From Roseobacter sp. CCS2 (GTDB lineage: Bacteria > Pseudomonadota > Alphaproteobacteria > Rhodobacterales > Rhodobacteraceae), in contig NZ_AAYB01000002.1 in NCBI RefSeq assembly GCF_000169435.1, positions 806,001 through 870,000 on the forward strand: a stretch of DNA of 64,000 nt, read 5' to 3'. Positions 1 to 64,000 of this stretch are shown in pieces. Within the stretch, counting starts at the first letter, position 1, and the number at the start of each line of letters is the position of its first letter. The position numbers and the translations under genes are program-made. Under the pieces are notes generated by a model. The model was not told where the DNA came from. It saw only the letters and a program-made list of their open reading frames with translations, and searched no databases.

Positions 1-240
1 CGTCCAGAGTGGGTTGAGGAATTTAATCGTGAGACTGTTGAGGTAGCAGAGCGCAAGCGCCGCGAAGCAGAGCGGGCTGCCGCCCAAGAGGCAGCCCGCC
101 GCGCGGAAGAGGCGCGGCTGGCCAAGCAGGCAAGGTTGGCAAAACATGCGGCCTTGGAGGCAGAGCGGCAGCGCAAACAAAAAGAGGACGTGCGCTCGTC
201 TCGTATTCTAGGCTGGGTGAAAGGCGCAAAGCCGGATTAG
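1..240 (+). CDS. C-terminal end of an unidentified protein (partial)
   Basis: An open frame enters from the left edge and stops with TAG at 238-240. The visible 79 residues are a strongly charged Arg/Glu/Ala/Gln-rich helix, with many AERxRREAE-like stretches and likely coiled-coil or extended helix, and end in [12 protein letters not shown]. The body of the protein lies outside the window, so no family can be named. It converges on hisE and the two stop codons overlap by four bases. The frame is open for the whole visible length, which supports a real gene. Confidence 0.6.
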   Translation, partial: RPEWVEEFNRETVEVAERKRREAERAAAQEAARRAEEARLAKQARLAKHAALEAERQRKQKEDVRSSRILGWVKGAKPD

Positions 241-545
241 GCGCGCCCGGCTTTTTCCGCGATGCCGGATATGCCTTGACGCGCCTCAAGGGTTTTGAGC
301 ACATCATCCAGCGCAACGTCCCGCGCCGCCAACATCACAAGTAGATGATACAGCACATCCGCCGCTTCACCGGTCAGCCGTTCCTTGTCGCCTTTGACTG
401 CTTCGATAATGGCCTCAATCGCCTCTTCCCCGAATTTTTCGGCGCATTTTTCAGGCCCTTGCGACAATAGCTTTGCCGTCCAACTGCTTTCAGGATCAGC
501 ATTTTTGCGGGACGCAATGGTCTTGGCCAGCTCGTTCAGGGTCAT
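237..545 (-). CDS. hisE: Phosphoribosyl-ATP pyrophosphatase HisE
   Basis: Hydrolyses phosphoribosyl-ATP to phosphoribosyl-AMP and pyrophosphate, the second step of histidine synthesis, in the cytoplasm. The 102-residue length fits a stand-alone HisE (PRA-PH domain, all-alpha NTP pyrophosphohydrolase fold). The metal-binding acidic residues are visible: E40-E41 in the [12 protein letters not shown] helix and E60/D63 in [11 protein letters not shown]. The start overlaps the hisF stop in an ATGA arrangement, so translation is probably coupled to hisF. There is no fused HisI (cyclohydrolase) domain, so hisI must lie elsewhere. Confidence 0.95.
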
Positions 546-1303
546 GTCATCCTCACGGGAATACCGGCGGCGGCCATGTGCGCTTTGGCTTCGCCGATGG
601 TGTAGGTGCCAAAGTGAAAGATTGAAGCGGCAAGGACGGCGGATGCCCCGCCTTCGGTGACGCCTTCGACCAAGTGATCCAAGGTGCCAACACCGCCAGA
701 GGCGATCACCGGCACATCAACCGCGTCTGAGATCGCACGGGTCAGTGGCAGATTAAAGCCTGCCTTGGTCCCATCGCGGTCCATAGAGGTCAGCAGGATT
801 TCACCGGCCCCTTTTGCCACAACCGTCTTGGCGAAATCCACAGCGTCAATGCCAGTTTCGCGCCGCCCGCCGTGGGTAAAAATTTCCCATTTGCCGGGGG
901 CCACGGTTTTCGCGTCAATTGCCACGACGATGCATTGCGAACCAAAGCGCATTGCGGCCTCTGCCACAACATCGGGGTTCGCCACAGCGGCAGAGTTGAA
1001 GCTGACCTTATCTGCCCCAGCCAACAGCAAATCGCGCACGTCGTGGTGCGTGCGTACCCCACCACCGATGGTCAGCGGCATAAAGCATTGCTCAGCCGTC
1101 CGCGTGGCCAGATCGAACATTGTGCCGCGGTTTTCCTGCGTCGCCATGATGTCCAGAAAACACAGCTCATCAGCGCCTGCTGCATTGTATGCGATGGCCG
1201 CATCGACCGGGTCGCCTGCATCAATCAGATCGACAAAATTCACGCCTTTCACGACGCGCCCTTCAGCGACATCAAGGCAGGGAATGATCCGTGTCTTCAA
1301 CAT
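542..1303 (-). CDS. hisF: Imidazole glycerol phosphate synthase cyclase subunit HisF
   Basis: The (beta/alpha)8 cyclase half of imidazole glycerol phosphate synthase. It uses ammonia from HisH to convert PRFAR to imidazole glycerol phosphate and AICAR. The start is placed at the ATG giving [12 protein letters not shown] (253 aa), because this is the universal HisF N-terminus with catalytic D11; an upstream in-frame codon would add eight unconserved residues. [10 protein letters not shown] and the late [10 protein letters not shown] phosphate-binding loops are present. It is the first gene of the hisF-hisE pair. Its partner gene hisH is about 5.6 kb upstream, next to hisB. Confidence 0.96.
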
Positions 1304-1406
1304 GGCGTGATCTCTAGGCGGAATCACGAGAAATGGGAAGGGGTGGGGTGGTGCGTGCGCGCAGATCGTCGTTAGCTGGGGCCACTGGAAACATGGGAGC
1401 TATCAA

Positions 1407-1853
1407 ATGAAACTTGCCATTACTGCCGCCTTGATCGGGCTTTGCGCCGCACCCTTATGGGCCGAAAATATGATGAAACGCTCGCCGCTTTCTGTCGCTG
1501 CAACAATCGATGGTCTTGAGGCCGCGGTGAACGGGGCAGGTGCCACGGTCTTTGCCCGCGTGGATCACGCAGCCGGTGCGCAAAGTGTTGACAAGTCGAT
1601 CCCGGATGCCACATTGCTGATCTTTGGAAACCCCGCCTTGGGAACCCTTGCGATGGAGCAGGATATTCGCGCTGGTCTTGTCCTGCCTTTGCAGGTGCTG
1701 GCGTACACAGACGCAGACGGCAATACGCAGATGACATGGACCCCCGCAGAAGAGTTGTTGGAGGGGCTGGATATCGCGCCGGATGCCGAGGTGATCGGCA
1801 AGATCAATGGCGCGCTGAATATGCTGACCGACAAGGCGATGAGCGCGAACTAG
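1407..1853 (+). CDS. Exported DUF302 domain protein
   Basis: A 148-residue protein with a clear Sec signal peptide (MKLAITAALIGLCAAPLWA, cleavage near residue 19) and a DUF302 domain: the MKRSPLSVAATIDGLEAAVNGAGATVFARVDHAAGA start and the LLIFGNPALGTLAMEQ core followed by LPLQVLAYTDADG are typical. The function of DUF302 proteins is not established. A ligand-binding role in the periplasm is only inference. It lies on the opposite strand to the his genes, and its stop overlaps that of the convergent DUF2867 gene by four bases. Confidence 0.85.
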   Translation: MKLAITAALIGLCAAPLWAENMMKRSPLSVAATIDGLEAAVNGAGATVFARVDHAAGAQSVDKSIPDATLLIFGNPALGTLAMEQDIRAGLVLPLQVLAYTDADGNTQMTWTPAEELLEGLDIAPDAEVIGKINGALNMLTDKAMSAN

Positions 1854-2305
1854 GCGCGCGCCACCCTTGCCAACGCATTGCGCGCAATCGCGATGTGAAA
1901 CGGCATGATCGCGGCCAGATAGATCCGGCCGCCGACATTATGAGGGGCGACCCATGTCGCCAGACTGATTTGCCCCTCATGCGACAAGACTGACACCAGA
2001 AAGTTCAGATGTTTGTCGTCGAACCCTGCGATCACTTCGGTTTCTGTTTCTGATTGCACAGGGAAGGGGCCCAGTTTGTCTGCGGCCTCTGGTCCGTCTT
2101 GGCTAAGCCCGAAAGGCGCTGTCACGATTTGGCGGATCACCAGCAGAAATTGTGCCCATCCGGGAAAGGCTGTGATGATTTCCGCAGCGCGCCGCGGTGG
2201 CAAATCAGAAGCCACGCTGTAGCAATCCAAAAAATCACCCGCTACGCGCTGATTGTGCAAGGCACTGGCCATGGGAAGCGTGATTTTACTAACCGGATTG
2301 CCCAA
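1850..2305 (-). CDS. DUF2867 domain protein
   Basis: A 151-residue protein without signal peptide or membrane segments. The central and C-terminal parts (GPFPVQSETETEVIAGFDDKHLNFLVSV, then VAPHNVGGRIYLAAIMPFH) match the DUF2867 pattern, a family of unknown function. It starts only a few bases after the hisA stop on the same strand, so it is probably the distal gene of a hisA-DUF2867 unit sitting between hisA and hisF. No link to histidine synthesis is known to me. Confidence 0.8.
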   Translation of the reverse strand: MGNPVSKITLPMASALHNQRVAGDFLDCYSVASDLPPRRAAEIITAFPGWAQFLLVIRQIVTAPFGLSQDGPEAADKLGPFPVQSETETEVIAGFDDKHLNFLVSVLSHEGQISLATWVAPHNVGGRIYLAAIMPFHIAIARNALARVARA

Positions 2306-2308
2306 AGC

Positions 2309-3028
2309 TTACCCCTTCAGTTGCGCCAGTGCTGCCGCCAGATCAATGGCCCCGTCATAAAGCGCACGGCCAGAGATTACACCAGAGATAACACCGGTTT
2401 GCTGGAGCGCTGTTAGATCATCCATTGACGATACCCCACCAGAGGCAATGACAGGGATATCCACCGCGCGGGCCAAATCAGCGGTCGCATCAATATTCGG
2501 CCCCTTCATCGCCCCGTCGCGCAGGATGTCGGTATAAATAATGGCGGCGATCCCTGCGTCCTCGAACGACTTTGCCAGATCGGTGACCATCACATCGGTT
2601 TCCTCAGCCCAGCCGCGCGTTGCGACGCGCCCGTTACGCGCATCCAGGCCCACGGCCACCTGACCGGGAAAAGCCTTGGCCGCCGCGCGCACCAGATCGG
2701 GGTCTTCAACCGCGACCGTGCCAAGGATGACGCGGGCAAGGCCTTTGTCCAACCACTGCTCAATCGTGGCCATATCGCGGATACCACCGCCAAGTTGTGC
2801 TGGCACGGGGCAGGCCTTGAGGATCGCTTCAACCGGGGCGGCGTTCACGGGCGCGCCGGCGAAGGCACCGTTGAGGTCCACAAGGTGCAACCATTCGCAA
2901 CCCGCCGCGACGAAGTCTTTTGCTTGTGCTGCCGGATCATCATTAAAAACAGTCGTCTGATCCATGTCGCCATGTACCAATCGCACTGCGTTTCCGTCTT
3001 TAAGATCAATGGCAGGATAGAGGATCAT
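2309..3028 (-). CDS. hisA: ProFAR isomerase HisA
   Basis: 1-(5-phosphoribosyl)-5-[(5-phosphoribosylamino)methylideneamino]imidazole-4-carboxamide isomerase, the Amadori rearrangement before the HisHF step. The 239 residues form a TIM barrel homologous to His[18 protein letters not shown] carries catalytic D8; [22 protein letters not shown] (second catalytic Asp) and [11 protein letters not shown] phosphate loops are visible. It is followed on the same strand by DUF2867 and then hisF. Confidence 0.96.
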
Positions 3029-3171
3029 GGGGCAGGCACCTTTTGCGTTTCTCTGCGTTTATGCATGGTGCGTATCGGATTGCAACGCGGGGCTTTGACC
3101 CAACGTCTTACTTGATTGCGGGCACATCGGGCGCGCATGCTCTGCCCGAGGAACTCAGGGAGGAAATGAGT

Positions 3172-3561
3172 ATGAAACGATTTCTGATTTTGGCGGCATC
3201 GTTGTTTGCCTTTGCAACGGTGGCTTCTGCACAGGACGCAGCGCTTGGTGTGTGGCAGACCGAAGTAGATGACGGCGCCTATGCCCATATCACAATCGCC
3301 CCATGTGGCGCGGCGGTTTGCGGCGTGATCAGCCGCACCTTCAACGCTGATGGCGAATTCCAGTCCGAAAATATCGGTAAGACACTGGTAATCGACATGG
3401 TGCCCCAAGGTGGCGGTGCATACGAAGGATCAGTCTGGCGTCCGTCCAATAACAAAATCTACATCGGTAAGATGGATGTGAGCGGGAACGCTTTGCGCCT
3501 GCGTGGCTGTGTTGCTGGCGGCCTGTTATGTTCCAGCCAGAACTGGGTGCGCGTCGGGTAA
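3172..3561 (+). CDS. Exported DUF2147 domain protein
   Basis: Small periplasmic protein (129 aa). The start is set at the ATG at 3172 because AGGGAGGA ends about seven bases before it and it gives an intact signal peptide (MKRFLILAASLFAFATVASA, cleavage before QDA); upstream in-frame codons would place 43 non-signal residues in front. The mature part has the DUF2147 hallmarks: GVWQTE near the start, PCGAAVCGVIS, and a late CVAGGLLCSSQNW. DUF2147 domains are lipocalin-like and mostly uncharacterised. A hairpin terminator follows at 3588. Confidence 0.85.
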   Translation: MKRFLILAASLFAFATVASAQDAALGVWQTEVDDGAYAHITIAPCGAAVCGVISRTFNADGEFQSENIGKTLVIDMVPQGGGAYEGSVWRPSNNKIYIGKMDVSGNALRLRGCVAGGLLCSSQNWVRVG

Positions 3562-3587
3562 AAGCCCACGTTCCAAGATATAAAAAG

Positions 3588-3616
3588 AGGGCCTCTGCGA
3601 TGCAGGGGCCTTTCTT
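3588..3616 (+). terminator. Rho-independent terminator after the DUF2147 gene
   Basis: GGGCCTCTGC / GCAGGGGCCT can pair over ten positions (two G-T pairs) around a three-base loop, followed by TTTCTT. It lies 27 bases past the stop codon. Confidence 0.75.
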
Positions 3617-3733
3617 ATGTGTGACTTTCCTATGCCGCCGTTTTTTTTCGGGTCCGCACTATCTGGCTGTTACTGAATAGTATGGGTTCCGAAAAAATGT
3701 GTCGCACAATCTTTCTATAGAATTTTCGCAAAG

Positions 3734-3751
3734 TTGACGACGTCAGGTCAA
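3734..3751. promoter_or_regulatory. Possible operator: TTGAC/GTCAA inverted repeat
   Basis: TTGAC and GTCAA flank a GACGTC palindrome in the AT-rich stretch upstream of the LysM/solute-binding gene. The dyad could be a regulator site; no regulator can be named and no convincing -10 box was located. Confidence 0.25.
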
Positions 3752-3835
3752 TGCCAATGAAGCTCCCCACTTCTGCCACAAAGCGATCTTAGCCAAAATA
3801 GCATCAAGTCAATTAATGCAAGGCAATAGAATACA

Positions 3836-4912
3836 ATGCGCAATCTGCAAACCTACGTCCTATCAACTGGCCTCTGCCTTACGGCGGCGGCTGCCTCGGC
3901 ACAAAGCATCAGCTGCGGGCAGGATTATACCGTGCAATCGGGTGATTTTTTGTCAAGCATTGCACTCGCGGCATATGGCAACACGGGCAGCTTTAACCTG
4001 ATCTATAGCGCCAATGCAGACGTCATCGGCCCGAACCCCGGCCTGATTAACGTGGGCGATGTGCTGTTTATCCCGTGCCTTGATGGTGATCTGGGACAAT
4101 CCGCTGCGAATACCGCAGTAATCCGCACTGTGCAGACCACAGAACAATTGCCCGCGCCTGCCGAAGATAAGCCGATCCGCGTTCTGACGGCCACAGGCTG
4201 GGCCCCCTTCATGAATGAAGATCAGGCGCAGGGCGGTCTGCTGACCGAGATTATCAACCTCGCGTTGGAAAACGCTGATGGAAATCCTGCGTACCAGATC
4301 GACTTTATCAATGACGATGGTGCGCACCTGAACCCGCTGATCGTGGATCACGCCTATGACATCAGCATCGGTTGGAGCCAGCCAAACTGCGATATCATCG
4401 ACAAGCTGGAAGACGAATCCCAGTTCCGCTGCAACAACCTCGACTTCAGTGCGCCGCTTTATGAAGAAGTGCTGGGCTATTACAGCCTGTCCAGCGATCC
4501 GGTTTTTGCCGACCACGCAGAACTGATCGGCAAAAGCATTTGTCGCGCAGAGGCGTTTACACTGGCCCCTCTTGAAGAGGTTGAGCTTGTGGCCCCGGCA
4601 ATCACTATCGTGCGTGCGCCGACTGCGGCTGACTGCATCGACTATCTGATTGACGGTCAAGCTGACATTGCATTGGTTGCCGTTGACGTCGCGGACGGTC
4701 GGATCAGCGCATTGAACGCTGCATCAAACGTTCAGATGCACGAAGCACTGACCTTTGTTGACGTTTTGCACGCCGTTATCGCCAAAACACATCCGCGTAA
4801 CGAAGCCATTCTTGATACGGTCAACAACGGTTTGGAAAACATCAAAGCTTCGGGTGTGTGGTTTCAGACCGTGCGTCGTCACATGACAGAGTTCCGCAAG
4901 GCAAACCTGTAA
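3836..4912 (+). CDS. Exported LysM domain / solute-binding (SBP_bac_3-like) fusion protein
   Basis: A 358-residue periplasmic protein. A signal peptide covers residues 1-22 (cleavage after AAASA). Residues 31-80 form one LysM module (YTVQSGDFLSSIALAAYGN ... INVGDVLFIP), which normally binds peptidoglycan GlcNAc chains. After a Gln/Pro-rich linker, residues 112-345 look like an extracellular solute-binding domain of the family 3 (amino-acid type): KPIRVLTATGWAPFMNED, then GGLLTEIINLAL and a late TVNNGLENIKASGVWFQTVRR. No permease or ATPase is next to it, so it may be a wall-tethered ligand sensor or scavenger rather than part of an ABC importer (inference). Transcription probably ends at the 4932 hairpin. 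Confidence 0.8.
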   Translation: MRNLQTYVLSTGLCLTAAAASAQSISCGQDYTVQSGDFLSSIALAAYGNTGSFNLIYSANADVIGPNPGLINVGDVLFIPCLDGDLGQSAANTAVIRTVQTTEQLPAPAEDKPIRVLTATGWAPFMNEDQAQGGLLTEIINLALENADGNPAYQIDFINDDGAHLNPLIVDHAYDISIGWSQPNCDIIDKLEDESQFRCNNLDFSAPLYEEVLGYYSLSSDPVFADHAELIGKSICRAEAFTLAPLEEVELVAPAITIVRAPTAADCIDYLIDGQADIALVAVDVADGRISALNAASNVQMHEALTFVDVLHAVIAKTHPRNEAILDTVNNGLENIKASGVWFQTVRRHMTEFRKANL

Positions 4913-4931
4913 AGTCTTGCATGACCACTGG

Positions 4932-4970
4932 GACACCCATCTGACCCGTCGGATGGGTGTCTTGATTTAT
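4932..4970 (+). terminator. Terminator hairpin after the LysM/SBP gene
   Basis: GACACCCATC and GATGGGTGTC form a perfect 10-bp stem with a ten-base loop, followed by TTGATTTAT. The T-tract is weak but the stem is strong and lies 19 bases past the stop. Confidence 0.7.
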
Positions 4971-5060
4971 ATAAAAGTACGGCGAGAGGTCAGACGCCGC
5001 AGCATTGCACCTTTGGTGAGCCGCGTAGCCTTTCTGCCCACATCGCGTTCGATTTAAGTT

Positions 5061-5693
5061 ATGGAAAATATCATGCAATTCGCACCGCAGCCTCATCGCG
5101 TCGCTACTCTGGGGCTGCGGTTCGCCCGTCAGTGCTGCTTTGTGGTGGCCATGCTTGTCACCATCGCTGGGTCTGCTGTGGCACAAGAAGCGCGTATGGT
5201 TACGCTTAAGTATGATGATGGCGACGGTATCAGCGGTGAACTTATCGAAGCAAATGATCAGGTCGTTTTGCTGAAAGGTTCCGTTGGGCTGGTCACAATT
5301 CCTGTTGAAGGTCTGTCATGCATCGGTCAGGCCTGCCCGGCCGCAATGCGGTTTGTTTCGACCGGCCCACAGCTGACCTTCACCACTACGGATGGTTCGG
5401 TCGCCGTGACAGGCCAATTGATTGAAATTGCCAATGATCAATATGTCCTTGCGACCAATCTTGGTGAATTGCGTTTGAACGTGGATGGTGCAATCTGTTC
5501 AGGCGACGGATGCCCGTTGACCGGATCGCAATCCCAGTTCGGTGGTGATGTTGTGCTGACTAATGGTGCGACGGCGATAGAAGGCAAGTTGGTCGGTGTC
5601 GAAGATGGGTCTTACATCATGGAAGTTCCCAATATGGGCGCGATCCGGGTCAACGCCGCTTTGTTCGACTGTAGCGGTGAAAGCTGCCCTTAA
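5061..5693 (+). CDS. Exported protein of three C-x-G-x2-C-P repeats
   Basis: A 210-residue secreted protein with a long N-region and signal peptide (cleavage near residue 42, after GSAVA). The mature part is three repeats of about 48 residues (roughly 46-93, 104-152, 163-210). Each begins with a beta-rich [VL]TL/T..DG stretch, passes through a G-x-L-I/V segment and an N/D-x-Y-x-[LM] strand, and ends with Cys-x-Gly-x-x-Cys-Pro (C87/C92, C146/C151, C204/C209). The repeat resembles, from memory, the N-terminal module of some Roseobacter phosphate-binding/OmpA proteins; here nothing follows the repeats. The cysteine pairs probably form disulfides in the periplasm. The start could also be the ATG at 5073. 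Function unknown. Confidence 0.75.
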   Translation: MENIMQFAPQPHRVATLGLRFARQCCFVVAMLVTIAGSAVAQEARMVTLKYDDGDGISGELIEANDQVVLLKGSVGLVTIPVEGLSCIGQACPAAMRFVSTGPQLTFTTTDGSVAVTGQLIEIANDQYVLATNLGELRLNVDGAICSGDGCPLTGSQSQFGGDVVLTNGATAIEGKLVGVEDGSYIMEVPNMGAIRVNAALFDCSGESCP

Positions 5694-5803
5694 TCAGGTT
5701 GTGTCGCCTGTGCGATGATATGGCGGCAGACGTTTTGCGGCAAAAAGAATAAAGGTCAGTTTTCAGTTACTGACAGTGTTCTATTGAGTGACAACGCACA
5801 GGT

Positions 5804-6187
5804 TCAGCTGTCACCGCCGTCGTTACCACCGGCCCCACCATCGCCTGTTGTTGAAATACCAGTATCTCTGGCCGATGATGTCGTTTTGATATCACGCTGG
5901 CCCTGAGCGTTCTTTGCGCCGCCGAGGTCACCACCTTGGGAATATGCATGGGGCCAAGGCGGCACGTTTGGCGGTGTCTTGCTTTTATCGGGCAAGCTGA
6001 CAATGACTATTCCAAGGATGGCGGCACCTAAGAACACCGCGACAGTTGATCTGAAAGCTCCCAACTCAGCAACGAAGACGGCAACAAGTCGCGATTGCAA
6101 AGGCTCGTTGAATACTGTCACCAAGCCAAGGACCAGGAACAGCAAGGTAACGACAATTGCGATCGTTGTCCGTTTGTCGCTGAACAC
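5804..6187 (-). CDS. Small membrane protein with Gly-rich tail
   Basis: A 127-residue protein read from a GTG start preceded by AAGGAG at nine bases, which supports a real gene. Two hydrophobic segments (about 8-26 and 46-63) are separated by a short charged loop. The remaining 60 residues are polar, rich in Pro, Gly and Ser, and end in DGGAGGNDGGDS. No family was recognised. It stands alone between the three-repeat protein and the lytic transglycosylase. Confidence 0.55.
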   Translation of the reverse strand: MFSDKRTTIAIVVTLLFLVLGLVTVFNEPLQSRLVAVFVAELGAFRSTVAVFLGAAILGIVIVSLPDKSKTPPNVPPWPHAYSQGGDLGGAKNAQGQRDIKTTSSARDTGISTTGDGGAGGNDGGDS

Positions 6188-6282
6188 TGGTCAGGGCTCC
6201 TTTTCACGCCAGAATATCGCGGATAGGTACTGGTGCAAGTCCGTGCCACACCAGTGACACCATCGCACCGCAGACGCGGGCT

Positions 6283-6759
6283 TCAGCCAGATCGCAATCC
6301 TGTTTCAACCAGCATCCCGCGCCGTTTTGCTTCAAAATAGTACCCGCGCGCATACCAGTTTACAGCCGTTTGTTCATCACCATCAGAAATCAGCCAAGCC
6401 CCGCGCAGATATCGTCCTGCGTAAGTCAGGTTTGTTTCTGCATCCAGTAACCCTTCGGGTGAACCGCGATACCCCATCGTCCGCGCCGTTTCAGGCAGGA
6501 TTTGCATCAGCCCATAATAGGGGCCGTTGCGTGCGCCCGGCCGGTGCGTGCTTTCGCGGATGATAACGCGGTGCAGCAAGGTGACAGGGATCCCATGCAC
6601 ATCGGCATATTTGTTGATCAGGCGGCGTAGTTCAGGCGTTTCGTTAGGGTAAAGCGGGATATCGGAGGTGCGGCGGCTGGCGGTTGGCGTATCACGGCGG
6701 CGTCCACAGGCGGCGAGTGCACCTGCGGCGACAATAAGGAAGTGGCGACGGTTCAACAT
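6283..6759 (-). CDS. Lytic transglycosylase (SLT) lipoprotein
   Basis: Cleaves the MurNAc-GlcNAc bond of peptidoglycan. The 158 residues carry a twin-arginine-like start (NRRHFLIV) running into a lipobox (LAAC, lipidation at C18), then a compact SLT domain from about residue 42: catalytic E69 in VIIRES, YYGLMQILPETARTMGY, NLTYAGRYLRG and a late AVNWYARGYY. It is short for the family, essentially only the catalytic domain, so it is probably a small outer-membrane-anchored enzyme. It follows hisH on the same strand with a 175-base gap, which argues against a shared operon. Confidence 0.88.
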   Translation of the reverse strand: MLNRRHFLIVAAGALAACGRRRDTPTASRRTSDIPLYPNETPELRRLINKYADVHGIPVTLLHRVIIRESTHRPGARNGPYYGLMQILPETARTMGYRGSPEGLLDAETNLTYAGRYLRGAWLISDGDEQTAVNWYARGYYFEAKRRGMLVETGLRSG

Positions 6760-6934
6760 GGTTTCTGCTCTCTCGTGGCGCTCTTGCGTGGCGCGGTGAC
6801 GTTTTGTTGTTATGCCAGCATAGAAACACTCTTGGCCAAGTCTGACCAGATGACCGATGGGATCAATGCATCGCTGACGCTAGATTGACAATTGCCGGAC
6901 CTGCTTTGCTATTCAATATCAGCGGCTTGCGGGT

Positions 6935-7573
6935 TTAAGGTGTCCAGCGCAAGAAGTTGCCGATCATACGCAATCCGGCATCCTGGCTTTTTTCAGGGTG
7001 GAACTGTGTGCCAATCATGGTGTCGCGCCCGATGATCGCGGTCACCTCGCCACCATAGTCGACATGCGCCAAGCGTTCGGCAGGGTTGGTCACGTCCATC
7101 GCGTAAGAGTGGACGAAGTAGGCGTGGTCGCCTGTGCCAACCCCGTCCAATACAGGGTGCGGGTTATCGATCACCAGATCATTCCAGCCCATGTGGGGCA
7201 CTTTCATCGCCGGGTCAGAGGGCGCGATTTTGCGTATATCGCCAGCAACCCAATCAAATCCCGGCGTTTCTTCGTATTCATGCCCGGTGGTCGCCATCAT
7301 CTGCATACCCACGCATATTCCAAAGAAGGGCCGTGCGCGGGTCGTCACAGCCTCAACAATCGCCTCGGCTAAGCCTGTGCGCGCGAACAGTTCAGCCCGG
7401 CAATGCGGAAAGGCTCCGTCGCCAGGCAGCACGATCCGGTCGGCCTTGGACACGACATCAGGGTCAGAGGTCACGATGATGGACCCTGATCCCACCTCTG
7501 CGGCCATCCGCTCAAACGCTTTTTGCGCCGAATGCAAGTTGCCGCTGTCGTAATCGACAAGAACCGTAGTCAT
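6935..7573 (-). CDS. hisH: Imidazole glycerol phosphate synthase glutaminase subunit HisH
   Basis: Class I glutamine amidotransferase that feeds ammonia to HisF. In the 212 residues the catalytic triad is visible: C87 in [10 protein letters not shown]192 and E194 in [10 protein letters not shown]. The oxyanion-loop region PGDGAF is also present. The start overlaps the hisB stop by four bases, so the two are translationally coupled. The partner gene hisF is separated by five other genes. Confidence 0.96.
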
Positions 7574-8157
7574 AGGCTGCCTTTGGTCGATGGGATCTCG
7601 TCAGCCTTGCGCGGATCGGTTTCGACCGCTTCACGCAAGGCACGCGCGACCGCTTTGAACGCAGCCTCGGCAATGTGGTGCGCGTTAAAGCCATGCAGTT
7701 TGTCGATGTGCAACGTGATGCCGCCATGGGTGCTGAGCGCTTGAAAGAACTCGCGTACCAGTTCGGTGTCAAACGTCCCGATCTTGCCGAAGGGCAGATC
7801 AAGGTTGCAGATCAGGTAAGGGCGCGCTGACAGGTCGAGCGCGCAACGCACTTGGGCGTCATCCATGGCCAAGTGGCAGCTACCGTAGCGGCGGATACCG
7901 CGCTTGTCGCCCAACGCTTCGGTCAAGGCCTGACCCAGTGCTATACCCACATCCTCGACCGTGTGGTGATCATCGATGTGCAGGTCACCCGCCGCACGGA
8001 TTGTCATGTCAATCAGCGCATGGCGCGACAGTTGATCCAGCATGTGGTCAAAGAACCCCACGCCGGTTTGGTTGTCGTAGGTGCCGGTGCCATCAAGGTT
8101 GATGGTGACGGTGATATCCGTCTCGGCTGTTTTGCGTGTGATCGTCGATGTCCGCAT
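7570..8157 (-). CDS. hisB: Imidazoleglycerol-phosphate dehydratase HisB
   Basis: Dehydrates imidazole glycerol phosphate to imidazole acetol phosphate. The 195-residue protein is the monofunctional form, without the histidinol-phosphatase domain of enteric HisB. The start at [15 protein letters not shown] is chosen because homologues begin here and the 31 upstream residues are unconserved. Mn-binding motifs [30 protein letters not shown] and [13 protein letters not shown] are intact. It leads the hisB-hisH pair and is divergent from the receiver-like gene at 8308. Confidence 0.95.
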
Positions 8158-8307
8158 TTGTCCGGCGTCCCTTGGTGTTGCCCCCGCTCTATAGGGGGAA
8201 CCGGGGCAGGGGCCAAGCCTCTCGAAAACAGCCTGTGACATTTTCAACAAAATTTAAGGAGTTGATTCTTATGGTGGCCCCAAGCTGCCCATAATCAGGA
8301 GAATCCG

Positions 8308-9048
8308 ATGAAAGCCCTTATTCTACGCGCCGATGCCAATGCATCCGTCAAAACCGCCCGTGCGTTGATCGACAAGGGGTTTCAGATCCTGTCGGTCGAT
8401 ACCCAAGCGGTGGCGCATGCGCTGATCCGGGTGGATACGATTGATCTGTTGGTGATGGACGAACGGATTGAAGGGCAACTGACCCATGCCATAGCGCTGT
8501 CAGGTGAGCGGAAAAACCCTTACCTCAGTGCGATTTTGCTGACCGATCGGGGGGCGGATGAAACTGATGATCTGTATGATCTGATCCCGTGTCTTTATGG
8601 GTTGGCGGGTGCCGATACGGCGCCTGATTTATTGGGCAAGTTGGCCCTATCAGCTGTCAGTAGTATTGAGGTGACGTCGGCCCGGGTGGCACAGAACACC
8701 GCCGCTGACGCGGCAGAGGATATGGAACCTGTTGAAATGGATACCCTGATCCTGGCCGCAAATGATATGTCACCCCCTGACGATGACAGCGATAGTGGCG
8801 TGCCTTGTTTTGCTGATGTGTCATTTGCCGCGCCTGCAATGGCGGAAATTGCGGCGGCTGATAACCGAATTACGCTTGAAAGGGTGGCGGACGTTATCCG
8901 TGATGGCGATGCTGCGACACTGACCAAAGACGTGATGCTGGAACATGTTGAAGATGCTGTGAGTGCCGAAGTTGCGGCCTTGTTCCGTAGACCCATCCCG
9001 CCCCAGCAGGTGCAGCCGCCGCAGTCTTTTGCAGCAAAAGCTGGTTAG
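8308..9048 (+). CDS. Protein with a degenerate receiver-like N-terminal domain
   Basis: A 246-residue soluble protein. Residues 1-115 look like a CheY-type receiver fold: MKALILRADAN first strand, and TIDLLVMDERI with D51 at the phospho-acceptor position. The conserved lysine after the fifth strand and the usual double-acid pocket are not evident, so it may be a pseudo-receiver. Residues 120-246 are acidic and Ala-rich with no recognisable output domain, ending in a Pro/Gln-rich tail. AGGAGA precedes the ATG at seven bases. A strong bidirectional terminator follows at 9098. Function unknown. Confidence 0.7.
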   Translation: MKALILRADANASVKTARALIDKGFQILSVDTQAVAHALIRVDTIDLLVMDERIEGQLTHAIALSGERKNPYLSAILLTDRGADETDDLYDLIPCLYGLAGADTAPDLLGKLALSAVSSIEVTSARVAQNTAADAAEDMEPVEMDTLILAANDMSPPDDDSDSGVPCFADVSFAAPAMAEIAAADNRITLERVADVIRDGDAATLTKDVMLEHVEDAVSAEVAALFRRPIPPQQVQPPQSFAAKAG

Positions 9049-9097
9049 GGGCGATCTTGCCAAACCGTTCACGGTGCGCAGCGATTGGGCGCCATGC

Positions 9098-9143
9098 AAA
9101 AAACCAAAAGGCCGCAGCGATCGCTGCGGCCTTTTGGTTTTTT
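9098..9143. terminator. Perfect 46-base palindromic bidirectional terminator
   Basis: Six A, then CCAAAAGGCCGCAGCGA, its exact reverse complement, then six T. The 23-bp symmetric stem gives a GC-rich hairpin followed by a T-tract on both strands, so it can stop the receiver-like gene on plus and the tRNA-Gly transcript on minus. Confidence 0.92.
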
Positions 9144-9147
9144 GAAT

Positions 9148-9222
<75 letters not shown>

Positions 9223-9243
9223 GCGCCAATTCGTGAGCCGTGA

Positions 9244-9271
9244 TCTATAAAGAGTTGTGCTGTTCTGCAAG
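9244..9271 (-). promoter_or_regulatory. Possible tRNA-Gly promoter
   Basis: On the minus strand CTTGCA (9266-9271) and TATAGA (9244-9249) are 16 bases apart and end about 21 bases before the mature tRNA 5' end. The boxes are imperfect; the assignment rests mainly on position. Confidence 0.3.
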
Positions 9272-9733
9272 ACCAAAATCGCTTGAACGCGCGTTTTTCT
9301 ATTTTGACGTGATGGCCGTTACAGTGGGGGTTCTGTATTCGCGTGCAACCCGAACGCCGACACGCACATTAGTGTTGCGCATAATCGGCGACCCTTATGC
9401 AAGTGGGCTCAATCTATAGAGGCTCGGTGTTTTGTCGGAAGCCCCAAAGTTTGTTGATCAGGTTCACAATGCCTTGGTGGCAAGAGGCTTGAAGGCGATC
9501 AATGGCGCGCCGTAGTATTGGCCGACATGGTTTGATACATGTGTATGTAAGCCCAATAAGTTGCCATGATCGTTGCGCCGATCAAGCACTGTACCGCGAT
9601 AGCAGCATCGGGGTGCGCGGTTATCGCGATGGTGAGAGCCCTAAAGGAATAGACGGAGAAATCCAGCGCAGGGGTTCTTTTACCCTTTGTGCAAATTTGG
9701 AGGCACAAACGGCAGATCGTCCTCTGCGTCACG
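9272..9733. other. Gene-poor spacer between tRNA-Gly and the VOC gene
   Basis: About 460 bases with no convincing gene. Short open frames exist on both strands (for example 77 codons from a GTG at 9732 on minus) but lack recognisable domains or clear coding character. No repeat, RNA or integrase remnant was identified next to the tRNA. Confidence 0.5.
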
Positions 9734-10123
9734 TCAATTCCTGAACTGGATCAGATCCCACCTGTTTCCGAAAGGATCACGGAATACGGCCACTGTACCA
9801 TAAGGTTCGTCGCGCGGCGCTTCTTCAAAGGTGACACCCTTTGCCGTCATCGCCGCATAATCGCGTGCGAAATCATCAGTTTGCAAAAACAGCCAAACAC
9901 GACCACCGCCTTGTTGACCAATCGCTGCAACCTGTTCGGTGCCAACTGCCTTGGCGAGCAAGAACGCCGTTTGTGCGCCCGGCGGACCCACGCGGACCCA
10001 ACGCTTGCCATTCTCCAGTGCGGTATCCTCAAACAGCGTGAACCCCATTTGACCCACAAAAAATGCGATTCCGGCGTCGTAATCCGGAACCACAATAGCG
10101 ATCAAGGCAAGGTGCTGTGTCAC
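9734..10123 (-). CDS. VOC (glyoxalase/bleomycin-resistance) superfamily protein
   Basis: A 129-residue single vicinal-oxygen-chelate domain: the HLALIAIVVPDYDAGIAFFVGQMGF start, WLFLQTDDFARDYAAMTAKGV in the middle and the hallmark YGTVAVFRDPFGNRWDLIQF near the end. Members bind a divalent metal and act as isomerases, dioxygenases or drug-binding proteins; the substrate cannot be told here. Its ATG overlaps the pyc stop by four bases, so it is the second gene of a pyc transcript. Confidence 0.85.
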   Translation of the reverse strand: MTQHLALIAIVVPDYDAGIAFFVGQMGFTLFEDTALENGKRWVRVGPPGAQTAFLLAKAVGTEQVAAIGQQGGGRVWLFLQTDDFARDYAAMTAKGVTFEEAPRDEPYGTVAVFRDPFGNRWDLIQFRN

Positions 10124-13100
10124 TCCAACTCGACCAGCAGGTCCTTGGCGTCGATCTGGCCACCGGCTTGCACATGCACGGCCTTTACCACAGCATCGCG
10201 TTCGGCGTGGATGCCTGTTTCCATCTTCATTGCTTCGATGGTCAGCAGCAAGTCGCCTTCTTTCACCTCTTTGCCTGCCATCGCCGCAACCGTGGCCACG
10301 ACACCCGGCATGGGTGCGCCGATATGGCTGGCGTTGCCGTCTTCCGCCTTGGGACGCGAGATTTTTTCGGCAGCAGCCAACCGGTTCATCACGCGAATTG
10401 TGCGCGGTTGACCATTGAGTTCAAAGAAGACTTTGACCTCGCCATCTTCGTTCATATCGGCAACGGCCTGCATGCGAATTTCCAGCGTTTTGCCGGGGTC
10501 AATTTCGGCGACAATCTCTTCACCCGGCTCCATTCCATAAAAGAATGTCCGTGTGGGCAGCGTGCGCACAGGACCATAGGTCCGGTGCCGCCCCGCATAA
10601 TCAAGGAAGACTTTAGGATACATCAGGTAGCCGTTAAGATCTTCGTCATCAATTGTTTTGCCGTCCAGTTGCGCGGATAGATCAGCGCGCGCCGCTTCCA
10701 GATCGACAGCCGCCAGATGCTTGCCAGGCCGGTCTGTTTTTGGCTTTTCACCCTTGAGGATTTTCTTCTGGATTGCTTTTGGCCAACCGCCGGGTGGTTG
10801 GCCCAAGTCGCCATGCATCATGTCGATCACGCTGTCGGGAAAGACCACGTCAACCTTTGGGTCTTCGACCTGGGCACGGGTGAGGTTTTGACTGACCATC
10901 ATCAAGGCCATATCGCCGACAACTTTGGATGATGGCGTGACCTTGACGATATCGCCGAACATGGCGTTCACGTCGGCATAGGTTTGCGCGACCTCGTGCC
11001 AGCGTTCTTCCAGACCCAGTGATCTTGCCTGCGCTTTGAGGTTGGTGAATTGCCCGCCGGGCATTTCGTGCAGGTAGACCTCTGATGCTGGCGCTTGAAG
11101 ACCGGATTCGAAAGCTGCGTAATGGGCGCGCACCTGTTCAAAGTAATTGCTGATCTCGCGGATCGCCGCGATGTCCAGCCCGGTGTCACGGGCGTCACCG
11201 CGCAGCGCTTCGACGATAGACCCCAAAGTGGGCTGTGACGTATTGCCAGACAGCGCGTCCATCGCGCTATCCACGCAATCGACCCCGGCAGCAGAGGCTG
11301 CGAGGACTGTCGCAATCGCAGCCCCGGATGTATCATGGGTGTGGAAATGGATCGGTAGATTTGTCTCTTCCTTCAAGGCCTTGACCAACGCAGTTGCAGC
11401 AGCGGGTTTCATCAACCCTGCCATATCCTTTAGGCCCAGAACGTGCGCGCCTGCCGCCTCAAGCTCTTTGGCCATGTCGACATAGTACTTCAGATCGTAC
11501 TTTGACCGGTTCGGGTCCATCAGGTCACCCGTGTAGCAGATCGTGCCTTCGCAGACCTTTTCGGCCTTGATCACCGCGTCCATCGCAACGCGCATGTTTT
11601 CAACCCAATTGAGGCTGTCAAAGACGCGGAAGACGTCAACGCCAGAATTGGCGGCCTGCGCCACAAAGCTTTGCACCACGTTGTCGGGATAATTGGTGTA
11701 ACCGACGCCATTTGAGGCGCGCAGCAACATTTGCGTCATGATATTGGGCATCACGGCGCGGATATCGCGCAGGCGCTGCCATGGGCATTCCTGCAAGAAA
11801 CGATAGGCCACATCAAACGTGGCACCGCCCCAGCATTCCACGCTGAACAACTGATGCATCTTGGCCGCGTAGGCAGGTGCCGCGTTAATCATATCAATGG
11901 ACCGCATCCGCGTGGCCAGCAGCGATTGGTGCCCGTCGCGCATTGTCGTGTCGGTGATCAGCAGTTGCTTTTGGTCGCGCATCCAGTCGGCGACGGCCTC
12001 GGGCCCGAATTGGTCAAGGATATTGCGGGTACCGGGGGTAACGTCAGTCGTGGGCTTGACGGGTGGACGCGGTGGTTTCACGTCCGCCGCAGGGCGCGGA
12101 CGACCCGCTGTTTCGGGATGCCCGTTCACAGTGATATCCGCGATATAGGTCAGGATTTTCGTGGCCCGGTCGCGTCGTTTGGTAAAGTTGAAAAGATCCG
12201 GTGTCTCGTCAATGAACTTGGTATGGTATTCGTTGTTCAGGAACACGGGGTGTTTCAGCAGATTTTCGACGAAGGCGATGTTGGTTGAAACACCGCGAAT
12301 ACGGAATTCGCGCAAGGCGCGATCCATCCGGGCAATCGCCATTTCAGGTGTCGGCGCGCGGGCGGTCACTTTGGTCAGCAGACTGTCGTAGTAACGGGTA
12401 ATGACAGCGCCCGAATATGCGGTGCCGCCGTCCAACCGGATGCCCGGGCCGGTAGCCGAGCGGTACATCTGAATACGGCCATAATCGGGGATAAAGTTGT
12501 TTTGCGGGTCCTCGGTCGTGACCCGGCATTGCAGTGCATGACCGTCCAGTTTGACATCATATTGCGACGCGCAGCCCGTTGCCTCGACCAGTGATTTGCC
12601 CTCGGCGATCAGGATTTGGGCGCGCACGATGTCGATGCCGGTGACCTCTTCTGTCACCGTGTGCTCAACCTGCACACGCGGGTTCACTTCGATGAAGTAG
12701 AATTCACCGCTGTCCATATCCATGAGGAATTCGACAGTGCCCGCGCATTCATAGTTCACGTGCTGGCAGATTTTCTTGCCCAAATTACACAGCTGTTCGC
12801 GCTGGGTGCCGCTTAGATACGGGGCAGGGGCGCGTTCCACCACCTTTTGATTGCGGCGTTGGACGGAACAATCGCGTTCCCACAGGTGGTAAATTTGGCC
12901 ATGGCTGTCGCCAAGGATTTGCACCTCAACGTGGCGGGCGCGCATGATCATCTTTTCCAGATAACCTTCGCCGTTACCGAATGCCGCCTCAGCCTCGCGG
13001 CGACCTTCGAGGACTTTTTCTTCCAGCTCATCCTCTGACATGATCGGGCGCATGCCACGACCGCCGCCACCCCATGAGGCTTTCAGCATCAGCGGATAAC

Positions 13101-13563
13101 CAACTTCGGCGGCCTCTTTCTTAATCGCTTTCATGTCATCGCCCAGGACCTCGGTCGCCGGGATAACGGGCACGCCTGCTTCAATCGCCACGCGCCGCGC
13201 GCTGGCTTTGTCGCCCAAGGCGCGCATGGTTTCGGCCTTTGGGCCAATGAAGGTGATGCCGTTAGCGGCACATGCATCCACGAAATCAGGGTTTTCGGAC
13301 AGCAGGCCATAGCCGGGGTGGATCGCGTCGGCGCCGGACATTTTGGCGACACGGATGATTTCATCAATCGACAGATAGGCAGCAACAGGACCAAGGTCTT
13401 CGCCGATGCGATAGGCTTCATCGGCCTTAAAGCGGTGCAGGCCTAGTTTGTCTTCTTCTGCAAAGACCGCGACCGTCTTTTTCCCCATCTCATTAGCGGC
13501 CCGCATAATGCGGATGGCGATTTCGCCGCGGTTGGCAATCAGGATTTTGGTAAAGTCGGTCAT
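10120..13563 (-). CDS. pyc: Pyruvate carboxylase (single-chain, biotin-dependent)
   Basis: Carboxylates pyruvate to oxaloacetate with ATP and bicarbonate, refilling the TCA cycle. The 1147-residue chain has the full domain set: biotin carboxylase from MTDFTKILIANRGEIAIR to about residue 450 (ATP grasp KASWGGGGRGMR, EVNPRVQVEHTVTE), carboxyltransferase from about 530 (DTTMRDGHQSLLATRMR), and a C-terminal biotinyl domain with EAMKMET, biotin attached at K1113. The start at 13563 is supported by AAAGGAC seven bases upstream and by homology; the 48 codons upstream in frame are not conserved. It shares a divergent intergenic region with the SDR gene. Confidence 0.97.
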   Translation of the reverse strand: MTDFTKILIANRGEIAIRIMRAANEMGKKTVAVFAEEDKLGLHRFKADEAYRIGEDLGPVAAYLSIDEIIRVAKMSGADAIHPGYGLLSENPDFVDACAANGITFIGPKAETMRALGDKASARRVAIEAGVPVIPATEVLGDDMKAIKKEAAEVGYPLMLKASWGGGGRGMRPIMSEDELEEKVLEGRREAEAAFGNGEGYLEKMIMRARHVEVQILGDSHGQIYHLWERDCSVQRRNQKVVERAPAPYLSGTQREQLCNLGKKICQHVNYECAGTVEFLMDMDSGEFYFIEVNPRVQVEHTVTEEVTGIDIVRAQILIAEGKSLVEATGCASQYDVKLDGHALQCRVTTEDPQNNFIPDYGRIQMYRSATGPGIRLDGGTAYSGAVITRYYDSLLTKVTARAPTPEMAIARMDRALREFRIRGVSTNIAFVENLLKHPVFLNNEYHTKFIDETPDLFNFTKRRDRATKILTYIADITVNGHPETAGRPRPAADVKPPRPPVKPTTDVTPGTRNILDQFGPEAVADWMRDQKQLLITDTTMRDGHQSLLATRMRSIDMINAAPAYAAKMHQLFSVECWGGATFDVAYRFLQECPWQRLRDIRAVMPNIMTQMLLRASNGVGYTNYPDNVVQSFVAQAANSGVDVFRVFDSLNWVENMRVAMDAVIKAEKVCEGTICYTGDLMDPNRSKYDLKYYVDMAKELEAAGAHVLGLKDMAGLMKPAAATALVKALKEETNLPIHFHTHDTSGAAIATVLAASAAGVDCVDSAMDALSGNTSQPTLGSIVEALRGDARDTGLDIAAIREISNYFEQVRAHYAAFESGLQAPASEVYLHEMPGGQFTNLKAQARSLGLEERWHEVAQTYADVNAMFGDIVKVTPSSKVVGDMALMMVSQNLTRAQVEDPKVDVVFPDSVIDMMHGDLGQPPGGWPKAIQKKILKGEKPKTDRPGKHLAAVDLEAARADLSAQLDGKTIDDEDLNGYLMYPKVFLDYAGRHRTYGPVRTLPTRTFFYGMEPGEEIVAEIDPGKTLEIRMQAVADMNEDGEVKVFFELNGQPRTIRVMNRLAAAEKISRPKAEDGNASHIGAPMPGVVATVAAMAGKEVKEGDLLLTIEAMKMETGIHAERDAVVKAVHVQAGGQIDAKDLLVELE

Positions 13564-13700
13564 GGCACGTCCTTTCGCAGTTGCAGCATTGGTAGGACGT
13601 TTCTGAAAGCAGGTAAACGGGTAGTGACAGGAAACCTTGAACCTTGGTGGAACGATTTGGTTGGCGTGATGTTGGTCCAAGACCCCAAAAGGAGAGTGAT

Positions 13701-14450
13701 ATGACACGTTTCAAGGACAAACGCATTTTGATTACAGGTGGAACCAGCGGTATCGGGCTGGCCACTGCCAAGCGTATCGTCGCCGAAGGTGGCGAGGTTG
13801 CCGTGACCGGCGTGACCCAAGACCACTTGGACGAGGCGGGGCGCGATTTGCCATCAGGCAGTCTGGTGTTGCGAAACGATGCCTCTGATCCAGAGGCGGC
13901 CAAGGATTTGGCAGAAAAGATCAAAGATCAGATGGGCCAGATTGATGGCGCGTATCTGAACGCAGGCTTCGGTAAAAACATGGCGACCGAAGATGTGGAT
14001 GCCGACGGATTTGACGCGATGATGGACGTCAACGTGCGTGGCGTGGCGCTGCAGATGGCAGCACTGAAGCCCCTGATCAAGGATGGTGGTGCCGTTTTGG
14101 TGACATCGTCGGTTGCACCATATCTGGGCGGGGCAAAGGGTGCGATCTACGCCGCTTCAAAAGCGTCTTGCCTTGCCATGGCGCGCAGCTGGTCCAAGGA
14201 TTTGGCGCCGCGCAACATTCGGGTCAATGCGGTGGCACCGGGCCCCATTGAAACAAACTTTTTCGATGCGTTGGGCAAAGGCGGCGATGAAGCCGAGGAT
14301 ATGAAAAAGCAGATCGCGGAGGCCGTTCCGCTAGGCCGTATGGGGAAGCCAGATGAAGTCGCGGCTGTCACATGCTTTTTGCTGTCAGACGATGCATCCT
14401 ACGTCAGCGGATCAGAATATATGGTCGATGGCGGTATGACGTTACGCTAG
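13701..14450 (+). CDS. SDR family NAD(P)-dependent oxidoreductase
   Basis: Classical short-chain dehydrogenase/reductase, 249 residues from the ATG preceded by AAGGAG. The cofactor motif TGGTSGIGLAT lies near residue 12, LNAGFG replaces the usual NNAG, the catalytic triad is Ser in VTSSVA with Tyr and Lys in YAASKAS, followed by NAVAPGPIETNFF and a C-terminal YMVDGG. The substrate is unknown. It converges on the FMN oxidase gene with a four-base stop overlap. Confidence 0.92.
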   Translation: MTRFKDKRILITGGTSGIGLATAKRIVAEGGEVAVTGVTQDHLDEAGRDLPSGSLVLRNDASDPEAAKDLAEKIKDQMGQIDGAYLNAGFGKNMATEDVDADGFDAMMDVNVRGVALQMAALKPLIKDGGAVLVTSSVAPYLGGAKGAIYAASKASCLAMARSWSKDLAPRNIRVNAVAPGPIETNFFDALGKGGDEAEDMKKQIAEAVPLGRMGKPDEVAAVTCFLLSDDASYVSGSEYMVDGGMTLR

Positions 14451-15580
14451 CGGCGCAAACAACCGGGCAGATCGGCCAGCTTTCGTGCGCCGATTTGCCC
14501 CATGTTGCTGATCATGTCTTTTCGCAGGATATCAAGGACATGGGCTGCACCGGGTTCACCCAAAGCAGCCAGCCCATAATGAAACGCGCGGCCCAGCATG
14601 ACAAAATCTGCCCCAAGGGCGATAGCGCGCAGGACATCCAGCCCGCCTTCGACGCCGCTGTCAAAGATAACTGGTAGGTGCGTTGCTGCGCGCACCAAAG
14701 GCAGGGTTTCAATGGTGGCAGGACCGCCGTCGAACTGACGCCCGGCATGGTTGCTGACCCAGATCGCGTCCGCCCCTTCGTCGGTCAGGCGCGCGGCGTC
14801 ATCGGCGTTACCGATGCCTTTGACAATCAACGGCCCATCCCAAACATCACGCAAAGACTTGAAATAGTCCCAGTCGGGCGACGTGCGCAGCAAATAACCC
14901 ACGTGTTCGTTAGAGGGCAGGGTGCCTTTCACGTCTGAATAGCTTTCCATCAGGCGCAGGCGCGGCATGCCCGTTTTGCGAATGCCGTTCAGCCAAGCGG
15001 GGCATTGCGCCGCCTGCATAGCCAAACGCGGTGTCAGTCTGGGTGGTTGGGTCAGGCCGCCGCGTGTCTGCCGTTCACGGCGCGAGGCGACAGGAACATC
15101 GACGGTCAGCACAAGCGTGTGAAAGCCGCTGTCCTTGGCGCGTTTCAGGATGTCATCGCGGATACCGGGGTCGCGGGGCGGGTAGAGCTGGAACCACGCG
15201 TGCGCACCAGCATGGGGGCCGACGTCTTCAGGCAACTGACTTGCCACGGTTGAAAGGGTAAAGGGGATGTTTTCGCGCGCGGCTGTGCGTGCCAGCATCT
15301 GTTCCGCACCGGGCCAGATCAAACCTGACATACCAACGGGTGCGATGCCGATGGGCAGCGGGTGGGTTTGACCGAGCAAGGTAGTGGATAGATCGGGGTC
15401 AAATTCACCGTGCAGGATGGATGGATTCAGCAGTACCTGATCCAGCTGATCACGGTTGCGCCTTTGCGTGGCTTCAACCCCGGTGGCACTATCGAGGTAT
15501 TCCCACACAAAATGCGGGATGCGGCGACGCGCGCGCGCTTTCAGATCAGCGATGGCGGGATAGTGGCTGTGCAAGGTCAT
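14447..15580 (-). CDS. FMN-dependent alpha-hydroxy-acid oxidase/dehydrogenase
   Basis: A 377-residue TIM-barrel flavoenzyme of the lactate/glycolate/mandelate oxidase family, which oxidises L-2-hydroxy acids to 2-oxo acids. Visible are the N-terminal RRIPHFVWEYLDSATG, IAPVGMSGLIWPGAE, LTVDVPVASRRERQTRGG, the FMN-binding IVKGIG lysine, the catalytic His/Arg in SNHAGRQFDGGPAT, and DSGVEGGLDVLRAIALGADFVMLGR. The usual NHGGRQ or NHGARQ is NHAGRQ here. A TTG codon at 15589 is an alternative start. Lactate is the commonest substrate but cannot be proven. Confidence 0.88.
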   Translation of the reverse strand: MTLHSHYPAIADLKARARRRIPHFVWEYLDSATGVEATQRRNRDQLDQVLLNPSILHGEFDPDLSTTLLGQTHPLPIGIAPVGMSGLIWPGAEQMLARTAARENIPFTLSTVASQLPEDVGPHAGAHAWFQLYPPRDPGIRDDILKRAKDSGFHTLVLTVDVPVASRRERQTRGGLTQPPRLTPRLAMQAAQCPAWLNGIRKTGMPRLRLMESYSDVKGTLPSNEHVGYLLRTSPDWDYFKSLRDVWDGPLIVKGIGNADDAARLTDEGADAIWVSNHAGRQFDGGPATIETLPLVRAATHLPVIFDSGVEGGLDVLRAIALGADFVMLGRAFHYGLAALGEPGAAHVLDILRKDMISNMGQIGARKLADLPGCLRR

Positions 15581-15627
15581 GGGGTGCAAACTATGACCGG
15601 AATGGCGCGTTTGGCAATGCGTCGGAG

Positions 15628-15660
15628 CCTCCGGCGGAGGTATTTAAGAACATGAGAAGG
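15628..15660. repeat. REP-like palindrome typical of Rhodobacterales
   Basis: CCTCCGGCGGAGG palindrome followed by TATTTAAGAACATGAGAAG. From memory, very similar CCTCCGGCGGxxG-TATTT elements recur between genes of Roseobacter-group genomes. Only one copy was noticed here. It could also form part of a transcript end. Confidence 0.45.
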
Positions 15661-15663
15661 GTA

Positions 15664-15678
15664 GAACGGAAGTAGAAC
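15664..15678. promoter_or_regulatory. LexA (SOS) box GAAC-N7-GAAC
   Basis: GAAC at 15664-15667 and 15675-15678 are separated by exactly seven bases, the reverse of the GTTC-N7-GTTC box known for alphaproteobacterial LexA (Rhodobacter and relatives). It lies 40 bases before the helicase ATG, where LexA would block transcription. Confidence 0.65.
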
Positions 15679-15718
15679 AAGGGTTTTCACGCGGGGCTGA
15701 TAGCGCTATGTCTGGGAA

Positions 15719-18112
15719 ATGAGCAGTTTTTCCGAAGATGATGCCTTTGAAGCCGCCGCAGTGCCGTTAAGCCAGCAGGCGATGGCGCGGCCTGATATGG
15801 AATATCTTAAAGATCTCAATTCTCCACAGCGTGAGGCGGTTGAGACCTTGGATGGACCTGTCCTAATGCTGGCCGGTGCAGGTACCGGTAAAACAAAGGC
15901 CTTGACCGCGAGAATTGCTCACCTTCAAAGCATGCGAAGAGCGGGTGAGAACGATATTCTGGCCGTTACTTTCACAAACAAAGCAGCTCGTGAGATGGCG
16001 AAACGAGTTCGATCAATGATGCCTTGGCCAATAGCCGGGGTGAAATGGTTAGGCACTTTTCACTCTATTAGTGCGAGAGTGTTGAGACATCATGCTGAAC
16101 TGATCGGCTTGAAGTCCAGTTTTACAATTCTGGATACAGACGATCAAATTAGGTTGTTAAAGCAGATTATTGAGGCTGCGGAAATTGATATAAAAAGGTG
16201 GCCCGCGCGGATGCTTGCGGGCATTATTGACGATTGGAAAAATAGGGCATTTACTCCAAGCAACGTGCCTGTCGCTGAGAGTGGTGCTTTCGACCATAAA
16301 GGTGTCGAATTATACGCGGAGTATCAACGACGGTTAAGAGTTCTTAATGCAGTCGATTTTGGTGATATTTTGCTACATACCGTTACGATTTTCCAAGAGA
16401 ATGCTGATGTTCTGGAACGATGGCGCAGAACGTTCAAGTACATCCTCGTAGACGAGTACCAAGATACCAACGTTGCTCAGTATTTATGGCTGCGCCTGCT
16501 TGCAGACGGCCACAAAAATATCTGCTGCGTAGGCGACGACGACCAGTCCATCTATGGCTGGCGTGGCGCCGAGGTGGGTAATATCCTGCGCTTTGAGAAA
16601 GATTTCCCCGGCGCGCATGTGGTGCGGTTGGAGGAGAATTACCGCTCAACCCCGCATATTCTGGCTGCGGCCTCTGGCGTGATTGCCGCCAATAAGGGGC
16701 GGTTGGGCAAGACGCTTTTCACCTCGCGGACGGATGGCGAAAAGGTCCGCCTGATTGGCCATTGGGATGGCGAAGAAGAGGCCCGCTGGATCGGTGAAGA
16801 GGTTGAGGCGATGCAGCGCGGGACGCGGGGCATGTCCCCCATCGGTCTTGATGACATGGCGATCCTTGTGCGTGCGTCGCATCAGATGCGGGCCTTTGAA
16901 GATCGGTTTCTGACCATCGGTCTGCCCTACCGCGTGATTGGCGGCCCTCGTTTTTATGAGCGTATGGAGATCAGGGATGTGATGGCCTATTTCCGGCTGG
17001 CCGTGAGCCCAGAGGATGATCTGGCGTTCGAGCGGATTGTGAATACGCCCAAGCGCGGCTTGGGTGACAAGGCGGTGCAGACGATCCAGCGGACAGCGCG
17101 CAGCAATGGCGTGTCGTTGGTTGAGGGCGCGCGGTTGGTGTGTCAGGGCAAGCTGCTCGGTGGCAGGGGCCTGAAGGAATTAACGATTTTGGTTGCCGGT
17201 CTGGATCGCTGGCATGGACAGGTACGCGCTGAGGCGGATACCCATGTGGAGCTGGCCGAGATGATCCTTGATGAAAGCGGCTACACCGGGTTTTGGCAGA
17301 ACGACAAGACGCCAGAGGCGCCGGGGCGGTTGGAGAACCTCAAGGAACTGGTCAAAGCGTTGGAGAATTTTGAGAACCTGCAAGGCTTCCTCGAACATGT
17401 CAGCCTGATCATGGACAATGAGACCGAAGAGCAGGGCGAAAAGGTCAGCATCATGACACTGCACGCCGCCAAGGGGCTTGAGTTTCCCGCCGTGTTCCTG
17501 CCGGGTTGGGAGGATGGGTTGTTTCCGTCGCAGCGGTCTATGGATGAAAGCGGGATGAAGGGCCTCGAAGAAGAGCGCCGCCTCGCATATGTCGGCATCA
17601 CGCGTGCGGAAGAAATTTGCACGGTGTCTTTTGCTGCAAACCGTCGTGTTTATGGCCAATGGCAGTCAGCCATGCCGTCACGGTTTATTGACGAACTGCC
17701 GCAGGATCACGTTGAGGTGCTGACGCCGCCCGGCCTTTACGGTGGGGGTTATGGGGCTGCTGGCATGTCCGCCTCGGCCTCGCCTGCCATGGCGGGGATG
17801 GTCGGATCGGACTTGCATGAAAAGGCGCATAAGGCGGATGTCTATAATTCGCCCGGCTGGAAGCGCCTGCAATCGCGTAGCCAAAACCGCGGCATGTCGA
17901 TGCCATCCGAGGCACGTAATATGACGATTGATATGGATGCCGTTAGTGCGTTCACCGAGGGCGAGCGAGTATTTCACCAAAAGTTCGGGTATGGCGAGGT
18001 GATGGGTATTGAAGGCGACAAGCTGGTGATTGAATTCGACAAAGCCGGGTCCAAGCATGTGGTCGCGCGATTCATTGTCAGTGCGGACAAGGCCGATGAT
18101 GTGCCGTTTTAA
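15719..18112 (+). CDS. uvrD: ATP-dependent DNA helicase of the UvrD/PcrA family
   Basis: SF1A 3'-5' DNA helicase, 797 residues, acting in nucleotide-excision and mismatch repair and in clearing RecA. Motifs in order: Q-motif LNSPQREAVETLDGP, Walker A AGAGTGKT (about residue 52), TFTNKAAREMAKRV, VDEYQDTN Walker B, VGDDDQSIYGWRGA, LEENYRS, and late TLHAAKGLEFPAVFLPGWEDGLFP with VGITRAEE. The last 50 residues (GERVFHQKFGYGEVMGIEGDKLVIEF) are the family's polymerase-binding Tudor-like tail. A LexA box precedes it. Codon use changes inside the gene: nine AGA/AGG and six TTA codons between about 15,800 and 16,480, but about two and one in the remaining 530 codons, suggesting a recombined 5' third. 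Confidence 0.95.
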   Translation: MSSFSEDDAFEAAAVPLSQQAMARPDMEYLKDLNSPQREAVETLDGPVLMLAGAGTGKTKALTARIAHLQSMRRAGENDILAVTFTNKAAREMAKRVRSMMPWPIAGVKWLGTFHSISARVLRHHAELIGLKSSFTILDTDDQIRLLKQIIEAAEIDIKRWPARMLAGIIDDWKNRAFTPSNVPVAESGAFDHKGVELYAEYQRRLRVLNAVDFGDILLHTVTIFQENADVLERWRRTFKYILVDEYQDTNVAQYLWLRLLADGHKNICCVGDDDQSIYGWRGAEVGNILRFEKDFPGAHVVRLEENYRSTPHILAAASGVIAANKGRLGKTLFTSRTDGEKVRLIGHWDGEEEARWIGEEVEAMQRGTRGMSPIGLDDMAILVRASHQMRAFEDRFLTIGLPYRVIGGPRFYERMEIRDVMAYFRLAVSPEDDLAFERIVNTPKRGLGDKAVQTIQRTARSNGVSLVEGARLVCQGKLLGGRGLKELTILVAGLDRWHGQVRAEADTHVELAEMILDESGYTGFWQNDKTPEAPGRLENLKELVKALENFENLQGFLEHVSLIMDNETEEQGEKVSIMTLHAAKGLEFPAVFLPGWEDGLFPSQRSMDESGMKGLEEERRLAYVGITRAEEICTVSFAANRRVYGQWQSAMPSRFIDELPQDHVEVLTPPGLYGGGYGAAGMSASASPAMAGMVGSDLHEKAHKADVYNSPGWKRLQSRSQNRGMSMPSEARNMTIDMDAVSAFTEGERVFHQKFGYGEVMGIEGDKLVIEFDKAGSKHVVARFIVSADKADDVPF

Positions 18113-18708
18113 TGCGTCAGCATCGGATAAAGTGACACCACAAGCAGTACCGCCATAGATACGTTAAAGACCCGCAACCGCTTGGCCGTACCCAACCAGC
18201 GTCGCACCTGCACGCCCATCCATGCCCAGATCGTGACCGATGGCAAATTCACGGCGGCAAACACCAGTGCGACGATAACAGAGCCGACCACAATGCCCTG
18301 ATCCTGCGGAGCGTAGGCGCTGATGGCGGTGATCGCCATGAACCATGCTTTGGGGTTTACCCACTGGAATGCCGCGGCTTGCAGGAACGTAAATGGCTTG
18401 CCAGTCACCTCTTTCGCTTCAGGTGGCACAGCGTTGGCGATTTTCCACGCCAACCAAATCATATAAGCAGCACTTAGCACTTTGAGGATGATGTTTAGCA
18501 CCGGATAGGTGTCAAAAACCTGCAACAAGACGACGCCGACCATTGTCACCATAAAGGCATGCCCCAGCGATATGCCCAACATATGCGGTACGGTGCGCCG
18601 CAGCCCATAATTGGCGCCCGACGCCATCAGCATCAAATTGTTTGGCCCGGGCGTCACAGAGCTGGCAAAGGCAAACCCGATCAGGGCGATGAGAATTTCA
18701 TATGTCAT
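18109..18708 (-). CDS. LysE family amino-acid exporter
   Basis: A 199-residue inner-membrane protein of the LysE/RhtB superfamily, which exports amino acids or related metabolites. About six hydrophobic segments are visible, with the family signature FASSVTPGPNNLMLMASGANYGLRR near the N-terminus and WVNPKAWFMAITA in the middle. It is divergent from an Lrp-type regulator, the standard arrangement for exporters induced by their substrate. Its stop overlaps that of uvrD by four bases. The substrate is unknown. Confidence 0.92.
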   Translation of the reverse strand: MTYEILIALIGFAFASSVTPGPNNLMLMASGANYGLRRTVPHMLGISLGHAFMVTMVGVVLLQVFDTYPVLNIILKVLSAAYMIWLAWKIANAVPPEAKEVTGKPFTFLQAAAFQWVNPKAWFMAITAISAYAPQDQGIVVGSVIVALVFAAVNLPSVTIWAWMGVQVRRWLGTAKRLRVFNVSMAVLLVVSLYPMLTH

Positions 18709-18751
18709 TGCGCAACATTAGACGGCAAAGAGCGCAATGAAATTGCCAAAT

Positions 18752-18765
18752 TGTGATAAATTACA
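18752..18765. promoter_or_regulatory. Possible Lrp operator
   Basis: TGTGAT-AA-ATTACA is an imperfect inverted repeat (one mismatch) in the 75-base AT-rich gap between the divergent LysE and Lrp-type genes, placed to regulate both. Confidence 0.4.
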
Positions 18766-18783
18766 CTATAACTGCAGTTTATA

Positions 18784-19233
18784 ATGAGCATTGATCCCAT
18801 AAACGACAAAATATTGCGTGCGCTTTCGCGCGATGGGCGGATGAGTAACTTACAGTTGGCCGATCACGTTGGCCTGTCACCCTCTGCCTGCTTACGCCGT
18901 GTACAAGAATTGGAACGGACCGGCGTTATCAGGGGATACCGCGCGCGGCTTGATCCCGCACAGACAGGGCGGGCGTATGTTGTCTATGTTGCAGTCGGTT
19001 TGTCGGAACATACCAAAGCGGCCCAAACCGGGTTTGAGCAGGCCATGGCAGGCGCGGACGAGGTGGCCGAGTGTCACAACGTGGCGGGGGCGTTCGAATA
19101 CATGCTGCGGGTCGAAGTGGCTGATTTACCTGCCTATAAGGCCTTTCATACCGAGATATTGGGAACGGTGCCGCATGTGCGGTCAATCACGAGCTATATG
19201 GTGATGGGGACGCCAAAGGATGTGCGGGGGTGA
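18784..19233 (+). CDS. Lrp/AsnC family transcriptional regulator
   Basis: A 149-residue one-domain-pair regulator: N-terminal winged helix (INDKILRALSRDGRMSNLQLADHVGLSPSACLRRVQELERTGVIRGY) and a C-terminal RAM/AsnC ligand domain from about residue 65 ending in HVRSITSYMVMGTP. It probably senses an amino acid and controls the divergent LysE exporter and itself. The short shared intergenic region carries a candidate operator. Confidence 0.93.
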   Translation: MSIDPINDKILRALSRDGRMSNLQLADHVGLSPSACLRRVQELERTGVIRGYRARLDPAQTGRAYVVYVAVGLSEHTKAAQTGFEQAMAGADEVAECHNVAGAFEYMLRVEVADLPAYKAFHTEILGTVPHVRSITSYMVMGTPKDVRG

Positions 19234-19240
19234 ACGAAAG

Positions 19241-19337
19241 GTCTATCGCTTGAATTGCCGCTCTGCGTGGCACCAAGCCGCCGTCGATGTGGACCAACTG
19301 ATTGATTGTTCTCAAGGGTGAATTTTTCTCCGGTCAT
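19241..19337 (-). pseudogene. Frameshifted C-terminal remnant of an SDR oxidoreductase
   Basis: On the minus strand one frame reads MTGEKFTLENNQ and a second continues NQLVHIDGGLVPRRAAIQAI. Joined by a single-base shift they resemble the C-terminal end of a short-chain dehydrogenase (the x-V-x-GG strand). The rest of such a gene is absent and the remnant lies where the thi operon leader begins. The reading is suggestive, not proven. Confidence 0.35.
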
Positions 19338-19442
19338 TGTCGTGTGGCCATGACCTGCTTTCAACGCAGGTGGCGCATCTAAGTGACGCAGTAAAATATT
19401 TCCTCTTGCTACCTGTGTCTGCGTTTGCGAAACAAAAGTCAC

Positions 19443-19536
19443 CACAGGGGAGCCGCGTCATGCCGCGGCTGAGATGAGGGCGCAAGCCTTCGGACCCTCA
19501 AAGCTGATCTGGATAATGCCAGCGTAGCAAGGAGGA
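19443..19536 (+). ncRNA. TPP riboswitch (THI element)
   Basis: Conserved aptamer blocks appear in the right order: GGGGAGCC, CGGCTGAGATGAGGGC, GGACCCTC, then CTGATCTGGATAATGCC and AGCGTAG. The P3 arm carries CGCAAGCCTTCG. The 3' P1 strand runs into AGGAGG, the Shine-Dalgarno sequence of ykoF (ATG at 19544), so TPP binding should hide the ribosome site. An upstream stretch CCTCTTGCTAC (19402-19412) is complementary to GTAGCAAGGAGG (19524-19535) except for one bulge and could form an alternative or extended pairing. It controls the thiamine-precursor uptake operon. Confidence 0.95.
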
Positions 19537-19543
19537 CATATAG

Positions 19544-20152
19544 ATGTTTGCAGGCGCACAAGTATCCCTTTATCCGATGACCGACGGGTTCGTTGACGTG
19601 ATTTTATCATCGCTCAGCGCGCTTGATCCGTGGCGCGACCGGCTGCGGATTGAAACGGATGAAATCTCAACTCTCATTGTTGGCCCGCCCGAGGTGCTGT
19701 TTCCCGCCTTGCGCGATCTTTACGTTAGCGCGGCTGCATCCGGGGCTCATGTTGTTTTGCGCTGCACGCTGTCGCGCGGTTGCCCCGGCGAACCGGATGA
19801 TCCGATTTGCCAGACTGGGGCTTTGGCGAACCCATCAGAACCGCTAACTCAGCGCCAAGCGGCTGCTTTGGCCGCCATTGCGGCGACCCCGGAAAGAGGG
19901 CAGATCGCTGATGCCCAATTTTCGCTATACGTGATGGGCGCAGGCGATCACATGGCCGAGATCATGGGATGTATCGACTTTCTGAAACAAAGCGGCACCT
20001 TTGATCGGTCCAAGAACTTCTGCACCCGTCTGACCGGCGATGCAGGTCCGGTTTTTGCCACCCTGCAACAGGCGTTTTGCCAGTTTGGCCCGCCAAATGG
20101 CCATGTCACGGTTGATCTGACGGTTTCTGCCAACAGCCCATCCAAGCGCTGA
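19544..20152 (+). CDS. ykoF: YkoF family thiamine/HMP-binding protein
   Basis: A 202-residue soluble protein made of two related halves (AQVSLYPMTDGFVDVILSSLSAL and AQFSLYVMGAGDHMAEIMGCIDFL), each an ACT-like ferredoxin fold as in Bacillus YkoF, which binds thiamine and its pyrimidine HMP. Its position directly behind a TPP riboswitch and before an ABC importer matches the predicted thiamine-precursor role. It has no signal peptide, so it would act in the cytoplasm. A consensus AGGAGG lies inside the riboswitch end. Confidence 0.85.
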   Translation: MFAGAQVSLYPMTDGFVDVILSSLSALDPWRDRLRIETDEISTLIVGPPEVLFPALRDLYVSAAASGAHVVLRCTLSRGCPGEPDDPICQTGALANPSEPLTQRQAAALAAIAATPERGQIADAQFSLYVMGAGDHMAEIMGCIDFLKQSGTFDRSKNFCTRLTGDAGPVFATLQQAFCQFGPPNGHVTVDLTVSANSPSKR

Positions 20153-20156
20153 TCCG

Positions 20157-20945
20157 ATGCAGCGCCCCGTACCTCGCCAAACTGGCAGAGAGTTGGCCCG
20201 CGGCGTTCCTGCCGTTCTCAGCGTGGTCAGTGCCTTTGTGATCTGGGAAATCTATGTCCGCTTGTCGGGCATTTCACCACTGATGCTACCTGCGCCCACG
20301 CGCGTGCTGGATCAGATGGTGCAGAACCGTGTCTTGCTGTGGGACAACACCTTGCCAACACTGACAGCCACATTTGCAGGGTTTGCCCTGTCGCTGACCG
20401 TAGCCTTTGGTCTGTCGATCATGTTGGACTTCATGCCGCATGTGCGCCGCGCGCTGTTTCCGATCTTTGTGGTCAGCCAGACCTTGCCGCTGGTTGCCAT
20501 TGCCCCCCTGGTAGTGCTGTGGTTCGGGTTCGACCTGACGCCCAAAGTACTGTTGGTCGCTTTGGTTACTTTCTTTCCGATGCTGGTCGCTTTGGTGGAC
20601 GGCTATGCATCGACCGACCCGGAAATTGAAGATCTGATGCGGTCCATGGGGGCCACGCGTGGACAAATCTTCCGCGCCGCACGCTTCCCTTCGGCCATGC
20701 CATATTTCTTTGCAGGCCTGCGCATTTCGATCACCTATGCCGTCGTCGCCGCGATCTTTGCGGAATATGTCGGCGCGCGTGCAGGGCTGGGGATCGTAAT
20801 CCTGAACGCCAAAAACAGTTTTCGCCCCGACATCGTGCTGGCCGCTGTCGTGATCAGTTCCTTGCTCACGCTTGCGCTGTTCGCCGCCACTGCCCTGCTG
20901 CAAAAAACTGTGCTGCGCTGGCGCGATGTGGAGGGGGATCGGTGA
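20157..20945 (+). CDS. thiX: ABC transporter permease, thiamine-precursor uptake (ThiX)
   Basis: A 262-residue permease of the SsuC/TauC type with about six membrane segments and the EAA-loop signature DLMRSMGATRGQIFRAARFPSAMPYFFAGLRIS that contacts the ATPase. It starts four bases after ykoF and its end overlaps the ATPase start by four bases (GTGA). The context (TPP riboswitch, YkoF, THI5/NMT1-like binding protein) points to import of a pyrimidine precursor such as HMP or formylaminopyrimidine. Confidence 0.88.
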   Translation: MQRPVPRQTGRELARGVPAVLSVVSAFVIWEIYVRLSGISPLMLPAPTRVLDQMVQNRVLLWDNTLPTLTATFAGFALSLTVAFGLSIMLDFMPHVRRALFPIFVVSQTLPLVAIAPLVVLWFGFDLTPKVLLVALVTFFPMLVALVDGYASTDPEIEDLMRSMGATRGQIFRAARFPSAMPYFFAGLRISITYAVVAAIFAEYVGARAGLGIVILNAKNSFRPDIVLAAVVISSLLTLALFAATALLQKTVLRWRDVEGDR

Positions 20946-21682
20946 CGGCCCTTTCGCTCAAAGACGTCAGCATTATGCTTGGCGATACACCTGTCTTGGA
21001 AAGCATTAACCTGCATGTGAAACAGGGTGAGTTTGTCTCAATTCTAGGCCCTTCGGGCGCGGGTAAATCCACGATCTTTCGGTTGTTGACCGGGGCGGTG
21101 CCGCTGCAAACTGGGACAATTTCTTGTGCTAGTCACGAAGACAGCTTTGCCTTCATGCCCCAACGCGACGCGCTCATGCCATGGCGCAGGATCATTGATA
21201 ACCTGACGCTGGGGTTAGAGGTGCAGGGTGTCGCGCGCAAAGATGCCCGCACGCAGGTCATGCCGTTGCTGGCCGATTTCGGGCTGGCCGATTTTACCAC
21301 CCATTTCCCTGCGCAACTGTCAGGCGGCATGCGCCAACGCGCTGCCCTCTTACGGACAATCGTCCAAGGGCGATCTATCCAACTGCTGGATGAACCCTTC
21401 GGTGCGCTTGACGCGCTGACGCGCACCCAGATGCAAACTTGGTTCGAGGATAGATGGCGCGCCGCACGCTGGACAACCCTGCTGGTCACCCATGACGTGC
21501 GCGAGGCTGTGGCACTGTCTGACCGCATTTATGTCCTGTCGCAACGCCCTGCGCGTGTGATTGCTGAAATCATCGTGCCCATCCCGCGCCCGCGATTGGG
21601 ACGACCACCCAGCACCCAAGCCCACGACATCGAAACCCAACTTCTTGAAATCCTGCTTCACCAAACCGGAGAAAGATCATGA
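20942..21682 (+). CDS. thiZ: ABC transporter ATP-binding protein (ThiZ)
   Basis: A 246-residue ATPase that starts with GTG overlapping the permease stop. Walker A GPSGAGKST (about residue 37), Q-loop MPQRDALMPW, signature LSGGMRQR, Walker B IQLLDEPFGALDALTR and the H-loop in LLVTHDVREAVALSDR are complete. It is of the taurine/nitrate/sulfonate ATPase type. It energises uptake through ThiX with ThiY as binding protein. Confidence 0.92.
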   Translation: MTALSLKDVSIMLGDTPVLESINLHVKQGEFVSILGPSGAGKSTIFRLLTGAVPLQTGTISCASHEDSFAFMPQRDALMPWRRIIDNLTLGLEVQGVARKDARTQVMPLLADFGLADFTTHFPAQLSGGMRQRAALLRTIVQGRSIQLLDEPFGALDALTRTQMQTWFEDRWRAARWTTLLVTHDVREAVALSDRIYVLSQRPARVIAEIIVPIPRPRLGRPPSTQAHDIETQLLEILLHQTGERS

Positions 21683-22668
21683 AACACATCATCACCGCTG
21701 CATTCATCGCCTTGGCACTGCCTGCAACAGCACAGGAAAAACTCAGCGTCGCGCTGGACTGGACGTCCAACACCAACCACGTGGGGCTGTATGTGGCGCA
21801 AGCCAAAGGCTGGTTTGCTGAGGCCGGGCTGGACGTCGATATCCTGCCTTACACAGACACATCGTCGGTCACTTTGATCGCTGCGGGCGTGGCAGAGTTC
21901 GGCATTTTGAGTGCGGTAGGCTTTTACACACAGCGCGCAACGGGGGCGGATATAACCGCCGTGATGGCGGTTGTGCAGCACGAAACCGGGCGCTTGGTCT
22001 TTAACGGCGAACGCGACGACATCCAGCGGCCCGCTGATCTGGACGGGATGATCTATGCGGGCTTCGGCAGCGCCTGGGAAGACGCGCTGATCTCAACCAT
22101 CATCCGCAATGACGGGGGTACGGGCGAATTTGACACAGTCACACTTGGCACTTCAGCTTACGAGGCCTTGGCAAACGGCCGGGTCGATTTCACGCTAGAG
22201 GTCAGTACATGGGAAGGCGTTAATTCAGTTCTGCTGAACCGGCCACAACGTGCCTTCCGCTATGCCGACTATGGCGTGCCCGACCAGCACACCACGTTTC
22301 TGGGTGCCAACGCCACATGGTTGGCGGAAAACCCTGAAATGGCCACAGCCTTTGTCCAAGCGGCACAGCGTGGCTATGCCTTTGCGGCAAACAACCCGGA
22401 CGAGGCCGCCGATATCCTGATCGCGGAAACAGCAGGCATGCTCACAAACCCCGACTTGGTGCGCGCGTCTATGCAAGCGCTGATTACGGGCGGATATTTG
22501 CAAGACGCAGGGGAACCTGTGGGGCTGATTGATGACGGCATGATCGCCGATATTACGCAATTCCTGTTTGAGGCAGGGATCATGCGGGCCGAAGACGGGC
22601 GCCCGCTTGACGTGATGCCTGATGTGTCTGACTGGTACACGAATGAATTCTTATTGCGAGAGGAGTGA
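21679..22668 (+). CDS. thiY: ABC transporter substrate-binding protein, NMT1/THI5-like (ThiY)
   Basis: A 329-residue periplasmic binding protein with signal peptide (cleavage near residue 18, ATAQE). KLSVALDWTSNTNHVGLYVAQAKGWFAEAGLDV is the classical NMT1/THI5-like start, shared with formylaminopyrimidine-binding ThiY and yeast HMP synthase. GSAWEDALI and the CxxP-free ligand lobe follow. It overlaps thiZ by four bases. As last gene of the riboswitch-controlled operon it should be repressed by TPP. Confidence 0.92.
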   Translation: MKHIITAAFIALALPATAQEKLSVALDWTSNTNHVGLYVAQAKGWFAEAGLDVDILPYTDTSSVTLIAAGVAEFGILSAVGFYTQRATGADITAVMAVVQHETGRLVFNGERDDIQRPADLDGMIYAGFGSAWEDALISTIIRNDGGTGEFDTVTLGTSAYEALANGRVDFTLEVSTWEGVNSVLLNRPQRAFRYADYGVPDQHTTFLGANATWLAENPEMATAFVQAAQRGYAFAANNPDEAADILIAETAGMLTNPDLVRASMQALITGGYLQDAGEPVGLIDDGMIADITQFLFEAGIMRAEDGRPLDVMPDVSDWYTNEFLLREE

Positions 22669-22830
22669 AAGCTGTTCCCGGTCGGGTGGGATTTCCTGCC
22701 TATGTCCATGTAATGGCAGTTGTTCATGCAATACGCAGCATTGATCACTATAGGCTCAGACCGGACTTTGTGCGGAAGACATTGTTCTTAATAAGGTACG
22801 ATAAAGCCCTGTCCGACCTTCTCAACAAAA

Positions 22831-22866
22831 AACGGCCATGCCCGGGAGGAGGTGGGCATGACCGTT
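22831..22866 (-). ncRNA. CCTCCTCCC hairpin 6 (last) and terminator of the cuckoo-type sRNA array
   Basis: On the minus strand the arms AACGG-CATGCCC / GGGCATG-CCGTT pair over 12 bp with one mismatch and expose ACCTCCTCCC in the loop. The 3' arm runs into TTTTTT, so this hairpin also acts as the terminator of the whole minus-strand transcript. The 9-mer lies at 22844-22852. The stretch from here left to thiY (22669-22830) shows nothing recognisable. Confidence 0.8.
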
Positions 22867-22877
22867 CTTATTGATCA

Positions 22878-22912
22878 GCGCCCGCCCAAAAAGGGAGGAG
22901 GAGGGCAAACGC
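22878..22912 (-). ncRNA. CCTCCTCCC hairpin 5
   Basis: Arms GCG...GCCC and GGGC...CGC close a loop with CTCCTCCTCCC followed by five T on the minus strand; the motif core lies at 22893-22901. The stem is weaker than in the other units. Confidence 0.7.
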
Positions 22913-22922
22913 GTCCTCGCTG

Positions 22923-22950
22923 GCGTTGCTCGGGAGGAGGTGAGCGCGGC
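22923..22950 (-). ncRNA. CCTCCTCCC hairpin 4
   Basis: GCTC/GAGC plus a G-T-containing extension closes a loop ACCTCCTCCC on the minus strand; motif at 22932-22940. Confidence 0.75.
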
Positions 22951-22962
22951 TAGCGGTATGAT

Positions 22963-22995
22963 CGGTTCCAACCCGGGAGGAGGTGGGCGGTTCCG
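22963..22995 (-). ncRNA. CCTCCTCCC hairpin 3
   Basis: CCC/GGG next to the loop and a CGG/CCG plus CC/GG outer helix with internal mismatches on the minus strand; motif at 22975-22983. Confidence 0.7.
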
Positions 22996-23013
22996 AAACT
23001 GGTTTCATAAAGC

Positions 23014-23043
23014 GGCGACATCCGGGAGGAGGTGGATGCCGCC
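23014..23043 (-). ncRNA. CCTCCTCCC hairpin 2
   Basis: GGCG-CATCC and GGATG-CGCC pair over nine of ten positions around ACCTCCTCCC on the minus strand; motif at 23024-23032. Confidence 0.78.
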
Positions 23044-23056
23044 ACCTTATTGAAGA

Positions 23057-23088
23057 CCCAAAACCTCGGGAGGAGGTGAGGCGTTGGG
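23057..23088 (-). ncRNA. CCTCCTCCC hairpin 1 (first after the DUF1127 gene)
   Basis: CCCAA/TTGGG and CCTC/GAGG helices, separated by a small internal loop, present ACCTCCTCCC on the minus strand; motif at 23068-23076. It follows the DUF1127 gene and its 3' hairpin. Confidence 0.75.
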
Positions 23089-23097
23089 CCGTGTCCA

Positions 23098-23127
23098 GAT
23101 CTGCCTAAAGGGACGAGGCGGCAGATC
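23098..23127 (-). terminator. Hairpin between the DUF1127 gene and the sRNA array
   Basis: GATCTGCC and GGCAGATC form a perfect 8-bp stem with a 14-base loop, 12 bases past the DUF1127 stop. There is no T-tract, so it is more likely an RNA-processing or stability element, or a partial terminator, separating the mRNA from the small RNAs. Confidence 0.5.
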
Positions 23128-23139
23128 CGAATGCTTGAA

Positions 23140-23355
23140 TTACTTGCCGTAGGCCGCCTCATGGGCGATGGCTTTGATCATGCTGCGCGAAATGCCCAAA
23201 TCGGCAAGGTCGCGTGTGGAAAGTGTTTCCAGCTCGGACAATGTTGTCCGGTAGGTTTTGCGTTTTGCGGCGTTGTCAGCAAGCTGCGCGCGAAAGGCGG
23301 CGAAGCGCATGGACAAGGAAGTGCCAGCAAGGAATGTTTCTGTGTGTGCGGTCAT
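23140..23355 (-). CDS. DUF1127 small protein (CcaF1-like)
   Basis: A 71-residue protein with a basic N-terminal helix and the DUF1127 motif at about 42-68 (LSTRDLADLGISRSMIKAIAHEAAYGK). In Rhodobacter sphaeroides a DUF1127 protein, CcaF1, is co-transcribed with the stress-induced CcsR small RNAs and acts as an RNA-binding protein; the same gene-then-CCTCCTCCC layout is seen here. It is divergent from the apbC gene. A heat-shock (RpoH) promoter is expected by analogy, but no convincing one was found in the 250-base gap. Confidence 0.88.
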   Translation of the reverse strand: MTAHTETFLAGTSLSMRFAAFRAQLADNAAKRKTYRTTLSELETLSTRDLADLGISRSMIKAIAHEAAYGK

Positions 23356-23605
23356 ATTACTACTCAGTATTATTTAGAATGCAGCGGCTTGTGCCGTGCT
23401 GTTGTGACTAGGATGTATGATTATGCTGCGGCTGCACAATAACCTTTTGCGCAATGCTGCCATGCAGAAAGTGCATAAACATTGCTGACCTATTGTCATC
23501 AATCTGTCGTAATTTTGTGCATCTGTTTCCAAGCCCTTGTGCTTTGCCCAAAACGTGCCAGATGATGGATAGAATTTAGACACTTTTGAAACTTGAGGTC
23601 TCAAT

Positions 23606-24679
23606 ATGGCTGTTACACGCGATGAAATTTTAGGCGCGCTGTCGCGACTCACTTTGCCCGGCGGCGATGATCTGGTGTCGCGTGACATGGTCCGCGCTTT
23701 AAATATAGAGGGTGGTACGGTTCGTTTTGTGATTGAGGCTGCGGATCCGGGTGAAGCGTCCAAGATGGATGGTGTCCGCCGGGCCGCCGAAGATATCGTG
23801 CGCCGTCTGCCAGGGGTGGAAAGTGCGACTGTTGTTTTAACCGCCCATGGTCCGGCCCCCAAAGCACCAGAGCCGCCATCGTTGAAAATTGGGCGCCACC
23901 CGACGCCACAGGCTGGACCGGCAAAGGTTTCGGGGGTTGATCGCATATTGGCGATAGGTTCAGGCAAAGGCGGTGTGGGCAAATCAACCGTTTCCTCAAA
24001 CCTTGCGGTGGCCTTGGCCCGTGAAGGGCGCCGTGTTGGTCTTTTGGATGCAGATATTTATGGCCCGTCCCAGCCCCGCATGATGGGCGTGAACAAACGC
24101 CCCGGCAGTCCTGATGGGAAAACGATTATTCCGTTGCAGGCGCATGGCGTCACTATGATGTCGATCGGTCTGATGATGGAAGAAGGTAAAGCTGTTGTGT
24201 GGCGTGGCCCAATGTTGATGGGGGCTTTGCAGCAGATGCTGGGTCAGGTGCAATGGGGTGAATTGGACGTGCTGATCGTTGATTTGCCGCCCGGTACCGG
24301 TGATGTGCAGTTGACGCTTTGCCAGAAGACTGAACTGACAGGGGCGGTGATTGTCAGCACCCCGCAAGACGTTGCATTGCTGGACGCGCGCAAGGCACTG
24401 GATATGTTCAATTCATTAAACACGCCCGTGCTGGGCATGATCGAGAACATGTCGACTTTCGTGTGTCCGACCTGCGGGACGGAATCGCACATCTTTGGGC
24501 AGGGTGGTGTTGCGGCTGAGGCCGAAAAGATCGGCGTGCCGTTTCTGGGTGCTTTGCCGATTGATCTGGAGACACGCCTTGCGGGTGACAGTGGTACGCC
24601 GATTGCAGCGGGCGATAGCCCTATGGCAGATGCGTACCGTGCCATGGCGCGACGCTTTATTGAAGGTGGCATTGCTTGA
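23606..24679 (+). CDS. apbC: Mrp/ApbC family iron-sulfur cluster carrier ATPase
   Basis: A 357-residue P-loop ATPase that binds and transfers Fe-S clusters to apoproteins in the cytoplasm. N-terminal MIP18-like (DUF59) domain about 1-80; deviant Walker [12 protein letters not shown] at 118-128; [25 protein letters not shown]; and the cluster-binding CPTC (C287, C290). GAGG lies seven bases before the ATG. The next gene overlaps its stop by four bases. Confidence 0.94.
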
Positions 24680-25161
24680 TTGATATCCGCGCAGCGAAGC
24701 CTGACGATTTCGATCTGATCTGGCCATTGCTGCGCGATGTGTTTCGTGCAGGCGATACCTACGCGGTGGATCCTGACATCAGCAAAGCAGAGGCGCGCGC
24801 TTATTGGATGGCGCAGGCGCGCGCGACCTATGTTGCTGAAACTGTCGATGGGATCGTCGGCACTTACTATATCAAGACCAATCAACCTGGTGGCGGGGCG
24901 CATATCTGTAACTGTGGTTATATCGTCAGCCCGTCGGCGCGCGGGCAGGGGATTGCGGCGACACTTTGCGCGCACAGCCAAGATGAAGCCCGCCGTTTGG
25001 GGTATCAGGCAATGCAATACAATTTTGTACTGTCCAGTAACGATGGGGCTGTGCGCCTTTGGCATCGGTTGGGATTTCAGACGATTGGCACGATTCCGGA
25101 TGCCTTTGCACATCCGCAGCTTGGGCCTGTGGATGCTTATGTGATGTATCGACGGCTTTAA
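24676..25161 (+). CDS. GNAT family N-acetyltransferase
   Basis: A 161-residue acetyltransferase that starts with TTG overlapping the apbC stop (TTGA). The GNAT fold is recognisable: [22 protein letters not shown] at the N-terminus and the acetyl-CoA loop [65 protein letters not shown]. Substrate unknown. Translation is coupled to apbC. Confidence 0.88.
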
Positions 25162-25181
25162 GGCCGTGACCGCTGCCTTTT
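25160..25181 (+). terminator. Weak terminator after the GNAT gene
   Basis: AAGGC / GCCTT stem with a ten-base loop followed by TTTTT, overlapping the stop codon. Confidence 0.45.
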
Positions 25182-25668
25182 TGGTAAATGAGGTACAGTA
25201 CCGGGAATTCATGGAATCAATATTCGATTCGGGTCGTTATATATAAAGTTTGGCGCTAAAAGCTGTTTTGAGCAGACGAAAGCCCATTTTCTACAAAATA
25301 ATTGGGAATTTTATGTGCCATAGGCGCAAAACGAACACTTACTACATGTAGTAGTACATGACTATATAAACCCCACAATTATTGTGAAAACTACAGTTGA
25401 TCATCATGAATATGCTCCACTATGTCTTCCGAGTAGCCATCAAGTACCATGAATTCCCAAAAAGTTGTTGCTTGGTGGCGCATGTGCTGTCACAACGGTC
25501 TCACGGTAATGACGGACAGACTTTCAAACGGGGCAACTTAAGAACCCCAACCGGCAAAAGCAGGTTTCATACAGGCTTCGCCATTACCCAATTAGATCCG
25601 GCGCGTGAGCGAGCAGACATCCCCCCAGGTGGCACGCGCAGTCGGACTTCCCAGCGATGGGACGAGGC
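25182..25668. other. AT-rich leader region upstream of the dcw cluster
   Basis: Nearly 500 bases with no convincing gene. It holds GGTAC-A-GTACC (25192-25202), nested palindromes at 25340-25360 (TACTACATGTAGTA and CATGTA-GTAG-TACATG) and CACAAT-T-ATTGTG (25374-25386). The left half is clearly AT-richer than its surroundings, the right half is not. The mraZ promoter must lie here, but no box could be assigned with confidence. RNase P RNA, found near mraZ in some alphaproteobacteria as I recall, was looked for and not seen. Confidence 0.5.
25340..25360. promoter_or_regulatory. Nested palindromes, possible operator
   Basis: TACTACATGTAGTA is a perfect 14-base palindrome and overlaps CATGTA-GTAG-TACATG, a perfect 6-bp inverted repeat. 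Their position upstream of the division cluster suggests a protein-binding site; the regulator is unknown. Confidence 0.35.
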
Positions 25669-25702
25669 GGCGGATTGATCAGTGGCAGCAGATCAATCCG
25701 CC
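25669..25702 (+). promoter_or_regulatory. Perfect 12-bp hairpin in the mraZ leader
   Basis: GGCGGATTGATC and its exact complement GATCAATCCGCC flank a ten-base loop. It ends 51 bases before the mraZ start and has no T-tract, so it may affect mRNA stability or read-through of the 16-gene cluster rather than simply terminate. Confidence 0.5.
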
Positions 25703-25753
25703 GTTCTCACATCTAAGGCAAATTTCCGGGGGCAGGTTGAGGACCGAGGGACA

Positions 25754-26248
25754 GTGGTTCTGAGTTTTACAGGCGAACACACCCAAAAGGTGGACGGTAA
25801 GGGGCGCATGTCGATCCCTGCCGATTTTCGTCGCGTGCTCGAATCTGGTGACCCTGAATGGACCACAGGCCTATCCCCGCGCATGTACCTTCTTTACGGT
25901 GATCATCTGAAAAACCAACTGCATGGCTATACGGTCGATGAATTCAATGCGGTTGTGGCCCAGATCAACGCGCTGCCGCGCGGGTCTGCCGATAAGAAGA
26001 AACTGTCGCGTTTGATCATTGGTCAGTCCATCAAGCTGGACGTTGATAAGGACGGGCGCACGGTCATGCCGATCAAGCAGCGTCAAAAGCTGGGGCTGAA
26101 AGATGGTGAGCTGACGTTCAGCGGGCTGGGTGACCATTTTGAGATTTGGAAAGCCGAGACATTTCATAAAGAGGTCGCGGATGACCTTTCCGGCTGGCTC
26201 GATGAACAGGAGGATGGCTATGATCCGCTTATCCTGTTGGATGGCTAA
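25754..26248 (+). CDS. mraZ: Transcriptional regulator MraZ
   Basis: DNA-binding AbrB-like protein that regulates the dcw operon. The start is placed at the GTG giving [27 protein letters not shown] (164 aa), because family members begin within a few residues of the GE-x-x-x-K-x-D-x-KGR motif and GAGGA lies ten bases upstream; an in-frame ATG-less extension to 25682 would run through the leader hairpin. Two MraZ half-domains are visible (the second with [16 protein letters not shown] and [11 protein letters not shown]). First gene of the cluster, two bases before rsmH. Confidence 0.9.
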
Positions 26249-26250
26249 CG

Positions 26251-27231
26251 ATGTCTGCTGCCGCTGAAACCTCACCTCATATTCCTGTTTTGATTAGACC
26301 GCTCATCGCAGCGGTCTCGCCCGTTTCTGGGGTCTGGTTGGATGGGACGTTCGGGAACGGTGGATATACGCGCGCATTGCTAGCCGCTGGGGCGGATAAG
26401 GTGATTGGCGTGGACCGTGATCCGCTGGCGTTTGAAATGGCCGCCGATTGGATTGGCGACTATGGCGACCGGATCAAAACGGTGGCTGGCGTATTTTCTA
26501 AACTAGACGAATATGGCGCTGATCTGGACGGTGTGGTGTTGGACCTTGGCGTTAGTTCGATGCAACTTGATCTGGCTGAGCGTGGTTTTTCGTTCATGCG
26601 CGATGGCCCGCTTGATATGCGGATGAGCCAAGACGGGCCGTCGGCCGCTGATCTTTGCAATGACGCGGATGAGGCTGAACTGGCTGATATCATCTACCTT
26701 TACGGGGAAGAGCGTGCATCGCGCCGGATTGCAAAGGCCATTGTGGACGCGCGTCCGCTGACGACCACGTTGCAATTGGCGAAAATCGTTGAGGGCTGTT
26801 TGCCCCGATCAAAGCCCGGTCAATCACATCCCGCAACACGCACATTCCAAGCGCTGCGTATCGCGGTGAACAACGAATATGGCGAATTGGCCGAAGGCTT
26901 GATGGCCGCAGAACGTGCATTGAAGCCCGACGGGCAGTTGGCCGTTGTGACTTTCCATTCGGTCGAGGATCGGATGGTGAAACGTTTCTTGCAGGCACGG
27001 TCGGGCAATACGGCGAATGCGAACCGTTATGCGCCCGAGATTGAACAGGTGACACCCGCCTGGCGCATTGAAAAGCGCAAGGCGATTGGGCCAGATGAGG
27101 CGGAATTGGCCGAAAACCCGCGTTCGCGTTCAGCCAAGCTGCGCGTGGCGAGCCGCACGGATGCGCCGGCTGAACCGATTGATCCGGCGAAGCTCGGCAT
27201 GCCGATGAAAAAGAAAAAGGGGGGCCGGTAA
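26251..27231 (+). CDS. rsmH: 16S rRNA (cytosine1402-N4)-methyltransferase RsmH
   Basis: SAM-dependent methyltransferase (formerly MraW), 326 residues, modifying C1402 in the ribosomal P site. [15 protein letters not shown] starts the domain; the SAM motif [46 protein letters not shown], and the late [13 protein letters not shown] are typical. The C-terminus is basic (KKKKGGR). It is two bases after mraZ and one base before ftsL. Confidence 0.97.
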
Positions 27232-27232
27232 G

Positions 27233-27592
27233 GTGCGTGGTCTGTTTTACGTATTGACGGCTTTGGCCGTTATGGGGCTCGCGTTTTGGGCCTATCAGGA
27301 AAACTATAAAACCCAGTCTGCCATTGCAGAGGTACGCGGCTTGCACGGTGAAATCGGTGCAGCGCATGAGCGTCTGGGCATGTTGCGCGCGGAATGGGCC
27401 TATCTGAACCGTCCCGACCGTTTGGCCGATCTTGCCGATCTGAATTTTGACCGCTTGGGGTTGCTGCCTTTAATGCCCGATGCTTTTGGTGCAGTCGACC
27501 AGATTATCTATCCGCTACCGCCGATTTTGCCCATCACAAATCCTATTGAGCTGTCCTTTGATGAGCTTCAGCAGATGGAGAATGACTTATGA
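27233..27592 (+). CDS. ftsL: Cell division protein FtsL
   Basis: Bitopic divisome protein that links FtsQ/FtsB to FtsW-FtsI. The 119-residue protein starts with GTG, has one membrane segment at about 3-21 (LFYVLTALAVMGLAFWAYQ) and a periplasmic coiled-coil (EVRGLHGEIGAAHERLGMLRAEWAYLNRPDRLADLAD). The sequence is poorly conserved in general; the AEWAYLNxPxRL motif and the position between rsmH and ftsI decide the call. Confidence 0.92.
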   Translation: MRGLFYVLTALAVMGLAFWAYQENYKTQSAIAEVRGLHGEIGAAHERLGMLRAEWAYLNRPDRLADLADLNFDRLGLLPLMPDAFGAVDQIIYPLPPILPITNPIELSFDELQQMENDL

Positions 27593-29373
27593 GCCGCGCA
27601 CCGCTACGCCCGCTGGCGCGCATCCTCAAAGCGCGCGCGCGGGGTGAAAACCCAGATACGATAGAGGCTGAAAACCGTGCCCGCCGTCATGAGGCCATGG
27701 CCGATAAGCAGCGCCAGCGCGCCGAAGGGCGTCTGCTGGTTCTTGGTCTGGCATTCTTTTGCGCTTTTGGCCTGATTGGCCTGCGCATGGGTGCTTTAGC
27801 CGCTGATGTCCGCGAAGAGCCGCAGGCGTCGGCGATTGGTAATCCGATTATCGGCCAGCGCTCTGACATTGTTGACAGAAACGGGCGTATCCTTGCGACC
27901 AATCTACAAACGCATTCGCTTTACGCCCATCCGCGCGACATGATTGACCCGGCACATGTCGCCAAAGAACTGGCCATGATTTTTCCGGAACTGGACGAAG
28001 CCGAGTTATTGGAGGATTTCGAAGGCGACCGCCGGTTTTTGTGGGTGCGTCGCCAGATTAGCCCTGAACAAATGCAGGCCGTGCATGATATCGGGTCGCC
28101 CGGCCTGCTGTTTGGCCCGCGCGAGATGCGACTTTATCCCAACGGCCCAATCGCGGCGCATGTCCTTGGCGGCGCCAGCTATGGCCGTGAAGGTGTTGCC
28201 AGCGCTGAGGTTATCGGGGTGGCCGGCGTTGAACGCCAATTCGATGCCTATCTGCGGGATCCCGCCAATGAGGGCGCACCATTGGCGTTATCGCTGGACC
28301 TGACCGTGCAAGCCGCGGCCGAGCAGGTTTTGGCCGGCGGCATGTCGATAATGAATGCCAAGGGCGCGACCTCTGTGTTGATGGATATTCATACAGGCGA
28401 GGTTATCTCGATGGTCTCTTTGCCTGATTTTGACCCCAATAATCGCCCCCGGGTACAAACGACCGGTGATCAGTCCGACAGCCCGTTGTTTAACCGTGCG
28501 GTGCAGGGTGTGTATGAACTGGGGTCCGTGTTCAAGATTTTCACGACCGCGCAGGCGATGGAACTGGGGCTTGTGAACCCCAATACGATGATCGACACCC
28601 AAGGGCCGCTGACGTGGGGTCGTTTCCGTATTCGTGATTTCCGTGATTATGGACCTGAGTTGAGCACAACCGATGTGATTGTGAAATCCTCTAACATCGG
28701 CACTGCACGCATCGCGATGCAAATCGGGGGCGAACGGCAGCGCGCGTTCCTCGCGTCGCTTGGTTTCTTGGAGCCCACACCGCTTGAGATGGTTGAAGCG
28801 CCGACCGGACGGCCGCTCTTGCCGCCGAATTGGTCCGAGATTTCGACGATGACGATTTCTTATGGGCACGGGCTTTCGTCGTCGCCTGTGCATCTGGCTG
28901 CGGGCTATGCGTCGTTGTTGAACGGTGGCACAAAGGTTGAGCCGACGTTGCTGCGCCGCGACGCCGTAGAGGTTGGTCCGCGCATTGTCAGTGAAGCGGT
29001 CAGCGCGCGGTCACGTCAAATGCTGCGGCAGGTCGTGGTCCGCGGCACCGCGTCTTTTGGCGAAGTGCCGGGGTACGAGGTTGGTGGCAAGACGGGGACG
29101 GCGGACAAACCACGCGCGGCAGGTGGCGGATACTATGAAGACAAGGTGATTTCGACCTTCGCGACCGTCTTTCCCGCCAATGACCCGCAATATGTTTTGA
29201 TCGTCACTTTGGACGAACCATCGGAAAATTCAGGCGATGAACCGCGTCGCACGGCAGGCTGGACGGCTGTTCCTGTGGCGGCTGAAATGATCCGCCGGAC
29301 AGCACCACTTTTGGGCTTGCGTCCGCAAGTGGACACGCCTCAACAGGTCGGTGTAACACTGACCTCAAACTAA
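27589..29373 (+). CDS. ftsI: Septal peptidoglycan transpeptidase FtsI (PBP3)
   Basis: Class B penicillin-binding protein that cross-links septal wall. 594 residues: cytoplasmic basic stretch, membrane anchor at about 47-65, pedestal domain, then transpeptidase with S313-x-x-K316 (GSVFK), S367-S-N369 and K501-T-G. The arrangement is complete. It overlaps ftsL by four bases and is followed by murE after 13 bases. It works with FtsW, encoded 7 kb downstream in the same cluster. Confidence 0.97.
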   Translation: MSRAPLRPLARILKARARGENPDTIEAENRARRHEAMADKQRQRAEGRLLVLGLAFFCAFGLIGLRMGALAADVREEPQASAIGNPIIGQRSDIVDRNGRILATNLQTHSLYAHPRDMIDPAHVAKELAMIFPELDEAELLEDFEGDRRFLWVRRQISPEQMQAVHDIGSPGLLFGPREMRLYPNGPIAAHVLGGASYGREGVASAEVIGVAGVERQFDAYLRDPANEGAPLALSLDLTVQAAAEQVLAGGMSIMNAKGATSVLMDIHTGEVISMVSLPDFDPNNRPRVQTTGDQSDSPLFNRAVQGVYELGSVFKIFTTAQAMELGLVNPNTMIDTQGPLTWGRFRIRDFRDYGPELSTTDVIVKSSNIGTARIAMQIGGERQRAFLASLGFLEPTPLEMVEAPTGRPLLPPNWSEISTMTISYGHGLSSSPVHLAAGYASLLNGGTKVEPTLLRRDAVEVGPRIVSEAVSARSRQMLRQVVVRGTASFGEVPGYEVGGKTGTADKPRAAGGGYYEDKVISTFATVFPANDPQYVLIVTLDEPSENSGDEPRRTAGWTAVPVAAEMIRRTAPLLGLRPQVDTPQQVGVTLTSN

Positions 29374-29386
29374 GCGAGGGCGGGCA

Positions 29387-30874
29387 ATGAAATCACTGGC
29401 AGAACTAGGGCTGACAGCGCGGGGCGGGCGCGAGGCGCAGATCACCGGGTTGGCTGTGGATAGCCGTGATGTGAAGCCGGGGTTCTTGTTTGCGGCATTG
29501 CCGGGTGCGCGTGTGCATGGCGGTGAATTTATCCAATATGCGCTGCGCATGAAGGCCGGTGCCATTCTGACGGATGCTAAGGGCGCCGAGATTGCGGCCG
29601 ATGAACTGGCAGCCTCTGATGCGGCTGTCATTGTGGCCCAAGACCCGCGTCAGGCGCTGGCGCAGACGGCGTCACTTTGGTTCGGTGCACATCCTAAAAC
29701 AGTTATCGCGGTGACGGGAACGAATGGCAAAACATCTGTTTCCACCTTTTGCCGTCAGATTTGGGAAGAGCTGGATTTGCCGGGTGTGAACCTTGGCACG
29801 ACGGGGGTTGAGGGGGCTTGGAACCACCCGCTTAAACACACCACGCCAGAGCCGATTACACTGCACCGCGTCATGGCAGAAGCCGCGCAAAATGGGATCA
29901 CCCATGTCGCGATGGAGGCATCTTCGCACGGGTTAGATCAGCGCCGTTTGGACGGTGTCATTCTAGCAGCTGCCGGGTTTTCGAACTTTAGCCAGGACCA
30001 TTTGGACTATCATGAGACGTTTGAGGCGTATTTCGACGCCAAGATGGGGCTGTTTCAGCGCGTGCTGTCCGAAGATGGCGTTGCCGTGATCAACCTTGAT
30101 GATCCCAAAGGGAAAGAAGTCGCGGCGATTTGTACCGCGCGCGGGCAAGAGGTGATCGGCGTTGGCCGTCACACGGATGCCCGCCTGCGTCTGACGGGGC
30201 AGCGGTTTGATGCGACAGGGCAAGATCTGCTTTTTGAATGGCAGGGCCGGGCGCGACAGGCGCGGTTGGAACTGATCGGCGGGTTTCAGGCCGAGAATGT
30301 CTTGCTGGCCTCTGGATTGGTGATCGCCGCTGGCGCGGACCCGGATGAGGTGTTTGACACCTTGCAGTATCTGACAACGGTGCGCGGGCGCATGGAATTG
30401 GCCGCAACGCGCCAAAGCGGTGCGGCGGTGTTTGTCGATTATGCCCATACACCGGACGCGGTTGAAACGGCGCTGCGGGCCATGCGTCCGCATGTGATGG
30501 GCCGGATCATCGTGATTGTCGGTGCGGGCGGTGATCGTGACGCAGGTAAACGCCCATTGATGGGGGCCGCGGCGGCACAGCACGCTGATATCGTGATTGT
30601 GACGGATGACAATCCGCGGTCCGAAGACCCCGCTGCCATCCGCGCTGCCGTCATGGCGGGCGCTGTTGATGCTGGCGGGTCCGATAGCATCACCGAAGTG
30701 GGCGACCGTGCCGAAGCAATCTTGCGCGGCATTGATATGCTGGGCGCAGGTGATGCGTTGTTGATTGCAGGCAAAGGCCATGAAACCGGGCAGGTTGTCG
30801 GCGATGCTGTGCTGCCGTTTGATGATGTTGAGCAGGCAAGCGTTGCTGTTGCGGCCCTTGAGGGCTGGATATGA
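29387..30874 (+). CDS. murE: UDP-MurNAc-L-Ala-D-Glu:meso-diaminopimelate ligase MurE
   Basis: Adds meso-diaminopimelate to the stem peptide in the cytoplasm. 495 residues; ATP loop TGTNGKTS near residue 110, the carbamylated-lysine region and the DNPR box at 408-411, which selects meso-DAP rather than lysine. GRMELA and VDYAHTPDAVE mark the C-terminal domain. The stop overlaps the murF start by four bases. Confidence 0.97.
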   Translation: MKSLAELGLTARGGREAQITGLAVDSRDVKPGFLFAALPGARVHGGEFIQYALRMKAGAILTDAKGAEIAADELAASDAAVIVAQDPRQALAQTASLWFGAHPKTVIAVTGTNGKTSVSTFCRQIWEELDLPGVNLGTTGVEGAWNHPLKHTTPEPITLHRVMAEAAQNGITHVAMEASSHGLDQRRLDGVILAAAGFSNFSQDHLDYHETFEAYFDAKMGLFQRVLSEDGVAVINLDDPKGKEVAAICTARGQEVIGVGRHTDARLRLTGQRFDATGQDLLFEWQGRARQARLELIGGFQAENVLLASGLVIAAGADPDEVFDTLQYLTTVRGRMELAATRQSGAAVFVDYAHTPDAVETALRAMRPHVMGRIIVIVGAGGDRDAGKRPLMGAAAAQHADIVIVTDDNPRSEDPAAIRAAVMAGAVDAGGSDSITEVGDRAEAILRGIDMLGAGDALLIAGKGHETGQVVGDAVLPFDDVEQASVAVAALEGWI

Positions 30875-32304
30875 CCGCACTTTGGACATCGGCAGATGCG
30901 GCAGCTGCAACCGGTGGCCACACGACACAAGAATGGGACGCGCAGGGTGTTTCGATTGATACCCGCACGATTGCGCAGGGCGACCTTTTCGTCGCACTGA
31001 AGGATGTGCGCGATGGCCATGAATTTGTCGCGCAGGCGCTTGATCAAGGCGCTGCTGCGGCACTTGTGACCCATAGGCCAGCGGATGTACCCGCAGATGC
31101 ACCGCTATTGATCGTGCCGGATGTTCTGGCGGCGCTGGGCGATCTGGGCCGCGCCGCACGTGCGCGAACAGGGGCCAAGATTGCAGCCATCACAGGTTCG
31201 GTTGGCAAAACATCGACCAAAGAAATGCTGCGCGCTGTTCTGGAAAAGCAGGGCAAATGCCATGCGGCTGAAGCGTCTTACAATAACCACTGGGGTGTGC
31301 CGCTGACGCTCGCGCGAATGCCCGCAGATGCGGATTATGCCGTCATCGAAATTGGGATGAGTAACCCCGGTGAGATTACACCGCTTTCGCAAATGACGCA
31401 GCCGCACGTTGCGATGCTCACGACAGTGGCGGCGGCGCATTTGGCGTCTTTCGACAACCTTGCCGGGATTGCGGTTGAAAAGGCCAGTATCATGGATGGG
31501 TTGGAACCGGGCGGGGTTGCGGTGCTGAACGGTGATATTGAGACTAGCGGGATATTGCAGGATCACGCCGCGAAACTGGGTGCCAGGCAGGTTCTGTTTG
31601 GCGAAACCGCGCCTGACTGGGTGGTCAAAGACGTACGTATCACAGACGATGTGACAGTGATCTCTGCGTCGGGCGGCGGTGAAAACTATCTTTTCAAGCT
31701 TTCCGTTCCCGGTCGCCACTTTGCCATGAACGCGGTCGGTGTGCTGGCCGTGGCAGAGGCATTGGGCGCAGATCCTGTGGCCGCTGCACTGGACATCGGG
31801 GCATGGGTGCCACCAGCAGGACGCGGCACGCGCGAGGTGATCGTGACAGATATGGCCAACGATGGCGAAAGTCTTGAGTTGCTTGATGACGCGTTCAACG
31901 CCAATCCGACATCACTGGTGGCCGCGCTTGAAGTGCTCGCCGCCGCAACGCCGACCGACAATGTGGGCCGCATTGTCAAAGGACGGCGCGTGGCGATCCT
32001 TGGCGATATGTTGGAGCTTGGCGATGCCGAGCAGGAGATGCATCGCGAGATGGCGGGCAACAGCCATCTGCAATCCCTTGATCTGGTGCATTGTGCCGGG
32101 CCTTTGATGCTGCACCTCTGGCAGGCTTTGCCCGAAGAACAGCGCGGACACTGGGCGGAAACGGCGGCTGAACTGGTACTACAGGCCCCGCGCCTTGTGG
32201 ATGCAGGCGACGTGGTGCTTGTGAAGGGGTCCAAAGGCAGCAAAGTCAGCCTTGTCGTTGACGCCATTCGAAAACTCGGGCATCGCCGTCCGCAACAACA
32301 ATAA
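30871..32304 (+). CDS. murF: UDP-MurNAc-tripeptide:D-alanyl-D-alanine ligase MurF
   Basis: Adds D-Ala-D-Ala to make the UDP-MurNAc pentapeptide. 477 residues; three Mur-ligase domains: N-terminal [28 protein letters not shown] loop [13 protein letters not shown] near residue 108, [12 protein letters not shown], and the C-terminal [10 protein letters not shown] with GDMLELG. Overlaps murE by four bases and is followed by mraY after ten bases. Confidence 0.96.
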
Positions 32305-32314
32305 GGTATCTGGC

Positions 32315-33397
32315 ATGTTATACTGGCTTACAGCGCTTTCGGATGGTGGCGATTTTTTCAACCTCTTCCGCTACATCACGTTCCGGGCAGGTGGGGCCTT
32401 TATGACGGCGCTATTGTTTGGGTTCATCTTTGGACCACCGTTGATCAACGTGCTGCGCCGCAAGCAAGGCAAGGGTCAGCCGATCCGCGATGACGGGCCA
32501 GAGGGGCATTTCGTCAAGGCGGGTACACCGACCATGGGTGGTTTGCTGATCGTGGGCGCGCTGACGTTTTCGACCCTGCTGTGGGCGCGGCTGGATAACC
32601 CGTTCATCTGGATGGTGTTATTTGTGACGCTGTCATTTGCTGCCATCGGCTTTGCTGATGACTATTCCAAAGTGTCCAAACAAAACACCGCTGGGGTGTC
32701 TGGCAAGGTACGCATTTTGCTGGGCATTTTGATTGCAGCGATCGCTGGCTATTGGGCCGCGGCTTACCACCCTGATGATTTGAGCAATCAACTGGCCTTG
32801 CCGATCTTCAAGGACACGCTGATCAACCTTGGCATATTATTTGTGCCCTTCGCGGTGATTGTGATTGTGGGGGCGGCCAATGCGGTGAACCTGACCGATG
32901 GTCTGGACGGGCTGGCGATCATGCCCGTAATGATTGCCGCGGGCACATTTGGGATTATTGCCTATGCTGTCGGGCGGGTCGACTTTACCGAATATCTTGA
33001 CGTGCACTATGTGCCGCAGACCGGCGAAATTTTGATCTTTGCAGCAGGCTTGATCGGGGGCGGACTGGGTTTTTTGTGGTATAATGCACCACCGGCAGCC
33101 GTCTTTATGGGTGATACCGGGTCGTTGGCTTTGGGTGGCGCGTTGGGCGCGATTGCCGTGGCCACAAAGCACGAGATCGTGCTGGCGATTGTAGGCGGTT
33201 TATTTGTGCTTGAGGCGTTGTCAGTGATTATTCAGGTCCTCTATTTCAAGCGCACGGGTAAACGCGTTTTCCTCATGGCCCCGATCCACCATCATTATGA
33301 GAAAAAGGGCTGGGCCGAACCGCAGATCGTGATCCGGTTCTGGATCATCTCGCTGATCCTCGCGATGATCGGGTTGGCGACGCTGAAGGTACGTTGA
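32315..33397 (+). CDS. mraY: Phospho-N-acetylmuramoyl-pentapeptide transferase MraY
   Basis: Transfers phospho-MurNAc-pentapeptide to undecaprenyl phosphate, giving lipid I, in the inner membrane. The start at [27 protein letters not shown] is the conserved family N-terminus (360 aa); an upstream in-frame codon inside murF is not used. About ten membrane segments. Catalytic motifs [23 protein letters not shown] and the HHHYEKKGW loop are present. Confidence 0.97.
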
Positions 33398-33475
33398 CCA
33401 TGCGCATCAAAGGCCTTTCATATTCTCGCCATTGTTGCGGCTGATACTGCCTGCAAAACGAAGAGAAAATGAAAG

Positions 33476-33994
33476 ATGCCGATTATTATTCTGATTTTAG
33501 GTGCCCTTGGTGGTGCGCTTTATTGGTGGATACGCCAAAACCCTCGCGATGCCGTACACGTGGCCCAAGACGCGGTGACTACCGCACGGAATGCGCCGCG
33601 CAAGCTAGCCTTTCGTCGCCAGCATAACGCGCACCCCGTTGAAGGCATCGATGATCCCAATATCGCCATATGCGCGTTGGCACAGGCCTTTCTTGAGCTG
33701 GACGATTTGCCCACGTTGGATCAGCGCAAGCAGCTCACTGTTTTATTGCGCGCAAAGATGCGGCTGAGTGCAAAAGACACCGAAGAGATGGAGGTTCTGG
33801 GCCGCTGGCTTGTCGGGCAATGCCAGACGCCAGATGCTGCCGTCAGCCGCTTGTCGCGTCGGTTATACAAAATCAATGGCGACGTATCTTGGGATCTTTT
33901 ACAGGATGTGTTGACCGGTCTTGTTTCGGATGAGTTAAGCCACGCGCAAATTGATGCGATCAGCGACATCAAACGCGCTTTGCACATCAGGTAG
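33476..33994 (+). CDS. Membrane-anchored helical protein, TerB-like
   Basis: A 172-residue protein between mraY and murD. One N-terminal membrane segment (PIIILILGALGGALYWWI) is followed by a basic linker and a helical domain at about 60-140 (CALAQAFLELDDLPTLDQRKQLTVLLRAKMRLSAKDTEEM) with the look of a TerB-like domain; the similarity is weak and from memory. It lies on the cluster strand, 78 bases after mraY and 56 before murD, so it is co-transcribed with wall genes and may have an unstudied envelope role. Confidence 0.75.
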   Translation: MPIIILILGALGGALYWWIRQNPRDAVHVAQDAVTTARNAPRKLAFRRQHNAHPVEGIDDPNIAICALAQAFLELDDLPTLDQRKQLTVLLRAKMRLSAKDTEEMEVLGRWLVGQCQTPDAAVSRLSRRLYKINGDVSWDLLQDVLTGLVSDELSHAQIDAISDIKRALHIR

Positions 33995-34050
33995 GCTTGC
34001 TACTTCCCCTGTTTTGATGGCACCTGTTCACTGCACAAAGGGAGAACGGG

Positions 34051-35451
34051 ATGATCGCGGTTCAGGGGTATGAAGGCAAAACAGTTGCAGTTCTGGGGCT
34101 GGGTCGGTCTGGACGTGCGGCGGCAGTGGCGCTTGAGGCTGGCGGCGCGCATCCTGTTGTGTGGGATGATAGCGCTGTGGCGCGCGAGGCCGCAGATGAT
34201 GTCGGCCTGAACCTGCGTGATTTGACCAAATTAGGCGCATTTGAAGATATCGCCTGTCTGATCGTCAGCCCTGGTATTCCGCATCTATACCCAGTACCAA
34301 ACCCGGTGATTGCGGCGGCATGGGACGCGGAAGTGCCTGTCGATAACGACATTGGGTTATTTTTTCGGTCGTTCGCGACCGCCAGCTGGGACGATTTTGA
34401 TACGCAGCCACGGGTGATTGCCGTGACCGGGTCGAACGGTAAATCCACCACCGCAGCGCTGATCCACCATATCTTGGTCGAGAACGGTCGCCCCGCGCAA
34501 TTGGCAGGCAACATTGGGCGCGGGGTGCTGGATATTGAGCCTGCCCACGATGGTGAGGTGGTGGTGTTAGAATTGTCCTCATACCAAACCGACCTTGCGC
34601 GCAGTATGACGCCGGATGTGGCCGTGTTTACCAACCTCAGTCCGGATCATCTGGATCGCCATGCAGGCGTGGGCGGGTATTTTGCGGCCAAACGCCGTCT
34701 GTTTGCCGAAGGTGGCCCTGACCGTGCCGTGATTGGTGTGGATGAAGCCGAAGGGCGCTATATCGCCAATCAATTGATCGAAGGTCCGGGGGATGACCGG
34801 GTGATCCGCGTGTCCTCTGGGCAGAAACTGGCAGGGCAAGGTTGGACGGTTTTTGCGCGTAAAGGGTTCTTGTCAGAGCACCGCAAAGGGCGGCAAGTCG
34901 GGTCGATTGATTTGCGCGTGATCACGGGTTTGCCCGGTGCGCATAACCATCAAAATGCCTGTGCCGCCTATGCCGCTTGCCGGACTTTGGGGTTGGGCCC
35001 GAAAGGAATTGAAGCGGCGATGCAAAGCTATCCGGGCCTGCCGCATCGGAGCCAAGTCGTAGCAGAGCGCGATGGCGTGACCTTTGTGAACGACAGCAAG
35101 GCCACGAATGTGGACAGTGCTGCCAAGGCTTTGCAGGCCTTCCCCAAGGTCCGCTGGATTTGCGGGGGGTTGCAGAAAGAAGGTGGGCTGGACGGGCTAT
35201 TGCCGCATCTGGATCATGTCGCGAAGGCTTATGTGATTGGGCGCGAAGCGGAAGATTTTGCGCGTCAGTTGATGGGCGCGGAGGCTGAGGTGTGCGGGAC
35301 AATGGATGTCGCTGTCTCACAGGCTGCAGCAGATGCGCAGGCGGGTGAGGTTGTGTTACTGGCCCCGGCGGCGGCATCGTTTGATCAGTATGACAGCTTT
35401 GAGGCGCGGGGCGATGATTTCATTCAAAATGTGAAAGCGCTGTTAAGATAA
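34051..35451 (+). CDS. murD: UDP-MurNAc-L-alanine:D-glutamate ligase MurD
   Basis: Adds D-glutamate to UDP-MurNAc-L-Ala. 466 residues; N-terminal [31 protein letters not shown] loop GSNGKSTT (K131), [21 protein letters not shown] and C-terminal NDSKATN with [16 protein letters not shown] site lies before the ATG. Transcription continues toward ftsW across an opposite-strand gene, or ends at the palindrome at 35451. Confidence 0.96.
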
Positions 35452-35470
35452 GGTGGATCAAGATCCACCT
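35451..35470. terminator. Palindromic hairpin between convergent murD and flavoprotein genes
   Basis: AGGTGGATC-AA-GATCCACCT is a perfect 9-bp dyad covering the gap and the flavoprotein stop codon. There is no T-tract on either strand, so any termination would be weak. Confidence 0.4.
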
Positions 35471-36648
35471 GACGTATTGGCAATGGCCTGCCCGGCGGCC
35501 CAACCAGATGACCAAGCCCATTGAAAGTTGTATCCGCCCAACCAGCCGGTCACATCCACACATTCGCCGATGAAGTAGAGGCTTGGAAAGGTTTTTGCTC
35601 CCATCGTTTTCGACGATAAAGCGCCCGTATCGACGCCGCCGAGTGTCACTTCAGCAGTGCGATAGCCTTCTGATCCGGCGGGTGTCAGCGTCCAATCTGA
35701 CAGATTTTCGCAAAGTTGGTTCAGTTTGGCATCGCTTTGGTCAGCGATGTTCCCGCTAAGTTTCAGCTCTGCACTCAGGTGATCGACAAGCCGGGCGGGC
35801 AGATGTTGTGACAGCACTGTCGTCAGCGCTTTGCGCCCGCCGCTTTGCCGTTGGTTCTGTAGTTTGGCCAGCAGATTATCTGTGGGGATCAGGTTGATGC
35901 TAACCGCTTCGCCTTCATGCCAATACGATGATGCTTGCAAGACTGCAGGTCCCGACAGACCCCGGTGGGTAAAAAGGATCGCTTCGTCAAAGCTGGCGTC
36001 TCCCGCCGAAACGCGTGCGGGGGCTGCAACGCCTGCAAGTGGTTTGAACTTTTCGTCCGAAAAGGTGAGCGGCACAAGACCGGGGCGCGGGGTGATAATG
36101 GGCAGATCAAATTGCGCGGCGATTTGATAGCCAAGCCCGGTCGCGCCCATTTTGGGGATGGATTTGCCACCGCAGGCCACGACAAGATTGCGTGTTGTAA
36201 TGGTTCGCTTGCGCCCTCCGCGTGTCAATTCAACCGTGAACAGGCTGCCATCATGGCTAATCTCTCCGACCTCGGTTTGCAGCCAAAGCTGCGCGCCCGC
36301 CTTTTCCATCTCGGCCCGAAGCATCGCGATGATGTCTTTGGCGCTATTGTCGCAGAAAAGCTGGCCAAGGGTCTTTTCATGCCAAGCGATGCCGTATCTG
36401 TCGACCAGATCAATAAAATCCCACTGGGTATAGCGCCCCAAGGCGGATTTGCAGAAGTGCTTGTTCTGGCTGATGAAATTCCGTGGGCTCGCGTGCATGT
36501 TGGTGAAATTGCATCGCCCGCCACCAGAAATTCTGATCTTTTCGCCCGGCGCCTTGGCGTGATCCACGATCAGCACGCCGGGGCCTGCGTGGGCCGCGCA
36601 CATCATGCCTGCGGCCCCCGCACCGATGATCAGAGTTTCTACATTCAT
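35458..36648 (-). CDS. BaiN/HI0933-family FAD-dependent oxidoreductase
   Basis: A 396-residue flavoprotein of the YhiN/HI0933/BaiN group. The start at MNVETLIIGAGAAGMMCAAHAG gives the FAD Rossmann motif directly; a further 12 residues upstream are unlikely. Further motifs: EKIRISGGGRCNFTNMH, VVACGGKSIPKMGATGLGY, FTHRGLSGPAVLQ and the late GECVDVTGWLGGYNFQWAWSSGWAAGQ. The substrate of most members is unknown. It is inserted against the direction of the dcw cluster between murD and ftsW. Confidence 0.92.
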   Translation of the reverse strand: MNVETLIIGAGAAGMMCAAHAGPGVLIVDHAKAPGEKIRISGGGRCNFTNMHASPRNFISQNKHFCKSALGRYTQWDFIDLVDRYGIAWHEKTLGQLFCDNSAKDIIAMLRAEMEKAGAQLWLQTEVGEISHDGSLFTVELTRGGRKRTITTRNLVVACGGKSIPKMGATGLGYQIAAQFDLPIITPRPGLVPLTFSDEKFKPLAGVAAPARVSAGDASFDEAILFTHRGLSGPAVLQASSYWHEGEAVSINLIPTDNLLAKLQNQRQSGGRKALTTVLSQHLPARLVDHLSAELKLSGNIADQSDAKLNQLCENLSDWTLTPAGSEGYRTAEVTLGGVDTGALSSKTMGAKTFPSLYFIGECVDVTGWLGGYNFQWAWSSGWAAGQAIANTSGGS

Positions 36649-36833
36649 GGCGGCCCATATGGCGCAAGCTGTGGGGGAGATCAAATTTTGCAGCTTTGGT
36701 GATGCCTTCGACGAAAGTTTGATTGGGCGAAGAAAGTGGAAGACCGCGGTTTTTCAGTGGAATCGTAGTCAATTGACGGTTAAGATGCATGCAGACCCGG
36801 CAAACGGGCGATGTAGGCAAAGAGCGGTGATCC

Positions 36834-38003
36834 ATGACGGAAATGGTCTATGGGACGGTCCCGGTGCAATCCGGCGACCCGGTTCTGCCACGGTGGTGGC
36901 GGACAATTGATAAATGGACGATGTCTTGCATCCTGTTGTTGTTCGGGATCGGTTTGCTATTGGGGCTGGCATCTTCGCCGCCCTTGGCTGCCAAAAATGG
37001 ACTGGAGCCGTTTCATTACGTAACGCGTCAGGCAATCTTTGGCGGGATGGCGATGACGGTGATGTTTGTCGTGTCAATGATGTCGCCGACGCTAGTGCGC
37101 CGTTTGGCTGTACTGGGTTTTTTATGTGCTTTTGTGGCGTTGGCGTTTTTGCCGGTGTTTGGCACGGATTTCGGTAAAGGGGCGACGCGCTGGTATTCGC
37201 TGGGTTTCGCGTCGGTCCAGCCGTCTGAGTTTCTTAAGCCGGGCTTTGTTGTCATGGCTGCGTGGTTATTGGCGGCGTCCCAGCAGTTGGGTGGTCCGCC
37301 GGGAAAAGCTTATTCCTTTGTGCTGACCATGATTATTGTGCTGATGCTGGCGATGCAGCCCGACTTTGGCCAAGCTGCATTGATCCTGTTTGCGTGGGGT
37401 GTGATGTATTTTGTGGCCGGTGCGCCGATGATTTTGCTGATTATTCTCGCCGGGCTTGTCGTTTTTGGCGGGACTATCGCCTATGCGAATTCTGAGCATT
37501 TCGCCCGTCGGATTGATGGGTTCCTGTCCCCCGATGTCGATCCCACGACCCAACTTGGCTATGCCACCAACGCAATCCGCGAAGGCGGTTTTTTCGGCGT
37601 GGGTGTCGGCGAAGGGCAGGTGAAGTGGTCGCTGCCGGATGCACATACCGATTTCATTATTGCCGTGGCGGCGGAAGAATACGGGCTAATCTGTGTGCTG
37701 GTGATCATTGCGCTTTATGCGGTGATCGTTGTTCGCTCGCTCTTGCGTTTGATGAAGGAGCGGGATGTTTTCATCCGTCTCGCCGGGACCGGGCTTGTTT
37801 GCATCTTTGGCGTACAGGCAATGATTAACATGGGCGTCGCCGTCCGCCTGCTGCCCGCGAAGGGCATGACCTTGCCGTTTGTGTCTTACGGTGGATCGTC
37901 ACTGATCGCAGGCGGCATCGCCGTTGGCATGCTGTTGGCCTTCACCCGCAGCCGGCCGCAGGGTGCGATGGAGGATATTTTGTTGCGCCGGGCAAACCGA
38001 TGA
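36834..38003 (+). CDS. ftsW: Septal peptidoglycan glycosyltransferase FtsW
   Basis: SEDS-family polymerase of lipid II at the septum, partner of FtsI. 389 residues with about ten membrane segments; [27 protein letters not shown] near residue 110, [10 protein letters not shown], and the C-terminal [19 protein letters not shown] are family signatures. The 185 bases before it, divergent from the flavoprotein, must supply a promoter for the second half of the cluster. Overlaps murG by four bases. Confidence 0.97.
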
Positions 38004-39097
38004 CCGCACCGCTTTTGATTATCGCCGCCGGTGGCACGGGCGGCCATATGTTCCCCGCGCAGGCCCTGGCCGAAGCGATGCTGGCGAAAGGCTGGCGGGT
38101 GAAGTTGTCGACAGACGCGCGCGGTGCCCGGTATACCAGCGGCTTTCCCGATGCGGTTGAGGTGAATATTGTTGGTAGTGCAACTTTTGCCCGTGGCGGT
38201 ATCGCGCACAAGCTGATGGTGCCATTTCGGATCTTGGGCGGTATTGGTGCTGCCAAATGGCGCATGTTTCGGGACCGCCCGACCGTTGTGGTGGGCTTTG
38301 GCGGCTATCCGGCGATCCCGGCGATGTCGGCGGCCTGGGCGTTGCGTATTCCGCGGATGATCCATGAACAGAACGGTGTTCTGGGCCGCGTGAACCAGTT
38401 GTTTGCCAAACGCGTCGATCAGATTGCTTGCGGGACTTGGCCGACCGACCTGCCCGGCGAGATTGAAGGTGTGCATACTGGCAACCCGGTGCGCGCAGCG
38501 GTTTTGGCGCATACCAATGCCCCATATATCCCACCGGGTGATTATCCGATGTCGATCCTTGTCATGGGCGGTTCGCAAGGGGCGCGGATCATGTCTGATG
38601 TGGTCCCTCCTGCGATTGCGGCTTTGCCAGAAGAAATACGCCGCAACATCAGGGTCAGCCATCAGGCGCGGCCAGAGGATTTGGCACGCGTCACCGAATA
38701 CTATGAAAGCGAGCTGATCCAGGCGGATGTACAGACCTTTTTTGATGATGTGCCCCGCCGGATGGTCGAGGCGCAATTGGTGATTTCACGTTCGGGTGCA
38801 TCTACTGTTGCCGATGTCAGCGTCATCGGTCGCCCGGCAATCTGGGTACCTTATGCCGGTGCGATCCGCGATGAGCAGACGGCGAACGCGCGGCAGTTGG
38901 TCGAGGCCGGTGCTGCGACATTGATGCAAGAGGCGGATTTTGAAGTGGCACCCCTGACTGCTAAGCTGACCGAATTGCTGTCGGACGAGCGCGGGATGCT
39001 GAAAATGGCGCAGGCGGCAGCGGCCTGCGGTGTACCGGACGCGACAGAGCGCCTTGTGGAATTGGTTGATGATCTGGCAGAGGCGGGCAAGACATGA
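38000..39097 (+). CDS. murG: Lipid II-forming GlcNAc transferase MurG
   Basis: Adds GlcNAc to lipid I on the cytoplasmic membrane face. 365 residues; GT28 fold with the N-terminal loop [17 protein letters not shown] near residue 11, [45 protein letters not shown] and the donor-site [12 protein letters not shown] with [14 protein letters not shown]-type overlap with ftsW. MurC begins 18 bases downstream. Confidence 0.97.
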
Positions 39098-39114
39098 TGG
39101 ATGGGGACCCTAGA

Positions 39115-40512
39115 ATGAATGCAGCAACGAAACTGCCCCTTGATGTGGGCCCGATCCATTTTGTGGGTATTGGCGGGATTGGAATGTCCGGCATTGCCGA
39201 AGTGTTGCTGAACCACGGCTACACGGTGCAAGGGTCTGATCTGAAAGCCTCTAAGATCACCGATCGACTGAAGTCTTTGGGCGCGATCATCTTTGAAGGA
39301 CAGCGTGCCGAGAACCTTGAGGGAGCAGAAGTTATCGTGATTTCTTCCGCGATCAAGCCGGGTAATCCAGAGCTGGACGCAGCACGGGCCAAAGGTATGC
39401 CCGTTGTACGCCGGGCCGAGATGTTGGCAGAGTTGATGCGCCTGAAGTCGAATGTTGCTGTTGCGGGCACGCACGGCAAAACCACGACGACAACGATGGT
39501 TGCCGCTTTGCTGGATGAAGGCGGGATTGATCCAACTGTCATCAACGGTGGCATCATTCACGCCTATGGGTCCAACGCCCGCATGGGGCAAGGTGAGTGG
39601 ATGGTGGTTGAAGCCGATGAAAGCGATGGGACGTTCAACCGTCTGCCCGCAACCATTGCGATTGTGACAAATATCGACCCAGAGCATATGGAGCATTGGG
39701 GAACAGAAGAAGCGCTGCATCAGGGCTTTTATGACTTTGTATCCAATATTCCTTTTTACGGTTTGGCAGTCTGCTGCACTGATGACCCGGATGTGCAGTC
39801 GCTGGTCGGTAAGATCACCGACCGCCGTGTTGTGACCTATGGCTTCAATGCGCAAGCTGACATTCGCGCCGTGAACTTGCACTACAAGGCGGGTGTTGCC
39901 CATTTTGATATCGCCTTGCAGGCAGAGGATGCGGTAATCGAAGGTTGCGCATTGCCAATGCCTGGTGATCACAACGTTTCGAATGCGCTGTCTGCTGTGG
40001 CTGTGGCCCGTCATTTGGGGATGAAAAAAGATGAAATCCGCGCGGCCCTTGCGGGCTTCAAAGGGGTCAATCGTCGCTTTACCAAAGTGGGCGAAATTGA
40101 CGGTGTGGCAATCATTGATGACTACGGTCATCACCCGGTCGAAATTGCGGCGGTATTGAAAGCAGCGCGTCAATCGACCGAAGGTCGTGTCATTGCTGTG
40201 CATCAGCCACACCGGTTCAGCCGTCTATCACACCATTTCGATGAGTTTTGCGCCTGCTTCAACGACGCCGATGTTGTCGGCATCTCAGAGGTTTTTTCTG
40301 CCGGGGAGGAGCCGATTGATGGCGCAAGTCATCGCGATCTGGTTGCCGGGCTGATCCGCCACGGACATCGCCACGCACGCACGGTCGAATCCGAGGACGA
40401 TCTGGAACGTCTAGTGCGCGAACAGGCCAAATCAGGTGATATGGTGGTCTGCCTTGGAGCCGGTACGATCAGTGCTTGGGCGAATGAATTGCCAGCCCGC
40501 CTGAAGGGGTGA
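39115..40512 (+). CDS. murC: UDP-N-acetylmuramate:L-alanine ligase MurC
   Basis: Adds L-alanine to UDP-MurNAc. The start is set at [26 protein letters not shown] (465 aa) because related proteins begin here and GGGGA precedes it at seven to eight bases; an ATG at 39094 overlapping murG is the alternative. ATP loop GTHGKTTT (K122), [20 protein letters not shown], and [10 protein letters not shown] with HQPHRFSR in the C-terminal domain. Confidence 0.96.
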
Positions 40513-40760
40513 CCAACCCGCTGATCCTAATCGGGCTTTGGGTTGTGCTGGCCTTCGTCATGGCCGCGATACCATCAAACGACAATCATTGGCGGCGGGC
40601 CTATGTGCTGATTGCGGTTGGTATGCCTCTTGTTATCTGGATTTTCTGGAACGATGGGTTTCTGATGGGTGCACTGGCCTTGCTGGCGGGCGGGTCGATA
40701 TTGCGCTGGCCGGTCTATTTCCTGTGGCAGCGCGTGAAGCAAAAACTAGGGGTGAAGTGA
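40509..40760 (+). CDS. DUF2484 family membrane protein
   Basis: An 83-residue protein starting with GTG that overlaps the murC stop (GTGA). Two to three hydrophobic segments and a conserved [18 protein letters not shown] core, as in the DUF2484 family that sits between murC and murB in many Rhodobacterales. Function unknown; its fixed neighbourhood suggests a link with wall synthesis. Confidence 0.85.
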
Positions 40761-40761
40761 C

Positions 40762-41049
40762 ATGACACAAGTGTTGGTCCTTGGCGTGATGCTGACCTGT
40801 GCGGGATTGCCGTTTATGTTGCTGACCAAACTGATGCGTGAAGGGCAAACCGGATTGGCGTGGACCATCCTTTCGGTGATTGGCGCGACTTTGGCGATCT
40901 TTATCTATGCCAGCGGGCGGCCCTTTGGTGTTGATCCGGTTTTCGCCATGACGGTGGCGCTGTTGGCCTGTGTACCAGCACTGTTGGGCGGAACAGCAGG
41001 GGCACTGTTGGGCTGGCTGTTGCGCAGGCAAGATGACCACAAGATTTAA
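40762..41049 (+). CDS. Small three-segment membrane protein between DUF2484 and murB
   Basis: A 95-residue hydrophobic protein starting one base after the DUF2484 stop. Three membrane segments at about 4-22, 32-49 and 58-86, with Gly-rich GGTAGALLGWLL in the last and a short charged tail. No family recognised. Tight spacing marks it as part of the cluster. Confidence 0.75.
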   Translation: MTQVLVLGVMLTCAGLPFMLLTKLMREGQTGLAWTILSVIGATLAIFIYASGRPFGVDPVFAMTVALLACVPALLGGTAGALLGWLLRRQDDHKI

Positions 41050-41132
41050 GTAAATTCATCTCAAAAGATAATGCTTGAACGCTGTTCATATTTACTCTAA
41101 TCATGAACTATGTTCAAAAATGGAGTAGAATC

Positions 41133-41471
41133 ATGATTAGTGAAGAAATCATATTATTTGCGGTAGTAGGCGTGGCCTTTCTTGCCGCACTATCGCTTTC
41201 GTTCTTTTTTAGTAAGCGCCGCAACAAGCTGGGCCTGTCGATTATAGGCGTGATGTGGGCTGCCTTTACAGGCATCGCGTTTTTTGGAATGTACAACGCC
41301 AGCGGATGGGATGTTCTTGGCTATGCCGCCGCTCTTATCGGGGTCAGCGCTCCGGTTGGGGTTGGTGGTTTGGTCGGCGCCCTCGTGGGTTGGGCAAAGG
41401 GTAGTAAAGAACAAGATGAACAACCTTCCTCTCGTGCGGGGCACACTGACACCGCACCGACCTCTCGCTGA
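41133..41471 (+). CDS. Small membrane protein overlapping the start of murB
   Basis: A 112-residue protein from the ATG preceded by GGAG at eight bases (an upstream ATG at 41103 lacks a site). Membrane segments at about 4-24, 33-52 and 63-88; the last, [13 protein letters not shown], resembles the GALLGWLL segment of the preceding gene, so the two may be distant duplicates. The polar tail is read through the first 56 bases of murB in another frame. The 5' flank (41050-41132) is AT-rich. Function unknown. Confidence 0.6.
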
Positions 41472-42354
41472 TCTGACATGGATGCGCGTTGGCGGCCCGG
41501 CAGAAGTGCTGTTTCAGCCCGCCGACGTGCAAGACCTTTCTGACTTTCTGGCAGCCCTTGATCCTGCAACGCCTGTGTTTCCCATGGGCGTTGGCAGTAA
41601 CCTGATTGTCCGCGACGGCGGGATCAGCGGTGTTGTGATCCGTCTGGGTCGTGGCTTTAACGGGATTGAGATTGGTGAAGATACGGTCACGGCAGGGGCG
41701 GCTGCCTTGGATGCGCATGTGGCGCGCAAAGCGGCGGATGCCGGTTTTGATCTGACATTCCTGCGTACCATTCCCGGCACCATTGGCGGTGCGGTGCGGA
41801 TGAATGCCGGATGTTACGGCACTTATACCGCAGACGTGTTGCAATCCGTGACTGTTGTTTTGCGTGATGGCACAATCACTGAAATGGCCGCCGATGCGCT
41901 GCAATTGGCCTATCGTCAAAGCGCGTTGCCTGATGGCGCTGTTATCGTGTCGACGCGGCTGTCACCGCCGAAGGGTGATCCTGCAACGCTGCATCAGCGC
42001 ATGGCGGATCAACTGGCCAAGCGCGATGAAACCCAACCCACCAAGGATCGCACGGCTGGGTCAACCTTTCGTAATCCGGCTGGTTTTTCCTCAACGGGGC
42101 ATGCGGATGACGTGCACGATTTGAAGGCTTGGAAGGTTATTGACGACGCTGGCATGCGCGGGGCGCGTATTGGCGGGGCTGTGATGAACGCGATGCATTC
42201 CAACTTTCTGACCAATGCAGGCGATGCAACCGCTGCCGACCTTGAGGATTTGGGCGAACTGGTGCGGAAAAAGGTTTACGCTTCCCAAGGGATTGAGCTA
42301 CAATGGGAAATCAAGCGGGTCGGTCATCGTCTGGGTGAAGATACCGTGAAATAA
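41416..42354 (+). CDS. murB: UDP-N-acetylenolpyruvoylglucosamine reductase MurB
   Basis: FAD enzyme that reduces UDP-GlcNAc-enolpyruvate to UDP-MurNAc with NADPH. 312 residues from [31 protein letters not shown], which fits homologues. FAD motifs [25 protein letters not shown] and [23 protein letters not shown], and GSTFRNP with [18 protein letters not shown]. The ribosome site is weak and lies inside the previous gene, so translation is probably coupled to it. Confidence 0.95.
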
Positions 42355-42434
42355 CAGACCAAAATGGTCATGACCTTAGGCAAAGGTCGCAATAAATGAC
42401 GGGCCGCAAAAGGCCCGCGTAAAGGCGGTAGGGT

Positions 42435-43349
42435 ATGTCGAGCAGGACAAACCCGAAAGTTGTTGTCCTTATGGGCGGCCCATCTGCGGAACGTGACGTT
42501 TCGCTAAGTACGGGCCGTGAATGTGCGGCGGCTTTACGGGACGCGGAATGTAATGTGATCGAGGTCGATGCCGGCCCGGACGTTGCTGCGCGCCTGATCG
42601 AAATTGCACCTGATGTTGTGTTCAACGCGCTCCACGGTCGTTGGGGCGAAGATGGCGCCATTCAGGGTGTGTTGGAATGGCTCCAAATTCCTTATACGCA
42701 TTCTGGCGTACTGGCCTCTGCGCTAACGCTCGACAAACAACGCACCAAAGATGTGTATCGTAAGGTCGGGCTTCCCGTTGTGGACAGCATTTTAGCCTCT
42801 GCTGATGCGGTGCGCGCAGCGCATGTGATGCCGCCGCCCTACGTGGTGAAGCCTTACAACGAAGGATCAAGCGTTGGCATTTATATCGTAAATGAAGGCG
42901 CCAACGGACCGCCGCAACTGGCCGATGACATGCCAGATGAAGTGATGGTTGAGGCGTTCGCTCCCGGTCGTGAGTTGACGACCACCGTGATGGGTGATCG
43001 TGCTTTGACCGTTACCGACATCATCACGGATGGCTGGTACGACTATCATGCCAAATATGCCCCCGGCGGGTCCCGCCATGAATTGCCAGCCGACATTCCA
43101 GTCGACATTTTTGATGCTTGTATGGACTACGCCTTGCGCGCCCATGATGCCCTTGGGTGCCGTGGTGTCAGCCGCACGGATTTCCGTTGGGACGAGGCGC
43201 GGGGCCTTGATGGATTGATCCTGCTGGAAACGAACACGCAGCCCGGAATGACGCCAACTTCGCTGACGCCTGAACAGGCGGCGCATGTCGGCATCGCGTT
43301 CCCGGAATTCTGCCGCTGGTTGGTGGAGGACGCATCATGCGATCGTTGA
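42435..43349 (+). CDS. ddl: D-alanine:D-alanine ligase Ddl
   Basis: Makes D-Ala-D-Ala for MurF. 304 residues with ATP-grasp fold: VVVLMGGPSAERDVSLSTG, FNALHGRWGEDGAIQGVLE, YVVKPYNEGSSVGIYIV, ELTTTVMGDRAL, and LLETNTQPGMTPTSLTPEQA. An 80-base gap with a small GC stem (42400-42417) separates it from murB. It overlaps ftsQ by 13 bases. Confidence 0.96.
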   Translation: MSSRTNPKVVVLMGGPSAERDVSLSTGRECAAALRDAECNVIEVDAGPDVAARLIEIAPDVVFNALHGRWGEDGAIQGVLEWLQIPYTHSGVLASALTLDKQRTKDVYRKVGLPVVDSILASADAVRAAHVMPPPYVVKPYNEGSSVGIYIVNEGANGPPQLADDMPDEVMVEAFAPGRELTTTVMGDRALTVTDIITDGWYDYHAKYAPGGSRHELPADIPVDIFDACMDYALRAHDALGCRGVSRTDFRWDEARGLDGLILLETNTQPGMTPTSLTPEQAAHVGIAFPEFCRWLVEDASCDR

Positions 43350-44233
43350 CCCGCCGCCCTGCACCTGCCGCTGCACCGCGTGATCCCGCACCATCAAAGC
43401 TAGGGTATCGCTACCAGCGCCTTATGCTGACACCGGGATTTCGCGGAACTGTCCGTATTGGCGTACCACTTTTGCTGATCGTGGCAATTTTCGGGTCTTG
43501 GTATTCACAACCCGAAAACCGGGCAGAGCTTGCAGCAAAAATCGAAGACACCAAGCAAAGCTTTCAGCAACGCCCGCAATTCATGGTGCAGACCATGAAT
43601 GTAACCGGCGGTGACGCAATTGCGTTGGCCGAAGTCACTGCACGTCTGCCGACCCAATTTCCATTCTCTTCGTTTGATATCGACCTAGAAAAAATCCGGG
43701 CTGATATCGAAGCGCTTGATCCGATCAAATCCGCAAGCGTGCGTGTCGGGCAGGGCGGTGCGTTAGAGATCGCGTTGAACCCGCGCGTTCCTGTCGCACT
43801 TTGGCGTGATGGCGCAACGCTGCGGTTGATTGATGCCGATGGTGTGCAATCGGGCCAGATCGGTGCACGTGCCGAACGCCTTGATCTGCCGCTCATCGCA
43901 GGCGACGGCGCGGAATATAACATTGCCGAAGCACTGACACTGTTTGATGCGGCTGGTCCGTTGATTGACCGGGTGCGCGGCCTTGTGCGTATGGGCGAAC
44001 GGCGCTGGGACATGGTGCTGGATCGCGATCAACGCATCCTTTTACCTGGCGATAATCCGGCGGCAGCACTTGATCGCGTGATCGCCTTGAATGATGCGCA
44101 AGACATGCTGAGCCGTGATGTGGCGATTGTGGATATGCGCAACACCAATCGGCCGACGCTGCGAATGAATGAAGAGGCAGCAGATGCACTGCGCCGGGTG
44201 AATAATACAATAGATGATGGGGCAGATAACTGA
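43337..44233 (+). CDS. ftsQ: Cell division protein FtsQ
   Basis: Bitopic divisome protein, 298 residues: cytoplasmic Arg/Pro/Ala-rich N-terminus, one membrane segment at about 36-54 (RIGVPLLLIVAIFGSWY), a POTRA domain at about 76-145 (FMVQTMNVTGGDAIALAEVTARLP) and a beta domain. It recruits FtsL/FtsB. The ATG lies within ddl; its stop shares a base with the ftsA start (TGATG). Confidence 0.93.
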   Translation: MRSLTRRPAPAAAPRDPAPSKLGYRYQRLMLTPGFRGTVRIGVPLLLIVAIFGSWYSQPENRAELAAKIEDTKQSFQQRPQFMVQTMNVTGGDAIALAEVTARLPTQFPFSSFDIDLEKIRADIEALDPIKSASVRVGQGGALEIALNPRVPVALWRDGATLRLIDADGVQSGQIGARAERLDLPLIAGDGAEYNIAEALTLFDAAGPLIDRVRGLVRMGERRWDMVLDRDQRILLPGDNPAAALDRVIALNDAQDMLSRDVAIVDMRNTNRPTLRMNEEAADALRRVNNTIDDGADN

Positions 44234-45564
44234 TGGGCGATCTTTACGACAGCCAACGGGCCATGCGGCAGATGCGCAAAGCGGCGATGCAGCGGGGTGT
44301 TGTCGCCATTTTGGACATCGGTACGTCCAAGATCGCCTGCCTTGTGTTGCGCTTTGATGGGCCCGAACAATTTCGCACTGATGGTGTCGGCTCGCTTGCC
44401 GGGCAATCGCAGTTTCGCGTCATTGGTGCCGCCACAACCCGGTCACGTGGCGTCCGGTTTGGCGAAGTCGACGCGATGCAGGAAACGGAACGCGCAATCC
44501 GTACTGCGGTGCAGGCCGCGCAGAAAATGGCCAATGTCCGTGTTGATCACGTGATTGCCTGTTTGTCCGGTGCGCGACCACGCTCTTATGGTCTGGATGG
44601 CACGTTGAACGTGTCAGGCGCGATGATCACAGAACAGGATATCAGCCAGGTCATGGCGTCCTGCGATGTGCCGGATTATGGCGCTGACCGTGAAGTGCTG
44701 CATGCACAGCCTGTCAATTTTGCGCTGGATCACCGCTCTGGTCTGTCAGACCCGCGTGGCCAGATCGGCAATGAGTTGAAGACCGATATGCATATGTTGA
44801 CGGTTGATGCGACGGCGGTTCACAACATCTTTTACTGTATCAAACGGTGTGATCTGGAACTGGCCGGGATTGCATCTTCGGCGTATGTGTCTGGCATGTC
44901 GTCGCTGGTTGAGGACGAACAAGAGCTTGGCGCTGCTTGTATCGACCTTGGGGGTGGCACCACCGGTCTGTCCGTCTTTATGAAAAAGCATATGATTTAT
45001 GCCGATTCCGTGCGGATGGGTGGCGAACATGTAACCTCTGACATTTCAATGGGTCTGCAAATTCCGGCCTCAACCGCAGAGCGGATCAAGACGTTTTACG
45101 GCGGCGTTATGGCAACCGGTATGGACGACCGCGAAATGATCGAGATTGGTGGCGATACCGGCGATTGGGAACATGACCGACGCACGGTAAGCCGCGCCGA
45201 ACTGATCGGCATTATGCGCCCCCGTGTCGAAGAGATTTTGGAAGAAGTCCGCGAACGTCTGGATGCGGCAGGGTTTGAACATCTGCCAGGGCAGCAGATT
45301 GTGTTGACCGGTGGTGGTAGCCAAATTCCCGGATTGGATGGGCTGGCGAGCAAGATCCTCGGCCAACAGGTCCGTCTTGGCCGTCCGTTGCGTGTGCAGG
45401 GCCTGCCTCAGGCCGCGATTGGCCCGGCCTTTTCAAGCGCTGTTGGGCTGACGTTGTTCGCAGCAAATCCCCAAGACGAATGGTGGGACTTTGAAATTCC
45501 TGCCGAAAACTACCCGGCAAGATCACTCAAACGGGCGGTAAAATGGTTTAAGGACAACTGGTGA
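44233..45564 (+). CDS. ftsA: Cell division protein FtsA
   Basis: Actin-like protein that tethers FtsZ to the membrane. 443 residues; phosphate-1 motif GVVAILDIGTSKIACLVLR, the 1C insertion, GAACIDLGGGTTGLSVFMK phosphate-2, and VLTGGGSQIPGLDGLA. The C-terminus SLKRAVKWFKDNW is a plausible amphipathic membrane anchor. An N-terminal basic stretch of about 25 residues precedes the core. Followed by a 176-base gap before ftsZ. Confidence 0.96.
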   Translation: MGDLYDSQRAMRQMRKAAMQRGVVAILDIGTSKIACLVLRFDGPEQFRTDGVGSLAGQSQFRVIGAATTRSRGVRFGEVDAMQETERAIRTAVQAAQKMANVRVDHVIACLSGARPRSYGLDGTLNVSGAMITEQDISQVMASCDVPDYGADREVLHAQPVNFALDHRSGLSDPRGQIGNELKTDMHMLTVDATAVHNIFYCIKRCDLELAGIASSAYVSGMSSLVEDEQELGAACIDLGGGTTGLSVFMKKHMIYADSVRMGGEHVTSDISMGLQIPASTAERIKTFYGGVMATGMDDREMIEIGGDTGDWEHDRRTVSRAELIGIMRPRVEEILEEVRERLDAAGFEHLPGQQIVLTGGGSQIPGLDGLASKILGQQVRLGRPLRVQGLPQAAIGPAFSSAVGLTLFAANPQDEWWDFEIPAENYPARSLKRAVKWFKDNW

Positions 45565-45740
45565 TGCGCAATATCTTGCTCATCTGCCGAAATGCCGGGG
45601 GTAGGCACAGGTTTTTGTCCAGATTTGGTGGCGATTTTGTGTTTTTGTCGTGACCTTTCAGCATCACTTCGTTAATGTGAGTCTTAATAAGCAGTAATCG
45701 CCCGCGGGCACGGGCAAATAAAAAACAGGCGGAACGCGTT

Positions 45741-47339
45741 ATGACATTGAATCTCTCCCTTCCAGGGCACGAAGAACTGAAGCCACGTATCACCGTATTC
45801 GGTGTGGGTGGTGCTGGCGGTAACGCCGTAAACAATATGATCGAGCAAGAGCTTGATGGGACCGAGTTTGTCGTGGCGAACACTGACGCGCAGGCGCTGC
45901 AACAATCGCGCGCAGGTGCGAAAATCCAGATGGGTTTAAAGGTGACCGAAGGGTTGGGCGCTGGCGCACGCGCAACCGTTGGTGCGGCTGCCGCTGAAGA
46001 AAGCATCGAACAAATCGTTGATCATCTTGCTGGCGCGCATATGTGTTTTATCACTGCGGGCATGGGCGGCGGCACCGGGACAGGGGCCGCGCCAATCATC
46101 GCGCAGGCCGCCCGTGAATTGGGTGTTCTGACCGTTGGTGTTGTGACCAAACCCTTCCAGTTCGAAGGTGCCAAGCGCATGAAGCAAGCCGAAGAAGGTG
46201 TTGAAGCCCTTCAGAAAGTTGTCGATACGCTGATCATTATTCCAAACCAGAACCTGTTCCGTCTGGCCAATGAAAATACGACATTTACAGAAGCTTTCGC
46301 ATTGGCTGATGATGTTCTTTATCAAGGCGTCAAAGGTGTGACGGATCTGATGGTGCGTCCCGGTCTGATCAACCTCGACTTTGCAGATGTCCGGGCCGTG
46401 ATGGATGAGATGGGCAAAGCCATGATGGGCACTGGCGAGGCTGACGGCGAAAACCGCGCTATTCAGGCGGCCGAGAAAGCCATCGCCAACCCGCTTTTGG
46501 ATGAAATTTCACTTGAGGGTGCCAAGGGTGTGCTGATCAACATCACCGGTGGTTATGACTTGACACTGTTTGAGCTGGATGAAGCTGCCAACAAAATCCG
46601 CGAAAAAGTTGACGGTGATGCAAACATCATCGTGGGCTCGACGCTGGATACCGGCATGGAAGGCAAAATGCGTGTGTCTGTTGTTGCAACAGGTATTGAT
46701 GCGATTGCCAAAGAATCCGAAGCACCCGTGCCACGCCGGTCTATGGCAGCGCCATTGGCCCCAATCGCCGAAGTCGCGGAACCACAGCCAGAGGCCCCCG
46801 CGGCTGTCGCTGCCGTAGCTGCGCCTGAACCGCAACCCGTTGCGCAGGAACGTACCTTGTTTGAAAATCTGGATGCGCCTGCTGAACCTGCTGCTGCTGC
46901 GGCTTATCAGCCTGCACCTGCGCCAGAGGCCGCACCTGCACCGCAACAGGTGGCATCGGATGATCTGCCACCGCCTGCTTACACACCGCGTCCAGAACCG
47001 GCGCTGACAGCGGCGGATACTTTCGTCGCCCCACGTGCCGGGACACCCGGTACACCGTCACCGGAAGCATTGGCGCGTTTGCAGGCCGCCGTGAGCCGTG
47101 TACCAAATGCGGAAGCGCCGCAACAACCAGCTGCGGCAGCGGCACCCACCGAAGCGGACAAACCACGGTTCGGTATCAATTCCCTGATCAACCGCATGAC
47201 GGGTGCGCAAGCGGAAGGAGCCCCGCAACAACCAGCGCGCGCACAGCCGCAGGTGACAGCGTTGCATCAAGAACCAGAGCAGTCAGATGACCAGGAAAAG
47301 ATCGAAATCCCTGCGTTCCTGCGCCGCCAGGCCAATTGA
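45741..47339 (+). CDS. ftsZ: Cell division GTPase FtsZ
   Basis: Tubulin homologue forming the Z-ring. 532 residues: globular GTPase to about residue 320, with [16 protein letters not shown], the tubulin signature GGGTGTG at 109-115 and [11 protein letters not shown]; then a long linker rich in Ala, Pro, Glu and Gln, and the C-terminal peptide [11 protein letters not shown], which binds FtsA. The linker of about 190 residues is long, as usual in alphaproteobacteria. The 176-base upstream gap probably has its own promoter; the terminator at 47382 closes the unit. Confidence 0.97.
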
Positions 47340-47381
47340 TCTGAAATAACTGTTGCACTGACGTGACGTAGCATAGAATGG

Positions 47382-47410
47382 AAAGGCCGCAATCTTGCGG
47401 CCTTTTTCTT
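47382..47410 (+). terminator. Terminator after ftsZ
   Basis: AAAGGCCGCAA and TTGCGGCCTTT form a perfect 11-bp stem followed by TTCTTTTG. It ends the ftsW-to-ftsZ transcript. Confidence 0.9.
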
Positions 47411-47558
47411 TTGTTTTGAACAACTTGCAGGGCGTGCCTTAGTCTTGCCACAGTTCCTGCCACAAGTGTTTCAGACCGTCGCAAAGAGTGAGTTGAGGCT
47501 ACGGCTATTGCAGCCTAATTCAGTTTAACACCAAAAATGCTGCAAGGGCGAAATACAC

Positions 47559-48476
47559 GTGCAAACGACATTGAAAACTGACGTCACCTTTGAGGGCACT
47601 GGTCTGCACTCGGGTGAAGATGTGCGCGTTGTTCTGCACCCTGCCGCTGCAAACAGCGGGATCGTGTTTCGTCGCACCGATGTGGCTGGTCGCCCGACCA
47701 TGCGGGCCGATTTCCGTGATGTCATCGTATCCCCCTTGAACACGCGGTTAAGCAATGCGGACGGTGTGACGGTTTCAACGATCGAACATCTGATGGCCGC
47801 GCTCGCTGGTTGTGGTGTGCACAATGTTTTGGTTGATATCGACGGCCCCGAAGTGCCGATCTTGGATGGCAGTGCCGCCACTTTCGTGCGCGGTATTGTA
47901 GAAGCGGGGCTGACACGCCTTTCCGCGCCGTTACAAGCGATCGAGATTTTGCGCGAAGTGTCTGTATCCGAAGGCGGGGCCACCGCGACGTTGGCGCCTG
48001 CCACAACGCTCCAGATTGATTTTGAGATTGAATTCGCTGATGCAGCGATTGGCCGCCAGAAGAAGACTTTGAATATGGCGAATGGCGCGTTTGTGCGCGA
48101 ACTTTGCGACAGCCGCACATTCTGCCGATCTGCTGATGTTGATGCGATGCGCGCCAATGGTCTGGCACTGGGTGGCACGGTTGATAACGCCGTCGTTGTC
48201 GATGGTGCAGACGTGCTGACACCCGGCGGGCTGCGCCACGCGGATGAGGCCGTGCGCCATAAGATGTTGGATGCACTGGGTGATCTTTATACCGCCGGCG
48301 CGCCGATCCTTGGTCGTTATACAGGTTCACGTGCTGGTCATGCGATGACAAACAAGCTGTTACGCGCCTTATTTGCGCAGCCGGACGCATGGCGTTTTGT
48401 GCAGTGTGATGCGAAAATTGCAGCACGTTTACCCGGTGTTGGCGTCAGCATGGCTGACTTGGATGCTGTCGCCTGA
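47559..48476 (+). CDS. lpxC: UDP-3-O-acyl-N-acetylglucosamine deacetylase LpxC
   Basis: Zn hydrolase, committed step of lipid A synthesis. 305 residues, starting with GTG. Zinc ligands are visible at H77 (STIEHLMAAL), H234 and D238 (HKMLDALGD), with the catalytic base H261 (SRAGHAMTNK). It begins with QTTLKTDVTFEGTGLHSGE. Separated from ftsZ by a terminator, so it has its own promoter in the 150-base gap. Confidence 0.97.
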   Translation: MQTTLKTDVTFEGTGLHSGEDVRVVLHPAAANSGIVFRRTDVAGRPTMRADFRDVIVSPLNTRLSNADGVTVSTIEHLMAALAGCGVHNVLVDIDGPEVPILDGSAATFVRGIVEAGLTRLSAPLQAIEILREVSVSEGGATATLAPATTLQIDFEIEFADAAIGRQKKTLNMANGAFVRELCDSRTFCRSADVDAMRANGLALGGTVDNAVVVDGADVLTPGGLRHADEAVRHKMLDALGDLYTAGAPILGRYTGSRAGHAMTNKLLRALFAQPDAWRFVQCDAKIAARLPGVGVSMADLDAVA

Positions 48477-48611
48477 TTTCTACCCACTGACAGTTGATCG
48501 TATTGCGTTCAAAAGGGCATTTTGCCCCCCATTTTTCTATGTTAGACCGACCTGAAGCCGCAGCTGTTGAGTGCTGTTGCCAAGCAAACACGTGTGAGTG
48601 AGGACGCAAGA

Positions 48612-49463
48612 ATGTCAGTCAAAAAGGGCCAGGCCAGCCGTTGGATGTTCCGTTTTGGCGCAGCTGTCAGCTTGGCCGTTCTGGCAGCTTGCAGTGGTAA
48701 TGATCGTGGCGGTGAGCCGCTGGATGATCTGACAGCGCAACAGATCTTTGAACGGGGTGAGCGGCAGATTGAACGGGGTAACCCCGATGATGCGGCCTTT
48801 ACCTTTGGTGAGATTGAACGGCTTTACCCATACTCTGAATTCGCACAGCGCGCCTTGATTATGCAGGCCTTCGCCTATCATCGTGACGAAGACTATCCAA
48901 ACAGCCGGGCCTCTGCGCAGCGATATCTCGACTTTTATCCAGCCGAAGAAGACGCAGCATATGCAGCCTATCTTCTTGCACTCTCTTACTACGACCAGAT
49001 TGATGAGGTTGGTCGCGATCAGGGGTTAACATTTCAGGCGCTCCAATCCTTGCGCCTTGTGATCGAACAGTATCCCGATAGCGAATACGCCAGCACGTCA
49101 GTGCTAAAGTTTGATCTGGCCTTTGATCATCTTGCGGCCAAGGAAATGGAAATCGGGCGCTTTTACCTGAAACGCGGGAACTATATCGCGGCGTCCAACC
49201 GGTTCCGTACGGTGGTCGAAGATTTTCAAACCACATCACATACGCCAGAGGCGCTGCATCGTTTGGTCGAAAGCTATCTGTCGCTGGGGCTGCTTGAAGA
49301 AGCACAGACAGCTGGGGCGATTCTGGGGTATAATTATCAATCCAGTGAATGGTACGAATCCAGCTTTGCGCTGTTGACGGGGCAGGGGCTGTCGGCTGAT
49401 GTGGCTGGCGACAACTGGCTTTCGTCGATTTACCGCCAGGTGCTGCGCGGTGAGTGGTTGTAA
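48612..49463 (+). CDS. bamD: Outer membrane assembly lipoprotein BamD
   Basis: Essential partner of BamA in inserting outer-membrane beta-barrels. 283 residues from the ATG after GAGGAC; a further 15 upstream residues from a GTG are less likely. Signal peptide with lipobox LAAC, then five TPR-like helical repeats (QIFERGERQIERGNPDDAAFTFGEIERLYPYSEFAQRALIMQAFAYH and so on). The lpxC-bamD-recN order is common in alphaproteobacteria. Confidence 0.95.
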   Translation: MSVKKGQASRWMFRFGAAVSLAVLAACSGNDRGGEPLDDLTAQQIFERGERQIERGNPDDAAFTFGEIERLYPYSEFAQRALIMQAFAYHRDEDYPNSRASAQRYLDFYPAEEDAAYAAYLLALSYYDQIDEVGRDQGLTFQALQSLRLVIEQYPDSEYASTSVLKFDLAFDHLAAKEMEIGRFYLKRGNYIAASNRFRTVVEDFQTTSHTPEALHRLVESYLSLGLLEEAQTAGAILGYNYQSSEWYESSFALLTGQGLSADVAGDNWLSSIYRQVLRGEWL

Positions 49464-49499
49464 TGATGATGGGGGCGTCCCCGCCCTTTGGGCCATGAT

Positions 49500-51152
49500 A
49501 TGCTTCGTGGATTAGACATCAGGGACATGCTGATTATTGATCGGTTGGAACTTGCGTTTCAACCCGGTCTAAACGTGCTGACAGGTGAAACAGGCGCAGG
49601 TAAGTCGATTTTATTGGATGCTTTGGGTTTTGTTCTGGGGTGGCGCGGTCGTGCGGAACTGGTGCGGCAAGGGGCAGAACAAGGCGAAGTTACCGCGTGG
49701 TTCGAATTGCCACCCGGGCATCCGGGCTTTGCGGTTCTTGAAGAAGCGGGCATTGGTGCCGACGATGAACTGATCTTGCGCCGCGTGAACACACGAGATG
49801 GCCGTAAGACGGCATGGATCAACGACCGCCGTGTCAGTGGTGAGGTCCTGCGCGCACTGTCGGAAACCTTGGTGGAACTGCATGGCCAGCATGATGATCG
49901 CGGTCTTCTGAACCCACGTGGTCACCGTCAGATGCTGGACAGCTATGCTGCATTAGAGGGCGCTGTCGATAAGACACGCACCAGTTGGCGTGCGCTTAGT
50001 GCGTCACAGCGCGACTTGCAGTCAGCTGAGACCAAAATAGCCGAGGCACGGGTAGAAGAGGATTATTTGCGTCACGCTGTTGCCGAATTAGATGCGTTGG
50101 CGCCCGAGGTCGGTGAGGAAGCAACCTTGGACGCGCAGCGGCGCCTGATGCAGGCCGCTGAAAAGATTCGCACTGATATCATTAAGGCCGCAGATGCTTT
50201 GGGCTTGCAGGGGGCAGAGGGCATGATCGGTGATGCCTCGCGGTGGTTGCAAGGCGTAGCGGCAGAAGCGGAAGGGCGCGTTGATGCGCCACTGGAAGCA
50301 TTAGAACGGGTTCTTTCCGGTTTGGATGACGCACAGCGCGGCGTTGCCGAATGTCTGGATGCATTGTCTTTCAATACGTCTGAACTTGAAGACGCCGAAG
50401 AGCGGTTGTTCGCTATTCGTGGTCTCGCACGCAAACACAATGTGCTGCCAGATGATTTACGCAGTTTTGCTGATGATCTGCGTCGGCGTCTGGCTGTACT
50501 GGATGATGGCGCGCGCGATTTAGCGGAATTGACCACAGCGGTTCAGGCAGCACAGGCCAGTTATGATGCCGCTGCCGCAGGGCTGCGCGACAAACGCGTG
50601 AAAGCTGCGAAACGTCTGGATGCGGCCATGGCAAAAGAACTGGCTCCGCTAAAGATGGAGCGGGCTGTGTTCGCGACGCAAATAACAGATGCCGACCAAC
50701 CCGGGCCGGACGGAACCGACGTTGTGGCCTTTACCGTTGCAACAAACCCGGGCGCACCAGCAGGCCCGCTTAACAAGATCGCGTCGGGTGGGGAATTGAG
50801 CCGTTTTCTTTTGGCGCTGAAGGTCTGCCTGACAGCAGGTGCCAGCGGATTGACCATGATCTTTGACGAGATTGACCGCGGCGTTGGCGGGGCGACGGCG
50901 GACGCGGTTGGGCGTCGTTTAGCTGAACTGGCGGGCGATGGACAGGTTTTGGTGGTGACACACTCACCACAGGTTGCGGCATTGGCGGGACATCACTGGC
51001 GCGTTGAAAAACAGCAGACCAAAGACGCGACGCGATCAACGGTCGTTGCACTTGATACGGGTGCACGCGTGGATGAAATTGCGCGAATGTTGTCAGGCGA
51101 CACCATTACCGACGCAGCAAGAGATGCAGCGCGCGCCCTGATGAATGCCTAG
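49500..51152 (+). CDS. recN: DNA repair ATPase RecN
   Basis: SMC-like ATPase for double-strand break repair. 550 residues from MLRGLDIRDMLIIDRLELAF; Walker A GETGAGKS at 29-36, a central coiled-coil (about 150-370), signature SGGELSRFLLALK and Walker B MIFDEIDRGVGG, with the late VLVVTHSPQVAALA. No LexA box was seen in the short gap after bamD, so SOS control is not supported here. Confidence 0.96.
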   Translation: MLRGLDIRDMLIIDRLELAFQPGLNVLTGETGAGKSILLDALGFVLGWRGRAELVRQGAEQGEVTAWFELPPGHPGFAVLEEAGIGADDELILRRVNTRDGRKTAWINDRRVSGEVLRALSETLVELHGQHDDRGLLNPRGHRQMLDSYAALEGAVDKTRTSWRALSASQRDLQSAETKIAEARVEEDYLRHAVAELDALAPEVGEEATLDAQRRLMQAAEKIRTDIIKAADALGLQGAEGMIGDASRWLQGVAAEAEGRVDAPLEALERVLSGLDDAQRGVAECLDALSFNTSELEDAEERLFAIRGLARKHNVLPDDLRSFADDLRRRLAVLDDGARDLAELTTAVQAAQASYDAAAAGLRDKRVKAAKRLDAAMAKELAPLKMERAVFATQITDADQPGPDGTDVVAFTVATNPGAPAGPLNKIASGGELSRFLLALKVCLTAGASGLTMIFDEIDRGVGGATADAVGRRLAELAGDGQVLVVTHSPQVAALAGHHWRVEKQQTKDATRSTVVALDTGARVDEIARMLSGDTITDAARDAARALMNA

Positions 51153-51161
51153 AAAAGAAGT

Positions 51162-51185
51162 GGGCGCCGCAAAACTGCGACGCCC
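51162..51185. terminator. Hairpin after recN
   Basis: GGGCG-CGCA / TGCG-CGCCC pairs over nine positions with one mismatch and a four-base loop. Plus side is followed by TGAACTTTT, minus side by ACTTCTTTT, so it may act in both directions. Confidence 0.55.
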
Positions 51186-51799
51186 TGAACTTTTACCGGT
51201 TACCAATCCCACTCATACCAGTGCACCTCGGCCACTCACCTCCGCGATACACGTCGTTCATTTGTGGAGGGCCAAACAAGCGGCCTTCCGATAACATCAA
51301 GTACTGGTTGCGAAAAAAGCAGGTCAGCACTCTCATTCACTCACTAACCTTTGAGGCAATACACACCTCGTAAAATGAAAATACAAAGACAAAAGGTGGT
51401 CGGCAACCTGTACCAAAGTATGTCACTATTCCTGACATAACTATCGAGAGTTGATTAATAAGCCTTTCTCAAATCCTGCAAATCGCCTGTATTTTCTAAG
51501 AAAATGATGCAGATATCCTTTGAAACAGACGGATTTCCTTCCGGGGTTAAGTCAGCAGCGCCCGGTGGGCGATCTGCATGACGCAACGTCAAAATTTTGC
51601 GATGTACACGCAAGGATTGTATAAAAAGGTATCTAACAGCACGAACAACACAGTTTCGCGCCTGGATTATCCGGTTGCTGGACGAGGCGAACTTTTTCTT
51701 GGAAGCGACTTTCCCATCAAGTAGGTGTAAAGGGCGTCAGGGTTTGCGCCCTCCGTGAATTTTCGACAGCGCTAAGCCGTCCGTAAGAAAGCAAACCGC
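51186..51799. other. AT-rich intergenic region between recN and the CLC gene
   Basis: About 610 bases without a convincing gene. A 45-codon frame on the minus strand (GTG at 51330, stop at 51193) that would end in the 51162 hairpin is noted but unproven. The middle is AT-rich. The right part holds the candidate CLC promoter and a leader hairpin AGGGCG/CGCCCT at 51731-51752. Confidence 0.5.
51597..51625 (+). promoter_or_regulatory. Candidate sigma-70 promoter of the CLC gene
   Basis: TTGCGA and TATAAA are exactly 17 bases apart. Transcription would begin about 170 bases before the ATG, giving a leader with a 6-bp hairpin at 51731-51752. Confidence 0.5.
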
Positions 51800-53488
51800 A
51801 TGGGGAAGCCAGTGAAAGCGTTGCTGCAGCAAGGGATTGCTGATGCGTCGCTGGCCTGCCGTGATGCCGCGCAGGTTATGAAAACCCACGGCCCCAACCA
51901 AATTCAGTTCTGGTTTATTGCTTTGGCTATTGGGATCGCCGCAGGCTTTGCAGCCGTACTGTTCCGTCTTGGTATCTATGCGATCCAGACAACGGCTTAC
52001 GGGACCGACGATGTTCTGACGCTGCATTCGTTTGCTGCCGGGCTGGCATGGTACCAAATATTACTCATCCCGATCTGCGGCGGGCTGGTTGTTGGCCTTA
52101 TCTTGGATCGGTTTACCGACGATGGTCGCGTGCGGTCGGTGGCGGATGTGATCGAAGGGGCAGCCCTTTCTGAAGGACGGGTCGAGGTCAGGCGCGGTCT
52201 GGCGTCTGCTGCGGCTTCGATGATTACATTATCGACCGGGGGATCATCCGGTCGTGAAGGGCCGGTTGTGCATCTGGCCGCTGTAATCTCAACCGGTATT
52301 TGCCGATGGATCAATGCGAACGGCATCACCGGCCGTGATTTGCTGGGCTGTGCGGTGGCTGCTGCTGTTTCGGCCAGTTTTAACGCGCCCATCGCAGGTG
52401 CCCTTTTTGCGTTGGAAGTCGTCCTGCGCCATTTCGCGGTTCACGCTTTTGCACCCATTGTGATCGCCTCGGCTGTTGGTACAGTCATCAATCGCCTTGT
52501 TTTTGGCGACGTGACAGAGTTCGCCTTGCCGGTTCAAAATGCTTTAGGTTTTTACGTGGAACTGCCCGCGTTCCTGATCCTTGGCCTTGTTTGCGGCTTT
52601 GTCGCCGTCGCGCTGATGAAGGCGATCTTTTGGGCTGAGGATTTTGGTAACTACATCCAACGCGAAACAGGCATCCCGCGTTATCTGCGGCCTGCGATTG
52701 CGGGTGCGCTGTTGGGCGCTATGGCAATCTGGTGGCCTCATATCATCGGCGTTGGCTATGAAACAACATCTGCCGCGCTGACCGGAGAGTTAGTGCTGTA
52801 TGAGGCGATTGTCTTTGTCATTCTCAAGGTTGCAGCGGTTGCAATCACCATGGGGGGTCGTATGGGTGGTGGCGTCTTTTCACCATCCCTCATGGTAGGG
52901 GCGCTGACAGGTTTAGCTTTTGGGCTGATCGCGACCCCGATCTTCCCAACTGTATCCGGTAGTGAGACGCTTTATGCATTGGCGGGCATGGGGGCGGTTG
53001 CCGCGGCCGTGCTGGGCGCGCCGATTTCCACAACCCTGATTGTATTTGAGCTGACGGGCGACTGGCAGACCGGTCTTGCTGTGATGGTCGCTGTGTCGCT
53101 TTCCACAGCCCTGTCATCGCGCCTTGTCGATCGGTCCTTCTTTCTGACCCAGTTGGAACGTCGCAACGTGCACCTTGCGGCGGGTCCACAGGCTTATCTG
53201 CTTGCCACCTTCAAAGTGTCATCCGTTATGCGTCAGATGGACGCCAAGAATGCAGCGTCAGAGGACGACTGCTGGGATCTTATCCGCGACGGTGTTTATG
53301 TCGATGGTAACGCCACGTTGGAACAGGCGATGCCGATCTTCGAAGGGGCAGGCCACCGGTTTATCCCCGTTGTGACATTGGGCGGTGAAGATGCCCCGCC
53401 AGAGTTATGGGGCGCATTGTTTCAGGTTGACGCGTTGCGGGCCATGAACCGCGCTTTGTCAGAAACCGCCGCTGAGGAACATTCCTAG
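51800..53488 (+). CDS. CLC-family chloride channel/transporter
   Basis: A 562-residue inner-membrane protein with the CLC fold (about 18 helices to residue 450) and a C-terminal region of about 100 residues that looks like a degenerate CBS domain pair (SSVMRQMDAKNA ... DGNATLEQAMPIFEGAGHRFIPVV). Selectivity motifs: RSVADVIEG in place of GSGIPEIEG, GSSGREGPVVH with the gating glutamate E153, and GGRMGGGVFSPSL. In NAPIAGALFALEVV the position of the internal proton glutamate of E. coli ClcA (E203) is valine (V207), as in channel-type CLCs. Moves chloride or a related anion; mechanism uncertain. Confidence 0.92.
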   Translation: MGKPVKALLQQGIADASLACRDAAQVMKTHGPNQIQFWFIALAIGIAAGFAAVLFRLGIYAIQTTAYGTDDVLTLHSFAAGLAWYQILLIPICGGLVVGLILDRFTDDGRVRSVADVIEGAALSEGRVEVRRGLASAAASMITLSTGGSSGREGPVVHLAAVISTGICRWINANGITGRDLLGCAVAAAVSASFNAPIAGALFALEVVLRHFAVHAFAPIVIASAVGTVINRLVFGDVTEFALPVQNALGFYVELPAFLILGLVCGFVAVALMKAIFWAEDFGNYIQRETGIPRYLRPAIAGALLGAMAIWWPHIIGVGYETTSAALTGELVLYEAIVFVILKVAAVAITMGGRMGGGVFSPSLMVGALTGLAFGLIATPIFPTVSGSETLYALAGMGAVAAAVLGAPISTTLIVFELTGDWQTGLAVMVAVSLSTALSSRLVDRSFFLTQLERRNVHLAAGPQAYLLATFKVSSVMRQMDAKNAASEDDCWDLIRDGVYVDGNATLEQAMPIFEGAGHRFIPVVTLGGEDAPPELWGALFQVDALRAMNRALSETAAEEHS

Positions 53489-53826
53489 ACTTCCTCAACC
53501 GCGACTTTTTCAGAATAAAACGCGATATGGTCTTTGATGGCTGACACTGCCTCAAGCGGCGTTTCATAGGACCAGGCCGCATTTGCAATTGGCCCACTTT
53601 TGGCTTCGATTGTGAAATAGCTTGCTTCGCCCTTATACGGGCATTTTGAGGTCACGTCTGTCGGTTCCAGAAATGCCATCGCAAGATCACCCCGTGGAAA
53701 GTAAATCACGGGCGGATAATCACCTTCTACCAGTTCCAGCGCATTGGTGCTTTCGCCGATAACGGCGCCTGCGGCACGCACAACCCACGTGCCTGTGGCA
53801 GGACGGATTTTGATATGATCAGCCAT
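53485..53826 (-). CDS. DUF427 domain protein
   Basis: A 113-residue single-domain protein: HIKIRPATGTWVVRAAGAVIGESTNALELVEGDYPPVIYFPRGDL, CPYKGEASYFTIE and AAWSYETPLEAVSAIKDHIAFY are the DUF427 pattern. Function unknown. It converges on the CLC gene with a four-base stop overlap and follows the peptidase gene on the same strand after 75 bases. Confidence 0.9.
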   Translation of the reverse strand: MADHIKIRPATGTWVVRAAGAVIGESTNALELVEGDYPPVIYFPRGDLAMAFLEPTDVTSKCPYKGEASYFTIEAKSGPIANAAWSYETPLEAVSAIKDHIAFYSEKVAVEEV

Positions 53827-53901
53827 GGTGATTTCCTTTTCGTCAAAATTGTTAGTGACCGGCAGACGGGACCAACGTCAAAATACGCTATTCGCCTGAT
53901 G

Positions 53902-55686
53902 TCAGAGCGGCGCGCAGGCTTTGGTCAGCCAATCGCGCGTCTGTGCATCCAATCGGGGGGCAAGAAGCATCAATGTATCGGCATGATAGCGATCAATCCA
54001 GTCCCGTTCTGCATTTGTCAGTCGTGCGGTGTCGATCAACCGTCGGTCAAAAGGTACATAGGTCAGTGTATCGAAAGACAACATCGCGCGATCATCCGCG
54101 CCATTTAGGGCAGGCGCGTCAATCACAACAATCAGGTTTTCGATCCGAATGCCAAACGCGCCTTCGCGGTAGTAACCCGGCTCGTTCGACAGGATCATCC
54201 CTTTTTGCAAAGCCACTTCAGAACGCCGCGAAATCCCTTGCGGCCCTTCATGCACGCTTAGATAGCTGCCGACACCATGACCTGTGCCGTGGTCATAGTC
54301 CTGCCCTGCCATCCACAAGGGTGCCCGCGCCAGCGCATCCAGGTGCTGCCCACCCACGCCTTTGGGAAAACGTATGCGGCTGACTGCGATCATACCTTGC
54401 AAAACACGCGTGTAGCAGGCCTTGTGTTCATCCGTTGGCATGCCAATCGCCATTGTGCGGGTGATATCGGTTGTGCCATCCACATATTGGCCCCCGCTGT
54501 CGACAAGCAACAGATCACCTTCCGCAACCGGGCGGTTCGTGTCTTTGCTGACGCGGTAATGGACAATTGCACCGTTTGGCCCTGCACCACAGATCGTTTC
54601 AAAACTGATATCGCGCAGTGCATTGGTTTGCATGCGGAACCCTTCAAGCGCCTTGACCACGTCAATTTCGGTCAGCTCACCCTTGGGGGTTTCTGCATCA
54701 AGCCAGGCCAGAAACCGCACCATTGCGATGGCGTCACGTTCATGGGCTGTTTTTGCACCGGCAATCTCGGTCTGGTTCTTGCAGGCTTTGGGCAAGACGC
54801 ATGGGTCTTGGCCTTTTACCACGTCGCAATTGGCCTCTTTCAGTGCAGTGACCACTTTGTCAGGGCAACTGCGTTTGTCGACCAGCACCTTGGCTTCAAG
54901 CCCGGAAAGCGCGGTAAGAAAGTCAGCCACGTCATGGACTGTGACATCAGCGCCAAGATGATCTGCAATGTTAGCGGCTTTGCCCGGCCCTGCAAAAAGA
55001 TCGACGCGACCGTCATTATGCAAAATTGCAAAGGCTTGCGGCACAGGGTTGCGGGCGATGTCAGTGCCGCGAATGTTCAAAAGCCACGCAATGCTGTCCG
55101 GTAATGTCAGTGCAGCAGCGCTTTCCTTCATATCCACTGCCAGTCGCGCGCGCTTGGCATCATGTGTTTCGCCCGCATGTTCCAGCGCATGCGCGGTGAA
55201 CGGCGCGGCAGGGGGTGCGGGTTGATCATCCCAGATTTCATCAATCAGATTGGTGGTCGGGACCAATTTAAATCCAGTCAGCTTTTCACGCAGCCCCGCA
55301 ATCTCTGATGCGGTGTGAAGCCAGGGGTCATAGGCCAATGTCCCGCCTTGCGGCATTTGTTCCAACAGCCAATCGCTTAACTGAATTTCGGGCCAATGCA
55401 CTGGTGTGTAAACATCAGCAACCTGTGCACGGACTTGCACGCGGTAGCGCCCATCAATGAACACGCCCGCAATATCAACCAATACCGCACAAAACCCAGC
55501 CGACCCCGAAAACCCAGTCAACCATTCCAACCGCGCATCACGCGGTGCGACGTATTCGCCTTGATGTGCATCGGCGCGGGGTACCAGAAACGCATCAAAG
55601 CCCTTTTGTGCCATCAAGGCGCGCAGTGCCACCAGCCGCGGTGGTCCTTGATCAGGTGAAGTTTGCGCCTCAAACGTCTGAAACAT
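53902..55686 (-). CDS. Xaa-Pro aminopeptidase (M24B, aminopeptidase P family)
   Basis: Removes N-terminal residues preceding proline. 594 residues, the long form with three domains: two creatinase-like N-terminal domains (FDAFLVPRADAHQGEYVAPRDARLEWLTGFSGSAG) and the pita-bread catalytic domain from about 310. Metal ligands are seen in VDSGGQYVDGTTDITRT (two Asp), HGTGHGVGSYLSVHEGP (His) and LSNEPGYY (Glu), with RIENLIVV near the end. Same strand as cobT after a 76-base gap. Confidence 0.93.
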   Translation of the reverse strand: MFQTFEAQTSPDQGPPRLVALRALMAQKGFDAFLVPRADAHQGEYVAPRDARLEWLTGFSGSAGFCAVLVDIAGVFIDGRYRVQVRAQVADVYTPVHWPEIQLSDWLLEQMPQGGTLAYDPWLHTASEIAGLREKLTGFKLVPTTNLIDEIWDDQPAPPAAPFTAHALEHAGETHDAKRARLAVDMKESAAALTLPDSIAWLLNIRGTDIARNPVPQAFAILHNDGRVDLFAGPGKAANIADHLGADVTVHDVADFLTALSGLEAKVLVDKRSCPDKVVTALKEANCDVVKGQDPCVLPKACKNQTEIAGAKTAHERDAIAMVRFLAWLDAETPKGELTEIDVVKALEGFRMQTNALRDISFETICGAGPNGAIVHYRVSKDTNRPVAEGDLLLVDSGGQYVDGTTDITRTMAIGMPTDEHKACYTRVLQGMIAVSRIRFPKGVGGQHLDALARAPLWMAGQDYDHGTGHGVGSYLSVHEGPQGISRRSEVALQKGMILSNEPGYYREGAFGIRIENLIVVIDAPALNGADDRAMLSFDTLTYVPFDRRLIDTARLTNAERDWIDRYHADTLMLLAPRLDAQTRDWLTKACAPL

Positions 55687-55762
55687 AGGTAAAACCAGCT
55701 TTCTTTCTACGGGCTATCTTATGTCGGCTGCAGACATCAGATGCCAGCAACATACATGGAAC

Positions 55763-57643
55763 CTACCCTGCCTTGCGCATTCCCAAAACGCGCGCACGTT
55801 TACGTGGATCGCTGTCGAACAGGCTTGCCAATTGTTCGGTCATCGCACCGGCCAACTGTTCCACATCCGTGATTGTCACCGCACGCTCATAATACCGGGT
55901 CACATCATGTCCGATACCGATCGCGACCAATTCAACCGCTTCGCGTTTCTCGACCATTGCAATGACGTCACGCAGATGTTTTTCCAAGTAATTCGCGGGG
56001 TTAACGGACAAAGTTGAGTCGTCCACCGGCGCACCATCTGAGATGACCATCAGAATCTTACGCTGCTCTTGGCGCCCCGTAATGCGGCGGTGCGCCCATT
56101 CCAGCGCCTCCCCGTCGATATTTTCCTTCAAGAGGCCCTCTTTCATCATCAGCCCCAAATTCGGGCGCGTCCGCCGCCATGGCGCATCTGCTGACTTATA
56201 GATGATATGGCGCAAATCGTTCAGACGGCCGGGCGTGGCTTCACGTCCCTCGGCCAGCCACTTTTCGCGGCTTTGCCCGCCTTTCCATGCTTTCGTGGTA
56301 AAACCCAAAATCTCGACCTTCACATCGCAACGTTCCAATGTGCGCGCCATAACGTCCGCACAAATCGCCGCAATGGAAATGGGGCGGCCACGCATCGAGC
56401 CAGAGTTATCGAGAAGTAGTGTTACGACAGTATCGCGAAAGTCAGTATCTTTCTCGACTTTGAATGACAAAGGCGTGGTCGGCGAAGCGACAACGCGCGC
56501 CAAACGCCCGGCATCCAAAATCCCTTCTTCGCGATCAAACTCCCAAGATCGGTTTTGCTGGGCCTGCAATCGACGCTGCAATTTATTTGCCAGCCGGGAC
56601 ACGGCCCCTTTAAGCGGCTCTAACTGCTGATCCAAATACGCGCGCAGGCGTTCCAATTCGACAGGTTCGGCCAAATCCTCTGCCGATATCTCCTCGTCAA
56701 ACTCAACGGTCGAAACTTTGTAGTCAGGATCGGCATCCGACACAGGCTGCGGGGCAGGTGGCTCTAATGGGGCCTCGCCTTCTGGCATCTCGGCCTCTTC
56801 GCCCATTTCCGCATCAGCCTGATCATCCATGCTGACTTGCGCTTGGCTGGCGTCTTGTTGGTCTTCCTGCGATTGCTCTGGCGTGCCTTCAGCTTCGTCG
56901 CCTTCGCTGTCATCATCACCGGTGCTATCGGGTTCGTCCTGATCGTCATCAGACCCTTCTTCGGCTTCATCGTCCTGATCATCATCAAGGGTGTCGGGAT
57001 CATCCCCCAACTGATCGCCATAGCCCATGTCGCTGATCAACTGGCGCGCAAATTTTGCAAAGGCCTGTTGATCGTTCAGCGTGTCGGCAAGGTTTTCAAG
57101 CGTGCCGCCGCAGTGATCTTCGATGAACCCGCGCCACAGTTCCATGACGTTTTCGGCACCTTTGGGCAGATCACGGCCTGTCGCCATATGGCGGATCAAA
57201 TAGCCCGCAGCGACGGCCAAAGGCGCGTCAGAGGCTTGGCTGATCTGATCATAGCCTTTGCGCATCGCTTCCGTGCCAATCTTGGCGTCGATATTGCCTG
57301 CTGTGCCGGGCATATATTCCGCGCCCACGGCTTCAATCCGGGCGGTTTCCATCGCTTCGTAAAGATCCTGCGCCATCTGGCCTTGCGGCATATAACGGGC
57401 AGAAACTTTGGGGTCGTGGAATTTATGACGCAAAGCAAAGGCATCCGCAGTGCCGCGCGCCAACAAAACCTCGTCGCGTGTCATGCGACGGGACACTTGG
57501 GGCAGGCGGATCGTGTCGGCGGTTTGCCCCGCAGGATCAACCGAATAGGTGACCGCCAATTCAGGGTCATCCGCCATGACTTTGGTCGCTTCCGCCAACG
57601 CCTTTTTAAAAGGATCGGCTGGGTTGTCGGATGGTTTGTTCAT
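55763..57643 (-). CDS. cobT: Aerobic cobaltochelatase subunit CobT
   Basis: Works with CobS (AAA+) and CobN to insert cobalt into hydrogenobyrinic acid a,c-diamide in the aerobic B12 pathway. 626 residues: helical N-terminal part, an acidic low-complexity stretch at about 210-300 (runs of Asp, Glu, Gln), then a C-terminal von Willebrand A domain with [16 protein letters not shown] and [14 protein letters not shown]. The acidic region produces a long hydrophobic frame on the opposite strand that is not a gene. Confidence 0.95.
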
Positions 57644-57713
57644 GGCGGGGTCCTTTACTCCGCCATAAACTAGAACTCACAAGGGGTAATGACCAGTCCC
57701 CGAAGGCCGGAAA

Positions 57714-58079
57714 CTACTCGTCGACAAATTCCGGCTCTTCAAAAGTGATGCCCGCTTCGGGCGCAATTTCAAAAGGGGCATCGGCAAGCTGGTGCAGTGT
57801 GTTCAATTGCGCTGCACCTGGCAGAATGGCACCGGTTTCATCAATAAATGCCAAACGGGGTCGGAAGATTTTTCCGCCCAGCTCAATCTCGCCGTCATCA
57901 AACAGATACGCCAGTTCGGTCACAATGCCTTCAACATTAGCTTTGGCCATTTCTTCGCTCATGTTTTCTGCAAACAGCGGCAACAGCGCATGGGCAATCA
58001 AGGTTGATGCCGTTTCGGCCAAATCTTCGTGGCTAACCACGTAATCAGCAGGCAGCGGTGTGCCGATCTTCATTTTCAT
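57714..58079 (-). CDS. Unknown protein between cobS and cobT, acidic
   Basis: A 121-residue soluble acidic protein (MKMKIGTPLPADYVVSHEDLAETASTLIAHALLPLFAENMSEEMAKANVEGIV). A helical first half is followed by a beta-rich second half ending in FEEPEFVDE. No cysteine, signal peptide or known motif. It lies 70 bases upstream of cobT on the same strand, so it is probably co-transcribed. Not recognised. Confidence 0.7.
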   Translation of the reverse strand: MKMKIGTPLPADYVVSHEDLAETASTLIAHALLPLFAENMSEEMAKANVEGIVTELAYLFDDGEIELGGKIFRPRLAFIDETGAILPGAAQLNTLHQLADAPFEIAPEAGITFEEPEFVDE

Positions 58080-58170
58080 GGGTCTGCTCCGGTTCAGATA
58101 TTTTTCAACATCATGGGTAGAAAAGCGACCGCATTAAGACAACCCTGTGTTTTCTTCAAACTTGTTGAAA

Positions 58171-58560
58171 TCAGCTCAGAAGTAATCCTGTACAGTCCTG
58201 TCTCAGCCGTTGCGCCCGTTCGTGCGCCCAAGCGGCATCGCGTTCATCATCGTTGAACGTCGCGCGTGTCAGAAGGGCTGATTGTGCCAGTTTGGCCGAG
58301 ATGCGCCAATGCAACACCTCGCGCCCACGGTCGGTTGGCATAATCGCTTCGACCAGATCAATGACAGCGGCGCGCTGAATTTTGGTGTGCTCTGACGCTG
58401 GGCCATCAAATATCCACTGGTGTTCCATCACAGCGGACAATCGGCCTGCGCAGGTCGCGAATGTGCGTAGTTGTTGTTCCGTATCAATGGATTGCGCGTC
58501 TGCTTTGGGGGCGCAAAGCAACGCGAGGCATAGCGTAAGGTGATGGCCAAGGATTTTCAT
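58171..58560 (-). CDS. Exported protein of unknown function next to cobS
   Basis: A 129-residue protein from the ATG that starts the signal peptide (MKILGHHLTLCLALLCAPKADAQS, cleavage near residue 23); an ATG three codons upstream is possible. The mature helical part has two cysteines (one in FATCAGRL, one in LRQDCTGLL) that could form a disulfide. No family recognised. Same strand, between cobS and the 121-residue gene. Confidence 0.65.
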   Translation of the reverse strand: MKILGHHLTLCLALLCAPKADAQSIDTEQQLRTFATCAGRLSAVMEHQWIFDGPASEHTKIQRAAVIDLVEAIMPTDRGREVLHWRISAKLAQSALLTRATFNDDERDAAWAHERAQRLRQDCTGLLLS

Positions 58561-58659
58561 TCCGCCCATACATAAAGCATGACGGTAAATTTTGTGTCTA
58601 TCAATCAGGCATTTTGGAAACGCTTTGTTTTTGTAAGGTGGGTTCTAACCCACCTTAGC

Positions 58660-59646
58660 TTAACCCAAGCTCAGACTTGCCGCACTTTCAGGTAGCTCTT
58701 CATCAAAGCAGCGCTGATAGAACTCGGCCACAGTCTGCCGCTCCAGCTCATCACATTTGTTCAGGAATGACAGGCGGAAGGCATAGCCGACGTCTTGGAA
58801 AATGCGTGCGTTTTCGGCCCATGCCAGCACGGTGCGCGGCGACATAACGGTGGACAGGTCGCCATTCATAAATGCGGTGCGCGTCAGATCGGCGACTGTC
58901 ACCATCTGGCTGATGGTCTTGCGCCCCTTCTCGGTATTGAAGTGAGGGGACTTAGACAGGATAATCGCTGTCTCTGCATCATGGCTAAGGTAGTTCAGCG
59001 TCGCGACAAGCGACCAACGGTCCATCTGCGCCTGGTTGATCTGCTGCGTGCCGTGATACAGGCCTGTCGTGTCGCCCAATCCAACCGTGTTCGCCGTCGC
59101 AAAAAGGCGGAAATATGTGTTTGGCGTAATAATTTCGTTCTGGTCCATCAGCGTCAGCTTACCGTCAGTTTCCAACACGCGCTGGATCACAAACATCACA
59201 TCGGCACGGCCTGCATCATATTCATCAAACACAATCGCAACGGGGTTTCGCAGGGCCCAAGGCAAAATGCCTTCATGGAATTCGGTAACCTGCACACCGT
59301 CGCGCAGTTTAATCGCGTCTTTCCCGATCAGGTCGATCCGGCTGATGTGGCTGTCAAGGTTCACACGCACACACGGCCAGTTCAGACGGGCCGCAACCTG
59401 TTCGATATGCGTGGATTTACCCGTGCCGTGATACCCTTGGATCATGACACGGCGATTATAGCCAAAACCCGCAAGGATTGCCAAAGTCGTATCAGGATCA
59501 AATTTGTAGGTGCCGTCAATTTCAGGCACGCGGTCAGAGCGATCAGCGAAACCTTTGATCTTCATATCGCTGTCGATGCCAAACACTTCGCGGACCGAAA
59601 TCTCTTCGGTTGGTTTTGCTTGCATGTCAGTCATACCGTCCGCCAT
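58660..59646 (-). CDS. cobS: Aerobic cobaltochelatase subunit CobS
   Basis: AAA+ ATPase (MoxR-like) that powers cobalt insertion with CobT and CobN. 328 residues; N-terminal [33 protein letters not shown], Walker [10 protein letters not shown] near residue 76, [17 protein letters not shown], Walker [12 protein letters not shown], sensor [22 protein letters not shown] and a C-terminal lid. An ATG four codons downstream is possible. First of the cobS-x-y-cobT-peptidase run. Confidence 0.96.
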
Positions 59647-59845
59647 CGTGAGTGCCTTTTTTCATCGTCAAACCGTCTTTGGTTCGGGGATGCAACATAA
59701 CGCGCGGCGCTGCAAGGGAAAGGGCGCATTTCTGATAGGGCACACGCCTTATGACAGCCGATCACATGCCCGTGGTTTTGCGCCATTTTGCTAGGCGGCA
59801 GTGTGATTGGGGGCCTATGTTATCTGCAACACAAAGGATTATACT

Positions 59846-60304
59846 ATGATGAACCGTCGCACTTTCACACTCGCAACGCTGGCGAGCGCTGTCGCACCTG
59901 CGGCACTGCGCGCCCAAAACTTTGAAATTACCCGCACAGAAGCCGAATGGCGTGCGATGCTGACGGACGCGCAATACCGGGTGATGCGTGAAGAAGGGAC
60001 GGAGCGGGCGGGAAGCTCACCTTTGGATAAAAACTATGCAGAGGGTACGTACCATTGCCGTGGCTGTGACCTGGCTATCTATCCATCGTCCACCAAGTAT
60101 GACAGCGGCACCGGGTGGCCCAGCTTTTACGATAGTCTGCCAAATGCGGTTGGCACAAAGCCGGACCGCAAACTGTTGCGGGTCCGAACTGAGGTGCACT
60201 GCCGCCGATGCGGAAGCCACCTGGGTCATATTTTTGATGATGGGCCGGCACCCACTGGCAAACGGCATTGTCTGAACGGCGTAAGCCTCGTGTTTCGCGC
60301 CTAA
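59846..60304 (+). CDS. msrB: Exported peptide-methionine (R)-S-oxide reductase MsrB
   Basis: Reduces methionine-R-sulfoxide. 152 residues from the ATG preceded by AAAGGA. The N-terminus NRRTFTLATLASAVAPAALRAQ has a twin-arginine-like motif and signal cleavage site, so the enzyme probably works in the periplasm. Zinc cysteines CRGC and CRRC, TGWPSFYD, GHIFDDGPAPTGKRHCLNGVSLVF with the catalytic Cys. HCLNG replaces the usual YCVNS. Divergent from cobS. Confidence 0.93.
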   Translation: MMNRRTFTLATLASAVAPAALRAQNFEITRTEAEWRAMLTDAQYRVMREEGTERAGSSPLDKNYAEGTYHCRGCDLAIYPSSTKYDSGTGWPSFYDSLPNAVGTKPDRKLLRVRTEVHCRRCGSHLGHIFDDGPAPTGKRHCLNGVSLVFRA

Positions 60305-60640
60305 AGCCATCATTGCGTGCCAACGATTCTAATCGCGCCCTGATTGCAAAGCGCGCTATACGCTCGCCTGCATTTGAAATTCTTGCTATTCTTAGCTAAA
60401 TTGGCTGTTGACAGGCCGCATGTACCACCTGCGTTACGTTTCGTTGGTGGAAAAAGTATCAGGAATTACACATAGTTGTTTAGGTATAGGCAAGTATTCG
60501 CCGAATTTACCTTGAATAAGGCGCTCAATTGTGGCAATTTCTTGCCTATAGAGCCGGTGGCCTCGTGGTGTTTGCACAAGAGCAACCGACGCTACTGCGT
60601 AAAAGTCGTTTGAGATAAAGAGTAAATGGGGGTGAACGCT
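60305..60640. other. Intergenic region before the membrane-protein gene
   Basis: 336 bases without a gene. TTGACA at 60408-60413 is a good -35 box, but the -10 (around GCGTTA) is poor. No other structure was recognised. Confidence 0.4.
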
Positions 60641-61180
60641 ATGTTTGAGCGTTTTACAAAGAAATTCTATCTGACAAGAGGCGAAAAAGCTTATTTGCTT
60701 GGCTATCTTGTTGTCATTCTTGTAGCGCCAATTGTGGCGCTGGTGGTGATGGCTGGTTTAGCCGCGCCTTATACTTTGGTTATTGAACCTACCAACTTTG
60801 TCTATTGGGTCGCGATTTCCGGCGCGATCAGCGCTGGCGTTGGTCTGTACCTTGCGCGGGGCTGGATGGGTAACCTTGGCATGATGGGCATTGCGCGTGC
60901 AATGGTTGGTATTGTTATTGCAACTTTGATCGCGGCAGTTGTGGCCGGCAGCTTGACCGTACCGTTTGAGGGTACGCTTTATGCACCACTGATGATGCTA
61001 TCGGCCTTTATTGCGAAACCGTGGTTGGCCGCGATTTGGCTGGCGGCGACATTCGGTGCGCATTATTTGATGTCCATCGTGGAAGAAGAGCGTGCTTTTG
61101 GTATCGGTCGCGAGGCGCATCGCAGCGCAACATCGCAATTGAGCACGTTGTCACGCGCACAGTTGTACCACCGCGACTAA
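60641..61180 (+). CDS. Multi-pass membrane protein of unknown function
   Basis: A 179-residue inner-membrane protein; the ATG at 60641 follows GGGGTGA at six bases. About four to five hydrophobic segments: 20-45, 53-72, 83-108, 115-130 and 134-148. The charged C-terminus (EEERAFGIGREAHRSATSQLSTLSRAQLYHRD) is probably cytoplasmic. No domain recognised. It interrupts the J-domain-cobS neighbourhood on the other strand. Confidence 0.75.
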   Translation: MFERFTKKFYLTRGEKAYLLGYLVVILVAPIVALVVMAGLAAPYTLVIEPTNFVYWVAISGAISAGVGLYLARGWMGNLGMMGIARAMVGIVIATLIAAVVAGSLTVPFEGTLYAPLMMLSAFIAKPWLAAIWLAATFGAHYLMSIVEEERAFGIGREAHRSATSQLSTLSRAQLYHRD

Positions 61181-61204
61181 ATCTAACGTGCCAAGCAATT
61201 GGTT

Positions 61205-61226
61205 AAAGGTACCCTTGGGTGCCTTT
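61205..61226. terminator. Terminator between convergent genes
   Basis: AAAGGTACCC-TT-GGGTGCCTTT pairs over ten positions with one G-T pair and is followed by AATCTTT on plus and by AACC on minus; it serves the membrane-protein gene best. It overlaps the J-domain gene stop. Confidence 0.6.
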
Positions 61227-61860
61227 AATCTTTATCGCGAAAATTGCGGCTGACTTTGATCTGGTCCCAGGCCCAGACAACCTCTGAAAGCTGCTCTTCC
61301 TGGCTGCGGTCGCCACCGTTCATATCCGGGTGCAGCACCTTGATCAGCGCTTTATAGGCTTTGCGGATTTCCTGCTTGGACATGTTGTCCTTGGCTTCCA
61401 AAATCTCGACTGCGCGGCGTTCGGTTGGCGGCAGTTTGCGCCCTGTTGCCGCACCGCGGCCCGGATTGCGGGTCGCGTTTTCGCCCAGCACCTGATGCGC
61501 GTCATCGACACCCAGCCGTGCCCATGCTGCTTCTTCCACTGTGCGCTTGAACGGTTTGGTTGGACGTTCCCAAACACGGTCGCTATCCATTTGGGCCGCA
61601 AGTTCGGCCTCGGATGTGCTATCAAAGAAGTTCCATTTCAGGTTGTATTCACGCACGTGCTGTTGGCAAAACCAAAAGAAATCATCCAACACATCGGGTG
61701 ACTTGGGCGCGCGGTACTTGCCCGCCTCTTGGCAGCCCTCATGATCGCAAATACGCGTTGATGTCTCGGATGCACCAGACATCCCACGCCGCCCGCGCGG
61801 GTTCTTTTTCTTCGAACTCGACACAGACATGTCGAAACCAAAGGGGTCATCTTTCTTCAT
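61225..61860 (-). CDS. J-domain protein with N-terminal zinc-site-like cysteines
   Basis: A 211-residue protein of the Rhodobacterales type. The start is MKKDDPFGFDMSVSSSKKK; 57 upstream residues are unconserved and overlap bolA. A possible zinc site uses C38, C43, C65 and H68 (ICDHEGC ... FCQQH). The J-domain is at about 150-205 with the HPD motif at 177-179 (KVLHPDMNGGD), which would stimulate DnaK. There is no DnaJ Gly/Phe or substrate domain, so it is a specialised co-chaperone of unknown client. Confidence 0.88.
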   Translation of the reverse strand: MKKDDPFGFDMSVSSSKKKNPRGRRGMSGASETSTRICDHEGCQEAGKYRAPKSPDVLDDFFWFCQQHVREYNLKWNFFDSTSEAELAAQMDSDRVWERPTKPFKRTVEEAAWARLGVDDAHQVLGENATRNPGRGAATGRKLPPTERRAVEILEAKDNMSKQEIRKAYKALIKVLHPDMNGGDRSQEEQLSEVVWAWDQIKVSRNFRDKD

Positions 61861-61938
61861 GAGGCGCGTTACCTTTTCTGTTCGGAGCAGATACAATAAA
61901 CCTTGCAGCGGAAGATTGAAGAGGGCTGGCAGAAAATA

Positions 61939-62190
61939 ATGGCACTTGAAACAGAAATTCGTGACGCATTGGGCAGCCTTTCGCCACAGCACGTCGATGT
62001 CATCAACGAAAGCGCCTTGCATGCAGGCCATTCGGGTGATGATGGATCAGGGGAAAGCCATTGGCGGGTGGTGATCAAGGCCGCTTCATTGGACGATATG
62101 TCGCGTATTGCGCGCCACCGCGCCGTACATGCAGCCCTTGGTAAAGATATTATTGGACGAATTCACGCCTTAGCGATTGATATTCAATAA
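61939..62190 (+). CDS. bolA: BolA family protein
   Basis: An 83-residue BolA domain (ALETEIRDALGSLSPQHVDVINESALHAGHSGDDGSGESHWRVVI, RIARHRAVHAALGKDI) with the conserved HAGH and the RHRxV helix. BolA proteins bind glutaredoxins with a 2Fe-2S cluster and affect iron sensing or morphology. The start is the ATG at MALETEIR; an upstream codon adds 12 residues. Divergent from the J-domain gene and abutting the convergent DUF4177 gene. Confidence 0.9.
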   Translation: MALETEIRDALGSLSPQHVDVINESALHAGHSGDDGSGESHWRVVIKAASLDDMSRIARHRAVHAALGKDIIGRIHALAIDIQ

Positions 62191-62607
62191 TTATTCGGCG
62201 GCAACATCAGCAGAAGAACCGGACTTTTTGCCAGCATCAGTTGCTGTGTCTGGCTGGGTTTCGGCGTTGTCATCAGTTTTTCGCGTCGCGATCAGCTTTT
62301 TCTCTTCGGTCAGCTCTGGTTGCGGCTGCGGCGGTGCAATCGCCGGTTTGGGTGCTGCGATGGCGGGTTTTGCCTGCACCTTGGTGCGCCGAAAAACCAG
62401 CATGTTCTGATAGACGGTCGTCTTGCTCATCAATCCTTCGCGTTGTTCGCATGGCAATGTGTCGGCGCGCAAATACTCCCAGCCGTCGCCAGCCAGTTCA
62501 TTCATCGCTGTCTCCAGCGCATGGGCAAAGCGATGTTCGGCAGTTTTAATGCCCTTCGCTTTCAATCCGCGCGCGGGCGCGGGTACGACTTTATATTCGT
62601 AGCTCAT
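62191..62607 (-). CDS. DUF4177 domain protein with Pro/Ala-rich tail
   Basis: A 138-residue protein starting at MSYEYKVVPAPARG. The first 75 residues (YEYKVVPAP, AMNELAGDGWEYLRADTLP, YQNMLVFRR) fit DUF4177. The rest is a low-complexity tail (PAIAAPKPAIAPPQPQP, then a charged Ser-rich end). Function unknown. Stop codon abuts that of bolA. Same strand as gatB, 68 bases after it. Confidence 0.82.
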   Translation of the reverse strand: MSYEYKVVPAPARGLKAKGIKTAEHRFAHALETAMNELAGDGWEYLRADTLPCEQREGLMSKTTVYQNMLVFRRTKVQAKPAIAAPKPAIAPPQPQPELTEEKKLIATRKTDDNAETQPDTATDAGKKSGSSADVAAE

Positions 62608-62675
62608 CACTTCACCTATCATTCCACCCAAGCAGGTCTATCAAAACCCGCGCGTCGTGCCAATGCGCCTTGCCG

Positions 62676-64000
62676 TTACAGGCCTAGCTTGGCCGAAACG
62701 ATCTGGTTAACGGCCGCAGGGTTGGCCTTGCCACCCGTTGCCTTCATCACCTGACCAACGAACCATCCGATTAATTTGGGGTTGGCTTGGGCCTTTTCAA
62801 CCTGCGCAGGGTTGGCCGCAATGATTTCATCCACGGCTGTTTCAATAGCGCCGGTGTCCGTGACCTGTTTCATGCCTTCGGTTTCAACAATCTCTGCCGG
62901 GTTACGGCCTGTCGTATAGCTGATCTCAAAAACATCTTTGGCAATCTTGCCATTGATATCACCTGCTTTGATCAAGCCGATCAATTCACCCAATTGGGCG
63001 GCGGACACAGGGCTGTCTTCGATGCTGTGGTCCTCTTTCTTCAAGCGCCCAAACAGCTCATTGATCACCCAGTTCGCAGCCAGCTTACCGTCGCGGCCTT
63101 CGGCAACTTTTTCGAAATACGCGGCATTGACTACTTCGGCGGTCAAGACGGACGCGTCATAGTCTGACAGGCCAAAGTCGCTGATAAACCGCGCCTTTTT
63201 CTGGTCGGGCAATTCAGGCAAAGACGCTTTGATGTCGTCTACCCAAGCCTGCTCAATCTCCAGCGGCAGCAGATCAGGATCGGGGAAGTAGCGGTAATCA
63301 TGCGCTTCTTCTTTGGATCGCATCGAACGGGTTTCGTTCTTGTCCGGGTCATAAAGCCGCGTTTCCTGCACGACCTCTCTACCGTCCTCGATCAAGGCGA
63401 TCTGGCGGCGTGCCTCAAAATCAATTGCCATCTGAATGAACCGCATGGAGTTCATGTTCTTGATTTCGCAACGGGTGCCAAGATGGCTGAAGTCTTGGGT
63501 TTCCCAATACTTCTCATAATCGCCAGGCTTGCACACCGACACGTTCACATCTGCCCGCAGGTTGCCATTTTGCATATTGCCATCGCATGTGCCCAGATAG
63601 CGCAGGATCTGGCGCAGTTTCAGCACATAGGCTGCGGCTTCCTCTGGCCCGCGAATGTCAGGGCGGCTTACAATCTCCATCAGGGCGACGCCGGTCCGGT
63701 TCAGGTCCACGAATGACATTGTGGGGTCCATGTCGTGAATGGATTTGCCCGCGTCCTGTTCAAGGTGGATGCGTTCGATGCGCACATTGCGCGCCTCACC
63801 ATTGCCCATCTCGACAAGCACTTCGCCTTCGCCAACGATGGGGTGGTAAAGCTGCGAAATCTGATAGCCCTGCGGCAAATCAGGGTAGAAATAGTTTTTG
63901 CGATCAAAGGCAGAGAACAGGTTGATCTCAGCGTTCAGGCCCAGCCCGGTTTTCACCGCCTGCGCAACACAACCTTCGTTGATGACAGGCAGCATACCGG
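62676..64000 (-). CDS. gatB: Asp/Glu-tRNA amidotransferase subunit GatB (5' end missing)
   Basis: Part of the GatCAB complex that amidates mischarged Glu-tRNA(Gln) and Asp-tRNA(Asn). About 441 residues are inside the window; the usual length is near 500, so about 60 N-terminal residues lie past the right edge. Visible: [88 protein letters not shown], and the C-terminal YqeY-like domain ([32 protein letters not shown]). The frame is open to the edge. Confidence 0.97.

Follow-up and report, generated by a model that had tools for sequence, protein, structure and literature searches.

The closest described systems are small RNAs built from successive hairpins that share a loop motif. In the cuckoo family, as summarized from Reinkensmeier and Giegerich (2015) in PMC4504443, two to four hairpins have helices without sequence conservation and a conserved loop motif. 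The portions of PMC3927594 on which we draw describe this loop as an anti-Shine-Dalgarno sequence, report a variable number of hairpins, and treat the Rhodobacter sphaeroides RNAs as relatives. Together with PMC10253847, also cited from excerpts, they had already published the layout with a DUF1127 gene upstream, the precedent of stress-related small RNAs, and the CCUCCUCCC loops, and the Rfam entry for CcsR1 bears the title "Conserved CCUCCUCCC motif stress-induced RNA 1." According to excerpts of the same literature, the R. sphaeroides ccaF1-CcsR promoter depends on RpoHI/RpoHII (PMC10253847), CcsR1-4 are handled by RNase E and PNPase (PMC7866481), and NfeR1 of Sinorhizobium meliloti silences ntrB, an effect that is abolished when its three loops are mutated (PMC10746234).

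Here, we analyzed a 64,000-nucleotide stretch of the Roseobacter sp. CCS2 genome (the window), in which the original prediction had placed a six-hairpin array of this kind. We conclude that the array is of the cuckoo/CcsR type and is a further member of the locus kind published as "CIN1." A CcsR-type array is thus present in a Yoonia-like genome, and the variation among such arrays can be followed across the family. To the published picture we add a seventh hairpin, evidence that some arrays grew in blocks, and a conserved upstream element.

Seven hairpins behind a DUF1127 gene

The run of hairpins begins, as had been proposed, behind a DUF1127 gene. The features are listed in the order of the minus strand, with z giving stem stability relative to shuffled sequences and pair changes counted across nine aligned sequences.

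23140..23355, minus strand: CcaF1-like DUF1127 gene, 71 aa (Pfam PF06568, 38.3 bits, cut-off 23.3, E 1.1e-9)
23094..23131, minus strand: hairpin H1, loop CCTCGTCCC at 23110-23118; z -3.1; 1 pair changed on both sides
23055..23090, minus strand: hairpin H2, motif 23068-23076; z -2.6; outside the covariation count
23009..23048, minus strand: hairpin H3, motif 23024-23032; z -5.4; 2 pairs changed on both sides
22962..22996, minus strand: hairpin H4, motif 22975-22983; z -0.4; 10 pairs invariant in 9 sequences
22918..22955, minus strand: hairpin H5, motif 22932-22940; z -1.1; 3 pairs changed on both sides
22878..22912, minus strand: hairpin H6, motif 22893-22901; z -0.9; 4 pairs changed on both sides
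22827..22869, minus strand: hairpin H7, motif 22844-22852, T run 22832-22827; z -5.8; 4 pairs changed on both sides

The encoded protein is 89% identical to that of Yoonia maricola, its closest relative among the matches listed, which suggests, from this single gene, an origin of the window in Yoonia or a closely neighboring genus. R. sphaeroides CcaF1, in the part of PMC10253847 cited here, also has 71 aa.

The original prediction of six minus-strand copies of CCTCCTCCC, each in a separate hairpin loop and 39 to 49 bases apart, was borne out by direct counting. The six exact copies compare with a mean of 0.33 in 100 shuffles of the 64-kb window, none of which reached six; their spacings are 44, 49, 43, 39, and 49; and a fold of the 325-nt minus strand places each copy in its own loop, with every base unpaired at a probability of at least 0.94. 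The 3.5-Mb genome contains seven exact copies, six of them at the array and the remaining one alone on contig C11. The predicted number of hairpins held for the units with exact loops but not for the total, which rises to seven with an extra first hairpin, H1, whose loop CCTCGTCCC differs from the motif by one mismatch. In 8/8 close relatives aligned, the H1 loop is CCTCCTCCC, in contrast to CCTCGTCCC here, and the H6 loop, exact here, is altered in 8/8. Since a Yoonia metagenome-assembled genome outside that alignment (L016) has six exact motifs at nearly the same spacings (44, 47, 43, 39, and 47), the loop state of this array may be shared with it.

As anticipated, the array ends in a hairpin followed by six T (TTTTTT at 22832-22827), and it is likely that H7 and this T run double as an intrinsic terminator; H7 was not among the hits of a generic terminator scan, which accepts loops of up to 8. 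Tandem Repeats Finder returned no repeat within the array itself, the units thus being too diverged, and periodicity in hairpin similarity was not significant in this array (lag 3; 295/300 permutations as high). Read on the opposite (plus) strand, the motif copies at 22844-22860 and 23024-23038 form perfect Shine-Dalgarno sequences ahead of an ATG, which can mislead gene finders.

Conservation of the stems

The arms of the hairpins were said to differ while still pairing, and comparison with relatives agrees. Fourteen of 68 pairs had changes on both sides across the nine aligned sequences, compared with 7.0 in shuffles (0/500 as high), a control that by the tool's own warning overstates significance for related sequences; controls with slid partners gave 1 to 4 such pairs. 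Across the nine sequences, 99.0% of cells in the 68-pair structure were paired. One of five covariation measures, that of further pair types, was not above shuffles (321/500 at least as high). H2 was left out of the structure because its arms are misaligned in the alignment; the RNAalifold pairs for its columns, 8/76, were dropped, and some of them linked distant columns.

Judged singly, the stems of H1, H2, H3, and H7 were more stable than shuffled sequences and those of H4, H5, and H6 were not (z values above). Covariation in the alignment supports the predicted stems of H5 and H6. Over 110 related loci, 792/818 motif copies lay in a hairpin loop closed by at least four pairs, compared with 206/818 after shuffling of the flanks, although the 818 copies are not all independent since some of the loci (L043/L090, L066/L110) appear to be the same places.

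Family assignment

The features that define membership are present: successive CCUCCUCCC-loop hairpins with variable stems and a short DUF1127 gene upstream on the same strand. With Rfam models run in E-value mode, ar14 (RF02344) matched H5-H7 at 55.5 bits (E 2.8e-9; gathering score, 58.8), ar7 (RF02342) matched the minus strand at 40.8 bits (E 1.8e-6), also under its gathering score, and CcsR1 (RF02791) reached at best 31.5 bits (E 1.1e-5; gathering score, 65.3), its model aligning end to end over both H2-H3 and H6-H7. These matches and the DUF1127 layout uphold the cuckoo/CcsR reading. The covariance-model check proposed for it had a divided outcome: the array scored above background, with no unrelated family in that scan doing better than E 0.067, but at gathering scores Rfam gave no match for the array. 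Among 16 related loci scanned, four (L008, L011, L015, and L018) passed the ar14 gathering score; L009 and L016, both from Yoonia, fell short of it, and none passed that of CcsR1. On H1-H3 of the Y. maricola ortholog, ar14 scored 62.1 bits.

Distribution and growth of the arrays

Three or more exact motifs with the spacing of an array occurred in 85/295 sampled genomes of the family, compared with 7/295 for a reversed-pattern control; G294, the other genome of the same genus among the 295, had no array by this strict pattern. In a second set, the best 80 of 148 DUF1127 loci in relatives, 75 had one or more motifs, 68 three or more, and 55 six or more, with a median of 7 and a maximum of 23, and the longest array among the loci examined had 26 motifs (L091 of G165). 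The copy number, which had seemed undescribed, therefore falls within the normal range, and seven hairpins are ordinary. A series of arrays reaching 26 motifs within one family offers a natural test of hairpin number against regulatory dose.

Some of these arrays have grown by blocks. Tandem Repeats Finder detected a 140-bp block with three hairpins in L091, a 174-bp block with four in Loktanella atrilutea (L023), and a 77-bp block with two in L105. Hairpin similarity was periodic in 26/79 arrays (at most 15/300 permutations as high), with a period of 4 in thirteen, 3 in six, 2 in six, and 5 in one; in the other 53 it was not significant. Spacings in L081 and L083 alternate near 40 and 67, the pattern expected of two-hairpin RNAs, in contrast to the even spacing here. 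In Kandeliimicrobium roseum (L087, 2647-3414), exact motifs are mostly 114-123 bases apart rather than about 40, a pattern that might arise if the exact loop survives in just every third hairpin.

Linkage to the DUF1127 gene and genomic context

We also approached the linkage from the motif alone, fetching 30 loci out of the 85 genomes with matches. A DUF1127 ORF lay upstream on the same strand in 28/30; the two exceptions are L089, where no such ORF was detected, and L094, where the ORF follows a three-motif array (1500-1945) instead of preceding it. None of the genome's three other DUF1127 loci has an exact motif nearby; next to one of them there is a single copy with one mismatch.

In 63/73 array loci, and also in 4/7 loci without an array, the 1.2 kb upstream contains a divergent mrp/apbC-like gene. 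The window has the same layout, with an Mrp/ApbC-like gene at 23606-24679 (plus strand) divergent from the DUF1127 gene. On the other side, ABC permease-like and SsuA-type substrate-binding-protein-like genes (matches below curated cut-offs), preceded by a TPP riboswitch at 19436-19548 (plus strand, 62.2 bits), end at 22668, convergent with the array. Genes at 25682-27231 (plus strand) look like mraZ and rsmH, and a dcw cluster may therefore begin some 2.3 kb away from the DUF1127 gene. In R. sphaeroides, the leader of the dcw cluster carries the small RNA UpsM, according to the excerpt of PMC8625941 cited here.

A conserved element upstream of the DUF1127 gene

The less expected part of the locus is its conserved promoter element, which consists of two features.

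23457..23467, minus strand: box CTGCATGGCAG (CTGC-N3-GCAG), conserved upstream of the DUF1127 gene
23413..23439, minus strand: TTGTGCA (23433-23439), GCAGCAT, and a CATACAT-like -10 region; candidate RpoH-type promoter, sigma factor inferred

TTGTGCA and TACAT are invariant in the nine aligned sequences. Among array loci of the DUF1127-found set, for which 7/80 loci with fewer than two motifs were left out (three of those seven had the box), TTGTGCA occurred in 46/73 upstream regions, our own included, against 2.7 expected from background windows, and CTGC-N3-GCAG occurred within 350 bases upstream in 53/73, against 3/365 background windows. The two are held at a nearly fixed distance: of 48 pairs of box and TTG(T/C)GCA lying 20-40 bases apart, 44 were at 28 or 29 bases and 4 at 20. 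Allowing one mismatch in the box, with TTGNGCA 27-30 bases on, recovered 60/73 array loci and 0/189 background windows.

The element also leads back to the array. Box plus TTGTGCA at 27-30 bases matched in 134/295 genomes, usually once, compared with 2/295 for the reversed pattern. Thirty loci found in this way, out of the 134 matching genomes, had the loop motif downstream in 27 cases and a DUF1127 ORF within 700 bases in 24, with L230, probably anchored at the wrong place, scored as a miss.

In 99 anchored upstream regions, the -10 pattern matched only 15, and a TTAGC signal, which we take to be CceR-like, was present in 23. A generic sigma-70 scan returned no promoter upstream of the DUF1127 gene. 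RpoHI and RpoHII promoters have TTG and TAT elements, as excerpted from PMC10673084 and PMC3441632, and the combination of TTGTGCA with a subsequent CTACAT/CTATCT-like element would match these.

The box itself resembles, in its sequence, that of the carbon-storage regulator PhaR. CTGCATGGCAG fits the R. sphaeroides PhaR site CTGCNNNGCAG, as quoted in PMC12542648, but fails the S. meliloti PhaR core YGCRNYGCR given in the same excerpt, having a purine at the second Y position; N3 is ATA or ATG in 48/53 boxes, which therefore break the S. meliloti consensus at this one position. The box alone is weak evidence because the genome contains 132 palindromes of this form, compared with 38 matches to the reversed pattern. 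PhaR is present in 285/295 genomes, and its co-occurrence with the element is thus uninformative. An element match occurs in two of the 10 genomes without PhaR, G098 (84% complete) and G003, that of G003 departing from the consensus and maybe due to chance; G150, which is complete and has an array, has neither PhaR nor the element. Titles and abstract openings among the literature matches listed gave no PhaR link to DUF1127, CcsR, or ccaF1.

Elsewhere in this genome (L206, 765-803), two CTGC-N3-GCAG boxes stand 28 bases apart before a gene beside phaR (PF07879) that we read from its sequence as phasin-like, a distance equal to that from box to TTGTGCA ahead of the DUF1127 gene.

One speculative reading, which we consider unlikely, is that CTGCAT(A/G)GCAG with TTGTGCA 28-29 bases on would be the operator/promoter of most Rhodobacteraceae CcaF1-cuckoo loci, recognized by PhaR or by another regulator whose site is similar. 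Carbon-storage state and heat-shock sigma factors would then set the dose of anti-Shine-Dalgarno hairpins, and block duplication would tune array length (up to 26 motifs) in each species. In any case, the element gives a concrete handle on control of the small RNAs, beyond the RpoH promoter known in R. sphaeroides.

Proposed mechanism and alternative explanations

Very probably, by analogy with its relatives, this cuckoo/CcsR-type array would be cotranscribed with the CcaF1-like gene under stress and cut by RNase E, its anti-Shine-Dalgarno loops blocking ribosome sites. The anatomy, the conserved stems and loops, and the linkage to the gene and the upstream element were computed here; transcription, stress induction, processing, and targeting are carried over from R. 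sphaeroides CcsR and S. meliloti NfeR1. A stress-inducible promoter would yield one transcript with the CcaF1-like DUF1127 gene and seven 3'-UTR hairpins, and transcription would stop at the last of these, H7 serving as the terminator. The DUF1127 protein could bind this precursor and help or tune RNase E, whose cuts in the short linkers would release units of one to three hairpins. By pairing with ribosome-binding sites of the GGAGG type, the loops would then prevent several mRNAs from being translated.

The loops of 5/7 hairpins are CACCUCCUCCCG and therefore have CACCUCCU in common with GGATCACCTCCTTTCT, which we take to be the 3' tail of 16S rRNA and which occurs once in the genome. This identity is not universal: among relatives, the two bases before the motif are CT in 264 cases and CA in 143. 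Pairing must usually use part of the loop because GGAGGAGG lies 2-14 bases ahead of an ATG at only six sites genome-wide, two of them within the array; that search gave no convincing targets. Candidate sites of the forms GGGAGG-N4-10-ATG (99, compared with 18 for the reversed pattern) and GGAGGA-N4-10-ATG (139, compared with 14) are mostly ordinary Shine-Dalgarno sequences and name no target.

Alternatively, the main role of the array might be that of a sponge whose repeated loops titrate a protein (the DUF1127 protein, Hfq, or RNase E) instead of base-pairing with mRNAs. The many near-identical loops per transcript, with up to 26 motifs in a relative, would suit such a role, as would the report, in the excerpt of PMC10253847, that CcaF1 binds RNA and affects CcsR levels; however, NfeR1 silences mRNAs through this same loop motif, in a manner that depends on the loop sequence, according to the part of PMC10746234 cited here, and we regard a mainly titrating array as distinctly improbable. 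We give far less credence to an extragenic palindromic repeat of the REP/BIME kind, or to 3' hairpins that stabilize the transcript without a function in trans. Palindromic units directly behind a gene and block duplications in relatives are in keeping with these, but the loop is conserved while differing stems stay paired, and 6/7 exact copies of the genome are confined to one locus. That the repeats code for part of a small protein can be dismissed: open frames do overlap the array on both strands, but relatives differ by single-base indels inside it and its stems show compensatory changes.

Comparison with known systems

As a cuckoo/CcsR-type array, the locus is most like R. sphaeroides CcsR1-4/ccaF1 (CIN1), with which it shares a 71-aa DUF1127 gene upstream, codirectional CCUCCUCCC-loop hairpins, and a terminator, here a likely one, at the end. 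It differs in having seven evenly spaced hairpins, compared with four RNAs that are described as two-hairpin in the excerpt of PMC3927594 (of RS0680a), and, unlike R. sphaeroides CcsR, it has a mutated first loop and scores 31.5 bits with the CcsR1 model against a cut-off of 65.3. With the rhizobial alpha-r14/NfeR1/SmelA075 RNAs it shares several hairpins with an identical loop motif and variable stems, although NfeR1, as excerpted from PMC10746234, stands alone as an RNA of three hairpins and has a sigma-70-type promoter, whereas here the hairpins form a 3'-UTR array. Like the cuckoo RNAs as a whole, it combines variable helices with a conserved loop motif, extending the two to four hairpins of the PMC4504443 summary to seven.
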